From: an uncultured Candidatus Melainabacteria bacterium
GTDB lineage: Bacteria > Cyanobacteriota > Vampirovibrionia > Gastranaerophilales > Gastranaerophilaceae
Assembly (NCBI GenBank): GCA_934754775.1
Contig: CAKVIM010000009.1
Location: 1-64,000 of the forward strand
DNA length: 64,000 nt
Direction of reading: 5' to 3'
Every line of letters starts with the position of its first letter. Position 1 is the first letter of the stretch. Position numbers and translations under genes: made by a program. Positions 1-64,000 of this stretch are shown here, piece by piece. The notes below the pieces were generated by a model. That model ran no database searches, had not been told where the DNA came from, and saw only the letters and a program-made list of their open reading frames with translations.

Positions 1-61
1 TAGTAAATTAAGCAGATAAAATAATGCTTATTTTTACATTTCTCGCACATTAAGCAAAAAC

Positions 62-95
62 AAATGGCAAGGAACAGCTTAATTCCCTGCCATTT
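62..95 (-). terminator. Intrinsic terminator at the end of the tail/DGR operon
   Basis: Inverted repeat with arms at 62-74 and 83-95 (AAATGGCA on the outside). On the minus strand it is followed by GTTTTTG. It sits just past the stop of the last leftward gene (99-311). Confidence 0.75.
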
Positions 96-98
96 GTC

Positions 99-311
99 TT
101 ACTCCATCCAACTCTTTACGAGCCAACCAAGGGCTATCACGATGCTATACCTCACCACATCCTCCCACTCAAATCGCTCAAGACGATAGCGAAAAAACTG
201 ATATAGCTCTCTCGCAATCATAATGGTGTAGGCTACCCAACCGATTACGAGGGCTACCATGAACCACAGGCATAAGCCGAGGATGTCACGACTGTTGATT
301 TTTCTCCACAT
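99..311 (-). CDS. Small membrane protein, last gene of the tail/DGR operon
   Basis: 70 residues with a hydrophobic segment at about 10-33 (LGLCLWFMVALVIGWVAYTI) and a weaker one at 54-66. I see no recognised domain. It lies 20 bp downstream of the large fibre-like gene and directly before a terminator, so it is co-transcribed with tail genes. A lysis or host-membrane role is possible from size and topology, but nothing in the sequence shows it. Confidence 0.6.
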   Translation of the reverse strand: MWRKINSRDILGLCLWFMVALVIGWVAYTIMIARELYQFFRYRLERFEWEDVVRYSIVIALGWLVKSWME

Positions 312-331
312 AATGTTTAATGTTTTAATGT

Positions 332-3064
332 TTAGAACAAAGGAATTACTAAAGGGACTTCTGATTTTACAATCTCGTAGCCAAGATTATCATTGGCAGG
401 ATAATCGTTAGAGAGTTGAGGAGGAGCAAAGAGCACGTCTTCGTAGCGATAACTTTCTGTAGCGTCAATTGTATCACCAGGGAATGAATTGTCGTGTGTA
501 TCGCTATAAGCAGCATGCTCCCAGTTGTAAGTATGAATCGAGTCGCCAAATTGAACATTCTTACTTGTCGGCTCAAATTCGCTCGCATTGTCAACATACC
601 ACATCAATACATCTTCATTATCCCATCTTTCTACCGAGGAAGTGAGGTGGAGCGTCTGCCCAGGCATGAGGAGAAGAATACGACCTCTGCGACCATTACA
701 GACAAAGCAACCATGTTTGTATCTACCGTCCTTATACGATGGCGATAGTGAGCCTTCAGGAAATACCTTGGAATTAACATTGCTTTCGTAGTTTTTCTGA
801 AATGCGATACGAGGGTCAGCATAAACAACGGTTATAGCTTCATGCAATATCTGATATGGCTTTAGGTTACCCCAACCTGAATTAGCTTCCGTATCTCGGT
901 ATCTCATTCTGCTTGCTGTTGCCCACTTCGATACTACAGGGTTATACTTAGAGAAGATAGACAGCTTCACACCCGATTCTATTAACCCTTGTACGGTAGT
1001 TTCGCTACCATCTACGTTAGTGCAAGGAACATCGTAGACCATTGGTAACAGGACAAATTGCATGGCACTACCTGTACTATACGACTCCGTACCTGTGTAT
1101 GTACCTACAGCTATAGACTTATTCTGCTTCAAGTCGCACACGATAGGGAAGAAGTCGGCTTTAACAGGCTCGGCAGTATTCTCAACGAGGATTCCTTTCA
1201 AGTGCAAGTCGCCATCGATTATAGTACGTTCGGCACTCAGTCGGATAGTTTCTGAATCGAGGTCTATGCCTGCTCGCTTATACTTATCCTTGAAGGCTAC
1301 GTCTTGCTTTGCTTCCGTCCATGCTGTGTTTGTGACCGCCTTTTCGAGCTTCGGCTGGCATATCTGTAATGAGCCTACGCCATTTTGCGCATAAGCAAGG
1401 ATGGAGATAGGCTGTGCAGTATTTTTAGCATTGAGCGAGAAGTGATAGTACACCTTAGTCCATTCGGTAGGAATGGAAGAAAACTGTATATAGCCAGATG
1501 TTGGTGTGTTGCCGTGTATAGAGATGTAATTGGATATAGACCCTACACTTTCTTTCTCTGTCAGCATGCCATTCTCGGCAAAGAAGACACCGCTGTTGAG
1601 ATTCAAAGTACAGATAACGTTTTGCTTGCTCTCAAGGTCTTTACTGCGAATGTAAAACGATAACACATAGTCGATATGGGCTTCAAGTGGTAGCTTACAT
1701 CGAAGAAGAGTTGCAGTCTTATTAGCCGTAGTCACGCTCGCTTCGCTCATACTGCAATTATCCTTAGCATTATTGATTATAGTACCCACACTTGTAAGAT
1801 TGCCTCCTGTATTAAGATAACGTGTGTTGTCGAGCAGATTGCCGTTGCGGTACACATAATCTTCCTCGGCAAGAGACCAACCATTGAAGCCTTCTGCTTG
1901 CTCCAACATAGGTTGCGATATGTAGCCTTTGATGCGAGTAGTCGAAGACGGACGGAAGAATAGTCGCACAGAGCAATACGAATAGTCGCCTTTAGCCTCG
2001 AAGGTATAGGAGATGAGCTGCCATACGTTTGCGGAATCGAGCGTAACTTCTTGGTTTAGCATGTCGCCTTTTGTAGAAGTTGCGCTGTTGCCAGTTAATG
2101 CCGACTGACCAAAAACCTGTAGAGTAAGATGCGCTGAAGTATCAGAAACCTTAGCCCAACAAGAAAGAGTATATTTCTTTCCCACTACGATAGGGATATT
2201 CTTGCTGCCACGGTCTGTTTCATTCGCCTTACTGCCCTCCCACGTCAGCTTGGAATACATATCTTGGTTTAAAGGATAGGTATAAAAAGTGTTTTCATCG
2301 TTGTGTCTATCAATACGCTCTATTGTAGCATAAGAGTTTAGATAGATATAAAAACCACCATTCCGTGCAAAGTCAGAGTTTACCAAGAGATTGCGCTTCT
2401 TTGCAGCTTCCTCAGTTACGCTAAGAGAGATTTCTCTTGCGGTCTGCTTCATCTCGCTATTGTAGATAGTAAAGCTGTTTTTATCCCTCACCTCGGCTGG
2501 CAGATTGTCGTATTTTTTGCTTATCTCACGAAGTTTGATGGTCTGCTCGTTCTGCTTAGAAATCACATCCTTGCTAAATTTAGCAACATTGACTGCGAAC
2601 TCTATCTGTTTCCGATAGGTTACACCTTCATACTTGAACCATAAAACTACATAACCATAAGAACGACTGATAGTAGTAAGGTTGCCACTAATATCTGTAT
2701 AAGAATCAGATATAATCTGCGAACCAGTCATCTTCACTTCTATATAGTTGCCAAAGCCTAAGTCAGTCTTGATGGCTGCATCAGCACCCTTAGCGTTCAT
2801 AAGTTCTGAATACTCCGCAATGCCATAATCTTTGTCCTTAAGTTTGGCAACTACATCGACATCCCCTTTTCTAATAATGACTTTAGCTAATTTAACGGCA
2901 TTGTTAGGCACAACACCATTTTTATCAGTATCGAAGACCAGAGGTGCGCCTTGCACCTCTATCTCGATTGCGCTTTTGCCGTCTGCTCCAGGTTTTCCGT
3001 CTGTTCCGTCTCTTGCAGCACGAGGAATGCCTATAGAAGCAGACAGCTTTACATTCTTTACCAT
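332..3064 (-). CDS. Large tail fibre-like protein with a short collagen-like N-terminus
   Basis: About 910 residues. I place the start at the ATG at 3062-3064 (MVKNVKLSASIG); the longer frame begins with TTG. Residues about 15-35 hold Gly-X-Y triplets (GTDGKPGADGK), a common trimerising element of phage fibres. The centre has two stretches rich in aromatic and beta-type residues (about 230-400 and 410-590) that resemble carbohydrate-binding modules of fibre proteins. The N-terminal LSAS motif is shared with the protein at 8043-9140, suggesting a common attachment element. It follows the DGR, so it is probably part of the same tail-tip assembly. A role in virion attachment is inference. Confidence 0.6.
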   Translation of the reverse strand: MVKNVKLSASIGIPRAARDGTDGKPGADGKSAIEIEVQGAPLVFDTDKNGVVPNNAVKLAKVIIRKGDVDVVAKLKDKDYGIAEYSELMNAKGADAAIKTDLGFGNYIEVKMTGSQIISDSYTDISGNLTTISRSYGYVVLWFKYEGVTYRKQIEFAVNVAKFSKDVISKQNEQTIKLREISKKYDNLPAEVRDKNSFTIYNSEMKQTAREISLSVTEEAAKKRNLLVNSDFARNGGFYIYLNSYATIERIDRHNDENTFYTYPLNQDMYSKLTWEGSKANETDRGSKNIPIVVGKKYTLSCWAKVSDTSAHLTLQVFGQSALTGNSATSTKGDMLNQEVTLDSANVWQLISYTFEAKGDYSYCSVRLFFRPSSTTRIKGYISQPMLEQAEGFNGWSLAEEDYVYRNGNLLDNTRYLNTGGNLTSVGTIINNAKDNCSMSEASVTTANKTATLLRCKLPLEAHIDYVLSFYIRSKDLESKQNVICTLNLNSGVFFAENGMLTEKESVGSISNYISIHGNTPTSGYIQFSSIPTEWTKVYYHFSLNAKNTAQPISILAYAQNGVGSLQICQPKLEKAVTNTAWTEAKQDVAFKDKYKRAGIDLDSETIRLSAERTIIDGDLHLKGILVENTAEPVKADFFPIVCDLKQNKSIAVGTYTGTESYSTGSAMQFVLLPMVYDVPCTNVDGSETTVQGLIESGVKLSIFSKYNPVVSKWATASRMRYRDTEANSGWGNLKPYQILHEAITVVYADPRIAFQKNYESNVNSKVFPEGSLSPSYKDGRYKHGCFVCNGRRGRILLLMPGQTLHLTSSVERWDNEDVLMWYVDNASEFEPTSKNVQFGDSIHTYNWEHAAYSDTHDNSFPGDTIDATESYRYEDVLFAPPQLSNDYPANDNLGYEIVKSEVPLVIPLF

Positions 3065-3073
3065 AAGCAACAA

Positions 3074-3475
3074 TTAATTAAAGCGTTCAATATAGTAAGC
3101 CATAGCCTCCTTAGCTACACTCTTGGCTGTCTTGCGCCATTCCTGCATCTCCGCAAACTCCTGCTCGTGCTCTGCGTTGTCGGATTCTAGCAGATGGTTG
3201 TTGATGATAGCCTGCATCTTGTCGGCAGGATAGGCTGCCGAGATAATGGCGTTGACGATGGTATCATAGCCGATAGGCTGAGGAATGCGGACTTGACAAA
3301 CACTATATACTACCTCTGTCTCTTCGTCAGCTTTAGATGCTTTGTCTTTATTCGCCAACATGGAGTCGCTAACAGGTTGTTCTGTTTCCTTAATGTTAAA
3401 ACAGATACGAATTACATTACCCTCGAAATTGAGCATCTCAGGACGCTCCTTGAAAATTTGCTCTAATTTATTCAT
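3074..3475 (-). CDS. Hypothetical phage tail-region protein
   Basis: 133 residues, acidic to neutral. The C-terminal half is helical (MQAIINNHLL, then EFAEMQEWRKTAKSVAKEAM). It sits between the reverse transcriptase and the fibre-like gene, 9 bp before the latter. The composition is like small tail-fibre accessory proteins of Bacteroides phages. I considered a DGR accessory protein (Avd), but Avd is basic and forms a four-helix bundle; this protein has a beta-like N-terminal half and is not basic. Function unknown. Confidence 0.55.
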   Translation of the reverse strand: MNKLEQIFKERPEMLNFEGNVIRICFNIKETEQPVSDSMLANKDKASKADEETEVVYSVCQVRIPQPIGYDTIVNAIISAAYPADKMQAIINNHLLESDNAEHEQEFAEMQEWRKTAKSVAKEAMAYYIERFN

Positions 3476-3502
3476 AACTTCCTATTTTTTTATAAGTTTA
3501 TA

Positions 3503-4891
3503 TTATTGTTTAGTTCCGACTATTCTGTAGTCAGGATTTCCGCTTACGTTCATTCTGCGTAGCTTGCCGAGAAATGGAAATTTATTATTGTCCACACACC
3601 ATTGCAGTTGTTCAACGAGCTTCTTGTTATTAGTGAAGAACTTATACTTCTGCCCATTCTCTTCTACTTGCACGACATTGCTTCTTCCCGATTTATGAAC
3701 TTTACTCTTTACATCAAATTCAACATTGAGAAAAGCGATTGGTCTTTCAACGAAGTAGCTTGCACTCATTCTTTGACCATCGAATATTCTTTTGCCTTCA
3801 TCGTCTTTATCTTCAAACGAGGGCATATCAAAATCGTCAAAACTATTCATCTTTGTGATTTTTCGCCATAGGTTAAAACCATTGCAATTCTCCAACCACC
3901 CTTTATAACTCGCCAAAGCTTGATGACGAATCATAAGATTTACAAGATTGTGAGCCTTCTTCTTAAATCGTTCCTTCATACGTTTTCTAAGCAAAGTATG
4001 ATTGAAATAGAAGCGGTCACCTACATAGTCAAGACTATACGTATGGTCGATTATCTGTACGTTGTAGCCTGTGTGCAAAGATTGATGAAGATTTTCAGCA
4101 GAATACTTTTTAATATAGTTTACTGCCTTCCATACTTCCTTTTTGCTTCTACCCAGCACAACAATATCATCACAATATATCTCAATCTTGACATCAAATT
4201 GGCTACAAACCTTACGACAAAGAATGCTGAGATAAAAGTTGGTGAGTGTTTGAATAGGATACAGCCCTATGCCAAGACCTTTCTCCTGTGCAAATATCAC
4301 TTCGTGGAGTAAATATCTTATACCCTTATTAGTAAAGAAGTCGCACAAACATTCATAAATTGCCTGCCTGTCTACATTCTCATAAAACTTCACATAATCG
4401 AGCTTACAGAAATATATTCTGCCACACGACTTGTTCTCGTCTATCCACCTCTCCGTTCTGCGCTTAGCATATATTGTTCCACGTCCTTTCATACTTGCTC
4501 CACTTTCTATGTATAGAGCTTTATTTAGGTATGGCATCAATACTTGCATCAGAGCATGATGTTCGATATGGTCAGGATAGAATGGAAGTTTGAAGAGTTT
4601 TCTTACTTTACCACAAGGGCATCTACGATAACACGAGTGTCCTTCGCTTGTGTGATAAGTTCCATCTTCGATACTCGCTTTCAAAGCAATCAAATTCTGC
4701 GTAGCCTTGCGGTCGTAGATTCTCACTCCTTTATTCTTCTCCTTCTTGCGTCTGGCTTCAAGCACGGCACGTTGCAAGTTAGCCATATCGCTAACCTGCT
4801 CCAAACGAACCTTACGGTGTTTCTTTCTTAATTTTGCTTTACGCTTGTAAGCCAATTCTGTTGTCATGATTGTCTTTCTATTGCTATTCAT
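3503..4891 (-). CDS. DGR reverse transcriptase
   Basis: 462 residues; makes cDNA from the template-repeat RNA with adenine-directed errors. Visible RT motifs: FCKLDYVKFYENV at 161-173 (catalytic Asp165), GLYPIQTLTNFY at 209-220, YCDD at 239-242 (catalytic aspartates), and LDYVGDRF at 287-294. The later SYKGWLENCNGFNL block is typical of DGR-type RTs. The N-terminus is very basic (KRKAKLRKKHRKVRL) and a Cys-rich patch lies near 87-93. About 100 residues beyond the thumb form an extra C-terminal domain. The start is ATG at 4889-4891, with a second ATG 24 bp inside. It lies downstream of target gene and TR on the same strand, the usual order target-TR-RT. Confidence 0.95.
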   Translation of the reverse strand: MNSNRKTIMTTELAYKRKAKLRKKHRKVRLEQVSDMANLQRAVLEARRKKEKNKGVRIYDRKATQNLIALKASIEDGTYHTSEGHSCYRRCPCGKVRKLFKLPFYPDHIEHHALMQVLMPYLNKALYIESGASMKGRGTIYAKRRTERWIDENKSCGRIYFCKLDYVKFYENVDRQAIYECLCDFFTNKGIRYLLHEVIFAQEKGLGIGLYPIQTLTNFYLSILCRKVCSQFDVKIEIYCDDIVVLGRSKKEVWKAVNYIKKYSAENLHQSLHTGYNVQIIDHTYSLDYVGDRFYFNHTLLRKRMKERFKKKAHNLVNLMIRHQALASYKGWLENCNGFNLWRKITKMNSFDDFDMPSFEDKDDEGKRIFDGQRMSASYFVERPIAFLNVEFDVKSKVHKSGRSNVVQVEENGQKYKFFTNNKKLVEQLQWCVDNNKFPFLGKLRRMNVSGNPDYRIVGTKQ

Positions 4892-5151
4892 ACTATAGGC
4901 TTTCTACACTCTTGGCTCACTGGCTTTCGGCACGTGCGTACAACTGCACCACTTACTTGCGAGAGGGGACTCTTTTTCATACCCTACGCCTTTTATCTTC
5001 GCTCTGTCGGGAATTACGCTGTCTTACAACAACTACCCTCCATCGAGACAGGTTCAACCGTGTGCTCTTTTCGTCTTTGATTATCACGTAATCTGTTGAC
5101 TCCAAGGAACAGTGTTTAGTATATTCCTTTGATAGGAATGTTTTATTTTAG
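4892..5151 (-). other. Spacer between DGR template repeat and RT (probable part of the DGR RNA)
   Basis: 260 bp without a convincing gene between TR and RT. In studied DGRs the RNA running from TR into the spacer before the RT is structured and needed to prime and bind the RT; by position this stretch should do the same. It is less AT-rich than the neighbouring intergenic DNA. Confidence 0.5.
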
Positions 5152-5273
5152 TATAGAAATTCAGACGAGCGCCGATGTTCGTCCTCGAGTTCGAGAAACC
5201 GTTGTTCGAGTTCGCACAACTGAGACCGCATTGCGACCTGTTGTCAGCGTTAGCACCAACGTTCAGCAGCTCC
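5152..5273 (-). repeat. DGR template repeat (TR)
   Basis: 122 bp that align without gaps to 5565-5686 at a constant offset of 413. All 93 positions that are not T on the plus strand are identical. Of 29 T positions (A in the sense strand), 18 differ in VR. This is the signature of adenine mutagenesis. The TR reading frame is rich in AAC/AAT Asn codons, which maximise amino-acid change when adenines mutate. It is not itself a gene, although a 63-codon frame runs through it. Confidence 0.96.
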
Positions 5274-5477
5274 ACGATGTATCACCTTTTTACATCCAAA
5301 AAAATATGGCGGTAGAAATAAACATTAACCATACTTTGGACTCTTGTTTTTTTGTGTCTTCTGCGAAATCCTATAGGAACTAAACGACCTTTGCTTTAAG
5401 CTTTGCGAAAGGCTTAACCTATGAATATTAATAATTATGTTAATTAACTCTTTGTTTATATTTTTTTAAACCATTGC

Positions 5478-5527
5478 GCCAGCTCGCTGGCAGATGTGCA
5501 GCCGTAGCTTACGCTACGTCTCACATC
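5478..5527 (-). other. Stem-loops flanking the 3' end of the VR
   Basis: Two hairpins just downstream of VR on the coding strand. The first is 5478-5491 (GCCAG-CTCG-CTGGC). The second has CGTAGC-TTAC-GCTACG at 5503-5518, extended by GATGTG (5493-5498) pairing with CACATC (5522-5527); it overlaps the stop codon of the target gene. A hairpin or cruciform at this place is needed for efficient retrohoming in the Bordetella phage DGR. No equivalent is seen next to TR. Confidence 0.7.
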
Positions 5528-6753
5528 GCCACGAGCTCCGAGCCACTAATTTCGATAACCGAGCTATAGAAAGCCAGACGAGCGCCGATGCTCGGCCCCG
5601 AGTCCGAGAAACCGCGGTACGAGAGCGCACAACCGAGACCGCATAGCGACCAGGAGGCAGCGCTAGCACCAACGTTCAGCAGCTCCCCTGTAGCGTTATC
5701 CCAGTAACCATCGCAGTAATATGTCGTAGCTTGTCCCGATATGGCAGTAGGTATCATATCCCAATATTCGCCAAGCAACATGCTACTGATATAACTGCCA
5801 CTTGCATTTAGTACAGAAATAACAATATCTCTACCTGTAGCGGTATTGCTAACTCTGTTGCCTGCATAGATTACGGCATGACGCTTACCTTCAGAAGAAT
5901 AGAAACGTATGTTAGGACGGAACTCCCATAATTTAGCCCACAGGTCTTCAACTCCATATAGCTTAACTGAATACTGATTGCCAATAGTTTCATCGGTATA
6001 AAGCACCTTGCCACTACCATCACCCAGATTAATACACTTACCCATTGGCACATCACGACACGCTTCCCAATTAGAGTTCTGAAATCCCGAACCTATCGTA
6101 GTCTGCACATCAAGGTTGCCATAGTCAGCTTGAAACAAAGCATTGATGAGACATTGGAAAGGATAACCAGTCAAACCGTAGTCGTTTGAGAGTTTCTGTG
6201 CGCATGCCCAAAACTGCGACATAGTTTTAGAATGCGATGGCGAAACTCCAGGGCGAGAATGACCTACGCCATTTTCGTCAACATACATCTTGTAAGCACC
6301 AATCCATTCAGGCGAATCGAACGAATGACCACCACTTATAGGGTTTAGACCTCCGAAGTGCATAGTCTTGCCTTCTCCCTTAAAATAACATTTAGGGAAG
6401 TGAACCATTGTTTCGTATTTAGAAGCATCATCGACCTTAGTGCCATCAGCAAAATAGTTCCAGTCTTCTGAATTAAGCTTTGCAGCATACGTTTTTCCAC
6501 CTACCGTTTTAAGCATGTAGCCACCTACCTTTGCCAAGTATTGGTCTACCGCCCATCTCTGCGACACATCGAAAGCTGGATTGCTATTCTTTTCGAGGGT
6601 GTACTCAGTAGAAGGAAATAAGAAAGATTTCGCAAGCTGATTTTCCACATCTTCGAGCGAGATACGTCTTTCGCTACCTCCTGCCTCGATTAAAAAGTTT
6701 TGTGAAGGTAGCATTGAGCTAACCTTGTCAACTTCAGATAATTTTTTTGTCAT
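5521..6753 (-). CDS. DGR target protein, probable diversified tail-tip receptor-binding protein
   Basis: 410 residues. The C-terminal 150 residues (YCDGYWDNATGELLNVG, then the VR) have the look of the C-type-lectin / formylglycine-enzyme-like fold that DGR targets use; the VR forms the ligand-binding face. The N-terminal part (about 1-60) probably attaches to the virion. It is the last structural gene before TR and RT, and follows tail genes at 6790-9354 in one operon. Repeated rounds of mutagenic homing would alter host-receptor specificity. Which receptor is bound cannot be seen. The start ATG at 6751-6753 is well spaced from the upstream gene. Confidence 0.92.
   Translation of the reverse strand: MTKKLSEVDKVSSMLPSQNFLIEAGGSERRISLEDVENQLAKSFLFPSTEYTLEKNSNPAFDVSQRWAVDQYLAKVGGYMLKTVGGKTYAAKLNSEDWNYFADGTKVDDASKYETMVHFPKCYFKGEGKTMHFGGLNPISGGHSFDSPEWIGAYKMYVDENGVGHSRPGVSPSHSKTMSQFWACAQKLSNDYGLTGYPFQCLINALFQADYGNLDVQTTIGSGFQNSNWEACRDVPMGKCINLGDGSGKVLYTDETIGNQYSVKLYGVEDLWAKLWEFRPNIRFYSSEGKRHAVIYAGNRVSNTATGRDIVISVLNASGSYISSMLLGEYWDMIPTAISGQATTYYCDGYWDNATGELLNVGASAASWSLCGLGCALSYRGFSDSGPSIGARLAFYSSVIEISGSELVAM
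5565..5686 (-). repeat. DGR variable repeat (VR)
   Basis: The copy of TR inside the 3' end of the target gene, coding residues about 356-397. Eighteen nucleotide differences from TR change 14 residues, most of them Asn in the TR frame. Conserved framework residues (GELLNVG, CGL, GF, IGARL, FY) alternate with variable ones, as expected for a C-type-lectin scaffold. Confidence 0.96.
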
Positions 6754-6789
6754 GTTTTTTATGCTTTTTATTGTTATTATTTATGTTTA

Positions 6790-8037
6790 TTATCCTATCA
6801 AATAAGGATTACCTTCACTATCTGTGAGATAATCACCTTCGGCTGTAACCGCATAGTCGAGTGGTGGCTTATGGTCGTATTCCACCTTTTCCTCCAACTC
6901 GCACTCTTCGCTTATTCCTAAGCCTGTCTCGCCAATATCGTATCTGCAAGAGTCGCCTTGCTGCCATTGCTTAGTAACTTCTGTAAGGTCGTTATTATGA
7001 GCAATAGTAAACCAATTGATGCTCAATAAACGCTGCGGATATTCAACCTGATTGTTAAGGCATTGCACCATGACCTTATCTTCACGAGGAAGTTCTCCAT
7101 AACTAATACTTGACTGATTCAAGAAGTCGAAGCGATAAGCAGGGAACATGCGCTTCACGTTGAACTGAAATTGCGCCACAACCTTATCGTTTACCACAAC
7201 CTTGATGATATAGTCATTCTTCATTATCAGTCTGAGGTCGAGCGTCATGGAAGTTAGCGAGAGAGCAAGAAGCTCGTTAGGAGCCGTCTTAGACGATACC
7301 GCTATCTGTGTAGCCTTTCCCTTCTCGTCAACTCGGAACACCTGTAGTGTATAGCCTGTGCTGACTTTCTTCTTCGATAGATAGACATCAATAGGTATCA
7401 CCTTCAGATATTCGTTGCCATCCAAACACTTGTTGCGCTCCGCATCAGAAGCTGTCTTGAGATTGTTGGCAACGAGATATTCATACAACGATAGCTTATC
7501 TAATACAGGATTGTAGGAGATGTTAGTCTCCACACCTATTCCTATACCGTAGGTGTCATCGCCCTTCTTAACAGTATAGAGCGTAACAGGCTCGGTATGA
7601 ATCTGAATAAGCGTATTTGTACGATAATCGAGCAGTTGCGCCTCGAAGTATATCTGCTGTTTGTCGTTGGCTGCGATATTACGCTTTATATAGAGCGTTC
7701 CCTTGACGGTAGTCTCTGTAAGGTCAATCTCATATTTGCCAGTCCAGTTGCTGTCTTCAGCAATGCTTACCCAAGTGTTGCCCTTGCTCACCATCCATTT
7801 GATAGACGAATTAACAAGAGCCATATTGCTTCTGCGATTGTCCCACGAGCCATCCTCGGTAGTAGCATTAATCTGCGGTTGAATACCTGTATTAACCACC
7901 GTGCGGTCGGGGAAGAAGTTAGTGCCATCAGTCGTCTGCATCAATGGCGACATAGGAGTTATGCAGACTATACACACAGAGGTATTCAGAGGTGTATATC
8001 GTCTGCGGACTCGTTGATTAATTGATACTGTTCCCAT
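6790..8037 (-). CDS. Tail/baseplate protein, function not recognised
   Basis: 415 residues with the beta-rich composition of phage adhesion or baseplate proteins and no transmembrane segment. It lies 36 bp upstream of the DGR target and 5 bp after the gene at 8043, so it is made together with them. Residues 50-130 and 250-320 have repeated beta-strand-like patterns that could be immunoglobulin-like modules. No catalytic motif seen. Confidence 0.6.
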   Translation of the reverse strand: MGTVSINQRVRRRYTPLNTSVCIVCITPMSPLMQTTDGTNFFPDRTVVNTGIQPQINATTEDGSWDNRRSNMALVNSSIKWMVSKGNTWVSIAEDSNWTGKYEIDLTETTVKGTLYIKRNIAANDKQQIYFEAQLLDYRTNTLIQIHTEPVTLYTVKKGDDTYGIGIGVETNISYNPVLDKLSLYEYLVANNLKTASDAERNKCLDGNEYLKVIPIDVYLSKKKVSTGYTLQVFRVDEKGKATQIAVSSKTAPNELLALSLTSMTLDLRLIMKNDYIIKVVVNDKVVAQFQFNVKRMFPAYRFDFLNQSSISYGELPREDKVMVQCLNNQVEYPQRLLSINWFTIAHNNDLTEVTKQWQQGDSCRYDIGETGLGISEECELEEKVEYDHKPPLDYAVTAEGDYLTDSEGNPYLIG

Positions 8038-8042
8038 AAGCC

Positions 8043-9140
8043 TTATCCTATAATTTCTGCTTCTATATCACAATTCACGAGTATATTGCCATCCGCAACA
8101 TCATTGCTGGTGACAACGAGATTGGCTGCAAGAAAATCATCGTTAGACGAGAATGTCACAACCGACTGGCGAATTTCCGACAAGTCTTTGCTTTTCAAGA
8201 CTACAAACGTCATAGTTCCTGCACCTACGGTAGCAGCCACGTGAGTCTTGGTGTTTATGATTTGAGCCTTGATAGTAGCGTTCCTTGCTCCGTTCACTCC
8301 GTCTGTATTATCGGAATAGAGATTAAACTGATACAAGTCGGCAATATCATCGATGCTTATGCCTACTCTATATACAGCTTCGTCTACTCCAGGCACATAG
8401 AACTCTGCAATAAAGAGCTGATGAGAGTCTACATATAGCTTGTCGCTATCCGAAGTCTTGTCACGATGAATGCTGATAGTAGTTTTTCCGTCTTGCTTCT
8501 GCACCGCCACCTCGTCACCTCTATAGAGTTTTACTGAGAAGAAAGATACATCACCACCTGTCGAGTTCTTGAGCCAAAACTTCAAATCGCATGTAGTAAT
8601 CTCGTTGCCGTTTTGGTCGAATGCACCAAGCATAGTTGATGATGCTTCTATACCACCAAAGTAAGCAGAGCCACCAAGCAAGGCAATCAAAATATCCTGA
8701 CTGCGTTCCATTTCGTAGGTTGCGCTACCTACACTCGCTACACCCCTATATGTAACAACGTCAGCATCTTGATTGGTAGCAGAAGCGAGGTTGCCGATGA
8801 TACCCAACGAGCCGTCATCACGATTGAGCTTAAAGCGACCATTGAAGTTGGTAGATGTAGACCAGCCTGTAGTTCCTGCGGCAAAAGTAATCTCTGTGCC
8901 ATTATAGAACCACCTGTGCGAAGTCAAGTCTACCGTATTCTTGCGAGCAGAGCCGACATGAGGCGTGATGACAGGATATTTGTTCAACTCGTCACTCCAA
9001 GAAGGCGTAACTGCGTTGGTATCGGGATTGACACCTTGGAACAAAGGAACACCACTAAGAGTAAAATAAAGCGAGAGTGTGTCGCCATCAATGATTCTGC
9101 GCACAGGCAGACTTGCGGAAAGATTAACCTTATTACTCAT
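8043..9140 (-). CDS. Tail protein with LSAS-type N-terminus
   Basis: 365 residues. The first residues (MSNKVNLSASLPVRR) resemble the start of the fibre-like protein at 332-3064 (VKLSASIGIPRA), so both may dock on the same partner. The rest is beta-rich and lacks membrane segments. It overlaps the upstream small gene by 8 bp, indicating tight coupling. Probably a tail-tip or fibre-associated protein. Confidence 0.6.
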   Translation of the reverse strand: MSNKVNLSASLPVRRIIDGDTLSLYFTLSGVPLFQGVNPDTNAVTPSWSDELNKYPVITPHVGSARKNTVDLTSHRWFYNGTEITFAAGTTGWSTSTNFNGRFKLNRDDGSLGIIGNLASATNQDADVVTYRGVASVGSATYEMERSQDILIALLGGSAYFGGIEASSTMLGAFDQNGNEITTCDLKFWLKNSTGGDVSFFSVKLYRGDEVAVQKQDGKTTISIHRDKTSDSDKLYVDSHQLFIAEFYVPGVDEAVYRVGISIDDIADLYQFNLYSDNTDGVNGARNATIKAQIINTKTHVAATVGAGTMTFVVLKSKDLSEIRQSVVTFSSNDDFLAANLVVTSNDVADGNILVNCDIEAEIIG

Positions 9141-9354
9141 GGTTAGCCCCCTTTCCGTACCAATGTTTTACTTCTTCGATAGTCATAAGCTTACCATCGC
9201 AATTCTTCACCTTGCCTTCTAAGGTTTCACCCTCTACAGCTGAAAAGAGTAGTTCCTTGTCGGTAATGACTACCTTATCGTATTTACTCATCCTGTGAGA
9301 AGCGTCCAAGCCTATAGCCTGACACATACCTCTCGTTATTACAACATAATTCAT
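9133..9354 (-). CDS. Small hypothetical protein in the tail operon
   Basis: 73 residues (MNYVVITRGMCQAIGLDAS...). Overlaps the next gene by 8 bp (translational coupling). No domain recognised; its position between tail genes suggests a small structural or chaperone role. Confidence 0.55.
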   Translation of the reverse strand: MNYVVITRGMCQAIGLDASHRMSKYDKVVITDKELLFSAVEGETLEGKVKNCDGKLMTIEEVKHWYGKGANHE

Positions 9355-9379
9355 AGTCTTTATATTTTTAATCGTTTAC

Positions 9380-11464
9380 TTATATTTCCAACATCTGTTT
9401 ATACACATCGCCTGTAGTGGTCTGCGCTGCAAAGATAAACGTAGCCATATCACTCATTCCAAGGTCGTCAACGCTATTATCGTTGCTCCACGTAATATCC
9501 AACGAACCTTTGAAGTTCTTCACCTTGTCTTGCAACGCCCAGGCATCATCAGAAGTCTTGTCGCCAGTATTCCTCGTCACCTGCCATGCCTTGACAGCAG
9601 CCGAGTAGTCCATATCACCAAGCTCTAATCGGCATTGCACATTATGAGTCTCGCCACGAGCTATGCCTGCTGAGAGATTATGATACAGACGCAACTGGAG
9701 TTTCATCACAGCAGTAGTAGCTCGCCAATAGTCATTATCTTCAGAAGGCTCTGTAATGGTCGTATCACCTTCGGGAACTATGCAGAGCCAACGAGTTCCG
9801 AGCCATGTCACTTCGTCATAATAACTATACTCTGTACCCTCTTTCCAAGTTCCTCTGTAACATGGTGCCCAAATAGTATCTCCTGTAGGACTTGAATAGT
9901 GAATATAGCCTGTGCGAATATCTATGCCTTGATAGCTGACAGAAACAATAGACCTATTAGTGAGCGAATAGTTATTTATGCCTTTGTACATCACGAAACG
10001 AGGAGCTTCACTTCCTTCCGTTTCCATTAAAAGCATGTTCTGTCGAGATTTGTCAGTTCTATTGCCAATCAGCACAAGGCTATCTCCTGCAGCAGGAGAA
10101 TTGTTTTTTGTCACAACAGCATCTGCGCCATCCGAACAATCAGTCTTGCTAAGGATTATCCAAGCGAACTTGTTACCATCGTATAGTTCATGCCCATTAC
10201 CATCCGTGATAACCTCGTTGTCTTGTGAAACCTCCGTAACTCTTCGCCAATAGTCTTTGTTGCCCACATTCTCGTAGACTCCAGTCTTGATGTTGAAAGT
10301 CTGACAACGAGCTTGGTCGTCAACCTTCCACGAATTGATAGTAGCTGTAGTGCCATCATCGGCAAGAAGATAACACTTCCAACCTGTAATTTCGCCATCA
10401 TCATTCCTTATCTCTACAACATGCGTGAGCTTGGAAGCCGAAGGCGACAATACGATATTACCACCCACATACGACAACTCACGAAGCTGCAAAGTATTAA
10501 AGATAGCCTTTCCCCAAACCACTAAGTCGGTAATAGACATCTGATATTTGCCATTTTTCTGCTCAATAGCAAATCCTGTCTGCTCAGCATTGTTATAATT
10601 TAACGACTTCAACAAACTTACAGCCACCTCCGACAATACCGCTCTTCCTGCGCCATCTATGCTGAAATCATCACCTAACTCTAAACCGTTTATAAATTTT
10701 TGTTTTTTTAAAAATGTTAGAATGCCTTTTACAACATCATCTTTATCTTTGGCAACAAAATGTTTTACGCCAAACATAGTAAGATAGTCCGGAGTAACGA
10801 CATCTTTTTCGCTACTTTCAGAAGTTGACTCTACCGCAACACCAGAAAGCAGTTTGGACCCTAAAAATAAAGAAGTTATATTTGCGGTTTTAGCCGTAAG
10901 GTCCTCAAAAGTCGCTGAAAGAATCGTTTTTAGGAAAGTAATAGTGTCAGAAACAGAATTATATTGCCACCACGAACCTTCGCCCATGTTTGCTATAGCT
11001 TCGTCGCTTGCCAACGTTCCTGTATCGACATCCTGCTCCCATTCACGTAATTGTAAGGAGCCATCTTCTTTTTCACTTGCAGAAATGATGCCCTGTAAGA
11101 ATATGAAGTAATAATCCGTTGAACCAAGTTGTTTACCTTCTGCAGTCTGACCATATATATCTATATGCTCAGATGGAAATACCACCATGGCCACATCATT
11201 ATCGCTATTGTGAATACGAGGTATTGCTACATATACGTATCTTTTGTCATTATCAGGGAACACAGAAGGATATAATACTAACGGCCAACGTTGGTAATTA
11301 TGACCATTATCATATTCCAAGCCTTTTATTCCTTTAACATAACAAAGGATATAAGCATTGCTCGCCACATTGCCCTGTATGTAGTTAGCAGAGCCCATAG
11401 CGTTTAATTGTATATATATAGCATTACTGCCAATCCAATAATCCGATGTTTTAGCTTCAGTCAT
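9380..11464 (-). CDS. Large tail fibre/spike-like protein
   Basis: About 694 residues starting at the ATG at 11462-11464 (MTEAKTSDYWIG). The longer frame would begin inside the promoter and terminator at 11483-11565, so I reject it. The middle (about 170-340) is a repetitive segment like phage fibre shafts; later parts hold beta-rich repeats (YRGTWKEGTEYSYYDEVTWLGTRWLC) reminiscent of carbohydrate-binding modules of the 5/12 type. It heads the transcription unit that includes the DGR target. A role in host attachment is inference. Confidence 0.65.
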   Translation of the reverse strand: MTEAKTSDYWIGSNAIYIQLNAMGSANYIQGNVASNAYILCYVKGIKGLEYDNGHNYQRWPLVLYPSVFPDNDKRYVYVAIPRIHNSDNDVAMVVFPSEHIDIYGQTAEGKQLGSTDYYFIFLQGIISASEKEDGSLQLREWEQDVDTGTLASDEAIANMGEGSWWQYNSVSDTITFLKTILSATFEDLTAKTANITSLFLGSKLLSGVAVESTSESSEKDVVTPDYLTMFGVKHFVAKDKDDVVKGILTFLKKQKFINGLELGDDFSIDGAGRAVLSEVAVSLLKSLNYNNAEQTGFAIEQKNGKYQMSITDLVVWGKAIFNTLQLRELSYVGGNIVLSPSASKLTHVVEIRNDDGEITGWKCYLLADDGTTATINSWKVDDQARCQTFNIKTGVYENVGNKDYWRRVTEVSQDNEVITDGNGHELYDGNKFAWIILSKTDCSDGADAVVTKNNSPAAGDSLVLIGNRTDKSRQNMLLMETEGSEAPRFVMYKGINNYSLTNRSIVSVSYQGIDIRTGYIHYSSPTGDTIWAPCYRGTWKEGTEYSYYDEVTWLGTRWLCIVPEGDTTITEPSEDNDYWRATTAVMKLQLRLYHNLSAGIARGETHNVQCRLELGDMDYSAAVKAWQVTRNTGDKTSDDAWALQDKVKNFKGSLDITWSNDNSVDDLGMSDMATFIFAAQTTTGDVYKQMLEI

Positions 11465-11482
11465 TATTTTAATCTTTATAGG

Positions 11483-11519
11483 CAAAGATAGCAACTGCCG
11501 ACCAACTAAAAAGGACAAA
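11483..11519 (-). promoter_or_regulatory. Late-class phage promoter before the fibre/DGR operon
   Basis: On the minus strand TTTGTCC (11519-11513), 22 bp, then TATCTTTG (11490-11483), 18 bp before the ATG. Same layout as five other sites in this window. Confidence 0.75.
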
Positions 11520-11524
11520 CAAAA

Positions 11525-11565
11525 AAGTGAGTATAGATGATCCCAAGAAATCAATATACTCACTT
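11525..11565 (-). terminator. Intrinsic terminator of the 20.3-11.6 kb operon
   Basis: Perfect 11-bp arms (AAGTGAGTATA, 11525-11535 and 11555-11565) followed on the minus strand by TTTTTTG. It lies 26 bp past the stop of 11591-12679; its T-run continues almost directly into the next promoter. Confidence 0.9.
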
Positions 11566-11590
11566 CATAATATTCATAAATAAAATAAGG

Positions 11591-12679
11591 TTATATCATC
11601 ATACTCGCGTATGGCGACCCATTTATATCTAATTCAACTGTAAAAAGGATAAAAATACCTTCTTTTTTTTGGTTATCGACCCCATTGACCGAATCTTCTA
11701 AAACGACATGACACGGAATCCAAGAATCATCGATAAGTAGCCACAAATGCTTAGCAATTAGAAATTCGTGCAATACCCAAGTTGCCCAAGGCTTATCCAA
11801 AGCAGAAGTTGTGAGAGGTAGCTTATCATGGTCATTCTGAACTTCGGTAACTCTTCGAGAAAAATTACTAAATGACTCTTGCAAAGAAACAGGATATGCG
11901 GAATAATCATATATTGTTTGTTCTTGTGGCAAACTTACAGCCGTAAAACTTTCCATAACACCCAAAGAATTGATGAATCGGAAATGATATCTATGTTGTG
12001 GTGCTTTCTTGTTAAGAGCATAAAATTGTCTGCCATCAATAATACGTTTTTCACTTTCTACACCTTCAGCAAATGTAATATTGTAGACTTTAGAAGACTG
12101 ACCAACAGTAATATTGCTGATAGTCTTATCCTCGTCATAAGACAAAGGAACTACAATGGATTCACCTGCATATACAACCTCTGGTAAATCAGAGATATCA
12201 GACGATGGCTTACGTGAGAAAAATCGAGCGACTTTATTCCCGTTAGCCTGCATTCTTTCTCTGTCGGAATATGTACCTATTATTGCAGTACCACCCTGAT
12301 TAGTGATAGCCGTAGTTTTATGTTCTTCACCATTTTGTAGATATTCATCCCAAGCACGCAATGAGAAAATGACAACCGGATAGGCAGACGGGGGAACAGA
12401 AGTATAGATATAATTATCTGCAGCAGCTCTCAATGCTGAAGATATATCTATCTCTACAGTTTCGCCACTATTTGCTGGTGTCGAGAAAGGAATTTTAACC
12501 GAATATTCTTTATTGACATCTCGATCATCTGCTGCAGGCATTATACCTGCAGTTACTTCGATTTTTACATTATGGAAACTGACCTCGCCTTTTAGAGTAT
12601 CAGCAACAACACTATATACTATAGGTGAGCCTATAAGAGGCGAACCTCCAACTAACTTTAAATTCTTTGCCATGGCCAT
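11591..12679 (-). CDS. Tail protein, function not recognised
   Basis: 362 residues, starting MAMAKNLKLVGGSPLIGSPI; the second ATG 6 bp inside is equally possible. Last gene of its operon, followed by a strong terminator. The beta-rich sequence and position between the 881-residue protein and the fibre genes suggest a baseplate component. No known motif seen. Confidence 0.6.
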   Translation of the reverse strand: MAMAKNLKLVGGSPLIGSPIVYSVVADTLKGEVSFHNVKIEVTAGIMPAADDRDVNKEYSVKIPFSTPANSGETVEIDISSALRAAADNYIYTSVPPSAYPVVIFSLRAWDEYLQNGEEHKTTAITNQGGTAIIGTYSDRERMQANGNKVARFFSRKPSSDISDLPEVVYAGESIVVPLSYDEDKTISNITVGQSSKVYNITFAEGVESEKRIIDGRQFYALNKKAPQHRYHFRFINSLGVMESFTAVSLPQEQTIYDYSAYPVSLQESFSNFSRRVTEVQNDHDKLPLTTSALDKPWATWVLHEFLIAKHLWLLIDDSWIPCHVVLEDSVNGVDNQKKEGIFILFTVELDINGSPYASMMI

Positions 12680-12684
12680 AAAAA

Positions 12685-15348
12685 TTAAAAACTAAAAAAC
12701 TCTATTACAACATCACCAAGTCCTTTGTCGCATGATAAGGAATAAGATATCTTATTGATAAAACCAACCTTACCACCAATCGACCATTTATCAAGCCAAT
12801 GATTACGGATATCCACAAGTTGAGCGACCGAAGCACGCACCTTTATGCTAAACTTTTTCCGATTCAAGAAAAAATGAGCATAAGGCAACATAAAAGTATC
12901 AAATAAGCCTCGTGAACGAACTTTACGAGTAATCGCCATAGTGTCCTTATCTATCTCATCAGGAATACAAAGAGATATGCCTTCCGCAACAGCCCAATCA
13001 GGAGTCTTATACGCACGAATTTTAAGTGAAAAACGTTCTTCAACACCAATACCAGGTAAGATACCATTATAATCATAATCGTTACCAAATTGGTCAATAC
13101 TGTCAGAAGACATAGTATAACTGCCAGCAACTGTTCTCCACTTGCCTGTACCAAAACCATCATAACCATAATCATAATTTTGCACACCCATATCTGAGCC
13201 ACCTCCTCGCATTACAGCAAGAGACAGCTCCTGATCATCCTTCTGAAGAGGACTATTGCCATCGTCAGTATTCTCAGGATTATAACTCTCGACGAGGTTT
13301 AAAACCTCAGTTGCATATATCGTGAAATTGAAATTTGCTATTACGTTGCGAATTTTCTGAGTTACAAACTCATGCTCCATATCTTTATCAATATATGCAG
13401 CAAGAACGGGCGATACATTCTTATTAAAATTATGGACTATAGATTCTTTGTCAATCTCTACTTTCGCTGTTTGAGCCACTGCATCTAACTCGTTGTAATA
13501 ATTCACATCATTAAAGATTACAGGCAAAAAAGATAATTCACGTTCTTCGATATAGTCCTCATTTTCTTTACTGCAATCGCCAAGTTCTACGCCTTTATAT
13601 CCTCCGACCTCGAAAAGAGAAGCGCGGAAATCGTTTGCTGTCTTTGCCGACTTATTAATCTTAATACGATAAGCATTACCTGTTGTGCGGTCGATATATG
13701 TTGTTTGATCTGAGGGCGAAATATTGACAAAGATATCCCGATACGTTTTGTTATAGACAGTACTCTCACGAGGATAGTCAATGTAATCAAACGTAGTATC
13801 ATAGTCTTTTACGCCTTTTTTAAGATTTTCGAGTTGATCCTCAGAACTGCTCTCCGCAGAATATTTCATCCTAAAACCAAGATTCTTCTCGGTTATAGGG
13901 TTCATCGACAATACCGTTCCCTTAAAAACATGATTTGTCTCAGAGTCTTTTTTACGGAAAAGATCACGATAAAGATATGCTGTAACCTTCTTTTTCTCGT
14001 AGTCATAATCAAATTTAATACCGAAAGCATTCTCTAATACAGACAACACTGAAGAAACAGATTCTTTCGGAAAATTTTCTCCTGAAGCTAACATTTCGTA
14101 TAAGTCGGCAGTAGCCGTTGGTGTCTTGTCATAAGAAGCAGATATGGTTATCGATTTACAGCTATCAGTTCCAACCTGGTAATGAGCATTCTTATCTGGA
14201 TGTTCCTTATTCACATAATCAAAGCTTTCTACATTCTTCGCTTCGGGCTTCTCAATTTCAATTTTACCACCGCAACCTCTCGAAGACAACCATTCATTAA
14301 TTTCATCAAGACTACTGAAAAATGGTTTGGTTGTATCAGAATAATACTGTGTTGCTTTACGAGTTGTGAATTTGCATCGTGTAGAGAAGAAAACAAGATG
14401 CTTGAAATCTCCAATTTTTAGCAACGCAGAATTGTCGAAAGAAACTCCTAATTGCGCAAACAAGCAATCTAAAAAGTAAAGCACATAGAAGCATAATCCT
14501 GATTGAGGACGGTTAGCATCGAGAACCCAATAAGGATAAATATCTTCATATATGTTTTTACTATCTTTTTTTGATATGGTAGAATTTGATGTTTTACCAT
14601 CATCACCCAAGGCATAATGCTTATAACATACACGAGCATTTGCATAATAAGCAGGTTTACCATTTTGCATAGTCTTTCCGTATGCTGCAGATGTATTGAT
14701 ATAAGAAACCTTCACTTTAGGTATCACTACGCTTTTATTATTTGGATAAGAGCGCACACTATCTTGCACAGCCACCTGCTTACTATCATCTACGACTTCA
14801 CATTGTGCTGGGTAAGAGAAACCTAACGCTTGTGGCTCAAAGTCTCCAGATATTTCGTTGTTTCTCTTAGTAAGAGTCCACGAACTTGACTTACCAATCT
14901 TGGCATTTACCTTATATGTATATACTGCATCGACATGTACATTGCCAATTTTCTCACCAATAACAATTTTGTCTTTTATCTTCACGTCAGAGCACTTTAT
15001 GTCGCCAATCAGATCAGCAAATGACTGACGAGCTGCAGTAATATTCAGAGTTGTAGAGTCTTCTATTTCTTCGTCAGGCATAACCTCGATATTACCGCTT
15101 GCAAAAGGAAAGGAATCTACAAATATTCGAGCAGAAAGATGTTCCAGTTCTACAGCTCTAAAATCTGTATTTATGTCTTTAATATTTTTTAAAGTAGCCA
15201 TATTGCCCACTAATGGCACAGGCACAGGATATGAAAACATCTCTTCTGTGTCATTAAACATCGGATTTTTTTCCTCAATATCAATTGAGAAATCGGAAGG
15301 TAAAGTTAAGTAATTACCTGCTATAGAAACTGCTAAATGGCTATTCAT
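12685..15348 (-). CDS. Large baseplate/tail-tip protein
   Basis: About 887 residues. Start chosen at the ATG at 15346-15348 (MNSHLAVSIAG); the longer frame begins with TTG. The first 60 residues set up a beta structure (NYLTLPSDFSIDIEEKNPMF), and size and position after the portal-adjacent genes fit a tail hub or tip protein that bridges tube and fibres. No transmembrane segment and no lysozyme motif were seen. It is 5 bp upstream of 11591-12679. Confidence 0.6.
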   Translation of the reverse strand: MNSHLAVSIAGNYLTLPSDFSIDIEEKNPMFNDTEEMFSYPVPVPLVGNMATLKNIKDINTDFRAVELEHLSARIFVDSFPFASGNIEVMPDEEIEDSTTLNITAARQSFADLIGDIKCSDVKIKDKIVIGEKIGNVHVDAVYTYKVNAKIGKSSSWTLTKRNNEISGDFEPQALGFSYPAQCEVVDDSKQVAVQDSVRSYPNNKSVVIPKVKVSYINTSAAYGKTMQNGKPAYYANARVCYKHYALGDDGKTSNSTISKKDSKNIYEDIYPYWVLDANRPQSGLCFYVLYFLDCLFAQLGVSFDNSALLKIGDFKHLVFFSTRCKFTTRKATQYYSDTTKPFFSSLDEINEWLSSRGCGGKIEIEKPEAKNVESFDYVNKEHPDKNAHYQVGTDSCKSITISASYDKTPTATADLYEMLASGENFPKESVSSVLSVLENAFGIKFDYDYEKKKVTAYLYRDLFRKKDSETNHVFKGTVLSMNPITEKNLGFRMKYSAESSSEDQLENLKKGVKDYDTTFDYIDYPRESTVYNKTYRDIFVNISPSDQTTYIDRTTGNAYRIKINKSAKTANDFRASLFEVGGYKGVELGDCSKENEDYIEERELSFLPVIFNDVNYYNELDAVAQTAKVEIDKESIVHNFNKNVSPVLAAYIDKDMEHEFVTQKIRNVIANFNFTIYATEVLNLVESYNPENTDDGNSPLQKDDQELSLAVMRGGGSDMGVQNYDYGYDGFGTGKWRTVAGSYTMSSDSIDQFGNDYDYNGILPGIGVEERFSLKIRAYKTPDWAVAEGISLCIPDEIDKDTMAITRKVRSRGLFDTFMLPYAHFFLNRKKFSIKVRASVAQLVDIRNHWLDKWSIGGKVGFINKISYSLSCDKGLGDVVIEFFSF

Positions 15349-15367
15349 AATCAATTATATATTAATA

Positions 15368-15991
15368 TTAAGAAATCCCAAAGGCTGCTACCGGCTCAAT
15401 CTTTTTGCAGCCAAAATTTTTAAATTTGCACGTTGGTGTCAAAAACAAAGTACTTCTGCAATACAAACGTATACGAGTTGCATTATCAGCATACAAGACG
15501 CAATCATCATGAAGAAGAATATCTGATTTTGAATTATAGATATATCCAACAGAACTATGATAAAGCCCTACATTTAGATTCTTGCTCTTAGAATAAATCT
15601 TGGAATGCTCGTTCATGTCAGCATATACTTTCGCATCGCCAAAAACAAACACGCGCTGATTCTTAAAACATAAAAGACTTATTAATTTAGAGTTTGTATT
15701 ATCAGCAGCAATAATTATAGCATCAGGTTTATCACCTGGCACCTCATTAACCCATATACCGCCTGCATTAAGCTCAGCCTTCCACTTTTCGTTCCAGAGT
15801 TCTATATTTTGAGCAATAAAATCATGGAAGTTTTCTTTAAAGCACGACAGAATCTGTTCGCGAAGGAGCTTTACACAAAGCGACACACTATTCTTGTCAG
15901 CAGCATTGTTAAGTCCTGCAAGACCAAGCTTGCAGAACTTAAACTCACGAGATGCTAAAAACAAACTACTAAACAATTCTTCTTTATTCAT
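15368..15991 (-). CDS. Hypothetical phage protein, possibly beta-helical at its C-terminus
   Basis: 207 residues. The C-terminal half reads like a short parallel beta-helix (VFGDAKVYADMNEHSKIYSK then LLHDDCVLYADNATRIRLYC). Lies 14 bp before the 363-codon frame's stop side and is co-directional with the tail genes. Structural role likely; exact function unknown. Confidence 0.55.
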   Translation of the reverse strand: MNKEELFSSLFLASREFKFCKLGLAGLNNAADKNSVSLCVKLLREQILSCFKENFHDFIAQNIELWNEKWKAELNAGGIWVNEVPGDKPDAIIIAADNTNSKLISLLCFKNQRVFVFGDAKVYADMNEHSKIYSKSKNLNVGLYHSSVGYIYNSKSDILLHDDCVLYADNATRIRLYCRSTLFLTPTCKFKNFGCKKIEPVAAFGIS

Positions 15992-16005
15992 TGTTCTTTC
16001 GACCT

Positions 16006-17019
16006 TTATTTTTTTGCGCGTATACGTTTAATTTCCTCGTTTTCTTTCAGCATATCGTTGATATGTTGCAGAATGACGTGAAAGAGTTGAGAATTAATCT
16101 CTTTTTCTGTAAAGCCAGTATACTTTTCAAGTGTCGCCGACGTGCGCACGTATACTTCCAATGGATTACTGTCGCTGTTCTCATCAGGCGACCCGACCTT
16201 AAACATGTGAGTATACTTCTTCTGCAGATAGTGCATCATACCCATCCACCAAAAACAGATAACTTGGAATTTAATCGGGTCAAAATCGCGGAAGTACTTA
16301 GCATTATCAGAATGTTGGTTACTGCGATATTCATAAGCCCTGTAAACCTGTTGTGTCTGTTCGTCTACGCCTTTAACTTTAGCGTTAAAAATGGTAGCAA
16401 GAAATGAGGCACGAGCAAGATTTACATTATGCGAGACTCTTTTTATATCATCATCACTATATTTGTTTCGTTCTTTTTGCATGCGCAAGAGCTGATTGGA
16501 AACTCGTGTGTGATAATCATACCAATCTTGAGCAAAACGATATTGTTGCCAGCTGAAATCCTGCATTAAGGCAGAAGGACCATGAAACTCTTTACGCAAC
16601 AAGCCACGCTTAATGACAGGATAAGGAAACGAAGTTAAACCAGCAAAACGCTTATTTGGACCTTCCAAAAAATCGAGCATGTGTTGCTTTCGTGTTTTAC
16701 TATTGTCAGGCATAAGGATATCACCTTCACCAATCCAATAATCAATTTGCCAAAGGTATAAATCGAAGATATCTCCCTTATATTCGCACACACAGAATTG
16801 TTCTTCTACAGGTACTGCAGGATTAAGATTCTCCAAGATGTTTATCCCAGATAAGGCAAAAAAGAGTTCAACCTTACAATCTTCAAGACTGAAAGGCTTG
16901 TATATAGATTTTTCAGCTGCGTGACGTAATAGTACTATCGCAATAGTCTCTAATTGGTCAATTGTGCAACTGTTCCATGTTGTAGGCAATTGTAAGTTAA
17001 TTTTCTTTGGTGCAAGCAT
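16006..17019 (-). CDS. Hypothetical structural-module protein
   Basis: About 337 residues from the ATG at 17017-17019 (MLAPKKINLQLPTTW). The longer frame starting at 17097 would overlap the upstream gene by 50 bp, so the internal start is preferred. Mostly helical and polar. Gene order (portal, 352-residue protein, this protein, tail tip) suggests a head-tail connector or tail-module protein. The acidic segment with YRFAQDWYDYH near the middle has no recognised motif. Confidence 0.55.
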   Translation of the reverse strand: MLAPKKINLQLPTTWNSCTIDQLETIAIVLLRHAAEKSIYKPFSLEDCKVELFFALSGINILENLNPAVPVEEQFCVCEYKGDIFDLYLWQIDYWIGEGDILMPDNSKTRKQHMLDFLEGPNKRFAGLTSFPYPVIKRGLLRKEFHGPSALMQDFSWQQYRFAQDWYDYHTRVSNQLLRMQKERNKYSDDDIKRVSHNVNLARASFLATIFNAKVKGVDEQTQQVYRAYEYRSNQHSDNAKYFRDFDPIKFQVICFWWMGMMHYLQKKYTHMFKVGSPDENSDSNPLEVYVRTSATLEKYTGFTEKEINSQLFHVILQHINDMLKENEEIKRIRAKK

Positions 17020-17047
17020 GAAAGTGTTAGAAGTTGAGAATTTATAA

Positions 17048-18106
17048 TTAGTGCATAAATGGCGTAACAAATAAAGAATTGCTTGTCTTGTTTTCAAACA
17101 AAGGTTTCCTTGGTTTCTTATCTTGCTCTACGTAGCATGGAGAGAGCTTTAGAGCATCGATAGCGTCTTCTGGGAATTTATCTTGATTAACCTTGATATA
17201 TTCGCAGATAGACTTTAGATAACCAATCAATTCATCATGTGCTTGTTGTTGACGTTCTTTCTTTGCTGCAAGGACAACCGACCGGGCAACGACACCACTT
17301 GCCAAAGCTTTGCGAAGCTTATATATCAATTTCGACAAGAGCTTAATTTCTGTACCTTGGATAGATTTATCGACCAAGTAATCAAGAAACTCCTCGCCTA
17401 TAGATGGTGCTATCTGCTCTTCTTGCACATAATGCAAATCAGGCAAAAGCTGGATATACTTTTCTCTATTCTCGTAGATGTTAACAAACTCCTGCATGAT
17501 AGAGGCTGTTGGTATCAGCAGAGAAGCAACAAGGAAATAATAACGGCTACTTTGCCAAAGTTCGGTAATAAGTTTTTGGTCAGCAAGCAGATTATCGATT
17601 TCGCCAGATTCAGTAGTTTCTGCAGTCAAAAGAGTTTCCTCAGAAGATCGTTGCTTCACCAGACTTACTAATCCTTCCAAATACTGCAGCAAGGTATTCA
17701 TTGCAGTATGTGCCTCTTTAGAACATTGCAGTTTATATGCGGTAATAGTTTCTTTATCGACTTTTTGATAGTCATCACTTGTAGATATATTAATACCTGC
17801 ATTATTAACACTTATAGCCTGCACACTCACAGCTCTGCCCATTGCATCGAAAGCTATACAACGTTGAGCGAGAAACAAAAGTTGCTCCCATGGTGACAGC
17901 TGCTCACTATTAACAAGTTTAGACAACCATTCATCAATATCAAGATTTCTATACTCTTGCACCAATCGGGCATATAAACTGTCGCCAAGTTTTTCTTTTA
18001 AGAAATCTTGCTCAGAGTTCTCAAAAAAACCTGTTAACTGCTCTATATTATCAATAGCATGCGCAGGTATTGCCATGCGCAGCTCTTCAATTCTTGTTAA
18101 TATCAT
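17048..18106 (-). CDS. Hypothetical structural protein next to the portal
   Basis: 352 residues, almost entirely alpha-helical with Gln- and Glu-rich segments. Directly downstream of the portal gene (21 bp). Position and helical make-up are consistent with a neck or adaptor protein, but this is inference. Confidence 0.55.
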   Translation of the reverse strand: MILTRIEELRMAIPAHAIDNIEQLTGFFENSEQDFLKEKLGDSLYARLVQEYRNLDIDEWLSKLVNSEQLSPWEQLLFLAQRCIAFDAMGRAVSVQAISVNNAGINISTSDDYQKVDKETITAYKLQCSKEAHTAMNTLLQYLEGLVSLVKQRSSEETLLTAETTESGEIDNLLADQKLITELWQSSRYYFLVASLLIPTASIMQEFVNIYENREKYIQLLPDLHYVQEEQIAPSIGEEFLDYLVDKSIQGTEIKLLSKLIYKLRKALASGVVARSVVLAAKKERQQQAHDELIGYLKSICEYIKVNQDKFPEDAIDALKLSPCYVEQDKKPRKPLFENKTSNSLFVTPFMH

Positions 18107-18127
18107 GTCTATAATATTTACTTTATA

Positions 18128-19951
18128 TTAAGCGGTTTCTTTAGCTTCAGTAACACCCGTTTTAGAATTATCAAGTGTTGTTAATGCCAATCTCTTTATC
18201 CTCCAGACAAGATGTTCTCTATCCCAATCGTTAATTGCAGATGCTACTTCATACGGACGCAAGAATAACTGGGTAGAAGGTGCCATCTGCACCTGCTTAA
18301 CAGTATATCGTTCACGCAAATCGGTACCACCTGACGAAGATTCTGTTCCTGGAGTATTGCCAATAAGACGAGCATCGAGCGACCAGCCAAAACTGATTAT
18401 GCTTGAAATCTCTTGTAATTCCTTTTGGTTGGCTTCTGCGTCATTCTTATTGTTGCGTTCAATTTCAACTATCTTAAAGCTCTCGTGTTCCTTACCATCT
18501 GGTCCTACATACGTATAAGCCAACAAAGATGAGCCGGAATTGTCACGGTTGCTAAGATAAGAATTAATCGACTGAAATAGCGACTCCATTATGTTATCTC
18601 GTTCATCATCAGTCTGTGCGCCTTTTTGTGAATAAAGAGAATTGATATAACCTTGATCGAGATATATAATTCTGCCAGCGACATTACTATTACGTTTACG
18701 AGTTAGTCTATCGCTAATTATAGTTGCTGCATACTCATAGATATCCCCAGCAAAAATACTATGCCATGCAGGCTTAGGATAGTAAGGACAGCCTGGAGTA
18801 GGGTAGTATATAGGCATTATGATACGAGTTGGACGGTCTTTTGCCTTTAGATTATTTGTTCTGGCATTACGTACAAGTTCTTCTATATCTTGCACACCTT
18901 TGTCAACTCGTACAGCAGGCAAAGCATCTACATCGTAAACGTCACCAGTTTTCTCTGGGTTGGAAGATGTAGAAAGATAAGGATCGTTAAGCCACGAATT
19001 AGACATATACACATAATTACTACGCCAATCCTTATCCATTCTCTCCAAACGGCATATATGCGCAGGTCTATACATTATGCCTGTTACTTTAGGCTTCCAC
19101 AAGTTAGGCTTAACCACCTTTCCATTCTCGTCAACAGAATTAGCGTTAAGCTGCAACTCTGGGAAACAAATGCCAAGCAAAGTGAAATCAGATGCAAGCT
19201 GCAAAGAAGTTAAAGCCAAGCCATTATTCTCTTGGAAAGTACGTATTTCTTTATTTGTTTTTTCCCACTCAGTATAATCGTCCTTTAATTTATTGATACG
19301 GGCTTTCAGCTGCTGATATAACAAGCCTGTAGAAGTACTTAATTCTTCCTCAGCAGTATCTTTAAGTAATAGACCAGGGTGGTCCTCCTCTATATTTTTA
19401 CATTGCTGCAACAATTCTGAAATTTGACCCTGAAGCAACATGCCTGCGTCCGTATAAGGTATTTCAATCTTTGTAATGTTGCCTCCTATATACCTGGAAT
19501 ACGCATACATTGGTTGCGGACCCATTCCTGCCAATAAGTCTGTATTAAACTTATGAGGTACAGATGTATAAGGCAACATACCTGTAAGCAAACTTATCAC
19601 GTTCGGCAGTCGGTTGTTAGCTCCCCATTCCATCCAGCCAAGATTATCTGTGCCTATGTTCTTGCTGTTTTTGTACATGTTTTCGTTGCCTGTTTGAGCG
19701 AAAACTAAAGGCACAGACGAAGATTCTAAAGCACCTTCGCCTCCAGAATCAACAGACAGCATGCTCGCCACAGTTTTCATGTAGTCAGTCACGCCCTTTG
19801 CAGAACTTACACCATGAGTAATAGTTTTCGGTAAAGGGATAAAACCTTCCGACTTTAACTTTTTACTGGCACTAATAAATTCCTGTGCATTATGTACAGT
19901 AACTATAGTGTTAGATGCTTGCTTTGGTATATTTTGTTTTCTTCTTACCAT
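18128..19951 (-). CDS. Portal protein
   Basis: 607 residues; forms the ring through which DNA enters the capsid. Gene position (after terminase, before connector and tail genes), size, and a middle region with the portal-like pattern (LASDFTLLGICFPELQLN, a bulky beta core, then long helices from about 425) support this. The C-terminal part includes AEANQKELQEISSIISFGWSLDARLIGNTPG, like the clip/wing helices of portal families in Bacteroides phages. I am confident of the class, less of the exact family. Confidence 0.75.
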   Translation of the reverse strand: MVRRKQNIPKQASNTIVTVHNAQEFISASKKLKSEGFIPLPKTITHGVSSAKGVTDYMKTVASMLSVDSGGEGALESSSVPLVFAQTGNENMYKNSKNIGTDNLGWMEWGANNRLPNVISLLTGMLPYTSVPHKFNTDLLAGMGPQPMYAYSRYIGGNITKIEIPYTDAGMLLQGQISELLQQCKNIEEDHPGLLLKDTAEEELSTSTGLLYQQLKARINKLKDDYTEWEKTNKEIRTFQENNGLALTSLQLASDFTLLGICFPELQLNANSVDENGKVVKPNLWKPKVTGIMYRPAHICRLERMDKDWRSNYVYMSNSWLNDPYLSTSSNPEKTGDVYDVDALPAVRVDKGVQDIEELVRNARTNNLKAKDRPTRIIMPIYYPTPGCPYYPKPAWHSIFAGDIYEYAATIISDRLTRKRNSNVAGRIIYLDQGYINSLYSQKGAQTDDERDNIMESLFQSINSYLSNRDNSGSSLLAYTYVGPDGKEHESFKIVEIERNNKNDAEANQKELQEISSIISFGWSLDARLIGNTPGTESSSGGTDLRERYTVKQVQMAPSTQLFLRPYEVASAINDWDREHLVWRIKRLALTTLDNSKTGVTEAKETA

Positions 19952-19962
19952 TTTTATGACTT

Positions 19963-20283
19963 TTAATGAGTTACGAATCGTGTTCCATCAATCGAAATAA
20001 CTAAATAATCATTGATTTTTCTAACGTCGCCACTATCAACAAACATCACTAAGCGTTGATGCCGACGAGCGTCTACTTTGAGAGTTATCACATTACCATA
20101 CTCCAACACGCCTTTCAACGTTACATATTTGATTGAAATAGGTACCTGTGTTTTCTCTTTTGCAGATGCTGGCGCTATATATCCTGTAGTCAGAATATTC
20201 TGTTTACTATCACGCCATTGCCATTTTTCGGCATAAAAGCGGATATTCTGATAAGATTGCTCAGGTAATCGTTTTATTGGCAT
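19963..20283 (-). CDS. Small hypothetical protein upstream of portal
   Basis: 106 residues, basic and beta-rich (VPISIKYVTLKGVLEYGNVITLKVDARR). First gene of the portal-tail operon, 26 bp after a late-class promoter and 11 bp before the portal gene. Function unknown. Confidence 0.6.
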   Translation of the reverse strand: MPIKRLPEQSYQNIRFYAEKWQWRDSKQNILTTGYIAPASAKEKTQVPISIKYVTLKGVLEYGNVITLKVDARRHQRLVMFVDSGDVRKINDYLVISIDGTRFVTH

Positions 20284-20308
20284 ATTTATTCGTTTATTAT
20301 TTCTACAT

Positions 20309-20345
20309 CAAAATTAATAACTCACACGAAAACAAAAAGGACAAA
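20309..20345 (-). promoter_or_regulatory. Late-class phage promoter before the portal-tail operon
   Basis: On the minus strand TTTGTCC (20345-20339), 22 bp, then TAATTTTG (20316-20309), before the start at 20283. It lies in the gap after the methyltransferase gene. Confidence 0.75.
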
Positions 20346-20353
20346 GCTACCAA

Positions 20354-20953
20354 CTAAAGCCATTCTATATTTGTCTTACCTTTATAGCCCTTTACCCATA
20401 CAAACCAAGCATAACATACCGCAGACGACTTGACTTTGGAAAAGTCTCCATTTTTAGCACACACTTGTCGTCTACTAAACACATATATTGTTCTGGGGGG
20501 GGCAAAACTAAAAAATTGCTTTCTACTTATACCCTCACAGAATAGCAGCCTTAAAAACATTGCAACTTTACTACCAGTATTAACACAGCTTAAAGCTTGC
20601 TCGACAAACTCTTGCGCTACAGAATAGGGAGGGTTAGTGATAATATCGCCATCCCATTTTTCTTGATTAAAGAATAGAAAGTCTTTTACCTCATTGCCTA
20701 TTCTGTCAACGATATCGCTTTCTCTAACAGCATATCCGTACTTCTTCAAGCATTTGGATAGATGACCCTCGCCACAAGCAGGCTCCCATATCCTGTGAGC
20801 AAAAGTTTCTACTTTTAATAGAGATTCAAGCGAGGCAGGATCTGTAGCATAGTAATCTCTTTCTGCTCGTGCTTCTGCGACATGATTACTTGCACCAAGC
20901 TGAGTAAACGGACTATTAGCCGTTCCTTTCCAATCTTTATCTTGTTTTGTCAT
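20354..20953 (-). CDS. DNA N6-adenine-type methyltransferase
   Basis: 199 residues. It has the AdoMet-binding pattern (IWEPACGEGHLSKCL, about 52-66) and the NPPY catalytic tetrad (ITNPPYSVAQEF), the class I signature of N6-adenine or N4-cytosine methyltransferases. Probably modifies phage DNA and protects it against host nucleases. It sits between terminase and portal, an insertion point often used for modification genes. A run of eight C (20495-20502; plus-strand G) lies in the C-terminal third, where slippage would change the reading frame after about residue 152. Confidence 0.85.
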   Translation of the reverse strand: MTKQDKDWKGTANSPFTQLGASNHVAEARAERDYYATDPASLESLLKVETFAHRIWEPACGEGHLSKCLKKYGYAVRESDIVDRIGNEVKDFLFFNQEKWDGDIITNPPYSVAQEFVEQALSCVNTGSKVAMFLRLLFCEGISRKQFFSFAPPRTIYVFSRRQVCAKNGDFSKVKSSAVCYAWFVWVKGYKGKTNIEWL

Positions 20954-20957
20954 AATT

Positions 20958-22982
20958 CTATTGTCTTTTACCCGAAGGCATTAATACTCGTCCTAACGAG
21001 TAGATCTCCTGACGACTACAACCAACAAACAAGGTGTCAAAAGCATCAGTACCGTCAGTTCTTAACTCTGCAGGAACTATATTCTCCTGACCTTCTGCCG
21101 TTTGGGCATTCGTAATTAGTTTTTCGCCACTCTTATCCTTTTTCCAGCTATCACCAATACGAATAAGTCCGCAGTTCTCCATCGCTATAATCAAAGATTC
21201 ATTATTCTCTCGATTAATTCTGATAGCAGGTGCAGAATAACCGGCAAGAGACGAATTAATAATACGATATCGTTCACTATGACTTAGCGTATGACCAAGA
21301 TATATAGGAACCACATCCCAACCTTTTTTGCGTAATCTGTCAATAATGACATCACACATATCACGCTTATCCATCCCATTCCAAAAAGGGACTTTAGCCG
21401 TATGATCGTAATAATAGAATACTACTCGATTTTTTCTTTTATGTGGAGCATAATATCTACTCCATTTGTCGCAAAGTTGCTCTAAGACCTCATTATCCTT
21501 AACAAACATAGATGATAACACATTCATCGCATTAAGTCCATCACGACGATACATCTGTGAGGTTACAACCCAGTTTATCTTTAGATTATAGTCAAAAGCT
21601 ATATGAAGAGGTTCTTCATCATGTACATCGGCATCGAGAGAACAATCTTTGGTGTCGCCAAGACGTGCAAAATCAGGTGCTTCATATTCTCTTTTTACGA
21701 GTCCTTGACCTTTTACCACACCTTCAACTTTCTTCACCACATAAGCAGAATCTATAGCCGGACAATCCTCCTCAATATATCCGTGAACGTTCTCAATATC
21801 AAGATTACAATAAAATCCATCACCGAGATTTTTACGTAAAGGAAGATTGAGTATCGATGTTGCAAAAACCAATGGTGGCAGCATACGCTTTTGTTCAGCA
21901 ATATAACTTGGTGAAAGCAAGTCGATGTTATCCAACGAGGAAGCACGCTTGAAGTAAAAACTGGCGCAACGCAATCGACGAATATAATCAATATGTGCTG
22001 ACGAATAACGAATCTGAAGCATTCGTCCATATTCATCGTGGCTTACCAGGTATTCATGATTATACAGCAGCTCTGCATCATCTTGTGCAATAAGATGATA
22101 ATTCAACAAAAAATCGACTGTATTCTTCGTTATAACCTTGTATTGAGGAGGTAAAATTTTAAATTGACCTTCTTTCGCTAACACCGCATCAGCCAAAGCT
22201 ACTATTCGTTCTTTAGTTTCTTTATGTACAGGAATAACATTATGATTAGAGCGTTCTGCATTCCTCATAAGCTCGTTCCAAAATATCACATCGTCAGCAT
22301 ATTTATCGAGCTCAAACATTATTTGCCTATAGGTATACCCTGCAAATTCTCCTTCATCTACATATTCATCAAGACGACTCTCTTCTTTTTCAAGCCAGTT
22401 GCCTTTGTTATTAAGACTTGCATCAGAAACAAAACAAGTAGACTTATAATAAGGGTTATATTCAGAGAAAGCACGATTGCCTAAAGGATGGATATTTCCT
22501 GAGAGCGAAGGCAATACTTCACCTTGCAGCTTACTGATAGGTAAAAACTTACACTCATCAGCAATCAAAGCAGAAAGCGTCAAACCGTTACCAGAACCAA
22601 AGACACTAAGACTAAGACAATGATACAGAAAACCGTTACATATCCATAAAGCATTTTCATAAGTTTTAGGCTTGATTAGACATTCAGGGACATCCTTTGG
22701 AGGTTGTCCGAAACCATAATGAATACCTTCAACAAGACCAAAGAAACGACCCACAGCAGCAAGCATTCCAGGAATAGTACGTGCAAACAGCTGTTTACGA
22801 GAAGCACCGACAATGCCTCCTGCTCCTCGTGGCATAGAATTACCGACCGCAATAATCTGAGGACCAAGCGTTCCATCAGTCTTACCAAATCGACGAGCAG
22901 CAGAAATACGTTTATGCCTTGCGCCAGCATAAAATATTTGCTGCTGTTTACGGTTCATATAGACATCTCTTCTCTCACTCAT
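20958..22982 (-). CDS. terL: Terminase large subunit
   Basis: 674 residues; ATPase and nuclease that packages DNA into the head. Walker A-like AARRFGKT at about 28-35 and Walker B LIADE at about 139-143. The C-terminal half has an RNase H-type nuclease pattern beginning with IAFDYNLKINWVV and continuing with VVFYYYDHTA. Length is at the upper end for the family. It overlaps the upstream small-subunit candidate by 8 bp. Confidence 0.9.
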   Translation of the reverse strand: MSERRDVYMNRKQQQIFYAGARHKRISAARRFGKTDGTLGPQIIAVGNSMPRGAGGIVGASRKQLFARTIPGMLAAVGRFFGLVEGIHYGFGQPPKDVPECLIKPKTYENALWICNGFLYHCLSLSVFGSGNGLTLSALIADECKFLPISKLQGEVLPSLSGNIHPLGNRAFSEYNPYYKSTCFVSDASLNNKGNWLEKEESRLDEYVDEGEFAGYTYRQIMFELDKYADDVIFWNELMRNAERSNHNVIPVHKETKERIVALADAVLAKEGQFKILPPQYKVITKNTVDFLLNYHLIAQDDAELLYNHEYLVSHDEYGRMLQIRYSSAHIDYIRRLRCASFYFKRASSLDNIDLLSPSYIAEQKRMLPPLVFATSILNLPLRKNLGDGFYCNLDIENVHGYIEEDCPAIDSAYVVKKVEGVVKGQGLVKREYEAPDFARLGDTKDCSLDADVHDEEPLHIAFDYNLKINWVVTSQMYRRDGLNAMNVLSSMFVKDNEVLEQLCDKWSRYYAPHKRKNRVVFYYYDHTAKVPFWNGMDKRDMCDVIIDRLRKKGWDVVPIYLGHTLSHSERYRIINSSLAGYSAPAIRINRENNESLIIAMENCGLIRIGDSWKKDKSGEKLITNAQTAEGQENIVPAELRTDGTDAFDTLFVGCSRQEIYSLGRVLMPSGKRQ

Positions 22983-23691
22983 GATTCAACATCTCTGGTT
23001 CAAAAATTCCCTCACCATTTTCTTGCATATTGACAACATCGTCTGCAGAAATGCCATACTTCTGATATAGCTTATCAAGTTCTTCTTTAGTAAGATTCTT
23101 GCTATCAGGCTTAACCACGGTAACATCGCCTGTAATGTTAATCTCAGTATGAGGAACTTGGTCTGAAGCATTCTTTTTCTCATTGAAGTTATCAAAGAGC
23201 TCAGCACGAGCTTTACCAGCACTAAGCACAGCCTTTAAGTCGCCCATTTTTTTACCTTCACGACTAACAAAGTCAAAATCTGCAAGACTCTTAGCTTTCT
23301 GAATAGCGAGATTGTCAGTATTTAATGCGTCTACAATATAGTTAAGCATACAGATATCATTACTTAATTCAGAATAGCCTCGTACTTTACCAGGTTTAAT
23401 TCTTAATGCGTCTACATATTTTTTCGACAAATCCTGTATTTTTTGAGGAGTAGACGCACTGTCATTATTTGCCTGTTCAAGTAATTGAGCATAGTCGCGA
23501 GCAGATATCCTTCTTGCTGTTTCCATCAAGTCGATATCCTTATCAGCAAGAAACATACTATATAGCTCATACACTAATCTTGCTCGATACTTTTGCGAGT
23601 ACGTCATATTCATACTCTCTATAGGTATCGAACCATTGTGTAAAAACCATTTTTTTACTATATCAAAACTTTTCTCACTCGGTCTTGCCAT
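22975..23691 (-). CDS. Probable terminase small subunit
   Basis: 238 residues, helical, with a basic N-terminal region (MARPSEKSFDIVKKWF) and a C-terminal tail beginning NITGDVTVVKPDSK. It lies directly upstream of terL and overlaps it by 8 bp, the usual place for the DNA-recognition subunit. Identification rests on position and size, not on a clear motif. Confidence 0.6.
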   Translation of the reverse strand: MARPSEKSFDIVKKWFLHNGSIPIESMNMTYSQKYRARLVYELYSMFLADKDIDLMETARRISARDYAQLLEQANNDSASTPQKIQDLSKKYVDALRIKPGKVRGYSELSNDICMLNYIVDALNTDNLAIQKAKSLADFDFVSREGKKMGDLKAVLSAGKARAELFDNFNEKKNASDQVPHTEINITGDVTVVKPDSKNLTKEELDKLYQKYGISADDVVNMQENGEGIFEPEMLNHE

Positions 23692-24964
23692 CTTCTATTT
23701 TTGCGTCATTGTCGTTTTCTTTTTCTACCGCTTCTTTGCAAGCATCTACATAAGGTTGATATACTGCAGCTGCTTCTTCACCTATCAATTGCTTCAGCTC
23801 TTCAATTCGAGCGGTCATAGTCTCTAAACGTTTAGCTGTTGCAGGTTTATCTTTACGCGACAAGTATTTAATAATCTTTGCCGCAGCTTCTTTATTCGCA
23901 GCTTCTTTTTCTTTAGCTGCAATAACATCAGGATGCTCACTCTGGATTGTTTGTACAACCTCCTGCGCAAATGTCTCAGGCATTTTCTCATAGTAAACCT
24001 TCAATGACTTTTTTAAAGGTTCAAGGTCTACGTCTGATACCTTATATTTCTCTTTGAATGCTTGACGATAGATAGTATCACCACATAGTCTACCGTATAC
24101 CATGGCCAACTCTCTGTCTACAGCCTCGTAGATAGATTCAATCTCTTCATTAAGATCGTGAGCAGCTTGTGCATAAGTAGCAACATCCTCTGCCTTAGCA
24201 CCTTGCTCGGCAAGCAACTTTGCCCTTTCTGCATTTGATGCAAACGATGCTCGTTTATCCTTAACACTATCTACTAAAGTTGCAAGCTCGGCAGAAAGAA
24301 ATGGCTTTACTTTTTGAAGAGGAAGTCGATAATCTGCAGCCTCTGTTTGCTCTAAAGAGGAGTCGGCAAAAGTAAACAAATCTGGTTGCTTAGTAAGTTC
24401 TTTGACTTGCTTCATACTTTCTGCAGCGTTCTTAGCCTCTATCTCGGCAACCTTCTCTGCATCAGTTTTTTCGCGCATAGGGTTCTCTATAACCACATGG
24501 CTATCTATGCCTAAAAGCTTAGCTATCTCCATTCTTTTAGCCGACTCAATAGATGCCGCATCTTCATTTGCACGCTCAGCATCCATCAATGCCTTTTCTT
24601 CTTTAGTTGGGCGACCACGACGACGAGCTATCTTTACTGAAGGTAATAGAGCCATCATGTCGCCATTGCTATCTTTAAGTGTAACACCAGTTGCTAAATC
24701 TTTTTTAATTCGGTTAACATAATAAAGAATACGAGATAGACGACGCTGAAAATCAGCATAAAACAAAGTCTGCATGCAAAAATCTTTAGCATACGAAAAT
24801 GCTGTCAATAATACTACGCCATCCGCAAAATCTTTGCGATCATCAGAGCTCCAGTCGGAAGCTTGTTGTAAACGTGGTAAAAGAATGTTGGCAAACTCAT
24901 TCAATGCGACAACATACTGCAATTGTTCGTCAATATTCATTTCTTTGTAATTTTTCTGTTCCAT
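23675..24964 (-). CDS. Hypothetical protein at the head of the packaging operon
   Basis: 429 residues, strongly helical, charged, Ala/Glu/Lys-rich, with predicted coiled-coil stretches around 150-210 and 330-400. It includes an AT-hook-like GRPTK motif (RRRGRPTKEEK) near 115-125, hinting at DNA contact. First gene after the late promoter at 24991-25027. Overlaps the small terminase candidate by 17 bp. Role unknown; packaging or head assembly by position. Confidence 0.6.
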   Translation of the reverse strand: MEQKNYKEMNIDEQLQYVVALNEFANILLPRLQQASDWSSDDRKDFADGVVLLTAFSYAKDFCMQTLFYADFQRRLSRILYYVNRIKKDLATGVTLKDSNGDMMALLPSVKIARRRGRPTKEEKALMDAERANEDAASIESAKRMEIAKLLGIDSHVVIENPMREKTDAEKVAEIEAKNAAESMKQVKELTKQPDLFTFADSSLEQTEAADYRLPLQKVKPFLSAELATLVDSVKDKRASFASNAERAKLLAEQGAKAEDVATYAQAAHDLNEEIESIYEAVDRELAMVYGRLCGDTIYRQAFKEKYKVSDVDLEPLKKSLKVYYEKMPETFAQEVVQTIQSEHPDVIAAKEKEAANKEAAAKIIKYLSRKDKPATAKRLETMTARIEELKQLIGEEAAAVYQPYVDACKEAVEKENDNDAKIEDGKTE

Positions 24965-24990
24965 ATACGAAGTAATCTTTAAGTTCTATA

Positions 24991-25027
24991 CAAAAATATT
25001 GATTAACAAGTAGTTAAAAAGGACAAA
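24991..25027 (-). promoter_or_regulatory. Late-class phage promoter before the packaging operon
   Basis: On the minus strand TTTGTCC (25027-25021), 22 bp, then TATTTTTG (24998-24991). The TTTGTCC word is the end of the T-run of the terminator at 25031-25060. Confidence 0.75.
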
Positions 25028-25030
25028 AAA

Positions 25031-25060
25031 AGCGCCACGACATTAACATGCCATGACGCT
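25031..25060 (-). terminator. Intrinsic terminator of the head operon
   Basis: 13-bp arms with three G-U pairs (AGCGCCACGACAT against its partner at 25048-25060) followed on the minus strand by TTTTTTTG. It closes the operon ending with 25100-25654. Confidence 0.85.
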
Positions 25061-25099
25061 CTAACGACTTTGTTTATACAAATAACAGAAAAACGCTTG

Positions 25100-25654
25100 T
25101 TAAGCAGCCTTGCTTGCGAGCAGACCATCCCAACCTTCTTCACCTTCGGGATTAGTAACATACTCGTTCTGATACGTTACAGGACTAAGTTTTAATGTGA
25201 TGACCGTCTGACGTTCATCCTCTGCCTTCTGACCTGTATCAGAAGCAATACCGCCATTATCAGCTACAACCTTGTACTGAGGTGAGTACATAATCTGACT
25301 TACACCATTGTCCTCACATATAACGAAGATATCAAGGTTGTTAATTGCTCGTGTCAATTTAGCGATTTGTTGGTTTACTGCTTCCAAGGTGAAAGTCAAC
25401 TCCAAGCTGAAACCTTTACGACGACCAAGTGAAGAGCCCTTAATGCCTACGGTGTTTTCTTTACACTGGATTTTAAACAGACCTTTGCCTGCCTGAAATA
25501 CAGGAGTAGAATAAGAACCATCCGTCATTTTTAACACGGATGTTAAGTCGCTCTTCAAGCCGATGTATACGTTGGTACCAAGACCAGCGAAATTCTCAAG
25601 ACACTCATTCTGCGAGAGTAAGTCTGTGAGAGTAGGACATGCTACAACTGCCAT
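25100..25654 (-). CDS. Major tail tube-like or head-completion structural protein
   Basis: 184 residues, beta-rich (LELTFTLEAVNQQIAKLTRA, VVADNGG, VITLKLSP). Located just after the capsid gene and before the terminator. The pattern of two halves of antiparallel strands is like phage tail tube proteins, which share this size. A head decoration protein is the alternative. Confidence 0.6.
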   Translation of the reverse strand: MAVVACPTLTDLLSQNECLENFAGLGTNVYIGLKSDLTSVLKMTDGSYSTPVFQAGKGLFKIQCKENTVGIKGSSLGRRKGFSLELTFTLEAVNQQIAKLTRAINNLDIFVICEDNGVSQIMYSPQYKVVADNGGIASDTGQKAEDERQTVITLKLSPVTYQNEYVTNPEGEEGWDGLLASKAA

Positions 25655-25746
25655 AGTATTTATTTGTGTTTGTGTTGTTGTTAATTACTGTTTTTATATA
25701 TTCGCTACCGAGATTTAGTCGGTAGCGAATTGCGAGTGGATAAAGA

Positions 25747-27027
25747 CTACTCAGTCTTCTTAAAGATTGCAGAAATGCCATCAGGAGCATCTGGCATTGT
25801 TATGGTAATAGTAGGAGTAGTAGCACCATTGCTCCAAGCTACAAACTCATGGCTCTCCAATGCTTCTGCTTCAAGCTGGATAGTTGTACCTACACTATAT
25901 TCCTTGCTTTCACTTGCAGTAATATAGCTGCCACCAACCTTTACCTTACCCATGGTTGCGTCGAAGCCAACGAAGAAGGTGTTCTTCTGATAATCGCCCT
26001 GCCAAACCACACCAGGAGTCAACGAACCTGTTGACATTGCAAAATCAGAAGGGTTGACGTTGACAACTCTTGTTCCCTGAACTGATTGAAGCTGCCATAC
26101 TACATCCAAGTTGTCAGTACCGCTACCAATCTGAACACTGATACTGTTGTAAGAGTCGAGTGAATTTACGCCATACTGAAGATTGTTCTCTGTATAGGCC
26201 ATCATTCGGTCGCCCTTACCATAGTCCTGTGAAGGAACAAAAATCACAAATGGGTACTCTTGAACCTGCCAGTTGCCTTTCTCTGCTCCATCAAGCATCT
26301 TGACAGTACGGATTGCGCGGTTCTTGTTAGCATAAGAATCCTGCAAGACAGTTGAAAGTTCAACGGAAATCAAAACCCTTGCCACTTTGCGTTTCAAGGC
26401 TGGCGACCAAGCATTGTAGAATGTTCGGAAAGTATTCCAAGCCTCAGTATCTGTCTCGTCAGTAATCGGCGACAAGTCGATTGCGTCTACCTGTATAAGA
26501 TTCTTACGAGCAAGAGAAATACGACCATTGGCCATATCTTTGGCGATATTGGTATTGAAGCCATCGTAGAGACCTAAAGCCTTAGTATCTTCATCCTCGC
26601 TGTCAGCATTCTTCTTGTCACCCCAGAAAAGGTTTGCAAAAAGGTCGTCGGTATAGTTCGCGATGATTGCCTTGACAGCAAGCTCTGCAAGAGGATAGCT
26701 AAACTTAGCTGAGCCATCTACCTTATAAGGAGTCTCGATATATCGATCTTGGTTATCACTATATCGGTTCCAAGCTTGCTGAGCAACAAGCGCACGCTCC
26801 TCGATATAGCCAAGCGAGCTGCTTATTGCTTCGCCAACCTTCTTGCGACGAGTAGTGCCACCCTTGCGATTGAATACTGTTTGAGTATCTTTGAACTGTA
26901 CACCAGAAATTACCTGAATGCCCAAACGTGCAAGCTCTCCAGGATTAGCGTAAGCAGCTCCCATTATTGCCTGGCTCTTAAAGCGGTCGGCAATGTGAGT
27001 TAGATAACTGGTACTAATCATTCCCAT
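25747..27027 (-). CDS. Major capsid protein with a C-terminal Ig-like/bacterial-repeat domain
   Basis: 426 residues; builds the icosahedral shell. It lies directly after the protease-scaffold gene, the normal place for an HK97-type capsid protein, and contains the acidic/aromatic E-loop and A-domain-like stretches. Residues about 365-426 form an extra module (VGTTIQLEAEALESHEFVAW, SNGATTPTITITMPD) matching the InlB-type or bacterial Ig-like repeat, probably surface-exposed on the capsid. Confidence 0.8.
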   Translation of the reverse strand: MGMISTSYLTHIADRFKSQAIMGAAYANPGELARLGIQVISGVQFKDTQTVFNRKGGTTRRKKVGEAISSSLGYIEERALVAQQAWNRYSDNQDRYIETPYKVDGSAKFSYPLAELAVKAIIANYTDDLFANLFWGDKKNADSEDEDTKALGLYDGFNTNIAKDMANGRISLARKNLIQVDAIDLSPITDETDTEAWNTFRTFYNAWSPALKRKVARVLISVELSTVLQDSYANKNRAIRTVKMLDGAEKGNWQVQEYPFVIFVPSQDYGKGDRMMAYTENNLQYGVNSLDSYNSISVQIGSGTDNLDVVWQLQSVQGTRVVNVNPSDFAMSTGSLTPGVVWQGDYQKNTFFVGFDATMGKVKVGGSYITASESKEYSVGTTIQLEAEALESHEFVAWSNGATTPTITITMPDAPDGISAIFKKTE

Positions 27028-27087
27028 ATTCCTTTAAATTTTGAGTTAATTACTGTTTGTGTTGTTAAAATTGAAGATTAGAAGCGG

Positions 27088-28641
27088 TTAGCCACCGTAA
27101 GCATTGTGTGCGATTTTAGCGTTGTATTCATCCATACGCTTTTTATTCTCTGCAGGCGACAAAGAACTGTCATACTGAGGAACCTCGCAAACAAAACCTT
27201 CAGCCTGTACACCATTACCATTGTTGGAAGGAGAAGGACCTGCTGCTGGACTCTCGCCTGGATTGTTTGCAAGTGCAGTTACCTGATCACGTAAATCAGA
27301 AATGGTCTGCTCATTCTCGGTAAGAGTCTGAGTCTGGGTCTCGATAGTACCCGACAACTCTGAAGTCTTCTGCAGCAACTCGTCAACCTCGGTTATCTTT
27401 GCGTCGAGTTGCGCCTGCAAGTTAGCCAACTTTGCTTCATACTCTGCCTTTGCAGCGTCGAGGGCTTTCTGACCATCAGCCTTTGCATTCACGACCTGAG
27501 CTTCATAAGCCTGGCGACTCTGCTGAATGTTGGCAACAAGGTTATCAACCAAAGGAGCGTTCAAAAAGACTCCCTCTTCGCTGGCATGTAGTTCGGTAAC
27601 TCCACACAGCATAGCTACTGTCTGATAATTCTTTTCCATGTTTTCTATTTTTGTTAATTTTAGATTTTTTGTCGATGCAAAACCAATACCTGCCGAATGA
27701 GAAGACTGAGAACTGGCACCATCATTACCAGAAGTCGGTTTGTGCGATGCTCGATAAAGTTCATCTATACGTGCTAAACATTGAGCATAATTCTTCTGAC
27801 CATCTACAAGTATGCCTTCAACCTCTGAGCAGGCAAACATTCTACCGCCAAGGTGAACATCGTCTTTAACTTTAGGGCAAGCAGCCTTTACAACAGCAAA
27901 AAATTCCGACTCCAACTTGTCGAGATCGGCTATCAAGATTTTATAATCGCCTTCATCAGCTGCACGTTTCCATTCATTTTTATGAATTGAATGAGTGGAA
28001 TACACCTCGTGGAAGGTTTCACCAGTTTCAGCCTTCTCACCATCCTTCATGCTATACCATGCAGCCATCACACCAATGCTTCCCACCTTGTCGGCAGGAT
28101 TCATGTAATAGCGTTCATCACTCAAAGCAGCGATATACATTCCTGCCGAAGCTGCCATACCATCGATATGAGCAATGACAGGTAATTTCTTTGAGCGTGC
28201 ATATTCAAAGGCGTACTTATAATCCGCAATAGCCGAAGCTGCACCACCTGGCGTATTGAGATAAATAAGAAAACCGATACAATGCTTGTTGTCAGCATTA
28301 CGAAGAATAATGTTACGGTGATCTTTACTGCCGTATGAGCAAGCGCCACCATTTCGAGTGACAGGTCCTTCGATTTTTATCACACAGATATATGTCTCAT
28401 CATCTTCCTCGTCAGCATCCATATCGCCATCCCAATCTTCATCATCCTCGTGCATCAAGTGCGAGACATGAAATTGACCGTCTTTGTTCCGGCGTTCGAT
28501 AGCAGCTAAAACAAAATTAGTGTCGTCAAACAAAGCATGATTTTTTCGGTTGCTCTCAATCTGGTCGCGGTAAAGGCGAACGAAAGGAGCATCCATCATC
28601 AGCAACTTCATTGTCAGAATTTCGTGAAGACCTTTTATCAT
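27088..28641 (-). CDS. Head maturation protease (S49/ClpP type) fused to scaffold
   Basis: About 517 residues from the ATG at 28639-28641 (MIKGLHEIL); the longer frame extends upstream of the promoter site and is not used. A second ATG 30 bp inside (MKLLMMDAPF) is possible. Residues about 80-300 are SppA-like: FLIYLNTPGGAAS oxyanion region, MAASAGMYIAAL around the catalytic Ser, and YYMNPADKVGSIGVM. After about residue 320 the sequence is a coiled coil (AKADGQKALDAAKAEYEAKL), the scaffold that the protease later removes. It precedes the capsid gene. Confidence 0.85.
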   Translation of the reverse strand: MIKGLHEILTMKLLMMDAPFVRLYRDQIESNRKNHALFDDTNFVLAAIERRNKDGQFHVSHLMHEDDEDWDGDMDADEEDDETYICVIKIEGPVTRNGGACSYGSKDHRNIILRNADNKHCIGFLIYLNTPGGAASAIADYKYAFEYARSKKLPVIAHIDGMAASAGMYIAALSDERYYMNPADKVGSIGVMAAWYSMKDGEKAETGETFHEVYSTHSIHKNEWKRAADEGDYKILIADLDKLESEFFAVVKAACPKVKDDVHLGGRMFACSEVEGILVDGQKNYAQCLARIDELYRASHKPTSGNDGASSQSSHSAGIGFASTKNLKLTKIENMEKNYQTVAMLCGVTELHASEEGVFLNAPLVDNLVANIQQSRQAYEAQVVNAKADGQKALDAAKAEYEAKLANLQAQLDAKITEVDELLQKTSELSGTIETQTQTLTENEQTISDLRDQVTALANNPGESPAAGPSPSNNGNGVQAEGFVCEVPQYDSSLSPAENKKRMDEYNAKIAHNAYGG

Positions 28642-28670
28642 TGTTGTGTTTGCGATTTTATTGTACAACA

Positions 28671-28678
28671 CAAATTTA
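28671..28678 (-). promoter_or_regulatory. -7 box before the protease/capsid operon
   Basis: TAAATTTG on the minus strand, 30 bp before the chosen start. An imperfect upstream TGTGTCC lies 20 bp away, so this is only a near-match to the late class. Confidence 0.5.
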
Positions 28679-28743
28679 CAAAATGCAAAAAGCGTAAAGG
28701 ACACATTAATTGTACGTTTACCATCAAAATTGGGCAAACAAAA

Positions 28744-28774
28744 AAGGCAACAACTCTTCACGAGCTATTGCCTT
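28744..28774 (-). terminator. Intrinsic terminator after 28867-29382
   Basis: AAGGCAA (28744-28750) pairs with TTGCCTT (28768-28774); on the minus strand followed by TTTTTTG. Confidence 0.8.
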
Positions 28775-28866
28775 ACCTTGGTTATAAAAATGCGTTCAGA
28801 ATTTTTAAGAGACGCTTCCCTAATTCTTCGACATCAAATAAAACTAAATCTATGATCTAAAAAACG

Positions 28867-29382
28867 TTATTTCTCTACAACTTCTATCATATTAGAATAT
28901 GACTTACCTGTAATCTTTACTGTTGCCGTAGTACCATCATTGGCTCCGGCATTAATTGTCTCAATTGCAGAACCTCGCGGAAAACAATAGAGCAAACGAC
29001 TCGAACCGTTAGCATACCTTAATATAATAGAGAAATTCACATCCTTAAAGGCTTCTGCCGCCAGTTGTGAACTTAAAATGTTATCATTTATCCCCGATAT
29101 TCCTGTAACTTGAACCTCGTGGGTAAAAATCACACCACTATTTGCTGTTGCCTGCGAGGTCTTAAAACTAATTTTTGCGTCCTCTTCGAGCTCTACCAAT
29201 ATTTTAGATTCAACATCATCAGAAATATATCTTATAGAAAAATAAGGAGGTCTACGAAAAGAGGCAAGAACCTGAGTTATCATAGGTATCGTTGGTGGAA
29301 GAGCAATACCTAAATCACAATTCGGATAGATATCGATAGCACGTATATTGTCATCTATCAATTCTGTACATTTACTATTCAT
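28867..29382 (-). CDS. Hypothetical head-region protein
   Basis: 171 residues, beta-rich, no membrane segment. It is isolated between two gaps, with a terminator behind it. A possible head or tail accessory protein by position next to the protease gene; no motif seen. Confidence 0.55.
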   Translation of the reverse strand: MNSKCTELIDDNIRAIDIYPNCDLGIALPPTIPMITQVLASFRRPPYFSIRYISDDVESKILVELEEDAKISFKTSQATANSGVIFTHEVQVTGISGINDNILSSQLAAEAFKDVNFSIILRYANGSSRLLYCFPRGSAIETINAGANDGTTATVKITGKSYSNMIEVVEK

Positions 29383-29478
29383 AATACAATATTTTTATTA
29401 AAAAGTTGCTCGGACAAAAATTACCACGTTTTCCCCCGATTTTTAACTTAAATTAATGTCATGTTTAACAATCTAAAT

Positions 29479-30204
29479 TTATTTTGACGCTATTGACTTC
29501 TTTTCATCAGTATAGATAATGCGTAAAGCTTCCATATTCTTTTGCTCCTTCAAGCTGCGTTTACAGTTCTTTGGAGCTAATTTGCGTTCAAGCATTTTTC
29601 GTAAACTATCACGTTCCTTACCAGTTCGCGAACCTCTAATATTATGAGCCTCCAAAAAGCGTTCATATAAATCAATATTGGTACGATTCACATTAAGTTC
29701 CTCCTCGACACGCTTGTTAGCTAAATACCAATCGTAAAACACCGATTTAAAATTAGCAATTAAAAATTTTCGTAAGGCAGCTGCAGAACTTCTATCAAGA
29801 GCGTAATTGTCATTAGTAGGATAGAAACGACCTTCTCTATATATTTGCTTAGGTATCTCGATACAGAGAAAATCGCTACTATTCAATTTGTCGTTATTCG
29901 TCGTATTAGTAAGCAAACAAACCTCTTCAGAAGTCAACCATGTGTCAGGATTACGATTCAAAACTTTACTCGAAGAAACGGGCGACTTACCAATACACAT
30001 AGTCTTCCAAGTATTCTGCGAGAAGCAACCACGAACTATTTGTTCATTAACAGTGGTAAAATGCAAGCCACGAACGAGTAAGTTGTATGGGTGAGTGCCT
30101 GGAGTAAAAACATAAGGATCACTACAAAGGAGAAGATTATTTGAATCTTCACCTCTGTAATAATCTGCGTATAATGAATTTATTCTAAGATATATCTTAC
30201 CCAT
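29479..30204 (-). CDS. Hypothetical protein
   Basis: 241 residues. The first half is mixed; the last 80 residues are strongly basic and helical (NIRGSRTGKERDSLRKMLERKLAPKN), suggesting nucleic acid contact. It lies between thyX and the head genes, with short gaps on both sides. Function unknown. Confidence 0.55.
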   Translation of the reverse strand: MGKIYLRINSLYADYYRGEDSNNLLLCSDPYVFTPGTHPYNLLVRGLHFTTVNEQIVRGCFSQNTWKTMCIGKSPVSSSKVLNRNPDTWLTSEEVCLLTNTTNNDKLNSSDFLCIEIPKQIYREGRFYPTNDNYALDRSSAAALRKFLIANFKSVFYDWYLANKRVEEELNVNRTNIDLYERFLEAHNIRGSRTGKERDSLRKMLERKLAPKNCKRSLKEQKNMEALRIIYTDEKKSIASK

Positions 30205-30260
30205 ATCTCAACTACTAATTTATCATAATTGTCATTATCGATAAATAAAATTACCGATTC

Positions 30261-31157
30261 CTACACATCAATTATTCCTTCAGCAAGGAACGGAATGAAG
30301 GTTTTCATTTCAATCAGGATAAGCTGACATAATTCTTTAGCATCAGGATGTGGAGCGCCAGTAGTTCCTCGTAAACGAAGATCAAAGATATCATGCCATT
30401 CTTTACAACTATAAGTATATACCACCTTAGTAGCCGTTTCCAATGGCAACACGCCACGAGCATGCTGCGGCTGCATACCATGGCGAGTGAGATAAAGATA
30501 ACTTTTTTCAGCTACCCACCATGCTAAACGCATAGCCCATTGATGTTTTCTTGGCAATCTTCTAAAACCTTCTGGTTCACAAATACAGATCTGCCCACCA
30601 TGCTTATTAAAATTAACATATCTGGTACTCTGCTCGGCAATGGCATTAGGCGACTTTCTGTTTAGTTCCCTCGAAGTTGATATTTGTGTGGTGCAGCAAA
30701 CAGTAACACGTACTGTCATCAACACCGCCTGTCGCCATGCCGTAGGCAGTTCCTTTGCCATACGAATATAATAAGCCTCGCTAACAGAATACTCAGATAG
30801 ACGATGGCACAATCTTTCGTGTTCTAACACGAACTGACCATTCAAAGCAAGAAAAACGGGGCTTGCTATATCCTTATCTTTGCGTTTCCTGGAAGTAATA
30901 CGCACACAGCCACAATATGGGTTGCTCTGCAGATAAAGTATTATTCCTGCACTCATCTTATGGCCTTTAGGGAGGTAAAAATAATATGTTGAATGGCGAA
31001 ACATCGAAAGATGTTTTCTATTTACTAAGCTCTGTATAAGAGCAGTATCTGTGCCTGTCGCCTGACTTGCATAGCAAACACGAGCGCAACGAGCAATATG
31101 ACTTTCGTCATCTTGCCCTTGCGCCCACAATTCAACTTTTGCAGATATTTGTTTCAT
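30261..31157 (-). CDS. thyX: ThyX-like FAD-dependent thymidylate synthase
   Basis: 298 residues; converts dUMP to dTMP with FAD, supplying thymidine for phage DNA. The ThyX signature appears as TSRELNRKSPNAIAEQSTRY, with the family's SxxE/Q-ST-RY core kept but the usual RHR replaced by LNRK. The C-terminal segment (KVVYTYSCKEWHDIFDLRLR) matches the helical dUMP/FAD-binding end of the family. It is immediately downstream of the structured RNA region. The altered motif means activity should not be assumed. Confidence 0.8.
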   Translation of the reverse strand: MKQISAKVELWAQGQDDESHIARCARVCYASQATGTDTALIQSLVNRKHLSMFRHSTYYFYLPKGHKMSAGIILYLQSNPYCGCVRITSRKRKDKDIASPVFLALNGQFVLEHERLCHRLSEYSVSEAYYIRMAKELPTAWRQAVLMTVRVTVCCTTQISTSRELNRKSPNAIAEQSTRYVNFNKHGGQICICEPEGFRRLPRKHQWAMRLAWWVAEKSYLYLTRHGMQPQHARGVLPLETATKVVYTYSCKEWHDIFDLRLRGTTGAPHPDAKELCQLILIEMKTFIPFLAEGIIDV

Positions 31158-31185
31158 TTATTTCTCTCAAATTTTAATTGGTCAG

Positions 31186-32045
31186 TATAAAAAGAGCGAC
31201 ACTCAAAAAACTACGCCATCAGTCAGCAACCATGAGCAATAAGTAGACTAACCAAACATAGAAAAACGATGCCGCTCTAACTATCTACACCATGTTGTCA
31301 ATAACAACATAGCGCAGACGGAAGTCGTTTTTTTATATAGGACCGTGCGAATCAACCTTATTTTAAGTAAGCGGAAACAGAAATAAGGAATATCCTGCCG
31401 GCTGCAGACTTGATTATGCTGAAACATTCTTTTTAACTTATATCATTTATATGGCTTTAGATTTTGCAAACTTACTTAACACCAGGAGTTCAATGTCTGT
31501 TATCAGCAGTCTATTCCTAATTCTGTTTTTCGCTTAATATCTTTAAGCACGAAATAATACTCCTCTACAGATTAATACAACGATGGGAATGCCGCCAATG
31601 GCAACTTTTTAGGTAATAAAGTCAATGTTCCCAGTTCATGCGCTTATTTGTGTCAGAGCTTAGCCCCTCAGATACGAACGCTCTTTCTTTACCTCTTCAG
31701 ATTATATCGCGCCAACCTCCTACAATATATATATGCCGCCAAACTTTAGAACGATTATTGTCTTGCCATATTTGAGCTATTGAATTATCCTTTGCGCTCA
31801 TTCCTCTCGTTTCATTCAGCGCAATCTCTTTTTATTACGGTTGTCATAACCGCGAGAGAGAGACTTCCGAAGCAAATCCAAAAGTCTTAATGACAAGAAA
31901 CATACATTAATATGAGGTTCGAGGTTGTCCCAGACTTCCTATTGGCGAAGACTAATTGCCTATAGAAACCACCGACGACATTCACCACGTTGTAATCTCA
32001 GAGAAGTGTATATTCAATGCAAGTAGTCAAAGATCTCTTTATATA
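31186..32045 (-). ncRNA. Candidate large structured non-coding RNA (about 0.86 kb)
   Basis: No open frame of note, yet many long-range perfect pairings fit a minus-strand transcript: TTGCGCT (31792-31798) with AGCGCAA (31818-31824) crossing CTCTCG (31804-31809) with CGAGAG (31853-31858), i.e. a pseudoknot; CGGTT-AACCG (31838-31852); TGGGAA (31584-31589) with TTCCCA (31628-31633); CCTTATTT (31356-31363) with AAATAAGG (31381-31388); ATGTTGT-ACAACAT (31292-31310). The 3' end is AGAGCG (31193-31198) with CGCTCT (31273-31278) plus a T-run at 31189-31193. Length and density resemble the giant ornate phage RNAs (GOLLD/ROOL classes); class not determined. The 5' end is approximate. Confidence 0.65.
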
Positions 32046-32051
32046 TAATGG

Positions 32052-33095
32052 TTATTCAACCATCATGTATGTTTTTTTTCTGTACAATTCTGCTCTTTGT
32101 TCCTTAGTCAGTTCTACACCTGCTTTATTGCAAAGACCGAAGAACTTCTCTATCGTAACCTTACCTGGAGCATTTCTAAAGCGAACACAGGCATCATACT
32201 GGCGAAGACATTGCCTCTCATCATAATTTTTATAATATTTAGAAAGACGATTAAACCAGTCTTTACCCAATTCAGCATCAAAACGCGCCAAAGCCAAGCC
32301 CATTTGAAACCAATCCTCATAACCAGGAGCAATATCCAACTGACGTGATTCTATGTTTTTAACCAACATTTCAATACAATCCGTTGTGAAATCCTTATCA
32401 TATACTGAAGATATGTTAGTTCTTGCAGCATTCTGATAATGACGTTGCTCCAACATGCCTTGTTGTATAGCTGCAGGCAGACCTGTATAAGGAATTGCAT
32501 TTTCGTTAATATATGGTTCCATATCAAACGAAGCTATTCTCAAACGAGTTATATCACGGCAAGCCTTATCGAGGGTAATACCCAAACGAGAATACTCTTT
32601 ACGCAAAGCGTCGAAATGTTCGCCATGGCGCTCAGGATAAGCTAACCTCACCATCACGAAGTAGCCCAAACCCGAACATGACTTAATTATGGCAGCTGTC
32701 TCAGGTCTATCCTTCAGACATAGCTTAATCTCGTCAAGGTCTTGCTGTTTATTATCTTGGAAGTCGATATCCAACGCAATGAAACCAGTATAAGACGTAA
32801 GCAAATCGGTGCGTCGTCCCTGCTCGAAATAGCCACTCAGTGTAGCACTCGGTAATCCTATCTTCAGTTCCCTGACTACAGGATCCTTTTTAGCAGCTTC
32901 AAGCCCTTTTTCAGAGACAACCTCCATAAGCTTAGCTCTATATCGCTCTACCTCGTCTTGCCAGTAGCCTCCAAACAGGAAGTCGGAAAGAGACATGGAA
33001 CGCAGGTAACTATGAGTATTATAATCATAGTATTCACCACGACGGTCTCTAACATCCTTAAAGATGGAACAACTAACATCAAAGATACTGCTCAT
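32052..33095 (-). CDS. VirE-N/BT4734-type primase-like protein
   Basis: 347 residues. Residues about 45-215 match the VirE N-terminal / BT4734 family of Bacteroidetes mobile elements (FIALDIDFQDNKQQDLDEIK, then CSGLGYFVMVRL), a primase-polymerase-like core. Residues about 235-335 look like a PriCT-2 domain (DIAPGYEDWFQMGLALARFD). Such proteins act in DNA replication of phages and plasmids. It stands alone under its own early-type promoter with a small hairpin at its stop (32048-32063). Confidence 0.75.
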   Translation of the reverse strand: MSSIFDVSCSIFKDVRDRRGEYYDYNTHSYLRSMSLSDFLFGGYWQDEVERYRAKLMEVVSEKGLEAAKKDPVVRELKIGLPSATLSGYFEQGRRTDLLTSYTGFIALDIDFQDNKQQDLDEIKLCLKDRPETAAIIKSCSGLGYFVMVRLAYPERHGEHFDALRKEYSRLGITLDKACRDITRLRIASFDMEPYINENAIPYTGLPAAIQQGMLEQRHYQNAARTNISSVYDKDFTTDCIEMLVKNIESRQLDIAPGYEDWFQMGLALARFDAELGKDWFNRLSKYYKNYDERQCLRQYDACVRFRNAPGKVTIEKFFGLCNKAGVELTKEQRAELYRKKTYMMVE

Positions 33096-33122
33096 GTTTC
33101 ATATTGCTTCTGTTTACGTTTG

Positions 33123-33175
33123 CAAAGATAGATAATATTTTCAATATAAATATTAAATTCATATATTAAATATTT
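33123..33175 (-). promoter_or_regulatory. Early-class promoter/operator of the primase-like gene
   Basis: On the minus strand TATCTTTG (33130-33123), preceded at exactly 22 bp by a 23-bp AT-rich element (33153-33175). The same 23 bp occur at 56589-56611 at the same spacing. Confidence 0.75.
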
Positions 33176-33328
33176 ATATTTCACGTTTTTTAACTGCGTT
33201 ATACTATCTTTTCGCATTCTACATATTTTATATATATTATAAATACCAACACATCCATCTTTAATAACTTTTTATTGCTTGTTTGGAATAATTAAAACAC
33301 AAAACCATTCTATATATAAGTTGTTTAG

Positions 33329-33336
33329 TATATTTG
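33329..33336 (+). promoter_or_regulatory. -7 box before the small rightward gene
   Basis: TATATTTG on the plus strand, 46 bp before the ATG at 33382. No good -33 box found. Confidence 0.45.
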
Positions 33337-33381
33337 CACCGTAAATATAAGATATCAACCTCTATAAAAAACAAAACCACT

Positions 33382-33639
33382 ATGGCGAAAGTAATACATG
33401 TGCATCTATTAGTAGGAACGCACAACAAACTAAAAGATTTCTACTTTAGTTCGATAGCTGCAGTATACACAGTTCTAACCTCTAAAGAAGTTGGCGCAAC
33501 TCTAAGCTATCTTCAGCATGCAGGACTATCTGGCAATGGCACCGTGATAACGAAGAGAGCCATCATCAAACAGTCAACTCTCATATCTATACAACGAGGC
33601 TTAACCAACCGCAACGATAGCCAAGGTCGAAAACCATAA
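33382..33639 (+). CDS. Small protein, function not recognised
   Basis: 85 residues from the ATG at 33382 (MAKVIHVHLLVGTHNKLKDFYF); the frame upstream has no better start. The short N-terminal beta strand followed by FYFSSIAAVYTVLT resembles a family of small Bacteroides proteins often seen on phages and mobile elements. It is one of few rightward genes and has its own -7 box and terminator, so it is expressed independently. Confidence 0.65.
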   Translation: MAKVIHVHLLVGTHNKLKDFYFSSIAAVYTVLTSKEVGATLSYLQHAGLSGNGTVITKRAIIKQSTLISIQRGLTNRNDSQGRKP

Positions 33640-33657
33640 TCGATCTTGGCTGTTTTT
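33619..33657 (+). terminator. Intrinsic terminator of the small rightward gene
   Basis: 12-bp arms (AGCCAAGGTCGA, 33619-33630; partner 33640-33651, one G-U pair) followed by TTTTT. The stop codon lies in the loop. Confidence 0.85.
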
Positions 33658-33683
33658 CGTTTCATAATAAGCATATAAAATTA

Positions 33684-33738
33684 TCAGCCTACTGAAAATG
33701 AATTATCAGCCTATTGAAAATCATTTTCAGCCTACTGA
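33684..33738. repeat. Three TCAGCCTACTGA repeats at 21-22 bp spacing
   Basis: Copies at 33684-33695, 33706-33717 (one change) and 33727-33738. Each is a near-palindrome (TCAG-N4-CTGA), so a dimeric protein could bind each on the same face of DNA. Confidence 0.75.
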
Positions 33739-33813
33739 TATTTTTTTATTTCCTATAAGTTGTTTTTCACCCCAACTTTTACTTTATTTTTAGTCCTCGA
33801 CAAAATGTCAGGC

Positions 33814-33852
33814 TTTGCCATAAGTTTGCCACACTTTTGCCTAAGATTTGCC
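33814..33852 (+). repeat. Four TTTGCC words at exactly 11-bp spacing
   Basis: TTTGCC starts at 33814, 33825, 33836 and 33847, one per helical turn. Confidence 0.75.
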
Positions 33853-34207
33853 TTATATATAAAATACTTATTTTCTTGATTTTCATCTACTTACGTAGAA
33901 AAATGCCATTTTTATTCTCTTTTATATATATTAAAACACACGTAGGAGAAAAAATAAAAATAAAATTAATGGGGATTTGTTGCATTTTTGTTTACAGCAA
34001 AGCAAATATATAAATATACGCTTTTTCGCTTCAATTCTGTTTCACTCAAGCAGTATATCTCAATTTTGGCTATATGTCACGGAGTGACAAAAATGTTATT
34101 TTATATATATTTTAGGGTAAAGGGATTTTACTTTATGTAAAAATATGCAATATCGGGGATAATATTGACAACTTTCATGGGTTTATATTGCCCCAATATA
34201 GGCAAAT

Positions 34208-34299
34208 TGGACATTTTGGTCTGTAACTTATTGATAATCAATTCTGTCCAAAAATGTCCGGTATCGGACAAAAATCCTATGACGGACAAAAAATGTCCG
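34208..34299. repeat. Cluster of six TGTCC/GGACA half-sites
   Basis: GGACA at 34209-34213, 34266-34270 and 34284-34288; TGTCC at 34245-34249, 34255-34259 and 34294-34298. Two perfect palindromes result: TGTCCG-GTAT-CGGACA (34255-34270) and CGGACA-AAAAA-TGTCCG (34283-34299). The word is the core of the late promoters. Confidence 0.75.
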
Positions 34300-34474
34300 G
34301 AGGCGAAAAATATGGCTCAGATACTTGGCAGTGCCGAATAAAATCAGTAAATTTGCACTATATATTAAATTGGGGTGTTATGCGCTTTTTTATTCTTATA
34401 TATAAGGCGTAATTGCCTTATATGCAATACGGCGTACCCCCATAAACTTGCTTGCGTAAGATTGCGCACAAAAA

Positions 34475-34506
34475 TATGCCCAGCCGCTTAAAAGCGGCTG
34501 GGCATA
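34475..34506 (-). terminator. Intrinsic terminator of the tape measure gene
   Basis: Perfect 15-bp arms (34475-34489 and 34492-34506, core GCCCAGCCGCTT). On the minus strand followed by TTTTTG. Strongest hairpin in the window. Confidence 0.92.
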
Positions 34507-34542
34507 TCGTTTTATTGGACGAAAAGGTCGCTTGCTGAGATA

Positions 34543-37500
34543 TTAGCGTTTATTGCGCATAAACCGTTGGGCTTTTTCGAAGTCTTCATAAAGGCCTCCT
34601 GCGCCAAACATATTTGTTTCCGCTTTAATTGGTTTTTGTAGTTGAGCGGTAAATGATTGTATCGCAGGCATCATTGCTTGAAGCGTAGCGACGATATTAG
34701 TCATATCGCTTGCGTTTGTAGCTGGAGAAGAAACAGAATCGTTGTGTGTAAAATCAGCAACATTTCCTGAGTCGTAGACCTTATATGTACGTCCACTTCT
34801 ATTGCGGTCAAACTCTACAATGTCGCGGATAATATCCGGACGAGCCATCATCATCGCAGCGGTAGTTTCTCTTCCTATTATCATTTCCGGACCACGCTCA
34901 GCAATAAGCGAAGGTTTGCCTCCTATCATCGTTGCTATAGGCTCTGTTATTAAGCCTGTAGCAAGTTCGTCGGTAGGTTTTGCAGCGTACACCTTTCCGT
35001 CGTTGCCGACAACAGGATATGTCTTGCCATCGACAGCCCCACCGAAAGCAGAAACGTTGCCGCTATCATAAGTCAGCATACCCGTAACGAGCTTTGTGTT
35101 TGTGCTCGATGATGAAGATTTACCTTTACCAAACAATTTGCTTAATGCAGAATTAAGCAAGCCCATCAGTAGACCTTGAATGACAGCAACAAGAGGAAGA
35201 CCGAAAATACCCAAAGAACCGATAATTTTAGCAGCGCCTGACGCAATACCAGCGAATACATTACCTTGTGCTTCAGCACCAGTAATCTGAGCATCTGCAG
35301 CCGCTTGCTCGGTTTTCATCTCGGTAGTCTTTTCGCCTACTGTAGTCAATATAGCCGCTTTGCCCTGTTCTGCGGTTTTAGTAACTTCGAGTTTTTGGTT
35401 TGCTGCATCTGTCTCGAGTTTTGTGTCAGCTTTGATTTTATCTTTCTTGGCCTTGTCTTCGTCTTTGGCATCCTTATCTGTAGTTTTCTTTTTCTTTTTA
35501 AAGAATGAGCCTAAAGCCTTAAAAACAGACTTGTGAGTAGACTTGTTTGTCTCCTCCATTCCTTCGCCATACGACTTTTCGCTTTTCAGCATACGCTTAT
35601 GGAAGAGAGCACGCTGTATTTCCATTTTTACCTGCTGAGCAAGCATATTGATAGTCATCTTGGCAAACGAGCGAATCATGTTTTCTGTAGCCTCTTTGAG
35701 GGCATCACGTCCTTCAGAGGCAGAATCTGCCATCTTTACAAAAGCTTCGCCTACAGACTCAGAAAATTGCTGCAGAGGGTCAATCCATTGTTGCAACAAG
35801 TCCATACGAGCCTTGATAGCGTCGTTGACTTTGTTAGCATACGCAAGTTCTGCATCCTGTGCCTCACGCTCTGCCTGGCGGATTAATGTCATATCTGCAT
35901 TAGCTTGACGCATCATTTCGAGCTTTGCCTGGGCAGTGCGCATTTGCTCTTCTACCATCATTATATTAGGATCGCCCTTAATGGTGTCGGCAAAGCCATT
36001 GTTGCGAGCCATTTCCTTGGTATTAAAGAAAGCGCCACTATCGCCACGGCCATAAATTCCCTCGACTCCTGTCTGGAGAGACAAGCTACGCTGGCGCTGC
36101 TCGGCAGCTGCACCTTGTGGTGAACGTTCCCAACGCTCAGCGAATACTCGCTTATCTCGGTCGGCATTGGTTTTCATCTTTGCATAGTAATCGTCATCAG
36201 CCTTGACGAGAGCGATGTAAAAGCTTAGAATCTCGTTGCGATATTTAGGTACGTCGGCAACCCAGGCTTCCATGTCTGGCATAGCCTTAGCCCAAGAAGC
36301 AAAGTCTGACTTTGTCGGAGTAACATCCGCATCATCTTTTGCATTCCATTCGCCATTAGTGACAAATTCTTTCAGCCAATTGCCAAGGGCTTTATTGTCC
36401 TTAACGTCAAAGCCGTAATTTTTTGTTCCGTTTTTTACAAAATCTGTGAGCAATAGATTCTGAATGGTTGGCGCAGAAGACGCTGTAACCGTGACATCAG
36501 GAAGGTTCAAAGCCGAGCCGTCAAGTTGGCTGTTTTCCTTATGTTTCACTTCCTGACCAGCAAAAAAGTTCTTCGGACGTTCAAAAGGAATACCCATATC
36601 GAGGAGCTGCTTTGCGAGATCATCGCTAACATCCTTGACAACATCATACTGGCGGAAATACGTGTCTACTGCAGTAATCATCTTGCCTTGTGCCTCAGTA
36701 AGCTTTAAGCGATATTGAGCACCTTTTTTGTTGATATCGTTAATCACGCTACGACCGTCAGGCATACCATTGCCACCCGTAAATCGAGCAAGCAAATTGT
36801 ATGTTGCAGGACCGTTAAAGTTCTGCATTATCTTCTGAGAAGCATCGGAATTGGATGATTGGTCTACTCTATCGAAGCCCCACCCTATCGTTTTCTTCAT
36901 GCCTTCAAAATCATTCTCACGACCACCAAGGGCTTTATGTGCCTCTACCTGTACCTGTAAACGGCGCTGTTCAAGCCATTCTTTTAGTGAATCAGCCTTT
37001 ACTCTCGTCACTTCGCCATCATTATACATCTGCTCAACAGCATCTTTCTGCAAAGTATAGTATTCGTCGATAGCAGAAACAACGGCAGTAGCTTGCTCTT
37101 TGGCATTTTTAAATGCTTCGTTGGCTGCCCTAACAGCCTCGTTGTGCTCTTTTTTAAGTCGTGCAAGTTCATCTTTGTCAATAGCCTTGTTGTCGAGTGA
37201 ACCTAAATCCTCTGTAGATTTATTGTCGTCAAGGCTAAGTCCTGCGTACTTTTTATAAACTCTTTGTGTACGAACTTGCAAAGATCCATAAGCACGAAGA
37301 TAACGAAGAGCGTAGAGAGCGATATCCTGGGATTTTTTATGGTTAAGACCTGCTACATCATCTTCTGTCCCCATAGTTCTATCGCGGCGAAAAACTGCAG
37401 ATAGACTATTTGAAGACAATGGACGGTTAAACATTTGATAGTTTAACAGAGACAGCATATCACGAAGTCCCATGCCTCTATGATCATCATAAAAAGCACG

Positions 37501-39648
37501 CAACACTTTTGACGAATAGCCTGCTGCTTCTGTACCCTTTACGAAATTATCATAAGAAACACCCAAATTACGCTCGTGGGAAACTGCAGGCACAATGTAA
37601 TTTTTTACATCTTTCGCTTTGAGTTCGAGATAAGCCTTACGCTGTAAAGCACTATTCACCTCTTCATAAGCACGAGCCAAATCTTGCGCAGTTGATGTTT
37701 CTGTAAGCAGCGTTGAAAGATAACCACCAAATTTCTCATTGAATTGTTGAATTGCTACCTTATGTGCATTTGTTCCTTTTGCTGCATAATTGATAGCAGC
37801 TGTATAGCTCTCTAACTCAGAAACACTTTGCGCATAACTTTCCGGCATGCTTTTTATTTCTTTATTAAAGCCACGCATAAATTTTGTAGCCTCCGCAGCA
37901 GCTTTGGAGGTTTCATACAATCTGGCGATTAAAAAACCTACTGCAGAGGCAATGGCTACAACAATGTTCGCACGTGTGGCGAGACTAAGAGCTTTAAAAG
38001 CAGTTATAAGCTTGCGTATGACTTGAATAAAAGAAAGACCGGAAGCTGCTAACTTTTGCCAAGCGGCGAATAGACCTTGCGTACCAAAACCTAATATGAC
38101 AGAAGGTAATAGAAAAACGATTAATTTTAAAAGATTAATCAAATCTTTAAGTCCTTCTTTTAATACAAAAACAGCTATTGTACTCGATGTAAACTGTTTG
38201 CTAAGATCATACCATGCTTGCGCAAGTTCTTTGGTTATATCTACTGTGTTTTCATTAATAAAAGTCTTTGCCCAAAGATTATTGGCACGTTCCATCAATG
38301 CCTGTGACGTTTCCTGCTGTATAGCGTACTCGTCAAGTACGGCTGTACCCTCTCTGTAAGCCTCTGTAGATGTGCGGATATGCTTTTCAAGCATATCTAC
38401 GTTTTTCGCCATGGCCGTCATAACATTCATAAGTCGTGTACCATCAGAACCGAGGTCTTTGAATATAGGCGCAAGAGCATTCATATTACCGAGGTCGTGC
38501 ATCTTATGGAAGATTTCAAGAATTGCATCCATGGCCCTACCCTGCTTGAAATAATCATTGATGGTACCCTCTGGTATCTTCAAGGTTTTTTCTATCAGAT
38601 TATGATTCTTCTGTAATGATGAGAAGAGTTTCGTAAAGGCTGTGGCCGCAACTTCAGGAGCCAAATACATAGCATCGCTGGCAGAGCCAAGGGCTAAAAG
38701 TTGGTCGGTGGTAACACCTGCGACCTTAGACATCGCTGTCAATCGCTTAGCAAACTCAACGATATTAGTTGATGTGGCCGTACTCGTAGAAGCAAGGCGA
38801 AAAAGAGAAGACCCGACTTTATTCATTGCCTCCTCTACATTCATCTGCTTCAGCAGTCCCATATTCTCAACAATCTTACTCAAAGCGGTAAGGGCATCAG
38901 CTCCCATATCTTCTTTGAGTGCGACATTTACGACATTTGCGGCACGAGTAAACTGAGCTAATTGGTCAGCTCCTCCTTCACCAAAACCAAGCTTTGCGCC
39001 AGAATAAGCGATATCGAGCAATTCGGTTGGCGCGGTCCTGGTGTCTTGCTTATAGATTTCTTTAGTGAGCTGCTTAATATCTCCCATTGGCAAATTAGAA
39101 ACCTTGCGGATATTCGCCATCTGGTCAGAGAGCTTGTTATTAAGGCTTATCACCTCTTCTATCTTACTCTTGACCGTATTCATTATTCCGAACACACCTG
39201 CATAAGCAAACATATTACGTATAGTAGTTTTCCACGCAGAGCCATGTTTGCGGACAGCATTAGTATTCTTGTCTATTTGTCCTTGGATTTTATCAAGGTC
39301 AGACTGAGCTTTAGCAAACTGCGGATCATTAGCGGCAAGAGAATCGCGGAAGCGTCGAGCTTCAGTAGCAGCTCGACGAAGTTCACGAGTAGATGTAGAT
39401 GCAAGATTTTCGACAGCATTCTTGATACGTGTTGTAGCAGTAACCGTTTCTTTCTCTGCGTTATTAGTCGCACGTATCATCTGATTTAAGAATTGGGCTC
39501 TTTTAGAATTGCCTTTTCCTGCAGCCTCCAATTGTTTCAGCTCAGCCTTCCAACTTTTAGTCTGAGCGCGGAGCTGCTTCATCATATTCTCTGCCTGTTT
39601 AGCATTCAGAATTACCTGAATGCGTGTAATTACGTCATTTTGTGCCAT
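34543..39648 (-). CDS. Tail tape measure protein
   Basis: 1701 residues, the longest gene here; sets tail length and is ejected at infection. The N-terminal 150 residues are coiled coil (AKQAENMMKQLRAQTKSWKA), followed by a TP901-like core (AYSGAKLGFGEGGADQLAQF and ALGSASDAMYLAPEVAATAF). Hydrophobic segments occur near 515-535, 560-580 and 1480-1500. A charged Lys-rich segment (KKKKKTTDKDAKDEDKAKKD) precedes the last. A long tape protein indicates a long-tailed (siphovirus-like) virion. Confidence 0.93.
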   Translation of the reverse strand: MAQNDVITRIQVILNAKQAENMMKQLRAQTKSWKAELKQLEAAGKGNSKRAQFLNQMIRATNNAEKETVTATTRIKNAVENLASTSTRELRRAATEARRFRDSLAANDPQFAKAQSDLDKIQGQIDKNTNAVRKHGSAWKTTIRNMFAYAGVFGIMNTVKSKIEEVISLNNKLSDQMANIRKVSNLPMGDIKQLTKEIYKQDTRTAPTELLDIAYSGAKLGFGEGGADQLAQFTRAANVVNVALKEDMGADALTALSKIVENMGLLKQMNVEEAMNKVGSSLFRLASTSTATSTNIVEFAKRLTAMSKVAGVTTDQLLALGSASDAMYLAPEVAATAFTKLFSSLQKNHNLIEKTLKIPEGTINDYFKQGRAMDAILEIFHKMHDLGNMNALAPIFKDLGSDGTRLMNVMTAMAKNVDMLEKHIRTSTEAYREGTAVLDEYAIQQETSQALMERANNLWAKTFINENTVDITKELAQAWYDLSKQFTSSTIAVFVLKEGLKDLINLLKLIVFLLPSVILGFGTQGLFAAWQKLAASGLSFIQVIRKLITAFKALSLATRANIVVAIASAVGFLIARLYETSKAAAEATKFMRGFNKEIKSMPESYAQSVSELESYTAAINYAAKGTNAHKVAIQQFNEKFGGYLSTLLTETSTAQDLARAYEEVNSALQRKAYLELKAKDVKNYIVPAVSHERNLGVSYDNFVKGTEAAGYSSKVLRAFYDDHRGMGLRDMLSLLNYQMFNRPLSSNSLSAVFRRDRTMGTEDDVAGLNHKKSQDIALYALRYLRAYGSLQVRTQRVYKKYAGLSLDDNKSTEDLGSLDNKAIDKDELARLKKEHNEAVRAANEAFKNAKEQATAVVSAIDEYYTLQKDAVEQMYNDGEVTRVKADSLKEWLEQRRLQVQVEAHKALGGRENDFEGMKKTIGWGFDRVDQSSNSDASQKIMQNFNGPATYNLLARFTGGNGMPDGRSVINDINKKGAQYRLKLTEAQGKMITAVDTYFRQYDVVKDVSDDLAKQLLDMGIPFERPKNFFAGQEVKHKENSQLDGSALNLPDVTVTASSAPTIQNLLLTDFVKNGTKNYGFDVKDNKALGNWLKEFVTNGEWNAKDDADVTPTKSDFASWAKAMPDMEAWVADVPKYRNEILSFYIALVKADDDYYAKMKTNADRDKRVFAERWERSPQGAAAEQRQRSLSLQTGVEGIYGRGDSGAFFNTKEMARNNGFADTIKGDPNIMMVEEQMRTAQAKLEMMRQANADMTLIRQAEREAQDAELAYANKVNDAIKARMDLLQQWIDPLQQFSESVGEAFVKMADSASEGRDALKEATENMIRSFAKMTINMLAQQVKMEIQRALFHKRMLKSEKSYGEGMEETNKSTHKSVFKALGSFFKKKKKTTDKDAKDEDKAKKDKIKADTKLETDAANQKLEVTKTAEQGKAAILTTVGEKTTEMKTEQAAADAQITGAEAQGNVFAGIASGAAKIIGSLGIFGLPLVAVIQGLLMGLLNSALSKLFGKGKSSSSSTNTKLVTGMLTYDSGNVSAFGGAVDGKTYPVVGNDGKVYAAKPTDELATGLITEPIATMIGGKPSLIAERGPEMIIGRETTAAMMMARPDIIRDIVEFDRNRSGRTYKVYDSGNVADFTHNDSVSSPATNASDMTNIVATLQAMMPAIQSFTAQLQKPIKAETNMFGAGGLYEDFEKAQRFMRNKR

Positions 39649-39670
39649 GTTGTTTTTATATAATTCTATC

Positions 39671-39749
39671 CAAATTTAGCTATTTGCAACAGAGAATTAA
39701 GGACAAAGCCTTTTTGTCCGTTTGATGTAATACCTTATATATATATTTG
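39671..39749. promoter_or_regulatory. Divergent pair of late-class promoters
   Basis: The palindrome GGACAAA-N5-TTTGTCC (39701-39719) serves both directions. Leftward: TAAATTTG at 39678-39671, 22 bp from GGACAAA. Rightward: TATATTTG at 39742-39749, 22 bp from TTTGTCC. They drive the tape measure gene and the gene at 39770. Confidence 0.8.
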
Positions 39750-39769
39750 CATAACTAAATACAAACATC

Positions 39770-40300
39770 ATGGCAGAGGTTAAAACTATTCAAAAAGCAG
39801 TTTTTCCGTTATCGTCGATAATAAAGACGTATATGCAACAGACAACGGACGATATTCAAATGAATATCAAAACGCAAAAAATATGGCCATACGAAGTATA
39901 TCCTGGATATGCAGAGATAAACGAGCAACGTAAAGAGAAAAATCAATGGTATTCTACTGGCGAAGGTGCAAAGAGTATCAGAGGACGCATAATTAGTGCA
40001 ACACCTGATTATGTTCATGTGGAATTTACAATGCTGCAGCACATGAGATTTGCAGATATGGGTGTTGGTCAAGGAACATCATACGAAGATGTGCAGACGC
40101 AAAGAAAAGCTAACTACCGACGCAGATACATCCGTAAATGGAACCGATTTTACGAAGGTTTGAGCCACCGTCCTGCCATTATGATGACTATAAGACATTT
40201 AGGCTTCAGAATGGAAAAATATGTCGAGAACTTCTATGGTAAATCACATGTATCTGAAGTGTTCGCTTTTCCACAAGATCCTATTTATATAGATATATAA
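39770..40300 (+). CDS. Hypothetical virion/neck protein
   Basis: 176 residues, basic, with YIRKWNRFYEGLSHRPAIMM near the C-terminus. Expressed rightward from a late-class promoter shared with the tape measure gene, so a structural or assembly role (for example tail completion) is likely. No motif recognised. Confidence 0.6.
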   Translation: MAEVKTIQKAVFPLSSIIKTYMQQTTDDIQMNIKTQKIWPYEVYPGYAEINEQRKEKNQWYSTGEGAKSIRGRIISATPDYVHVEFTMLQHMRFADMGVGQGTSYEDVQTQRKANYRRRYIRKWNRFYEGLSHRPAIMMTIRHLGFRMEKYVENFYGKSHVSEVFAFPQDPIYIDI

Positions 40301-40352
40301 GTTAATAAAAACATGTTTTCATATAATCAACACAACATAAAAACATTATATT

Positions 40353-40943
40353 ATGGGAATATTTAGCATATTTAAAAGTAAAAAGCAACGAAAATTAGAC
40401 GAAATAGCAAGAGTGTCGAGTGTCTTTAAAACTCTCTTCGAGCTTCAAAAAGACGGATTGATATTATGGGAAGGCGAAAAAAGACGATTGTATATCGAGC
40501 AGCCTTTAGCTATATTAATGATGAGCAAAGAATGTAAATGGCGTGCATTCTTACACAACTGCTATCTTTGGGTATATTACCAGGAATGCGAGAGTACGGT
40601 AGAGAGCTGTATGGTAGAGGAAGAACTAAAAGCAGTAAGACGTGCTAAAAAGGTATGTCCGAACCTTAGCGTGCGAGATATAAACCGCATTAAAGCTGCC
40701 AAGCGAGAGGAAATAAGTTTTAGCGATATAGAAAAAATAGCTCCAGAGTTAAAAGCCTTTGAATTTTTCATTATTCGGAGAAATAGCGAGGCGTTACCTG
40801 GTAAGGGTGCTGACGGGGGCACGGGGGAAACAGTAGCTGGCGGAGAGCTGCAGTGCGTTGGGCAATATAATCCTGAATCAAAAACTTTCGAGATTGCGCT
40901 TTGGAAGGATGTTGAAAGATTTATCCACCAAAACAGACAATAA
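40353..40943 (+). CDS. Hypothetical protein co-expressed with 39770-40300
   Basis: 196 residues. Basic, helical N-terminus (MGIFSIFKSKKQRKLDEIAR) and a glycine-rich linker (GKGADGGTGE) near residue 150 before a small C-terminal module. 52 bp after the preceding gene and followed by a terminator. Probably structural by position. Confidence 0.6.
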   Translation: MGIFSIFKSKKQRKLDEIARVSSVFKTLFELQKDGLILWEGEKRRLYIEQPLAILMMSKECKWRAFLHNCYLWVYYQECESTVESCMVEEELKAVRRAKKVCPNLSVRDINRIKAAKREEISFSDIEKIAPELKAFEFFIIRRNSEALPGKGADGGTGETVAGGELQCVGQYNPESKTFEIALWKDVERFIHQNRQ

Positions 40944-40945
40944 AA

Positions 40946-40976
40946 AAAAGAGCTGCCTTCACAGATGGCTCTTTTC
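40946..40976 (+). terminator. Intrinsic terminator of the rightward late pair
   Basis: AAAAGAGC (40946-40953) pairs with GCTCTTTT (40968-40975), ending in the T-run. Confidence 0.8.
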
Positions 40977-41091
40977 AATATTAAAACAACCTATTAACAT
41001 TATTATAACACCACTGTTGCTACCATGGTTCGCTAACCTATGGATTGTGCAATAAAAATGTAACTATGAAACCTAATAACTAAAAAAGTAA

Positions 41092-41682
41092 CTATTTATA
41101 TTTTACCGTAGAGATGCAAAGAGGACGAGGTTGTTTAACCTCGAACTGAAAAGCAAATATCCACCAACCTGACTTAAATTGAGGCAGACTACCCCATTGA
41201 CACGTGGTGAGGTCGATACCGCGTAGCGTATTACGGATGTTGCCAGTAATAGGGAAAACACCGTCCTCGGTTGTACCGATGGTTAATGAGGGTAGACCTT
41301 TATTAGCTGCGGAATTTAGCTCCTGAAGAAAAGCCATAAAGTCCTCGCATATTTCTGCCAAGTCGACCTTGCATTCTGTTGCAGCTTCATCGTCAGACTT
41401 AAAAGTAGTTCTATTGCCCACTGTGCGCTGTTTGATTAAAAAGTATTCCGTATGCAAATAGCTGATTATCTTATCATTATTAGACAAGAGCTTTGCATCG
41501 ACGAGAGTACTATGCGCCATACATGGCGAAGCAGCGGTATTGACATTGCGCACAAACTCGTTTTCTGCATTCAGCGTGTCTACACGATAAAACGTTTTGT
41601 GCTTTTGCGTTGGGTCTGCGCTATGCGACAAAGGCTTATAGATACGAGCCCATTGCTCGAATATTTTATCAATTCTCTCCAT
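41092..41682 (-). CDS. Hypothetical protein in the holin operon
   Basis: 196 residues, no membrane segment. Overlaps the holin gene by 14 bp and ends the leftward unit. The beta-rich C-terminus (GSLPQFKSGWWIFAFQFEV) resembles tail-terminator or completion proteins of some phages, but I cannot confirm this. Confidence 0.55.
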   Translation of the reverse strand: MERIDKIFEQWARIYKPLSHSADPTQKHKTFYRVDTLNAENEFVRNVNTAASPCMAHSTLVDAKLLSNNDKIISYLHTEYFLIKQRTVGNRTTFKSDDEAATECKVDLAEICEDFMAFLQELNSAANKGLPSLTIGTTEDGVFPITGNIRNTLRGIDLTTCQWGSLPQFKSGWWIFAFQFEVKQPRPLCISTVKYK

Positions 41683-42202
41683 TGCGACGCGAATGTATTG
41701 CTTGCTTTATTTTCTCGAAAGTGTCTTCGTCCACATTCAAGTGACGTTTAGTTTTGTCTTGCAGTATTATCTGACAAGCTTTAGCCCAGGCACGCCCATT
41801 GCAAGAACTTTCATTTTCCAGAATGCTTACACCTTCAACACCACAGAATATAGCGGCAATATATGCTGCAAGATGTAGGTTGCCAAGATGAGCAAGTAAC
41901 CTTTCGTCGATAAGGTCGGCAAGAACTATGCAGGCAAATACGACCATTAAGTCTACAAACATCTTAAACATGTGCGACGACTTTAGCTTGCCATCAGCAG
42001 CTTCAGCGGTATACATCTTGCGTATTCGCCGATTCAGTCGCCAGGCTGTTATACAGTCAATGACAACTGCGTACACACACACATAGAAAATCTGCAAGCT
42101 CGGCTCAATGGTATACCATAATGCTGCCAAGCCACCTGCCACAACGCGCGTTATCGTTGGGACAAAGTTTGCGAAAGTTGGATATAAAGCGTTTTGCATC
42201 AT
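41669..42202 (-). CDS. Holin-like membrane protein
   Basis: 177 residues. Hydrophobic segments at about 13-50 (ITRVVAGGLAALWYTIEPSL, then IFYVCVYAVVIDCIT), about 80-105 (MFKMFVDLMVVFACIVLADL) and about 112-130, with a charged cytoplasmic tail. Size and topology match the phage holin family 4 / toxin-secretion holins common in Bacteroides phages, which make the lesions that trigger lysis. It is under a late-class promoter. No endolysin was found nearby. Confidence 0.75.
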   Translation of the reverse strand: MMQNALYPTFANFVPTITRVVAGGLAALWYTIEPSLQIFYVCVYAVVIDCITAWRLNRRIRKMYTAEAADGKLKSSHMFKMFVDLMVVFACIVLADLIDERLLAHLGNLHLAAYIAAIFCGVEGVSILENESSCNGRAWAKACQIILQDKTKRHLNVDEDTFEKIKQAIHSRRNGEN

Positions 42203-42220
42203 TTATTATTTTATTTAATG

Positions 42221-42257
42221 CAAAGATACAAAACGCTTCATTTATGGTAAGGACAAA
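42221..42257 (-). promoter_or_regulatory. Late-class phage promoter before the holin operon
   Basis: On the minus strand TTTGTCC (42257-42251), 22 bp, then TATCTTTG (42228-42221). The upstream word lies just past the stop codon of the PAPS-reductase-like gene. Confidence 0.78.
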
Positions 42258-42258
42258 A

Positions 42259-43545
42259 TTAATCGTCAAAATCGAAATCAAAGGTCAACTGCAAAAACTT
42301 ATCACTATACCAGCGCTTATAGCTTTTGCCAGATATCCACCAGTCAAAGATGTTCTCCGCTATTTCGGTTTCTTGCTCCTCTGTCAAGCGGTCAGAAGAG
42401 GAGCTGTCAGAAAAAAAGTGTTCGGTAAGTTTCCATATTCCTCGATTCTGTTGTTTTGCTCTCCCAATATCCTTTTTTGGTAGCCATTGGGTTGGCGTTT
42501 GCAACCGACTCTTTGCGATGGTATACCTTGGATTTGGGCTTCCGATAATTTTGCCATCCCCAATGTTCCGGATCGGGATGATTGATATAGCCGCCTGCGT
42601 CCAAAGCAATGCTCTGACGTTTTGGAGAGGCATCCAGTCCTGCGGATGTTCCACCAGATATATTCTTTTTTGAAGAGCCCCCCCGTTTCGGATGGCTTTT
42701 ATAGCTTTTATCCAATTACGTTTAACATGAGGATATCGGGCAAGTTCTTTTTGCTTTTGTTTTACCGAAGACATAGGACAGCAGATGCAGCCAATACGTG
42801 TATATCCTTGGTCGTAAAGCTCACAATGAGCAACGCCTAACTTATTTAGGAATTCCCACACATTAGCAAAAGTCCAATGGATAATTGGTGAAATAAGAAG
42901 AGTTTCTTTGCCATACAAACATCCAAGGGTTCGCTCACCTGAAGCAGTAACTATTGACACACTTTTGCTGTTTTTGGACTTCCGCTTTTTAGAATTACGC
43001 TTTTTGCGAAATTCATCAAGTCCTTCAAGTGTGCCACTAAATTTTTGATTACTTATCTCAACTTCGTTTCTTTTAGCTCGACGACTTGATTCTGCATGGC
43101 GAATACCTATCAACGTAACCTTACCTGCACCTGCATGCTCTTTGTATTCATTGCAACACCAACGAACACGCTGTGTTGGCAATATCTGTTTCTCGACCGC
43201 ATACTGATATATACTTTTCTTCGGTTTTATAAGCTGTACATCTGGATATTGTTGCTTTACAAAACGAATGACTTCAGGAGGATCTACAGACGTTAGATTC
43301 ATGTGGGCTACAAACTTAACACCAGCAAGTTTAGCAACATGATATAAACATTGACTATCTTTGCCGCCACTAAATGCAAGAAAGTACCCCCCCGTAGCAT
43401 CATAAGATAAAGCAAGCTTTTCAGCTTTCTGCAAAAGCTGAATGCTATATAGCAACTTATTTTGCAAAGCAATGCTAAGCCGCGGAAGAAAACTCTGCAG
43501 CTTAACATCTAATTGCGAATTAATAAACTCATTATTATTATCCAT
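42259..43545 (-). CDS. PAPS-reductase-like ATP pyrophosphatase family protein
   Basis: 428 residues. The PP-loop SGGKDS at 59-64 and the Cys-rich motifs WCCNEYKE and CICCPM place it in the phosphoadenosine phosphosulfate reductase family, common on Bacteroidetes phages; in phages its substrate is unclear (sulfur or nucleotide/DNA modification are suggested). The C-terminal end (IFDWWISGKSYKRWY) is family-typical. Two 7-nt G tracts occur: one (43387-43393) just before the PP-loop, one (42678-42684) before a stretch of about 280 bp that is open in all three frames, so a pair of frameshifts cannot be excluded. Confidence 0.78.
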   Translation of the reverse strand: MDNNNEFINSQLDVKLQSFLPRLSIALQNKLLYSIQLLQKAEKLALSYDATGGYFLAFSGGKDSQCLYHVAKLAGVKFVAHMNLTSVDPPEVIRFVKQQYPDVQLIKPKKSIYQYAVEKQILPTQRVRWCCNEYKEHAGAGKVTLIGIRHAESSRRAKRNEVEISNQKFSGTLEGLDEFRKKRNSKKRKSKNSKSVSIVTASGERTLGCLYGKETLLISPIIHWTFANVWEFLNKLGVAHCELYDQGYTRIGCICCPMSSVKQKQKELARYPHVKRNWIKAIKAIRNGGALQKRIYLVEHPQDWMPLQNVRALLWTQAAISIIPIRNIGDGKIIGSPNPRYTIAKSRLQTPTQWLPKKDIGRAKQQNRGIWKLTEHFFSDSSSSDRLTEEQETEIAENIFDWWISGKSYKRWYSDKFLQLTFDFDFDD

Positions 43546-43831
43546 TTTCTGTTTTAAGTTTTATCACGAAAAAGTCCGTACCTAACCATTCTTCAGGACA
43601 TAAGCCCATCTTCGGCTTACCGATAGAAATACTCTCAATTTCTTTTTCTATTCGTGGACTATCCTTACGACGTCCATTAATAAAAAGAGCGTGAGTAAAC
43701 TCTTTAGCATGCTGCAAAAAACGGTTCATCCAATATGGCTTAATCACCCGATAATCCTCAGTCTTCTCGCCAAGCGCAATCATATCAAACCATTGCTTTT
43801 TAATCGTGAGTTTCAAAACTTTCTTTTCCAT
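43538..43831 (-). CDS. ASCH-domain protein
   Basis: 97 residues. KVLKLTIKKQWFDMIALGEK followed by TEDYRVIKPYW is the ASCH signature, a PUA-like fold that binds RNA or modified nucleotides. Overlaps the PAPS-reductase-like gene by 8 bp, so the two are likely used together. Possibly linked to nucleic acid modification. Confidence 0.8.
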   Translation of the reverse strand: MEKKVLKLTIKKQWFDMIALGEKTEDYRVIKPYWMNRFLQHAKEFTHALFINGRRKDSPRIEKEIESISIGKPKMGLCPEEWLGTDFFVIKLKTENG

Positions 43832-44228
43832 TTTTTTTATTTTGCTTTAATTTATACGCCTTCCAATCAACAAGCTCGTGACGAGAATCTATCCAACATA
43901 TAGACGTTAAAGGAATTGCCATAACATGAACATCATCTCCATAAGTAGAAACCTTTAACATGATTTCGCCATCAGAAAAATCGCTGTCAAGAGTCGCACC
44001 AGTATAGCGTTTATGTTCAAATCCTCCTATACAATCGTTTCGTAGCGTCACAACATCCCCATTAATAAGATGTATATCAACGAAAGTTTCACAATAACTC
44101 ACAGGTCTTTTTATTAAATCATCCAAAGTGATATCGCTTTTATATGGGCTGTCTATTTTTAGTGACTCCATGGCCTCAGTGATTTCTTCCGCCAGTTGCT
44201 TTATATGCTTAGCCGTTATATTTTTCAT
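43800..44228 (-). CDS. Hypothetical accessory protein
   Basis: 142 residues; helical N-terminus, then beta-rich (VDIHLINGDVVTLRNDC). Overlaps the ASCH gene by 32 bp and the next upstream gene by 4 bp. Function unknown. Confidence 0.55.
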   Translation of the reverse strand: MKNITAKHIKQLAEEITEAMESLKIDSPYKSDITLDDLIKRPVSYCETFVDIHLINGDVVTLRNDCIGGFEHKRYTGATLDSDFSDGEIMLKVSTYGDDVHVMAIPLTSICWIDSRHELVDWKAYKLKQNKKNGKESFETHD

Positions 44229-44497
44229 TCTGTCCGCTTATTATATTTAAATCTATGCTCTTTACAAAATTGATCACAAAATCGTAGTTTCTTTTTCTTT
44301 TCACACCATCCGCTACCATTTGCTGATTCATATAAGAATGAAACGCAATTTCCGCAACAATCATCATTTCTCTTACGTCCATAAATGACTACTTCCAATA
44401 TAGGGAATACGAATATTTCCTCAAAACGTTCAAGAATGCGCTTGCCCGTAAAGAATGACACGATTATTAAAAGACCATGTACGCAAGAATAAGGCAC
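44225..44497 (-). CDS. Small protein with hydrophobic N-terminus and Cys cluster
   Basis: 90 residues from a GTG; the start is uncertain because the frame is open further upstream and would lengthen the N-terminal hydrophobic segment (CVHGLLIIVSFFTG). The second half has CCGNC, GWC, and FCDQFC, enough for a zinc or iron-sulfur site. Similar Cys-rich small proteins occur in Bacteroides phage early regions. Confidence 0.55.
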   Translation of the reverse strand: MPYSCVHGLLIIVSFFTGKRILERFEEIFVFPILEVVIYGRKRNDDCCGNCVSFLYESANGSGWCEKKKKLRFCDQFCKEHRFKYNKRTE

Positions 44498-44539
44498 TGA
44501 TAATACAAGGAATATAATTCCAAAAAAAGATTCTCTTTA

Positions 44540-44956
44540 TCATATTGTTTCTTCAATTTCTTTATTTATTACTTTAATTTTTATAGGCTCACCACTATCT
44601 GCACAACGTAAAGTTTCTGAGGTGTATACATTGTCTATACCTTCTATAAGATTACGTTGATGATAAATCTCTCGATATAGATAGTATGATTGAGCAATAA
44701 ATTTTCGTTGCGCCTCATTAGGGCAACCACTTCCGCTCCAGTCATAACTTGCTCCACAACCTAAACCAGGAGTAACTAAAAAATGCAAATTTTGAAGTTT
44801 CTTACGCAGACTATAGTCTTCCATATCAATACTCCGCAAAACATTATAAAGCTCCGTCTGCCCTGCAGCAAATCTATGGCAATCTTCAACACACTGAGCC
44901 ATCAGCATCATCTGATCCTCTGTTAGAGTTATTTGATATTTCTTTGTTTTGTTCAT
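44540..44956 (-). CDS. Hypothetical accessory protein
   Basis: 138 residues. Helical first half (MMLMAQCVEDCHRFAAGQTE), then a GCGASYDWSGSGC segment. Its ATG overlaps the TGA of the upstream small gene (ATGA), showing translational coupling. Function unknown. Confidence 0.6.
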   Translation of the reverse strand: MNKTKKYQITLTEDQMMLMAQCVEDCHRFAAGQTELYNVLRSIDMEDYSLRKKLQNLHFLVTPGLGCGASYDWSGSGCPNEAQRKFIAQSYYLYREIYHQRNLIEGIDNVYTSETLRCADSGEPIKIKVINKEIEETI

Positions 44957-45126
44957 AATCCTACTAATCTTTTCCTCAATTTATAACCCTTCCATTTTTC
45001 AAACTTTTTTGAAGCTTGCGTGATACGATAATCCGTCTTGTCTGCTTTTACAAATTTGTTAATCCAATATGGGGACATTTTACCTATTGGTCGATTCCAT
45101 ATCTTCTTAGCTAATCTAATCTTCAT
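44953..45126 (-). CDS. Small basic protein
   Basis: 57 residues (MKIRLAKKIWNRPIGKMSPY...), strongly basic with Trp/Tyr residues. Overlaps both neighbours by 4 bp (ATGA junctions), which argues for a real gene. The MKIRLAKKI start is like a small protein common on Bacteroides phages and mobile elements. Function unknown. Confidence 0.65.
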   Translation of the reverse strand: MKIRLAKKIWNRPIGKMSPYWINKFVKADKTDYRITQASKKFEKWKGYKLRKRLVGL

Positions 45127-45509
45127 ACACTACTTATTTTATAAATTTCACATGTCCCCTCATAAATTGTGTCATTTGTATCGATGGCTTTATATTGCGA
45201 AATGGTAATAAAATCGTTTTCCATCATTTTTTTAACAATTCCATCACACACACTTTCTATTACTCTATTCCTCAGTAGTTCCATACTATATTTATCATAG
45301 CAAAAGTATTGCATTTCAAATTGTGACACAACAACCCTTGAATGAAACTTGAAAGCTTGTGGTTTTATATATTTAACCTCTATCTTTGATTTGATGTCAA
45401 GTTTGGCTGCTAACCATTTTTTCCATTTTGGCTTAACATCTTCTCCATCTAAGCAAGCGAGTAATATATAAATAATACTAACACTTATATATAAAATTGC
45501 CATTCCCAT
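45123..45509 (-). CDS. Membrane-anchored hypothetical protein
   Basis: 128 residues; one N-terminal transmembrane segment (AILYISVSIIYILLACL), then a basic linker and a soluble domain. ATGA overlap with the next gene. Function unknown. Confidence 0.55.
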   Translation of the reverse strand: MGMAILYISVSIIYILLACLDGEDVKPKWKKWLAAKLDIKSKIEVKYIKPQAFKFHSRVVVSQFEMQYFCYDKYSMELLRNRVIESVCDGIVKKMMENDFITISQYKAIDTNDTIYEGTCEIYKISSV

Positions 45510-45512
45510 ACG

Positions 45513-45902
45513 CTACTTCTCCTTATCGAATTTATTGCCAACAACTTTGCACTCAACCGTTCCGTCTTCTTTTATGAAATAATATAAAGGATCAATACAT
45601 TCTGCTCCGTCGTAATTAATAAAACGTGTAGCAAAAGTTCCTTTAAAGAAAACGATTCCACATTTAGACTCACCTTCGAGTATATCGCCTTTCCAAAGTT
45701 CATTGCCTTCACAATCTTTTAGTCCTGTATACATACAGACGGTAGACGGTTCAATTAAGACCGCTTCATTACGATTAAGTAAAGAGTCATTCTGTCTGTC
45801 CTCAATGATGTATGTATTACCATTCTCTTTGTAGTAATAACCGTAAACCCATTTCCCATTATCAAGGCGTTTAGCCTTGAATTTAATATTTTCTATTTTC
45901 AT
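45513..45902 (-). CDS. YopX-like phage protein
   Basis: 129 residues. KFKAKRLDNGKWVYGYYYK, MYTGLKDCEGNELWKGDIL and the end KVVGNKFD are the YopX / TIGR01671 family pattern, widespread in phages, function unknown. A second member is at 49058-49648. Confidence 0.8.
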   Translation of the reverse strand: MKIENIKFKAKRLDNGKWVYGYYYKENGNTYIIEDRQNDSLLNRNEAVLIEPSTVCMYTGLKDCEGNELWKGDILEGESKCGIVFFKGTFATRFINYDGAECIDPLYYFIKEDGTVECKVVGNKFDKEK

Positions 45903-45911
45903 AAGCTATAA

Positions 45912-46181
45912 TTATTTAAGTTCTACAGGAGAATCCACCCAAGACAACTCTCTTCCAATAAGCTTGTTAATAGTACCTTTAGGCAATTCTATTGAATGTC
46001 CCAGATAATAGGCATTACCTGTATCTTCATTACGCCCATCATGTTTAGGATACCACTTTTTGTGATTTTCACCGACGTATGTACCCCATACATGGTTTAT
46101 ATCTTTCTGTGTATTACCTCTGAACGGCTTTACATCGAAAATCTTTTCTGTACCGTCTTTATCTACTGCAAGCCATACCAT
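45912..46181 (-). CDS. Hypothetical accessory protein
   Basis: 89 residues, beta-rich (VWLAVDKDGTEKIFDVKPFR), ending with a conserved-looking ELSWVDSPVEL. Resembles small proteins of unknown function in Bacteroides phage early operons. 9 bp before the YopX-like gene. Confidence 0.6.
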   Translation of the reverse strand: MVWLAVDKDGTEKIFDVKPFRGNTQKDINHVWGTYVGENHKKWYPKHDGRNEDTGNAYYLGHSIELPKGTINKLIGRELSWVDSPVELK

Positions 46182-46183
46182 AG

Positions 46184-46405
46184 CTATATTTTTTTTAGTT
46201 TTATCTTTATTGCCTTCAAATTTCTTTCATCTCCATCCCAAAAGCATGAACGTCTAAGATAGAAAGGCTGACCTTTAAGCCAAGGGAACTTATCATAGAA
46301 AGCCTTCCATTTAGCCTTTCCTGCCTTCAAAGAAGGCACTTCTATACAGCTTCTAACATAGCAGCTACCAAAGACTAATGTATTATCACAAACATCTTTA
46401 TCCAT
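46184..46405 (-). CDS. Hypothetical small protein
   Basis: 73 residues with three Cys and a basic C-terminus (RNLKAIKIKLKKI). Tight spacing to both neighbours. Function unknown. Confidence 0.55.
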   Translation of the reverse strand: MDKDVCDNTLVFGSCYVRSCIEVPSLKAGKAKWKAFYDKFPWLKGQPFYLRRSCFWDGDERNLKAIKIKLKKI

Positions 46406-46407
46406 AA

Positions 46408-46815
46408 CTATTCCTCCTTAATTCCAAATGGAGTGCCATCGTAGAAAGTGTTGTCTTGATAACTATTTTTTGAAGCCAACAGGATGGAGCTACCATCCTT
46501 ATCTGCCAAGCCTACATAATAGTCATTAACATAAACGATATTAAAATATCCTTCTTTGCATTTTATCCACCCAAACGGCTGATGTTTCAGCATTTCCTTC
46601 CAACACTCTTCTGCATTGGCAAAAGGTCGGTACCCAGGCTTTGGCTTAATGCGATACTCCCTTTTATTTGAAAACGAAAAAGCGTCCATTTCCAACCAAC
46701 CATTAGAAAATTCTAAACCTCTTATGGTACATGGTTTTAATCTACACTCTATGGACTCTCCTGCGGCAAATGCCTGAATAATAGACAATAGATCTGCTGC
46801 TTCTTTACGATTCAT
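46408..46815 (-). CDS. Hypothetical accessory protein
   Basis: 135 residues, starting MNRKEAADLLSIIQAFAAGE; contains YRIKPKPGYRPFANAEECW, a stretch found in small Bacteroides phage proteins of unknown function. Spaced 2 bp from neighbours in the operon. Confidence 0.6.
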   Translation of the reverse strand: MNRKEAADLLSIIQAFAAGESIECRLKPCTIRGLEFSNGWLEMDAFSFSNKREYRIKPKPGYRPFANAEECWKEMLKHQPFGWIKCKEGYFNIVYVNDYYVGLADKDGSSILLASKNSYQDNTFYDGTPFGIKEE

Positions 46816-46817
46816 AG

Positions 46818-47027
46818 TTATTTTCCTTTCATTTTGTTAATTGCTTTCAATCTCCTACGTTCTTTTCTATTGAGGACACGAGGTATATCAGCATCGAAGT
46901 TTTCTTTGTTGTCAATCTTCTCGTTGGCAGTATCAAAGTCTGTTTGTTGATAATTATTTTGAAGTGCTTCTATCAAAGTATCTAAACCTAAATCATGAAA
47001 ATTGTGAATATTCGTTTGTTGTGGCAT
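46818..47027 (-). CDS. Hypothetical small protein with basic tail
   Basis: 69 residues; acidic Asn/Gln-rich first part and a basic end (RKERRRLKAINKMKGK). 2 bp before the next gene and 2 bp after the disrupted acetyltransferase frame. Function unknown. Confidence 0.55.
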   Translation of the reverse strand: MPQQTNIHNFHDLGLDTLIEALQNNYQQTDFDTANEKIDNKENFDADIPRVLNRKERRRLKAINKMKGK

Positions 47028-47029
47028 GT

Positions 47030-47383
47030 TTATCCCTCCAATTCTTTTATTAGTAAATTACTTCCCTTACCAAATGGCTTATAACCATTTTTCAGATATC
47101 ACTTTAAAACAAAACTCTCGGATTCATGTTTATTAAATTCCAATCCGATTGTCTTCACTCCGTTCAACTTAGCTTGCTGTTCTGATAGTTGTAATAGGCG
47201 TTGTGCAACACCATTTCTTCTATGATTATTATCTACAAAGAGTGCATATATTAGAGCATCAGCTTTGCCGAAAATATCACTAACATATAGTGGAATGGAT
47301 ATTTGAACCGGACCATGATTCTCTTCATCAGTTATTAAAATCCTGATTTCGTCCTTCCATTTCTGCTTTTGTATCATAATCAA
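47030..47383 (-). pseudogene. GNAT acetyltransferase interrupted by an in-frame TGA
   Basis: The frame has the GNAT acetyl-CoA region (LFVDNNHRRNGVAQRLLQL) and is open for 94 codons. Codon 95 (47099-47101) is TGA where the family has Trp; the frame then continues with YLKNGYKPFGKG... to TAA at 47030-47032, exactly the expected GNAT end. So it is either a nonsense mutation of TGG or a read-through. The C-terminal strand it cuts off usually completes the fold, so the short form is probably inactive. Confidence 0.75.
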
Positions 47384-47438
47384 TCCTTTAATGTCAAAAT
47401 AAGCTCATCCTTTTTGACTGAGCTTTTTGTGCCGTGGG

Positions 47439-48479
47439 TTATTCGTTTACTTCTGTAAACACACCATCAATTAATTGATAATATGTATCAGCTTTGATGT
47501 TTTCTCCATCAACATATTCAGTCTTTACGCAAACAGGAACGTAACGACCTTTTCCTTCGCTATATACCCATTCAGAAAGAGTAATCCATGAACCTATTTT
47601 TGCTTTTGCCATAGCTTTACAGCCAGCACACATAATTACAGAATCTGAGCCTGTACTATCAATCTTAGCAAACTTGCCCGAAGAGCTTATTTGAGCAAAG
47701 TCGCCAAAAGAACCTATCTTAGCTAAGTCACCCGAAGAGCCTATTTGAGCAAAGTTGCCCAAAGAGCCTATCTGGGCACAGTTACCGCTCGAGCCTATCT
47801 CAACAGAATCACCGCTCGAACCTATCTTAACAGATTTACCACTCGAACCTATCTTGGCATAGTCACCACTTGAACCTATCTGAGCATAGTTACTGCTTGA
47901 ACCTATCTGAGCATAGTCACCGCTCGAACCTATCTTGGCAGAGTAACCGCTCGAACCTATTAGAGTATAGTTACCGCTCGAACCTATATTAGCATAGGGA
48001 CCACTCGAACCTATCCAAGCATAGTCGCCGATCGAACCTATCTGAGCAAAATCGTCGCTCGAACCTATCCGAGCAGAATCGACGCTCGAACCTATCTGCT
48101 TTCTTTTTTCGCCATTATCACTAAGAAAGGTGCCTGTTTTTGCCTGGGATAGCGATGTGATGTCTTTTAGCCATTCTATTCCTATATTTATGATGTCGGC
48201 AAGTTTCAGTTCTGCATTGATTCTAATGCATGAAGAACAGACCTTAGTAGTGTCTTCGTCTCTATCAATGTAACCAGATTGCTCTACCTCTGCGAAACGA
48301 GATGTTAACATGTCGTAGGAGTCAAAAACCTCTAATGGAGATTCACAAGCGTGAAAACCTCTTATGCCACATTCTATATGTACTTTCGTTTCGTATTCTT
48401 TACCAACTTCATACTGAAAACTTTTACAAGAAAGTGAAGAATCGAATGCCTTATATGATTTTATAATTGTTTCTTTCAT
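47439..48479 (-). CDS. DUF7666-like protein with 9-residue beta-solenoid repeats
   Basis: 346 residues. The N-terminal 110 residues (KSYKAFDSSLSCKSFQYEVG, then CGIRGFHACESPLEV) match a domain of phage and bacterial proteins usually followed by short tandem repeats. Residues 129-281 hold about 17 copies of a nonapeptide with consensus IGSSGDYAQ, predicted to wind into a narrow solenoid. The last 65 residues form a small domain. Alternating hydrophobic positions suggest a structural or DNA-mimic scaffold, but function is unknown. Confidence 0.75.
   Translation of the reverse strand: MKETIIKSYKAFDSSLSCKSFQYEVGKEYETKVHIECGIRGFHACESPLEVFDSYDMLTSRFAEVEQSGYIDRDEDTTKVCSSCIRINAELKLADIINIGIEWLKDITSLSQAKTGTFLSDNGEKRKQIGSSVDSARIGSSDDFAQIGSIGDYAWIGSSGPYANIGSSGNYTLIGSSGYSAKIGSSGDYAQIGSSSNYAQIGSSGDYAKIGSSGKSVKIGSSGDSVEIGSSGNCAQIGSLGNFAQIGSSGDLAKIGSFGDFAQISSSGKFAKIDSTGSDSVIMCAGCKAMAKAKIGSWITLSEWVYSEGKGRYVPVCVKTEYVDGENIKADTYYQLIDGVFTEVNE
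47637..48095 (-). repeat. Tandem 27-bp repeats coding for nonapeptides
   Basis: About 17 units of 27 bp encoding IGSSGDYAQ-like nonapeptides. Most variation is at the sixth to ninth residue, while IGSSG is kept. The unit number could vary by slippage. Confidence 0.85.
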
Positions 48480-48524
48480 AATTATATTACTTATTGTAAA
48501 ACAATATTTGTACTTTATAACCTT

Positions 48525-48728
48525 TTAGAATAGATCTTCTATATACAAACAACAATTAACCTCAAAATCACTACTTTTTAATGATGAAAAAGACCAACCG
48601 CTATCAAGGAAGGTAGCCGTTACGTATTCAGAAAAATCTGCCAAAGAGTCTGGATATGTATAAGTAACTTTTACTAAACAAGGCGCTCCTTTTTTAGGAG
48701 GTTGAGAAGGTGCGTGCCATAGCTTCAT
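48525..48728 (-). CDS. Hypothetical small protein
   Basis: 67 residues (MKLWHAPSQPPKKGAPCLVK), with a beta-rich body like DUF551-type small phage proteins. Directly abuts the next 44-residue gene. Function unknown. Confidence 0.55.
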   Translation of the reverse strand: MKLWHAPSQPPKKGAPCLVKVTYTYPDSLADFSEYVTATFLDSGWSFSSLKSSDFEVNCCLYIEDLF

Positions 48729-48863
48729 TTAAAAATACATAATAGCAGTTGTTTCTGCAACATAGAGATTTTCAATGCGCCTACGTTCGGCAAGTGTAAG
48801 TTTGGGCCACTCTTTTTTAAAAACTTCAAATGCCGATAAACTTTTATCATTACTATCTTCCAT
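48729..48863 (-). CDS. Very small protein
   Basis: 44 residues (MEDSNDKSLSAFEVFKKEWP...), acidic then basic, with a helical FKKEWPKLTLAERRRIENLY core. Stop abuts the start of 48525-48728. Coding supported by position in a dense operon only. Confidence 0.5.
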   Translation of the reverse strand: MEDSNDKSLSAFEVFKKEWPKLTLAERRRIENLYVAETTAIMYF

Positions 48864-48898
48864 ATATATAATAGGTTTATTGTTTTAATCTATACTTA

Positions 48899-49030
48899 TT
48901 ACAAAGATTGCGCAAGATGTTCCTTAACCAAATAGTCATTACAATCCTTTGGAATATGATCTGCTAAATCTTGCCAATAGCAATTATTGTCATAATAACA
49001 GCTTTGACACTTCTGAATTTTTGGATTCAT
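48899..49030 (-). CDS. Very small Cys-containing protein
   Basis: 43 residues (MNPKIQKCQSCYYDNNCYWQ...), four Cys (CxxC plus two), possibly zinc-binding. No overlap with neighbours; coding support is moderate. Confidence 0.5.
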   Translation of the reverse strand: MNPKIQKCQSCYYDNNCYWQDLADHIPKDCNDYLVKEHLAQSL

Positions 49031-49057
49031 ATTTTTTGTCATTATGAGAAAACTTCT

Positions 49058-49648
49058 CTACTTACATCGATTCTTTAAGAGGTCTTCTATAATTTTGTTA
49101 TCAAACTTATTACCCACCACCTTATACTTAAAGTTTTTATTAGAAAGAATAGAGCCTAAAACATTCATAGTTGGCATAGCATTAGCACTTTGAAGAGCAA
49201 CAAGACTAAAACAAGCCATTTCTTCATTCCAAACAACTTCCGTGATTGACTTTGTTGTTTGATTTTGGATATAATCATGCTCATAGATATCTCTACCATC
49301 ACAATCTTTCAAGCCTGTAAATTGTCCGACAGTCTCAGGCTTAACCATGCGGTAGTCTATCCATGTAGCTGAGTTATCTATTTCTAACAGAAACAAAGTA
49401 TCATTCTTAACAGATGAAACCAAGATACCTTCGCCCCATTTGTCTTCACCTGCAAATTTCGCTCTAAATTTAATAGTTCTCATTTTATTTTGTTTTTTAG
49501 TTATTAATTCATATCGTTGCCATCCTGCAGCCCAATCTACAGGTGCTGGATTACAACAACGAAAAGAGGTATTCACATTATATAAAGCAGCGCGAAACAT
49601 ATCAAGCTCCTCATTTGTGAAAGGACAATCCTTGTTTACTCGCTTCAT
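49058..49648 (-). CDS. YopX-like protein with an extra N-terminal segment
   Basis: 196 residues. Residues 56-196 are a complete YopX/TIGR01671 protein (MRTIKFRAKFAGEDKWGEGI, QFTGLKDCDGRDIYEHDYI, KVVGNKFD). Residues 1-55 (MKRVNKDCPFTNEELDMFRA) look like a separate small protein fused in frame; the internal ATG at 49481-49483 could start the YopX part alone. Starts with ATGA overlap to the upstream small gene. Confidence 0.7.
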   Translation of the reverse strand: MKRVNKDCPFTNEELDMFRAALYNVNTSFRCCNPAPVDWAAGWQRYELITKKQNKMRTIKFRAKFAGEDKWGEGILVSSVKNDTLFLLEIDNSATWIDYRMVKPETVGQFTGLKDCDGRDIYEHDYIQNQTTKSITEVVWNEEMACFSLVALQSANAMPTMNVLGSILSNKNFKYKVVGNKFDNKIIEDLLKNRCK

Positions 49649-49785
49649 TTTCGTTTTTTTATTCTTTGTTTCTTTGGTCTTCGTTTTGAATTTTGAAGAG
49701 ATTGCCCAAAATATTTTGGACCGCTAAAAACTAAAATACTTTGATGCCTCAATCTTTCTAATTGCTCAATATATTCATAAATCAT
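49645..49785 (-). CDS. Very small basic protein
   Basis: 46 residues (MIYEYIEQLERLRHQSILVF...) ending in a Lys/Arg-rich tail. ATGA overlap with the next gene supports translation. Function unknown. Confidence 0.5.
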   Translation of the reverse strand: MIYEYIEQLERLRHQSILVFSGPKYFGQSLQNSKRRPKKQRIKKRK

Positions 49786-49809
49786 AGTTTTTCCAAATTA
49801 AAAAATGAA

Positions 49810-50040
49810 CTAATACAATCGTGCTCTACTATCGCTCATATCATCCATGGTTTTTACACGAAACCATTTTTTCGGTCTGTTTTTATTACTATAGACTGCA
49901 GCATAACCAATATATTTATGGCAAGCAAGGTGATAAGGCGAGATGCTACCGCCAAAAAACTCTGAACTTTCTTCGCGGCAACTATATTTGTTGTGGCAAT
50001 AAGATATACAATTATTGCATACTGGGGGGGTATGACTCAT
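49810..50040 (-). CDS. Small Cys-rich protein
   Basis: 76 residues with CNNCISYCHNKYSC and an additional Cys/His, likely metal-binding. A run of seven C on its sense strand (plus-strand G at 50024-50030) falls at codons 4-6; slippage there would abolish the protein. Confidence 0.55.
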   Translation of the reverse strand: MSHTPPVCNNCISYCHNKYSCREESSEFFGGSISPYHLACHKYIGYAAVYSNKNRPKKWFRVKTMDDMSDSRARLY

Positions 50041-50066
50041 AGTTTTGTCTCCTTTTATAATAATAT

Positions 50067-50210
50067 TTAGTCGGTTGTTTTCTTCTTTTTTAGAGTCTCA
50101 GACACAAGTAAAGCTCTCAAAGCTTTCAACTCTTTGCGGAGTTTTGCGTTCTCGCTTTGCAATTGCTTTACTTGATGTCTAAAACTCAATTCATCCAAAT
50201 CTTTATACAT
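50067..50210 (-). CDS. Very small coiled-coil protein
   Basis: 47 residues (MYKDLDELSFRHQVKQLQSE...) with heptad-spaced Leu and a Lys-rich end; a short leucine-zipper-type dimer. 9 bp after the clamp gene's stop side. Coding likely from composition. Confidence 0.55.
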   Translation of the reverse strand: MYKDLDELSFRHQVKQLQSENAKLRKELKALRALLVSETLKKKKTTD

Positions 50211-50219
50211 TATATTGGC

Positions 50220-51371
50220 TTATAAATTAAGCAACATAGGCATAATAAGTAGAGTAAGTCTACTGTCTTCGCTATCTTCCTCGACAATCATAGGTCTATC
50301 ACAAGAGATAAATGACAGCTTAACATTCTCGGTTTGAATATCAGACAACATGCTTAGCATGTGTTCTGCATGTACTCCTATAGACTCAGGCTTAGTCACT
50401 CCATTGATTAATACATAGTCGGTTGTCTCTTTTGCCTTATTGCCAAAGTCTATATCTTCTGCTTCAAGATCCAAAAACATCGGCTCAAAAGTCAACTTTG
50501 TTATATTAGAAGCTTGTGAAGCGAACAACTTGACAACCTTTAAAGATCTACGGAAAGCTGCCAGATTCAAGATTGCATATTTCTCGCAATTTTTAGGTAT
50601 CACAGCATTATAATTAGGGTATCTACCTTCCATTATTCTTGCAACAAGCAAAGTTGAACCCGAAATAACCTTTATAGCGGTATCAGATACCAAGATCTGA
50701 ATATCTTCTGCATCATCTACAACATGCTGCAACACTGCAACTACATTACGAGGAATATTAAAACCATACGTTCCTTCTTTGTCGTCTGCAGACTCACGAA
50801 CTATAATATTCCGATACATATTACATGAGTCTGTACCAACAACTGTAAGCATCGTAGGTGTTACATCTACACGCACACAACTTAAAATAGGTCGTGCAGA
50901 ATTATTATCTAAGTACTTAGAAGCTTCCTTTATATAAGAATAGAAACGTTTGCCAGAAGTCACAAGAGTATGCTCATACCATGAAAAAACGAGATTCGGA
51001 TAATTATCAGCTTCAAATATTGGCGTCACAAACTGCTTGGTCTTTCCATTCTCGTCAACAACACTAAAGGTAATGCGTGCCGACTCAAAAGAAACATCTA
51101 CAGAAACATCCTGATCCGGATAGGATTGAAGTACTGGCAAGATTCTTTCAGTAGGCAGGCAGAAATCTTTCCAGCCACCTTGCTCTATGCTAAGTTGCAA
51201 CGGTAATTCCAACCATCGTTCGGAATCAGAACCAATAACATGTATCTCACCATCTACCTGGTGGAAATACACGCAGCGCAATATAGGTAATGTTGTCTTT
51301 ACTCCTGCGCATGCAGCTCCAGCCTTTGCTAAAGCATTATATAATAATGTTGTATTAATTTTAAAAATCAT
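50220..51371 (-). CDS. dnaN: DNA polymerase III sliding clamp (beta) homologue
   Basis: 383 residues, full length for a bacterial beta clamp of three domains. The N-terminus (KINTTLLYNALAKAGAACAG), the repeating domain pattern and ASKYLDNNSARPILSCVRVD, NAVIPKNCEKYAILNLAAFR around the domain joins are typical. It would hold polymerase on DNA. No polymerase gene is in the window, so it probably works with the host polymerase. Lies 30 bp after the SSB-like gene. Confidence 0.88.
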   Translation of the reverse strand: MIFKINTTLLYNALAKAGAACAGVKTTLPILRCVYFHQVDGEIHVIGSDSERWLELPLQLSIEQGGWKDFCLPTERILPVLQSYPDQDVSVDVSFESARITFSVVDENGKTKQFVTPIFEADNYPNLVFSWYEHTLVTSGKRFYSYIKEASKYLDNNSARPILSCVRVDVTPTMLTVVGTDSCNMYRNIIVRESADDKEGTYGFNIPRNVVAVLQHVVDDAEDIQILVSDTAIKVISGSTLLVARIMEGRYPNYNAVIPKNCEKYAILNLAAFRRSLKVVKLFASQASNITKLTFEPMFLDLEAEDIDFGNKAKETTDYVLINGVTKPESIGVHAEHMLSMLSDIQTENVKLSFISCDRPMIVEEDSEDSRLTLLIMPMLLNL

Positions 51372-51401
51372 AATGATAATAATCTAAAGTTATGAGATTT
51401 T

Positions 51402-51995
51402 TTAGAATGGAAGGTCATCCTCATTGTTGCCCGATGTCTGCAGAGGATTACCATCAGCATCAAGTTGCGTAGATGGTTTCCAAGTCGTAGGAGCTGCTGC
51501 CTGAGCTTTAGGTGCTGGAGCACCAGCCAACTGGCCTTTAGGTTCGTGCATCCACACCGAAGTACAAAGAGTAATATTCGATTTCATTCCAACAAAAGCC
51601 TTCAACTCTTGTTTCTGTTGTTCTGTAAGAGTATCTGGATTCAACTCAGAATGTTGAGCAAAGTAGAGGGCTTTAGCGCGATCAGCCAACTGTTCGCGAT
51701 ATTCTTGTGTTAGCGACAAGCTTATTCTATGCGAAGGAACGTTGTATACCGTTATAGGTTCCCCTGCCTGTATTCTGTTCTTCTCCCACCATTTCACAAT
51801 ACCTTCGCTTGCTGGCCCCATATAAATATCCATATTCGCATGTGTCGAACCTCGTTTATCGACATTTACTTTAATTTGGTTCCAGTCAAGAGGAATACAA
51901 ATATACCCCCTCTTTGGAGCATCAGAATCAATACCCTCTAACAACTTAGCGCCGATAAGCGCCATTAAATCTAATTGTCCACTAAATGTTGCCAT
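51402..51995 (-). CDS. Single-stranded DNA-binding-like protein with SSB-type C-terminal tip
   Basis: 197 residues. The first 130 residues could form an OB-like fold (YICIPLDWNQIKVNVDKRGS); the rest is a flexible Ala/Pro/Gln-rich linker ending in EDDLPF, the acidic tip through which SSB recruits replication proteins. Gene position between clamp and primase-helicase supports a replication role. The OB fold itself is inferred. Confidence 0.68.
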   Translation of the reverse strand: MATFSGQLDLMALIGAKLLEGIDSDAPKRGYICIPLDWNQIKVNVDKRGSTHANMDIYMGPASEGIVKWWEKNRIQAGEPITVYNVPSHRISLSLTQEYREQLADRAKALYFAQHSELNPDTLTEQQKQELKAFVGMKSNITLCTSVWMHEPKGQLAGAPAPKAQAAAPTTWKPSTQLDADGNPLQTSGNNEDDLPF

Positions 51996-52029
51996 AGTTT
52001 TATTTTTTATGATTAATATTGTTTAATAA

Positions 52030-55000
52030 TTAAAACGGTAAATCTTTGTCATTAAGCTTAGATACCATAGACCCGTCGCCTGCAGGTAACACACCACTAA
52101 AGCCCGACGACCTCTTACCTTGCTTGAAGTCGGTATACGCTTTCCATCTTTCTCTCTCCTCATCAGTAAGCTCATAAGGATTACCGTCTTCGTCGAGTAT
52201 AGGATCAGGGTCAACTCCCTTAGCTATAAATGCCTTATATCTACGTTTTTGCTCTTCGTAGTCGGAAGGAATGTCAGGGTCATCCGCTTTATATATGAAG
52301 ATAACCTTACTATCTTCTATTTCACGTATTTTCTTAGCATGAACCGTAGGGTCATTCTCCCACTCTTTGCCTACGAAATAACTCTGTATCTTCCAAGCCT
52401 TCAAGCGGAAGGTGCCAGCCTTAAACGTATGAACAAAGCTGCCATCGCTACGCTGTCTTATCTGCGGAGGATTAACCACCATGTTATGGTCATTACAGAA
52501 TATCTCGACTTTCTTCCTGAACGAATCAGGCGAATATACAGACTCTCTCTTTTCGCTCGTATTGACAAAATCCATGTATTCGACGAAGCAAGAATCAATG
52601 TCAATAGGCACACCATACATTTGCTTATCCTCCATTCTGGCGAAGAAGTCTTTCTGCCACTCCATAAAGCTCTTGCCATATTCTTTTTCTTCCGATCGCT
52701 CGATAGCTTGCTCTGTAGGAATATTGATAATGGAATTATAACGCATTATCATCTGTACACCTATAGCGCATATATACGCTATCTGATTCCTACTGCTTGC
52801 AGATAGATCTTCAGGATTAGGCGTAAAATCCTTCATAATCTCTACAGGATATCGCGCTCGTTGGCTCTTCAATACGTTCTCTCCACAGAATCTGTCAGAG
52901 AAGCCGCACAAGGGAAAACGACGTGTGGTTGAATTTGACATGTCGTTAAGAGCATAATTGCTACTTATTATTAATCCTGGTGCCTCTTCGTGTGGCAAAG
53001 TTATTGGATTCTCAAACTTGCGTTGGTACTTAAAACCTCTCGTTACATAGTTGTAAAACGTCTGCATATTCTGCTTTTCCTTCAAGTCCTCAATATGGAC
53101 CACTCGATGATGGCGCGGTATCAATTCCGAAAACGCAAAAGATACTTCCTTCGTGGGAATTATGTTCTTCGCATCTACAGTGAGAATATAGCCACAACAC
53201 CCCATAAAGGTATTCACGAAAGTAGACTTACCCGAACCTCCTTGTGCCCTCTGCCCTTGCTGGATGCTATTCTCCATCAAATAAGGTGCGCAATACGAGG
53301 AATTACCATGGTAACGGAATAAGGGACGAGCCAAACAGAATAAGAGGTTTGCCAAGTGAGCATCTACTATAGCTATCTGGTCTTCGGTCAGATTTTCTCC
53401 TCGATGTTTTCTTTTTTTTTCTTCTTGCCAATATTCGTTGGCAAATCCTCGCAACACAAGCAACGGCGGCCACCAATCTTTTAATGGTCTGCCACGAAAA
53501 TCAAACTTCCATCGATACACCTTAGCCCATGCTTCAAGTCTATCCTCTTCTGCTTTTATTTGTTCCTCGGTATATACAGGTTTCCCGTCTTCAGTCTTTT
53601 GCGATTGCCAGGTTTCAATTTGCTCTTTTCGTTTTCGATATTCTGGGTTTTCCTCTATCGTAAATGGTACATTATTACCCAAAAATGGCGTATGATAATC
53701 CCATGGCAGCACCTCACTTCGATTCACAAAATGATTCAAGGAATTATATGCCACAGGTTGTATGCTGTCAGGCGTAATTCTTAGAGCGCAATTACGATAA
53801 TAGAAGTAATCAAGCTTCTCATTATATGCAGCTCTGTAGTCAATCTCTTGCAATGGCAAGCCATCAATGGTTTTATCACTGATTTCTCGTGCTTTTTCTA
53901 TTGCATCGCAAAGTTTCTCAAAGTCGGTGCTGTCTGGTCTTGCTACAGTTTTAGCATATTCACGCAAGCACTGTCTGGTAGCAGATACCATACTTTTTCT
54001 ATCCAATTCGTCAAAGAATGGAAAGTCTAAATGATAGAATCTACCAACCTTATCTATAGAGTCTTTGTTTTCTACCACACGGCAATAACCTTCTGAGGCC
54101 ATAAACTCCCAAATAGTGGCAGCATTAACGACCCAATAGTCATCTTTAGTTTCACCATTCTTATCTTTCTTTGCAACATGCTTTAATGGTGAAGAAGGCA
54201 AGGCAGATATGATTGATGAAAGAAAGAATCTGTTTATATCATAATCCGAGGTGAAAGCCTGCTCCTTATCCATTTTAAAAACAAGAAAGAAGTCGCGCAC
54301 GGAATTTACAGCATGCTGAAATATCCTTGAACGAGAGCAATGACCGCTAACATCAAAGAATGCTTCAGGTAACGCTGCACGATATATCTCACGATATTTT
54401 TTTCCTATCATCCTCGCCTCGCGAATACTTGCGGAATCGTTAGGGAATAAGGTGTATATACGATGAGCAAAACCGTGCATTTTACTATATTGGTGTGCTG
54501 AAAATGAAGTACTGGCGTAATTGAAACATACATGATAAGCCTTACCTGCATAATCCTTGCTGTTTGGATAGCTTGCAGACAACGCATTAAGGTGATAATA
54601 AGTGCAAATAGCATCAGCTATCGTCTTGCAAAATATTATATTGTCAGCCTTAATCTCGTGGGGTTCCATCGATACGGTTATTAGTTCTTGCTTACCGTTT
54701 TCTTTCACGTGCCACATTTCTTTAAGTGGACGATGGTCTTCTGTCAGTCCAAATTCTTTGAGAGCATCAAGATAGCCAGTATATTGTCCTACCTTATTTT
54801 TAGACCTCAATTCGAGAGAGCGAATGAAAACTTTATCGCCACCAAGCCAACGACCAACTTTAGTTGTCGTGATATCTTCGTTTTTTGAAAACACCACATT
54901 CGTGAAGCCGGGCATTCCTGGACGGAATACACAGCCTGTTTTCTCGTCGGCATCAGCAAAGCAAACAAACAAAGGATTAAATGGCGTAGATATTATCTTC

Positions 55001-55611
55001 TCAGAGATATATTCACCATCTCTACGAACTTGCGGCAATACACATTCGGATAATGCGTAAATACGGAAATCACTATGCAACATATTAGGTGCAAACCATT
55101 GTGCATTATCGCTGTTAGGGCAAGCGAAACCTAAACGTGTTACTCCATTCTTATCTAAGTAAACGCTACATCCAAGAGCCTGAAGCTCTTCGACATTAAA
55201 ACCTGGTTTTCTGAAATACGTCAACACCTGCTGAGGTGCAACCTTCTCACGATAATCAAAGCCATTGTCTAAAATGTCGGCACCCATTCCTGCCAAGTCT
55301 ACCAACTCTTTACACATCTGCTTCAATTCGGCACCAAGCATAGGTCGATTACTTACATCTGCCAACAACTCCAAGACTCCAAACCCCTCGTGTCCGTTTT
55401 CAGTATTGCGCCATTTTTTTACAGGTGTGTCATACAATCCTCCCTTCTTATTCGTATACACGATGATAGGCTTCTGTGAACCATAACGAAAGCACACCTG
55501 CTGCTCAGGATCTTTCTGTTCCACAGCAGGAACAGCAACAAGAGCCATTGGCAGAGCTGCAATTTCGCTAATATAGGCATCGTGATATATAATAGAAGTT
55601 GAGAAAGTCAT
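52030..55611 (-). CDS. Primase-helicase (SF3/D5-like) replication protein
   Basis: About 1193 residues from the ATG at 55609-55611 (MTFSTSIIYHDAY); upstream codons would run into the previous gene. Walker A GGSGKST at about 791-797 with following Walker B-like VVHIEDL and a sensor region (LIISSNYALND) fits a superfamily 3 helicase. The middle (about 300-400) has a Toprim-like stretch (ADNIIFCKTIADAICTYYHL), consistent with primase activity. It ends in DKDLPF, an SSB-type tip. Central enzyme of lytic replication. Confidence 0.8.
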   Translation of the reverse strand: MTFSTSIIYHDAYISEIAALPMALVAVPAVEQKDPEQQVCFRYGSQKPIIVYTNKKGGLYDTPVKKWRNTENGHEGFGVLELLADVSNRPMLGAELKQMCKELVDLAGMGADILDNGFDYREKVAPQQVLTYFRKPGFNVEELQALGCSVYLDKNGVTRLGFACPNSDNAQWFAPNMLHSDFRIYALSECVLPQVRRDGEYISEKIISTPFNPLFVCFADADEKTGCVFRPGMPGFTNVVFSKNEDITTTKVGRWLGGDKVFIRSLELRSKNKVGQYTGYLDALKEFGLTEDHRPLKEMWHVKENGKQELITVSMEPHEIKADNIIFCKTIADAICTYYHLNALSASYPNSKDYAGKAYHVCFNYASTSFSAHQYSKMHGFAHRIYTLFPNDSASIREARMIGKKYREIYRAALPEAFFDVSGHCSRSRIFQHAVNSVRDFFLVFKMDKEQAFTSDYDINRFFLSSIISALPSSPLKHVAKKDKNGETKDDYWVVNAATIWEFMASEGYCRVVENKDSIDKVGRFYHLDFPFFDELDRKSMVSATRQCLREYAKTVARPDSTDFEKLCDAIEKAREISDKTIDGLPLQEIDYRAAYNEKLDYFYYRNCALRITPDSIQPVAYNSLNHFVNRSEVLPWDYHTPFLGNNVPFTIEENPEYRKRKEQIETWQSQKTEDGKPVYTEEQIKAEEDRLEAWAKVYRWKFDFRGRPLKDWWPPLLVLRGFANEYWQEEKKRKHRGENLTEDQIAIVDAHLANLLFCLARPLFRYHGNSSYCAPYLMENSIQQGQRAQGGSGKSTFVNTFMGCCGYILTVDAKNIIPTKEVSFAFSELIPRHHRVVHIEDLKEKQNMQTFYNYVTRGFKYQRKFENPITLPHEEAPGLIISSNYALNDMSNSTTRRFPLCGFSDRFCGENVLKSQRARYPVEIMKDFTPNPEDLSASSRNQIAYICAIGVQMIMRYNSIINIPTEQAIERSEEKEYGKSFMEWQKDFFARMEDKQMYGVPIDIDSCFVEYMDFVNTSEKRESVYSPDSFRKKVEIFCNDHNMVVNPPQIRQRSDGSFVHTFKAGTFRLKAWKIQSYFVGKEWENDPTVHAKKIREIEDSKVIFIYKADDPDIPSDYEEQKRRYKAFIAKGVDPDPILDEDGNPYELTDEERERWKAYTDFKQGKRSSGFSGVLPAGDGSMVSKLNDKDLPF

Positions 55612-55646
55612 AACGTTTACTAACCTTACGAAAAGTTGTTTTTTAT

Positions 55647-56078
55647 TTATAGATTTATAACCTTGGACAATGAGCAACGTTCTACTTCGGTTGCCTTGCC
55701 ATATTTTTTTAGAAGATGGTCGAGGAGTAGAACCAAAGAAGAAAACGACATAAAATCAGAATTGAAATCTATCAGTTCAACCTCGATTCTATGCGTATTG
55801 CTGGAATAGCGAATAGGCAAAATCAACTCTTTAGTTATCTTATAGTCTTTAGCTATGCCATAAGATTTCAATTTAGCTACCATGAGGTCGAATATCCAGG
55901 TGGTCCACCTCATTTCTGCATACGCAAAAATAAAAGTAGGATTAGGATAGTTAGAGCAAGGCTTAGTTATGAAGGCATAATAAACCTTTCGCTCTAAGTC
56001 TTCTACATTGCACCTATTGCGCTTATCTATTCGATTGCCTGCCCATTTTTTCTTTGGCTTCGTAGTTTTCTCTTCCAT
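55647..56078 (-). CDS. Hypothetical early protein
   Basis: 143 residues from ATG at 56076-56078 (MEEKTTKPKKKWAGNRIDKR); the longer frame begins with TTG and would overlap the upstream gene. Basic N-terminus, then a mixed domain. Second gene of the early replication operon. Function unknown. Confidence 0.58.
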   Translation of the reverse strand: MEEKTTKPKKKWAGNRIDKRNRCNVEDLERKVYYAFITKPCSNYPNPTFIFAYAEMRWTTWIFDLMVAKLKSYGIAKDYKITKELILPIRYSSNTHRIEVELIDFNSDFMSFSSLVLLLDHLLKKYGKATEVERCSLSKVINL

Positions 56079-56107
56079 CGTAATAAAGTCGTTTTCGCAA
56101 CTATATC

Positions 56108-56539
56108 TTAGTTGCCAAGTTTGCAATATTCAGTCAATATCGACTTAATACCGCGTTTTTCCCAATTTTGCCAATCTTCATCTATAAATCGGCGCTTTAC
56201 TGTGATCTGACTTGTCATACCTGCATCACACATATAATTGTAAAATTCGCCTTTAGGAATTTTCAAATCTTCAATCAGCGCCATAAAAGACCGCTTATCT
56301 TTACGCCATGTCTCCAGTTCTGGATGCAACTTGGCGAAACCGTCCTTCAAGGCATCGACTCCTGTTATCATCCATTGCTTAAAACCGATGTAAAACAGTC
56401 GATTGCGAAACGTAGATATATTAAAGCCATGCTGCGCCATGGTGGCAAACAACATGCTTCGTTCAGTGTCAAGCAACGTCTTACTATCGAGCGTAGTACA
56501 AGGCGTAAAAACTCTATCAAAAAAACCTTTTTTCAACAT
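56108..56539 (-). CDS. Hypothetical early protein, first gene of the replication operon
   Basis: 143 residues, helical, with basic stretches (TWRKDKRSFMALIEDLKIPK) that could include a DNA-binding helix pair (GEFYNYMCDAGMTSQITVKR). It lies directly after the early-class promoter. Function unknown. Confidence 0.6.
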   Translation of the reverse strand: MLKKGFFDRVFTPCTTLDSKTLLDTERSMLFATMAQHGFNISTFRNRLFYIGFKQWMITGVDALKDGFAKLHPELETWRKDKRSFMALIEDLKIPKGEFYNYMCDAGMTSQITVKRRFIDEDWQNWEKRGIKSILTEYCKLGN

Positions 56540-56558
56540 ATTTTAGCTATCTTTGTGG

Positions 56559-56611
56559 CAAAGATATACAAATAAAACGACAATAAACTTAAATTCATAT
56601 ATTAAATATTT
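56559..56611 (-). promoter_or_regulatory. Early-class promoter/operator of the replication operon
   Basis: On the minus strand TATCTTTG (56566-56559), with the 23-bp AT-rich element at 56589-56611, 22 bp upstream. Identical element and spacing at 33123-33175. The divergent regulator gene starts at 56751. Confidence 0.75.
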
Positions 56612-56750
56612 GATATTAATATTTCTTAACTACATAATAATATTATCAACATATTTAATATACTCGCTATCTTCGTATAATACAAGCAAAAAATGTAGAA
56701 AACGTTAGAAAACAACTATATTATACACCATAAAAATCAATAACACAACT

Positions 56751-57401
56751 ATGAAGAAATTTAAGTTTGACACGACTGTCTTTAAGAAATGGATAGACAT
56801 GAATAGGCTATCCCGGTCGAAGGTTATCAATGCGATTGGGCAACGTGACGCTAATAAGGTTGGACGTTGGGAACTCGGACAGGTTATAGCTACTGAAGAC
56901 CTGTTGGCTCTTTGTAACTGCTACAACCTGCAGTTTACCGATTTTCTAATAGAAATGGATAGTGACGACATTCCCATAGAGACGTTGCTACCTGAAGTAA
57001 TGAAGCAAAGACGAAAAACGATTGATAGTCCGTCGATTGTAGAGATGGCTACTCAATCTCTTACTGCCGACGACCTTACTATTGCTCGTCTATCTCTCGA
57101 ATACGAGAAAAAGATTAATGATATAACCAGAATTAACACAGAATATATCAAAGAGCAAACGGCAAGTTTCCAATATCAGCGCGACAAACTCGTAAGGCAG
57201 CACTCTTCGCAGATTAACAGTCTTAATGACACAATCGACACGCTACAAGATGTTATCAGTCAGCAGAAAGAAACTATTGCCACTCTTGAAGCTTTAGTCT
57301 TGAAGCAAAAAAACATCAAGCAAGGCAAACCAGAGACGGTAAACGATCCTCTGATAATACCTACCTCAAAGAAAAGAGGAAGGAAGTCAACTAATATTTG
57401 A
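56751..57401 (+). CDS. XRE-type helix-turn-helix regulator with coiled coil
   Basis: 216 residues. Residues about 8-65 form an HTH (FKKWIDMNRLSRSKVINAIG, then VGRWELGQVIATEDLLALCN) like Cro/CI-type repressors. Residues about 110-185 are a coiled coil (SLNDTIDTLQDVISQQKETI), and the tail ends in KKRGRKS, an AT-hook-like basic end. It is the only transcriptional regulator recognised here and is divergent from the early replication operon, the usual place of a lysis-lysogeny switch. Confidence 0.78.
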   Translation: MKKFKFDTTVFKKWIDMNRLSRSKVINAIGQRDANKVGRWELGQVIATEDLLALCNCYNLQFTDFLIEMDSDDIPIETLLPEVMKQRRKTIDSPSIVEMATQSLTADDLTIARLSLEYEKKINDITRINTEYIKEQTASFQYQRDKLVRQHSSQINSLNDTIDTLQDVISQQKETIATLEALVLKQKNIKQGKPETVNDPLIIPTSKKRGRKSTNI

Positions 57402-57420
57402 ACTCGGACGATAACAAAAT

Positions 57421-57460
57421 GAAAGAGCCTGCTAATTGATGGCAGACTCTTTCTGAATTT
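57421..57460. terminator. Bidirectional intrinsic terminator
   Basis: GAAAGAG (57421-57427) pairs with CTCTTTC (57447-57453), with CTGC/GCAG inside, then a T-run rightward. Overlaps the stop of the leftward gene at 57432 and ends the regulator gene. Confidence 0.8.
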
Positions 57461-58151
57461 TTTCTAATTTCCTTTGTGCGTTAATGGCAGCATTCATTAA
57501 TGCAAGATGACGACCTGACGATATCAAGGTCATTTCAGGCGAGACGGATGGATAATCGCAAGATATCACATACTCGCCATTATAGAGAAAGAATGTAGGC
57601 ATGGTATCGGGAGTAGAACCGCTGTTGTCGTGCGGACTACGAACAATTTTTAGCTTCAATATTCTCATCAAGCTATCTACAGATATCACTGGCAACGCTA
57701 AACGCTGCTTCTCTGCTTGCACCGCAGACAAAAAAGCCTTACTGTATTTATTGACATTTTTTGAGCCGTTTTTATAGCGTGGCTTATCTGTTGGCTTACC
57801 TGCCTTATATACTCTATTGACTGCATCTTTATATGGCGAATCAAATTCGGTACGAATCTGACCATCAGCCATCGACTTTACATTCATCGTAACTTGCGGT
57901 TTGAATACTCTCACACCATCAATAGGCTCACCTTCTTTCCATCGCTCTATCTGCACGTGGTCCGGATCTTTAAACACAAGCCACTCTACTCCACCAGTAA
58001 AGCCTTCGGGTGACATAAAAAACTCAATTGCTCCCATATTCTTAGCATAGACAGCAGCTCTTCTTTCTGCCTTCTTGCATTCACTCCAAAACTTAGTGAG
58101 CAACTTTCCTACCTCCGATTCTACAGGAGTTACATAACAGAATTTTGACAT
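57432..58151 (-). CDS. Hypothetical protein
   Basis: 239 residues, basic (KPRYKNGSKNVNKYSKAFLS). No membrane segment. Last gene of a three-gene leftward unit with 58169 and 58611. Function unknown. Confidence 0.6.
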   Translation of the reverse strand: MSKFCYVTPVESEVGKLLTKFWSECKKAERRAAVYAKNMGAIEFFMSPEGFTGGVEWLVFKDPDHVQIERWKEGEPIDGVRVFKPQVTMNVKSMADGQIRTEFDSPYKDAVNRVYKAGKPTDKPRYKNGSKNVNKYSKAFLSAVQAEKQRLALPVISVDSLMRILKLKIVRSPHDNSGSTPDTMPTFFLYNGEYVISCDYPSVSPEMTLISSGRHLALMNAAINAQRKLEKIQKESAIN

Positions 58152-58168
58152 ATTGTTTTTGTTTTTAA

Positions 58169-58633
58169 TTATTCGAGATTGTTATCATCATCATCCATGG
58201 TAGCACCACCCGTCTGTTCCATTTCCAAGAGCCAAGAGTTATCAGGACGATTGGTAAATCTGTCTGTCACGTAGAGCACAGGTTCACCTGTAACCGTCGT
58301 GGAGAAAATAAAACCTTCATCAGCCAATTTGGCAAGATAAATCTTCAATGGGTCGCCGTTGGTACACACATAAGCCTTAAAGAAAGCACGAAGTTTAGCC
58401 TCTGTGAATTGATAGCACATAGGTTCACGCTCATTACAAGGCTTGAACCGTTCGACGAAACATTCCACGCGTTGATCTACATAGAAGTTCAAGACAGGAT
58501 AGTCTACCGATAGTTCTGCCAATGCTACGACAGGAAAATACTCTCTATCCTCATCTTCACTTATAGGAATAGGCTCGTTACCCAAAGTGGCGACATCAAA
58601 CTCTATACGTTTATTTTTTCTTCGTCTTACCAT
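58169..58633 (-). CDS. Hypothetical protein
   Basis: 154 residues, with a basic start (MVRRRKNKRIEF) and an acidic end (DDDDNN). Overlaps the spanin-like gene by 23 bp. Possibly winged-helix-like (YQFTEAKLRAFFKAYV), but not clearly so. Confidence 0.55.
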   Translation of the reverse strand: MVRRRKNKRIEFDVATLGNEPIPISEDEDREYFPVVALAELSVDYPVLNFYVDQRVECFVERFKPCNEREPMCYQFTEAKLRAFFKAYVCTNGDPLKIYLAKLADEGFIFSTTVTGEPVLYVTDRFTNRPDNSWLLEMEQTGGATMDDDDNNLE

Positions 58634-59201
58634 CAGGATCGAACTTAAATAATAGTAAAATTACGATAACCAACAGACAAATCTTCGTGATAAAATTCAA
58701 GACTGGCAATAATGCCGACTCCGTATTTTCTTTAATTTTTTCTTTATCATTCAATTTTTCATCATGTGTTGCGTTCAATCCGCTATTATAAGTTTGTTTA
58801 CTCTTATCAACTTCGTTTATAGATGTCTGCTTATTAGTATCGTTCTCAGTCTCGGTCTCTTTATTACGGTGCCTCTCGATAGTGTTATTCACCACGGTAT
58901 TTGTCTCGCGGGCAATCTCCTTGCCTTCTGCATCGAGCGTTATAACCGTAGTTCTATCTACGTTTCTTTCTCGTGACGAAGAGTCCAGGGCAAAAACTCG
59001 GCATTTTTTTACCGATTCAATAATAGAGGACTGCACACGCAGCAGACTATCCATAGTCTGTTGAATGCTCCATGCTACAGAGTTATCCAGCACTACCCTA
59101 CTCTGCTCAGTCGTTACACTTCGCTTAGTTCTGCAACTAACAAAAAACAGAATGAGGATAAGTAAACATGTCAACATGTAACCATACTTACATTTTTTCA
59201 T
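58611..59201 (-). CDS. Spanin-like lipoprotein with C-terminal transmembrane segment
   Basis: 196 residues. N-terminal lipoprotein signal with lipobox ending FFVSC (Cys23), a charged, Ser/Thr- and Asn-rich periplasmic body, and a single transmembrane helix at about 168-187 (NFITKICLLVIVILLLFKF) followed by DPDGKTKKK. An outer-membrane lipid anchor plus an inner-membrane helix in one chain is the layout of unimolecular spanins, which fuse the two membranes at lysis. It is not next to the holin gene. Confidence 0.65.
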   Translation of the reverse strand: MKKCKYGYMLTCLLILILFFVSCRTKRSVTTEQSRVVLDNSVAWSIQQTMDSLLRVQSSIIESVKKCRVFALDSSSRERNVDRTTVITLDAEGKEIARETNTVVNNTIERHRNKETETENDTNKQTSINEVDKSKQTYNSGLNATHDEKLNDKEKIKENTESALLPVLNFITKICLLVIVILLLFKFDPDGKTKKK

Positions 59202-59226
59202 ATATTCATTATTTTATGTTTTGCTG

Positions 59227-59234
59227 CAAATATA
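59227..59234 (-). promoter_or_regulatory. -7 box before the spanin-like gene
   Basis: TATATTTG on the minus strand, 26 bp before the ATG. Confidence 0.5.
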
Positions 59235-59342
59235 AGATAATTAATTCATATTAATATAGTTTCACATTATCATTAATCTATATTTTAATATTTTTATACT
59301 TTTAGCAAAATATGAGAGCATAAAAACATGCAAAACATAAAA

Positions 59343-59371
59343 AAGGTGGTATACTCTACATATACCACCTT
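59343..59371 (-). terminator. Intrinsic terminator of the lipoprotein gene
   Basis: Perfect 11-bp arms (AAGGTGGTATA and its complement at 59361-59371) followed on the minus strand by a T-run. Confidence 0.85.
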
Positions 59372-59399
59372 ACTATCTAAGCTGTTAGCAACTAACTAT

Positions 59400-59810
59400 T
59401 TATATCTTCGGATGTACATCCTTGCCTATGGTCCAGGTTATAGGAGTGTGAAAATCTTGTGTCTCTGTATCTATATAGCCTATTTTGAATATCACCACGC
59501 TAATATAGTCATACCATCCTCGCTCTATCCACTCTGCTTTCAATGCGTCAAGGGTCTCCCCTACTCTATCAGGATCTACAAAACCATAAACATTAATCAA
59601 CTTGTCATATTGCGCCAGAGCTTTAGTAACTTCTTCTGTTAGCATGTCTGCAGTAAAAGGAGCATCTTGTTTAAGGTCTATCATATATATTTTTGCAAAG
59701 CTGCGGTATTTGTAGTTATTGCTGTCATCATCATCCGAACAGCTCACGAAGACCAAACAACTAAATATCATGGCTATCATAGTCAAGCCAATAGACAATT
59801 TCTTTTTCAT
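59400..59810 (-). CDS. Probable surface-exposed lipoprotein
   Basis: 136 residues. Signal peptide with lipobox VFVSC (Cys24) directly followed by SDDDD, the export signal that sends lipoproteins to the outer face of the outer membrane in Bacteroidetes. The remaining 105 residues are a small soluble domain. Located just downstream of the initiator gene with its own terminator. A phage or plasmid surface lipoprotein often blocks re-infection; that role is inference. Confidence 0.75.
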   Translation of the reverse strand: MKKKLSIGLTMIAMIFSCLVFVSCSDDDDSNNYKYRSFAKIYMIDLKQDAPFTADMLTEEVTKALAQYDKLINVYGFVDPDRVGETLDALKAEWIERGWYDYISVVIFKIGYIDTETQDFHTPITWTIGKDVHPKI

Positions 59811-59824
59811 AATCAGTTACTTTT

Positions 59825-61303
59825 TTAATTTTTAATAATACGATATCTCAATATAAATTTTCCATAATGCTTTGTTAGGCTTGCCTTAAATATTTGCAGG
59901 AACTCGCCTTCAATCTTATCGCGGACCTCTATAGATGGCACCTGAAGCGTCAATACCCTGGTGGTATCATCCCAACTTTCAAGGCGCAACTTGCCAAACA
60001 CATCACGAGCCACATCGTCACTAACCTTACTGCAGAGGTCTTGCACGCAACGGACCCAAAGGTCGGTTCCTGCATCATTAAAGAGAGACAACTGACGAGG
60101 CGACTTCGTAGGTATCGCAACATTCGTTTGTTCTTTGTTAGCCCAATTTTTAAGCAAAGTCATAACATAAGCTGCAACATCATCAGGTTGGGTACGTTCT
60201 ACGAGCTTCCACACATCTTTATAGCCGTAATCTATAAATGCGTTAAGCAGATTGTCTGGAATGTTCATTATCAGTTCCTCCAACTCCTTGACCTGCAAAT
60301 CTGGGCAACGTTTTTTCAACGATCCTATAAATTTGCGAACTGAAGTTGACCTGTGTACTATCATATTTCGCGCATTACCCAAATCTGAGCGCTTGATGAT
60401 AAACTCTATCAGATCAGGATTGCCCTTAGCTTCTTTTGGCGACTTATACACTAATTTTCCAGCTTGCCTATAGAGTAGCTTATAGCTAAAAACTATTTCC
60501 GATTGGTTTTGCAGACTCATGTCTTCAAGATCTTGCTGCGCAGCATCCAAAATCTTAGTGCGGAAGTGAGAGAACTTAGGATATTGCACAGTTCTTTCGC
60601 CAGTCGTCTTGTCTACCTGTACAAAACCGAGATATTCCTTCAGCTCATCAATAGAAACACGCGCCACCATCCTATTCTGCGAGACGTAACGCATCAAATA
60701 CAAGTATAATCGAGGTGTCACTCGTTTTGATGAATATCGAGCTATCAGAGCAAGATGGTTAATATAACCTTTCGACATGTCGAAAACGTAAGTAGCAACA
60801 TCAGGATTTATCTTAACGTCTATATATCCAAGACTTCTGTCTACAGCCTGTGTCACACCTTTATCGTCAACATAATGATACTTGTTAAGCGAATTAGGAA
60901 CGGTCATCTTACTAAACATGTGCAGCCAATCAGTCAATCCTCCACCAGCTTTAGGAACTTTTAAAGTGAAATTAAAGATTTCTTCTACAGCTTCTTTAAT
61001 AGAGCCATAATTACTATCTAATACAGCCAAATCAGATAGCTTTATTTTGATGGAAGGAAGACCTTCTGCAAAATCCCTCTCCGAAAATAAAGCGTTGGGA
61101 TATACTGCATCTTTATCTCTATGCTCAGCAAAAAACTTAGTCATATAGTTCTGCAGATGAGAGCTCACCATAAACATTATATCCTGCTGCAACAACGAGA
61201 AATCAGCACCAAAGGTAGAGAAGGCAAAAGGTGTGTTTATCCACCTCTCGTCGCTAAGGTCTGCCTTAACGAGTGCTTTTGCTTTATTATTCTTTTTCGC
61301 CAT
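59825..61303 (-). CDS. rep: Rep_3-family plasmid replication initiator
   Basis: 492 residues; binds iterons and opens the origin. Two winged-helix-like regions are visible: about 15-170 (FSLLQQDIMFMVSSHLQNYM, SIKIKLSDLAVLDSNYGSIK) and about 180-300 (KRVTPRLYLYLMRYVSQNRM, ARVSIDELKEYLGF), as in RepA/RepE. The C-terminal half is longer than usual and helical. It lies next to two iteron arrays, one directly upstream of its start, consistent with self-repression. Confidence 0.85.
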   Translation of the reverse strand: MAKKNNKAKALVKADLSDERWINTPFAFSTFGADFSLLQQDIMFMVSSHLQNYMTKFFAEHRDKDAVYPNALFSERDFAEGLPSIKIKLSDLAVLDSNYGSIKEAVEEIFNFTLKVPKAGGGLTDWLHMFSKMTVPNSLNKYHYVDDKGVTQAVDRSLGYIDVKINPDVATYVFDMSKGYINHLALIARYSSKRVTPRLYLYLMRYVSQNRMVARVSIDELKEYLGFVQVDKTTGERTVQYPKFSHFRTKILDAAQQDLEDMSLQNQSEIVFSYKLLYRQAGKLVYKSPKEAKGNPDLIEFIIKRSDLGNARNMIVHRSTSVRKFIGSLKKRCPDLQVKELEELIMNIPDNLLNAFIDYGYKDVWKLVERTQPDDVAAYVMTLLKNWANKEQTNVAIPTKSPRQLSLFNDAGTDLWVRCVQDLCSKVSDDVARDVFGKLRLESWDDTTRVLTLQVPSIEVRDKIEGEFLQIFKASLTKHYGKFILRYRIIKN

Positions 61304-61323
61304 AATCGTAGTCTTAATATAAT

Positions 61324-61408
61324 ATCTATACTTTTGTTCCCTTATATCTATACTTTTGGTTCCCTACATCTATATATTTGTTCCCCTACATCTATACTTT
61401 TGTTCCCC
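61324..61408 (+). repeat. Iteron array 1 (four repeats, 22-bp period)
   Basis: Units start at 61324, 61346, 61368 and 61390 with consensus ATCTATACTTTTGTTCCC(C); one has an extra G. Lies directly upstream of the initiator gene. Confidence 0.92.
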
Positions 61409-61564
61409 TGCACGTTCGTAATATAATGGTTTTCAATATATTACAAACACCCAATAACTATAATATATAAGTATATAAATAGAAGAGGAGAGTCTTTTTA
61501 ATATTTATAATTATATTTAGAGTAGTGTTCAACTCGCTTATATCCAATACATTACAAGTTTTTT
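61409..61564. other. AT-rich core of the plasmid replication origin
   Basis: 155 bp of AT-rich DNA without a gene, between the two oppositely oriented iteron arrays; the likely unwinding element. Confidence 0.7.
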
Positions 61565-61649
61565 GGGGAACATTTATATAGATATAGGGGAACACTTATA
61601 TAGATGTTGGGGAACACTTATATAGATGTTGGGGAACACTTATATAGAT
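61565..61649 (-). repeat. Iteron array 2 (four repeats, inverted)
   Basis: Units start at 61565, 61587, 61609 and 61631, each GGGGAACA-type, the reverse complement of array 1 words, again at 22-bp period. The last unit overlaps the end of 61640-61927. Confidence 0.92.
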
Positions 61650-61927
61650 ATAGCCTCTTTTATCAGACTGTGAAGAAATTCCTGAAGAGATATATCTTTA
61701 TCGTTACAGATATTCTTTAGTTTTTTTCTCTCTTCTGGAGTCACCATCACCTGCACAGGACGCATTGTCAGACGTTCCTCCGCAGTCAACACCGCTTTCT
61801 TGTTTCTGCGTTGTGGCACCTTCTTGTCTTCTGACAAACCTGCCATTATGCTTTGTCTGTCACTCATATTTCCATCGAGCGCTTGATTTAAAGCGCTGTC
61901 ATCAAAGTTTTTCTTTTTTATTGGCAT
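61640..61927 (-). CDS. Ribbon-helix-helix protein, probable ParB-type partner
   Basis: 95 residues. The C-terminal half (RPVQVMVTPEERKKLKNICN, then DISLQEFLHSLIKEA) is a ribbon-helix-helix DNA-binding pattern; the N-terminal half is basic and flexible. It is 18 bp downstream of parA, the normal place for a centromere-binding partner (ParG/Omega-like). Confidence 0.75.
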   Translation of the reverse strand: MPIKKKNFDDSALNQALDGNMSDRQSIMAGLSEDKKVPQRRNKKAVLTAEERLTMRPVQVMVTPEERKKLKNICNDKDISLQEFLHSLIKEAISI

Positions 61928-61945
61928 AGTCTTATAGTTTTTCTA

Positions 61946-62815
61946 TTATTTTTTTGCTGTTAATTTTTGGGCAACTAAAGTATAATCTATAGCTGCAGGG
62001 CAATAAGGATAATCATCATAAACAGAATGATTGTACTTCTGGCTATCGGCAACCTTTGAACAGATTCGGATGCCTGGCTCAAATATAAATAGCTTCTGAT
62101 CATTCTTTTTATCCTTATTTTCCTCTTCCTCTTTATCAAATCTATCATGTAACAATTGCAAGAGCTCACCTGTAATCTTTGTTCGTTTATCGAGCATCAC
62201 GGGCAATAATACCGCAAGGTTAAGATCTGTATTTAGCCCGTCGATGTTTACCTCCTTAAATACATTCAGAATCTCGCCCAAGCCTCTAACGCTCAGAGCT
62301 TGCATCTGTACAGGTATCAGCAACGAAGATGCTGCCACCATGGCATTGTATGTGTTCATACTTAAAGCAGGAGGACAATCTATAAGCACATAATCAAAAT
62401 CATCAAATACTGATTTCAATCCTTCGCCAGTCTTGTCGTCTATAGAACCATCCTGTATACAACGAGCGAGAACGTAATAAGCACGTTTTTTCTCACGCCA
62501 ACTACTGCCGCCAGGCAAATAATTTTCTATGTCTTGCATTTGAGCGCTGCCACAGGCTGCATACACTCCGTTGTAGCACTTATATACAGTTAATCCAGAC
62601 TGGTCGCGCATAGCGTCAAAAACGGTTCTGCAGTCACGAGGGTTCAAGCCCATGAGTGATGACAGGTTGCATTGCGGATCAATGTCTACTACCAAAATTC
62701 TGTACTTAGGATTCAAGCGAACCATTGCAGCAGCTAAGCTCTGTACTGTTGTTGTCTTGCCTACACCGCCTTTATTGTTCACAACGGCAAATATCTCTTT
62801 TAATTCGTGTTTCAT
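61946..62815 (-). CDS. parA: ParA-type partition ATPase
   Basis: 289 residues. Walker A KGGVGKTT at 15-22 with the signature Lys, Walker A' ILVVDIDPQCNLSSLMG, Walker B-like YVLIDCPPALSMNTYNAM. ATP-driven plasmid segregation. Its -7 box ends 2 bp before the ATG, so the mRNA may be leaderless. It marks the element as an extrachromosomal plasmid prophage. Confidence 0.93.
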   Translation of the reverse strand: MKHELKEIFAVVNNKGGVGKTTTVQSLAAAMVRLNPKYRILVVDIDPQCNLSSLMGLNPRDCRTVFDAMRDQSGLTVYKCYNGVYAACGSAQMQDIENYLPGGSSWREKKRAYYVLARCIQDGSIDDKTGEGLKSVFDDFDYVLIDCPPALSMNTYNAMVAASSLLIPVQMQALSVRGLGEILNVFKEVNIDGLNTDLNLAVLLPVMLDKRTKITGELLQLLHDRFDKEEEENKDKKNDQKLFIFEPGIRICSKVADSQKYNHSVYDDYPYCPAAIDYTLVAQKLTAKK

Positions 62816-62817
62816 TG

Positions 62818-62825
62818 CAAAGATA
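62818..62825 (-). promoter_or_regulatory. -7 box immediately before parA
   Basis: TATCTTTG on the minus strand, separated from the ATG by only two bases. Upstream 62826-62906 is very AT-rich and could hold the partition site. Confidence 0.6.
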
Positions 62826-62906
62826 ATTAATTTAATAATTTATAATTTTATGATATTATGACTTTATAATAACATGATAACGTAAAACTATAGAAATATG
62901 TATACA

Positions 62907-63047
62907 TTAAAATAGGGACTTAAAACCTATAAAAGGTAATGCGCACAATATCAGCCAACCAAAATAATAAATTGTTACCATGGCGACTATAGCTAATATC
63001 ACTGCTGTAACAGCTACCTCTATAGATGTTGGCTTCTCATCATTCAT
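62907..63047 (-). CDS. Small membrane protein
   Basis: 46 residues from ATG at 63045-63047 (MNDEKPTSIEVAVTAVILAI); the longer frame starts with GTG. One or two transmembrane segments (VAMVTIYYFGWLILCALPFI). Function unknown. Confidence 0.5.
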   Translation of the reverse strand: MNDEKPTSIEVAVTAVILAIVAMVTIYYFGWLILCALPFIGFKSLF

Positions 63048-63094
63048 AATTCCTAATGTTATTTGAATGTTAAAATGGTTAATTTTTGTATTTA

Positions 63095-63128
63095 TTTGAC
63101 GATTATTCACCACAATCCATTATCTTTG
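63095..63128 (+). promoter_or_regulatory. Promoter-like site upstream of the Cas12a-type repeat
   Basis: TTTG (63095-63098), 22 bp, then TATCTTTG (63121-63128) on the plus strand; close to the Bacteroidetes -33/-7 pattern, though spacing is 1-3 bp longer than usual. Confidence 0.55.
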
Positions 63129-63151
63129 CAATTGTCTTCGGGAGGTTTCTA

Positions 63152-63198
63152 AATCGTACCTTTATGGAATTGATTTAATCGAACCTTTATGGAATTGA
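63152..63198 (+). repeat. Two 22-bp direct repeats
   Basis: Copies at 63152-63173 and 63177-63198 (core ACCTTTATGGAATTGA), differing at one base, 25 bp apart. Between the promoter site and the Cas12a-like repeat; possible operator or partition-site repeat. Confidence 0.8.
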
Positions 63199-63235
63199 AA
63201 GAAAATAAATCCTTCCGTTGACCGTCAATTCTTTG

Positions 63236-63271
63236 AATTGTGGATTTAAACGAATTTCTACTATCGTAGAT
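63236..63271 (+). CRISPR. Solitary type V-A (Cas12a) repeat unit
   Basis: The 3' 19 nt, AATTTCTACTATCGTAGAT (63253-63271), have the conserved Cas12a repeat core: AATTT, stem TCTAC / GTAGA with 4-nt loop TATC, final T. I extend the unit to the usual 36 nt (63236-63271); the 5' part is less diagnostic. No second copy and no cas gene in the window, so this is a solitary repeat, not an array. Confidence 0.8.
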
Positions 63272-63315
63272 GTTGCTAACGACCTTCGCTTATAGGGTGG
63301 AGAAGTCGAGCAAGT

Positions 63316-63345
63316 TAGCCCTGGCTTAGGTCGGGGCTTTTTTTA
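63316..63345 (+). terminator. Intrinsic terminator of the small RNA
   Basis: AGCCC ... GGGGCT with a run of seven T on the plus strand. Confidence 0.8.
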
Positions 63346-63618
63346 TGCCCTCCAGTAATAATGTTTTTGTATTGGTTTTCATATTCCCTTTACTCCTGCC
63401 CTGGAGATTTTTATTGCTATCTGGCACAGCTGTTTGTTAATAGGTTTCTGTATGCAAAGATATATAATATATATATTATAGCCAAATATTGAAATCTATA
63501 AAATCAGAATTTTAATATTTATTTAATGAAAATATGAAAACATGTTATCATATTTACATTAATTTACAAATAAATGAATATATGAAAGCATAGAATAATG
63601 AATAAATGAAAATAAAAA
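63346..63618. other. AT-rich gene-free stretch
   Basis: No credible gene. Contains the minus-strand promoter site at 63455-63486, an AT palindrome near 63462-63480 and ATGAAAATATGAAA-type direct repetitions. Confidence 0.55.
63455..63486 (-). promoter_or_regulatory. Host-type promoter pointing leftward
   Basis: On the minus strand TTTG (63486-63483), 20 bp, TATCTTTG (63462-63455), the consensus layout of the Bacteroides housekeeping promoter. It faces the small RNA region and would give an antisense transcript. Confidence 0.6.
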
Positions 63619-63654
63619 AGAGCAGCGTCTACAGATGTGTGTAGATGCTGCTCT
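63619..63654 (-). terminator. Intrinsic terminator of the HU-like gene
   Basis: 15-bp arms (63619-63633, AGAGCAGCGTCTACA, and 63640-63654) with one wobble, followed on the minus strand by a T-run. Confidence 0.88.
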
Positions 63655-63679
63655 TATACCGATAAAAGCCTATGACAGA

Positions 63680-64000
63680 CTACTCGCTTGTGGTGATATC
63701 CTCGCCTTCGTCCGCAATAGGATCTTCGGCGGTATAGACCGAAGCTTCGCGGAATGTAGCGTCAGCAAAGAGAGATGCCGACTTCAAACGCTTGCCAACT
63801 CTTAGATGCAACTGCAAAGAGTAGATGTTTTGAGGGTGGAAGCCTGAACGGTCGTCTTTGCTGTTGTCTTTTCTCGTGTCTGAGCCTACAGAACTACAGG
63901 TAAGCGAGAATATACCCAGTCCGCCAACTTGTACCGACTTGCCTGTCAACAGCAACTCTCTGAGGCAACTCACGCAGTCGGTGATTACTGCTCGATAGGT
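63680..64000 (-). CDS. HU-like DNA-binding protein, 5' end outside the window
   Basis: The frame stays open to the window edge; 106 residues are visible. YRAVITDCVSCLRELLLTGK then SVQVGGLGIFSLTC resembles the helix-turn and beta-arm start of Bacteroidetes HU-family proteins, followed by a Ser-rich region and an acidic tail. Probably packages or bends DNA. The true start lies beyond 64000; the GTG at 63971-63973 is not the start. Confidence 0.7.
   Translation of the reverse strand, partial: TYRAVITDCVSCLRELLLTGKSVQVGGLGIFSLTCSSVGSDTRKDNSKDDRSGFHPQNIYSLQLHLRVGKRLKSASLFADATFREASVYTAEDPIADEGEDITTSE

Follow-up and report, generated by a model that had tools for sequence, protein, structure and literature searches.

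RNA anti-CRISPRs (Racrs) arise from solitary CRISPR repeat units and include RacrIC1 and RacrVA1–3 (Camara-Wilpert et al. 2023, PMC10651486). Racrs of the I-C and V-A types are inhibitory, and the tested subtypes named in the available portion of that paper are I-C, I-E, I-F and V-A, with I-B not among these. According to the same paper, the repeat search SRUFinder treats full matches lying within 100 bp of one another as arrays and discards them, and it also rejects any candidate whose match to its own 100-bp flanks exceeds 70% (PMC10651486). Host-type repeats are likewise carried on viruses in viral CRISPR mini-arrays, and the available text on these speaks of single repeat units (PMC11656645).

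The locus described here lies in a 64,000-nucleotide stretch of DNA, analysed as a whole and referred to as the window. As with a Racr, a repeat-mimicking stretch lies between genes on a mobile element, is predicted to yield a small RNA (it has a predicted promoter box and a predicted terminator), and closely matches repeats of subtypes present in the likely hosts: the two I-B copies agree with true I-B array repeats of Prevotella-genus genomes at 25/26 and 26/26 aligned bases, and the V-A core is identical to that of arrays. Unlike a Racr, which has one repeat, the unit combines four repeats of three subtypes in one RNA and has a structured guide position; it is not solitary under the SRUFinder rules, other mimics lying within 105 bases. 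Judged from the published rules, the flank rule should remove the I-B pair, and the 90% limits may likewise exclude the I-C part, which has diverged, and the V-A part, which is half a repeat; the published search would tend to filter out such modular units. The unit resembles viral mini-arrays, as far as the available text describes them (PMC11656645), in bearing host-type repeats on a virus, but differs in having neither a spacer between two like repeats, since the I-B copies abut and the V-A handle is single, nor a usable guide. Its handle parts agree almost base for base with the I-B, I-C and V-A arrays of Prevotella-genus genomes, whereas each of those arrays uses a single repeat type, recurring every ~65 bases, with many spacers, and the unit has three types and no spacers. 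No repeat mimics of several subtypes in one RNA appeared in the titles and abstracts searched, a scope that excludes preprints and most subscription papers. The best reading is an RNA anti-CRISPR of several subtypes that would work on the principle known from published Racrs.

Architecture of the unit

The unit is intergenic, between ORFs at 62907–63113 and 63680–63973, and its predicted transcript of ~211 nt (63134–63344) fuses four CRISPR-repeat mimics of three subtypes without spacers. All elements lie on the forward strand, in the order I-B, I-B, I-C, V-A handle, hairpin at the guide position and terminator. The fold of 63134–63344 (−61.9 kcal/mol, z −3.3) places the I-B pair inside an enclosing stem, followed by hairpins for I-C, Cas12a and the guide position and by the terminator. 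Upstream is a promoter-like site of the Bacteroidetes type (63095–63128), with TTTG at 63095–63098 and TATCTTTG at 63121–63128, called against what we take to be the consensus for such promoters. All 12 members examined have a TANNTTTG box upstream of the unit, and sigma-70-type sites are not commoner than in shuffles (6 found, 4.6 expected). The intrinsic terminator (63317–63344), a stem at 63317–63338 followed by a T run, is the only one in 62900–63600, where 0.3 were expected. The first-pass annotation had placed a Cas12a handle between a promoter-like site and an intrinsic terminator, and this placement holds.

The I-B mimics are enclosed by a stem whose 5′ strand (63134–63145) and 3′ strand (CCTTCCGTTGAC, 63211–63222) form a duplex that beats shuffled flanks (4/500 as good). 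Copy 1 (63148–63173) has an altered 3′ end and matches the array repeat of genome G281 at 25/26 and, ungapped, that of G001 at 25/30. Copy 2 (63175–63201), which ends in ATTGAAAG, matches the G114 array repeat at 26/26 (63175–63200) and G001 at 27/30 ungapped; in 100 simulated 64-kb windows the G114 repeat scored at most 23/30. The copies, ending at 63173 and starting at 63175, leave no spacer between like repeats.

The I-C mimic (63224–63251), comprising GTC, a hairpin and GTGGATTTAAAC, is the sole such motif in the window; the pattern of GTC, 8–20 bases and GTGGATTNAAAC occurs once there, and 1 of 100 simulations contained one. It shares its tail and layout with the I-C array repeats of Prevotella-genus genomes, and not its stem sequence. 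It is followed by the type V-A handle (63253–63271), in which AATTTCTACTATCGTAGAT is the 19-base Cas12a repeat core reported earlier in full; the core pattern has one match in the window (mean 0.00 in 100 dinucleotide shuffles), and an identical core occurs in true V-A arrays, for example at locus L041. A version of the pattern with a fixed four-base gap has no match in the window, because the gap at this site is three bases. The 5′ half of a V-A repeat is absent from the unit. The stretch before the handle had been taken for the remainder of that repeat, and is instead an I-C repeat: type I-C repeats have GTGGATTNAAAC as their tail, and TCGNACCTTTATGGAATTGAAA, further upstream, belongs to another repeat. 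The statement that there is no second repeat is correct for V-A but not for the other subtypes: a pair of I-B-like repeats and an I-C-like one lie within ~105 bases upstream. After the handle, a hairpin (63273–63313) occupies the guide position, with bases 1–6 paired at a mean probability of 0.80.

The absence of a cas gene stands as far as it was scanned: PADLOC found no Cas match among ten large proteins of the window, and only two ORFs reach 1000 aa, a tape-measure protein and a DUF5906-like protein. Rfam gave no match in the window at the gathering threshold, and phage and plasmid records yielded nothing useful for the unit region.

Recurrence and conservation of fused units

The exact 19-mer core was present at 6 viral and 36 genome loci, among which the contexts of L004, L006 and L024 resemble the window beyond the handle; at L001, L003 and L005 the 19-mer is present but the fused unit is not. 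Nine viral loci matched a pattern in which an I-B or I-C tail is linked to the V-A core, and each of them bears the unit; two of the nine, L091 and L094, are almost identical (99.9% over 2804 bp). An I-C+V-A fusion is found in 11 distinct loci, a recurrence to be read with the V-A core having been a search term for most members and the I-B and I-C tails also part of the joined pattern. Five of the 11 also have I-B (the window, L004, L006, L024 and L091), and six do not (L088, L089, L090, L092, L093 and L157). All are viral contigs or prophage-like and, as far as known, Bacteroidales. The I-B mimics match true repeats at 29/29 (L024), 28/28 (L006), 24/26 (L004, which has an altered 3′ end) and 22/26 (L091). 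Two further loci vary the combination, L016 being I-B+V-A (I-B 24/26) and L002 having V-A after an unassigned hairpin. Every member folded has a terminator-like T run. Between the fetched loci, which are fragments of phages, blastn aligned the unit and short other pieces only, the longest being 335 and 396 bp at 74% and 69%.

L157, in genome G463, was found by the covariance model at 65 bits and is not among the model's sequences. Of 349 genomes, 26 had a match to the model at E 0.01, and only G001 (in the model) and G463 exceeded 31 bits; the five weaker loci inspected comprised four ordinary arrays and one locus (L159) with neither motif. Two patterns lacking the V-A core gave one locus (L006) and six loci; L006, L091 and L094 have the core, and L095, L096 and L097, from the six, lack it and are not the unit. 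L096 and L097, with L043, look like chance matches in unrelated sequence. A promoter-plus-I-C pattern matched 15 places in 9 of 398 Prevotella-genus genomes, all of them ordinary I-C arrays and none a new unit, and the units of L024, L093 and L090 had no useful match in phage records.

Conservation is concentrated in the handles. The I-C tail GTGGATTNAAAC is fixed in 10/10 members, and the Cas12a hairpin is invariant in the nine rows of the covariation count; L091 was left out of the alignment, covariance model and covariation test (9/10 rows kept) because MAFFT misplaced it. In the I-C stem, eight cells are changed on both sides (shuffled mean 2.8) and the covariation score is 0.228 (0.092 when shuffled), neither value being reached in 500 shuffles; pairing drops from 97% to 26–47% when the partners are slid. 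The number of stem pairs with a both-sided change (3) and of pair types (4) are not above shuffles (71/500 and 406/500). The V-A loop varies (ATC, ATT, CTG, TTT). A short stem with differing letters precedes the V-A core in 7/10 members, the segment being absent in the window and L091 and L092 having no three-pair stem; this count picks the best stem for each member, so that pairing there is no test, whereas the covariation count has controls. The enclosing I-B stem beats shuffled flanks in 5/6 members (≤18/500 as good) and fails in L016 (252/500). Fixed tails and handles beside variable stems would be expected were Cas contacts maintained while other parts drift.

The guide position is more paired than the spacers of V-A arrays. 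Mean pairing probability for bases 1–6 after the handle is 0.74 in 12 members and 0.44 in 240 array spacers (one-sided Mann–Whitney p 7e-5), and for bases 1–20 it is 0.59 and 0.45 (p 4e-4); L016 is an exception at the seed (0.01). Folded alone, the guide side starts a hairpin at base 1–5 in 11/12 members. When the whole L089 RNA is folded, its minimum-energy structure disrupts the V-A hairpin. The guide-position sequence differs in each member, with no common guide, and its closure in a hairpin together with this variation argues for a dead guide.

Several related arrangements were seen outside this set. Two Mogibacterium MAGs share an identical 4.5-kb stretch (L023 3719–3777, − strand; L039 ~2610–2660, + strand) in which an I-C-like repeat with tail GTGAGTTGAAAC abuts a V-A handle, scoring 43.8 bits with the covariance model and possibly constituting an independent I-C+V-A fusion in Firmicutes. 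L095, on a viral contig, has a lone I-C repeat, GTCGCCTCATTAAATGGGGCGTGGATTGAAAC (2098–2129, −), with no V-A handle; its tail is the sole one in the 8.7-kb locus, making it a candidate single Racr. Lone V-A handles lie at L021 4696 (+), L042 6518 (+) and L038 3660–3678 (−); they comprise one in Phascolarctobacterium, a short distance ahead of a start codon, and a similar pair within a single Clostridia MAG. Near the unit, a leader just upstream of a start codon (L006 2447–2482, −; L024 2865–2900, +; L004 from 6159, +; L157 from 1898, −) is identical over 36 bases between L006 and L024, with 7–8 mismatches in L157 and L004; it was not found in the window, and is perhaps a leader of anti-defence genes.

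Carrier element and host CRISPR systems

The window is a tailed phage of gut bacteria with plasmid genes, encoding terminase, tape measure, reverse transcriptase, Rep3 and ParA, a phage-plasmid whose hosts are probably Prevotella-type bacteria. Its terminase has 404 relatives, the best 120 of which include one named Prevotella (53% identity). Its Rep3 has matches, mostly weak, in 142 of 299 Prevotella-genus genomes, the best two being 42–44% identical over ~300 residues; no relatives of ParA and Rep3 were found in viral contigs. Another protein of the window (42259–43545, −) is PAPS-reductase-like and weakly similar to BrxP and SspD, and the reverse transcriptase (3503–4891, −) is possibly that of a diversity-generating retroelement.

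Arrays of all three mimicked types occur in this group. The genome of Leyella stercorea An906 (G001, the source of L024) has the TCGNACCTTTATGGAATTGAAA motif at 129 places with ≤3 mismatches, one being the unit itself; its array repeat is GTTTTAATCGTACCTTTATGGAATTGAAAT, and one of its array contigs encodes a Cas8b. In G256, the genes cas6b, cas5b, cas3b, cas8b, cas7b, cas4b and cas1b adjoin a sister array with repeat GTCTTAATCGTACCTATATGGAATTGAAAC and identify it as type I-B. In G001, contig C143 (35500–35700; L054) has an I-B array followed directly by two I-C repeats. Prevotella-genus genomes also have true I-C arrays and Cas8c, and V-A arrays adjoining Cas12a; G463 has ordinary I-C arrays, so that the L157 unit mimics a repeat type found in its own genome. 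In samples of 200 Prevotella-genus genomes, Cas12a was above the cut-off in five (plus one fragment), Cas8c in 13, and one Cas8b model, which would miss other Cas8b forms, matched in six.

The spacer set comprised 1083 spacers from 31 loci, one of which (L013) is a spurious repeat with one spacer. Two spacers of one Leyella stercorea I-B array match the unit-bearing L006 contig (33/35 each, E 2e-10), and the L006 I-B mimic is identical over 28 bases to the repeat of that host. CCG precedes both protospacers, on the side that we take to be that of a type I PAM. G114 supplies a third spacer, which aligns to L006 across 22 bases, one of them mismatched (E 5e-5). None of the 1083 spacers convincingly matches the window (best 16 bases, E 8e-4), and no convincing self-targeting spacer was found for the L024 contig.

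Proposed function and rival explanations

By analogy with Racrs, the locus is probably a gene for a multi-subtype RNA anti-CRISPR. The evidence at the sequence level is strong: the elements themselves, their agreement with genuine array repeats, their recurrence, the variable stems beside fixed tails and the paired guide position are observed, and from them we infer transcription, processing, Cas binding and inhibition by the unit. The first-pass annotation had proposed an RNA anti-CRISPR built on a solitary V-A repeat; the RNA anti-CRISPR remains the best reading, with the handle part of the RNA, and the solitary repeat gives way to a fusion of I-B, I-B, I-C and V-A mimics. The processing proteins of these systems are Cas6b for I-B, Cas5d for I-C and Cas12a itself for V-A. 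A single short transcript would present two I-B mimics within a long stem, then the I-C mimic, then the V-A handle, with no spacers between them. In a host with one such system, the matching protein would bind, and perhaps cut, its own mimic and retain an RNA in which the next repeat, or a closed hairpin, takes the place of a guide, and Cas proteins would be titrated into complexes unable to recognise DNA. We favour, with some confidence, the fuller reading in which all three modules work and one phage RNA disables I-B, I-C and V-A, three unrelated subtypes of both classes, as a modular broad-range RNA anti-CRISPR of tandem decoy repeats in set order, its modules gained and lost as hosts change. 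Counted against the multi-subtype reading as a whole are the lack of a spacer convincingly matching the window, the V-A core as search term, the two covariation measures at shuffle level, the altered 3′ ends of I-B copy 1 and L004, L091 at 22/26, the L089 fold and the missing V-A 5′ half.

Several of these points suit another account, which we regard as unlikely, in which only one element is active against present hosts and the others are relics of earlier host systems in the same RNA. The altered I-B ends, the weaker L091 match and the six I-C+V-A members showing no I-B are consistent with it, and no genome of the 200-genome samples was in two of the Cas12a, Cas8c and Cas8b lists, so one element at a time would suffice. 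Set against this are the exact I-B copies in L024 and L006 and the joint presence of I-C tails and V-A cores in 11/11 loci, though both were search terms for most. Complete loss of function, as a degenerate array relic captured by a phage, seems highly improbable: repeats of two subtypes do meet, as the I-B array abutting I-C repeats in G001 indicates, but the unit has no spacers between its elements, its promoter box and T run accompany the members throughout, the I-C stem changes on both sides, and it recurs in loci that otherwise have only short pieces in common.

Two further explanations give the RNA a working guide. Viral mini-arrays against related viruses are known, to judge from the available text (PMC11656645), and a V-A handle with sequence after it could supply host Cas12a with a functional guide directed at a competing element. 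This alternative, raised earlier, we consider improbable: the guide position is paired, with a hairpin within five bases of the handle in 11/12 members, differs from member to member and runs into the terminator, the window has no second V-A repeat, and a search of phage and plasmid records with the region gave no significant match. Repeat-like RNAs with regulatory roles are known, and a crRNA-like RNA might guide host Cas to a promoter instead of blocking it; the available portion of the Racr paper allows other functions for some candidates (PMC10651486). The paired seed and the lack of a common guide sequence among members make this a very slight prospect. Readings as a plasmid copy-number RNA or a tracrRNA were considered and set aside.

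If the multi-subtype RNA anti-CRISPR reading is true, a single RNA with exchangeable decoys would let one phage enter hosts with different CRISPR immunity, of both classes, and surveys demanding solitary repeats would have overlooked a group of anti-CRISPRs. As the stems vary and the handles are fixed, the family shows which part of the repeat the Cas proteins likely need.
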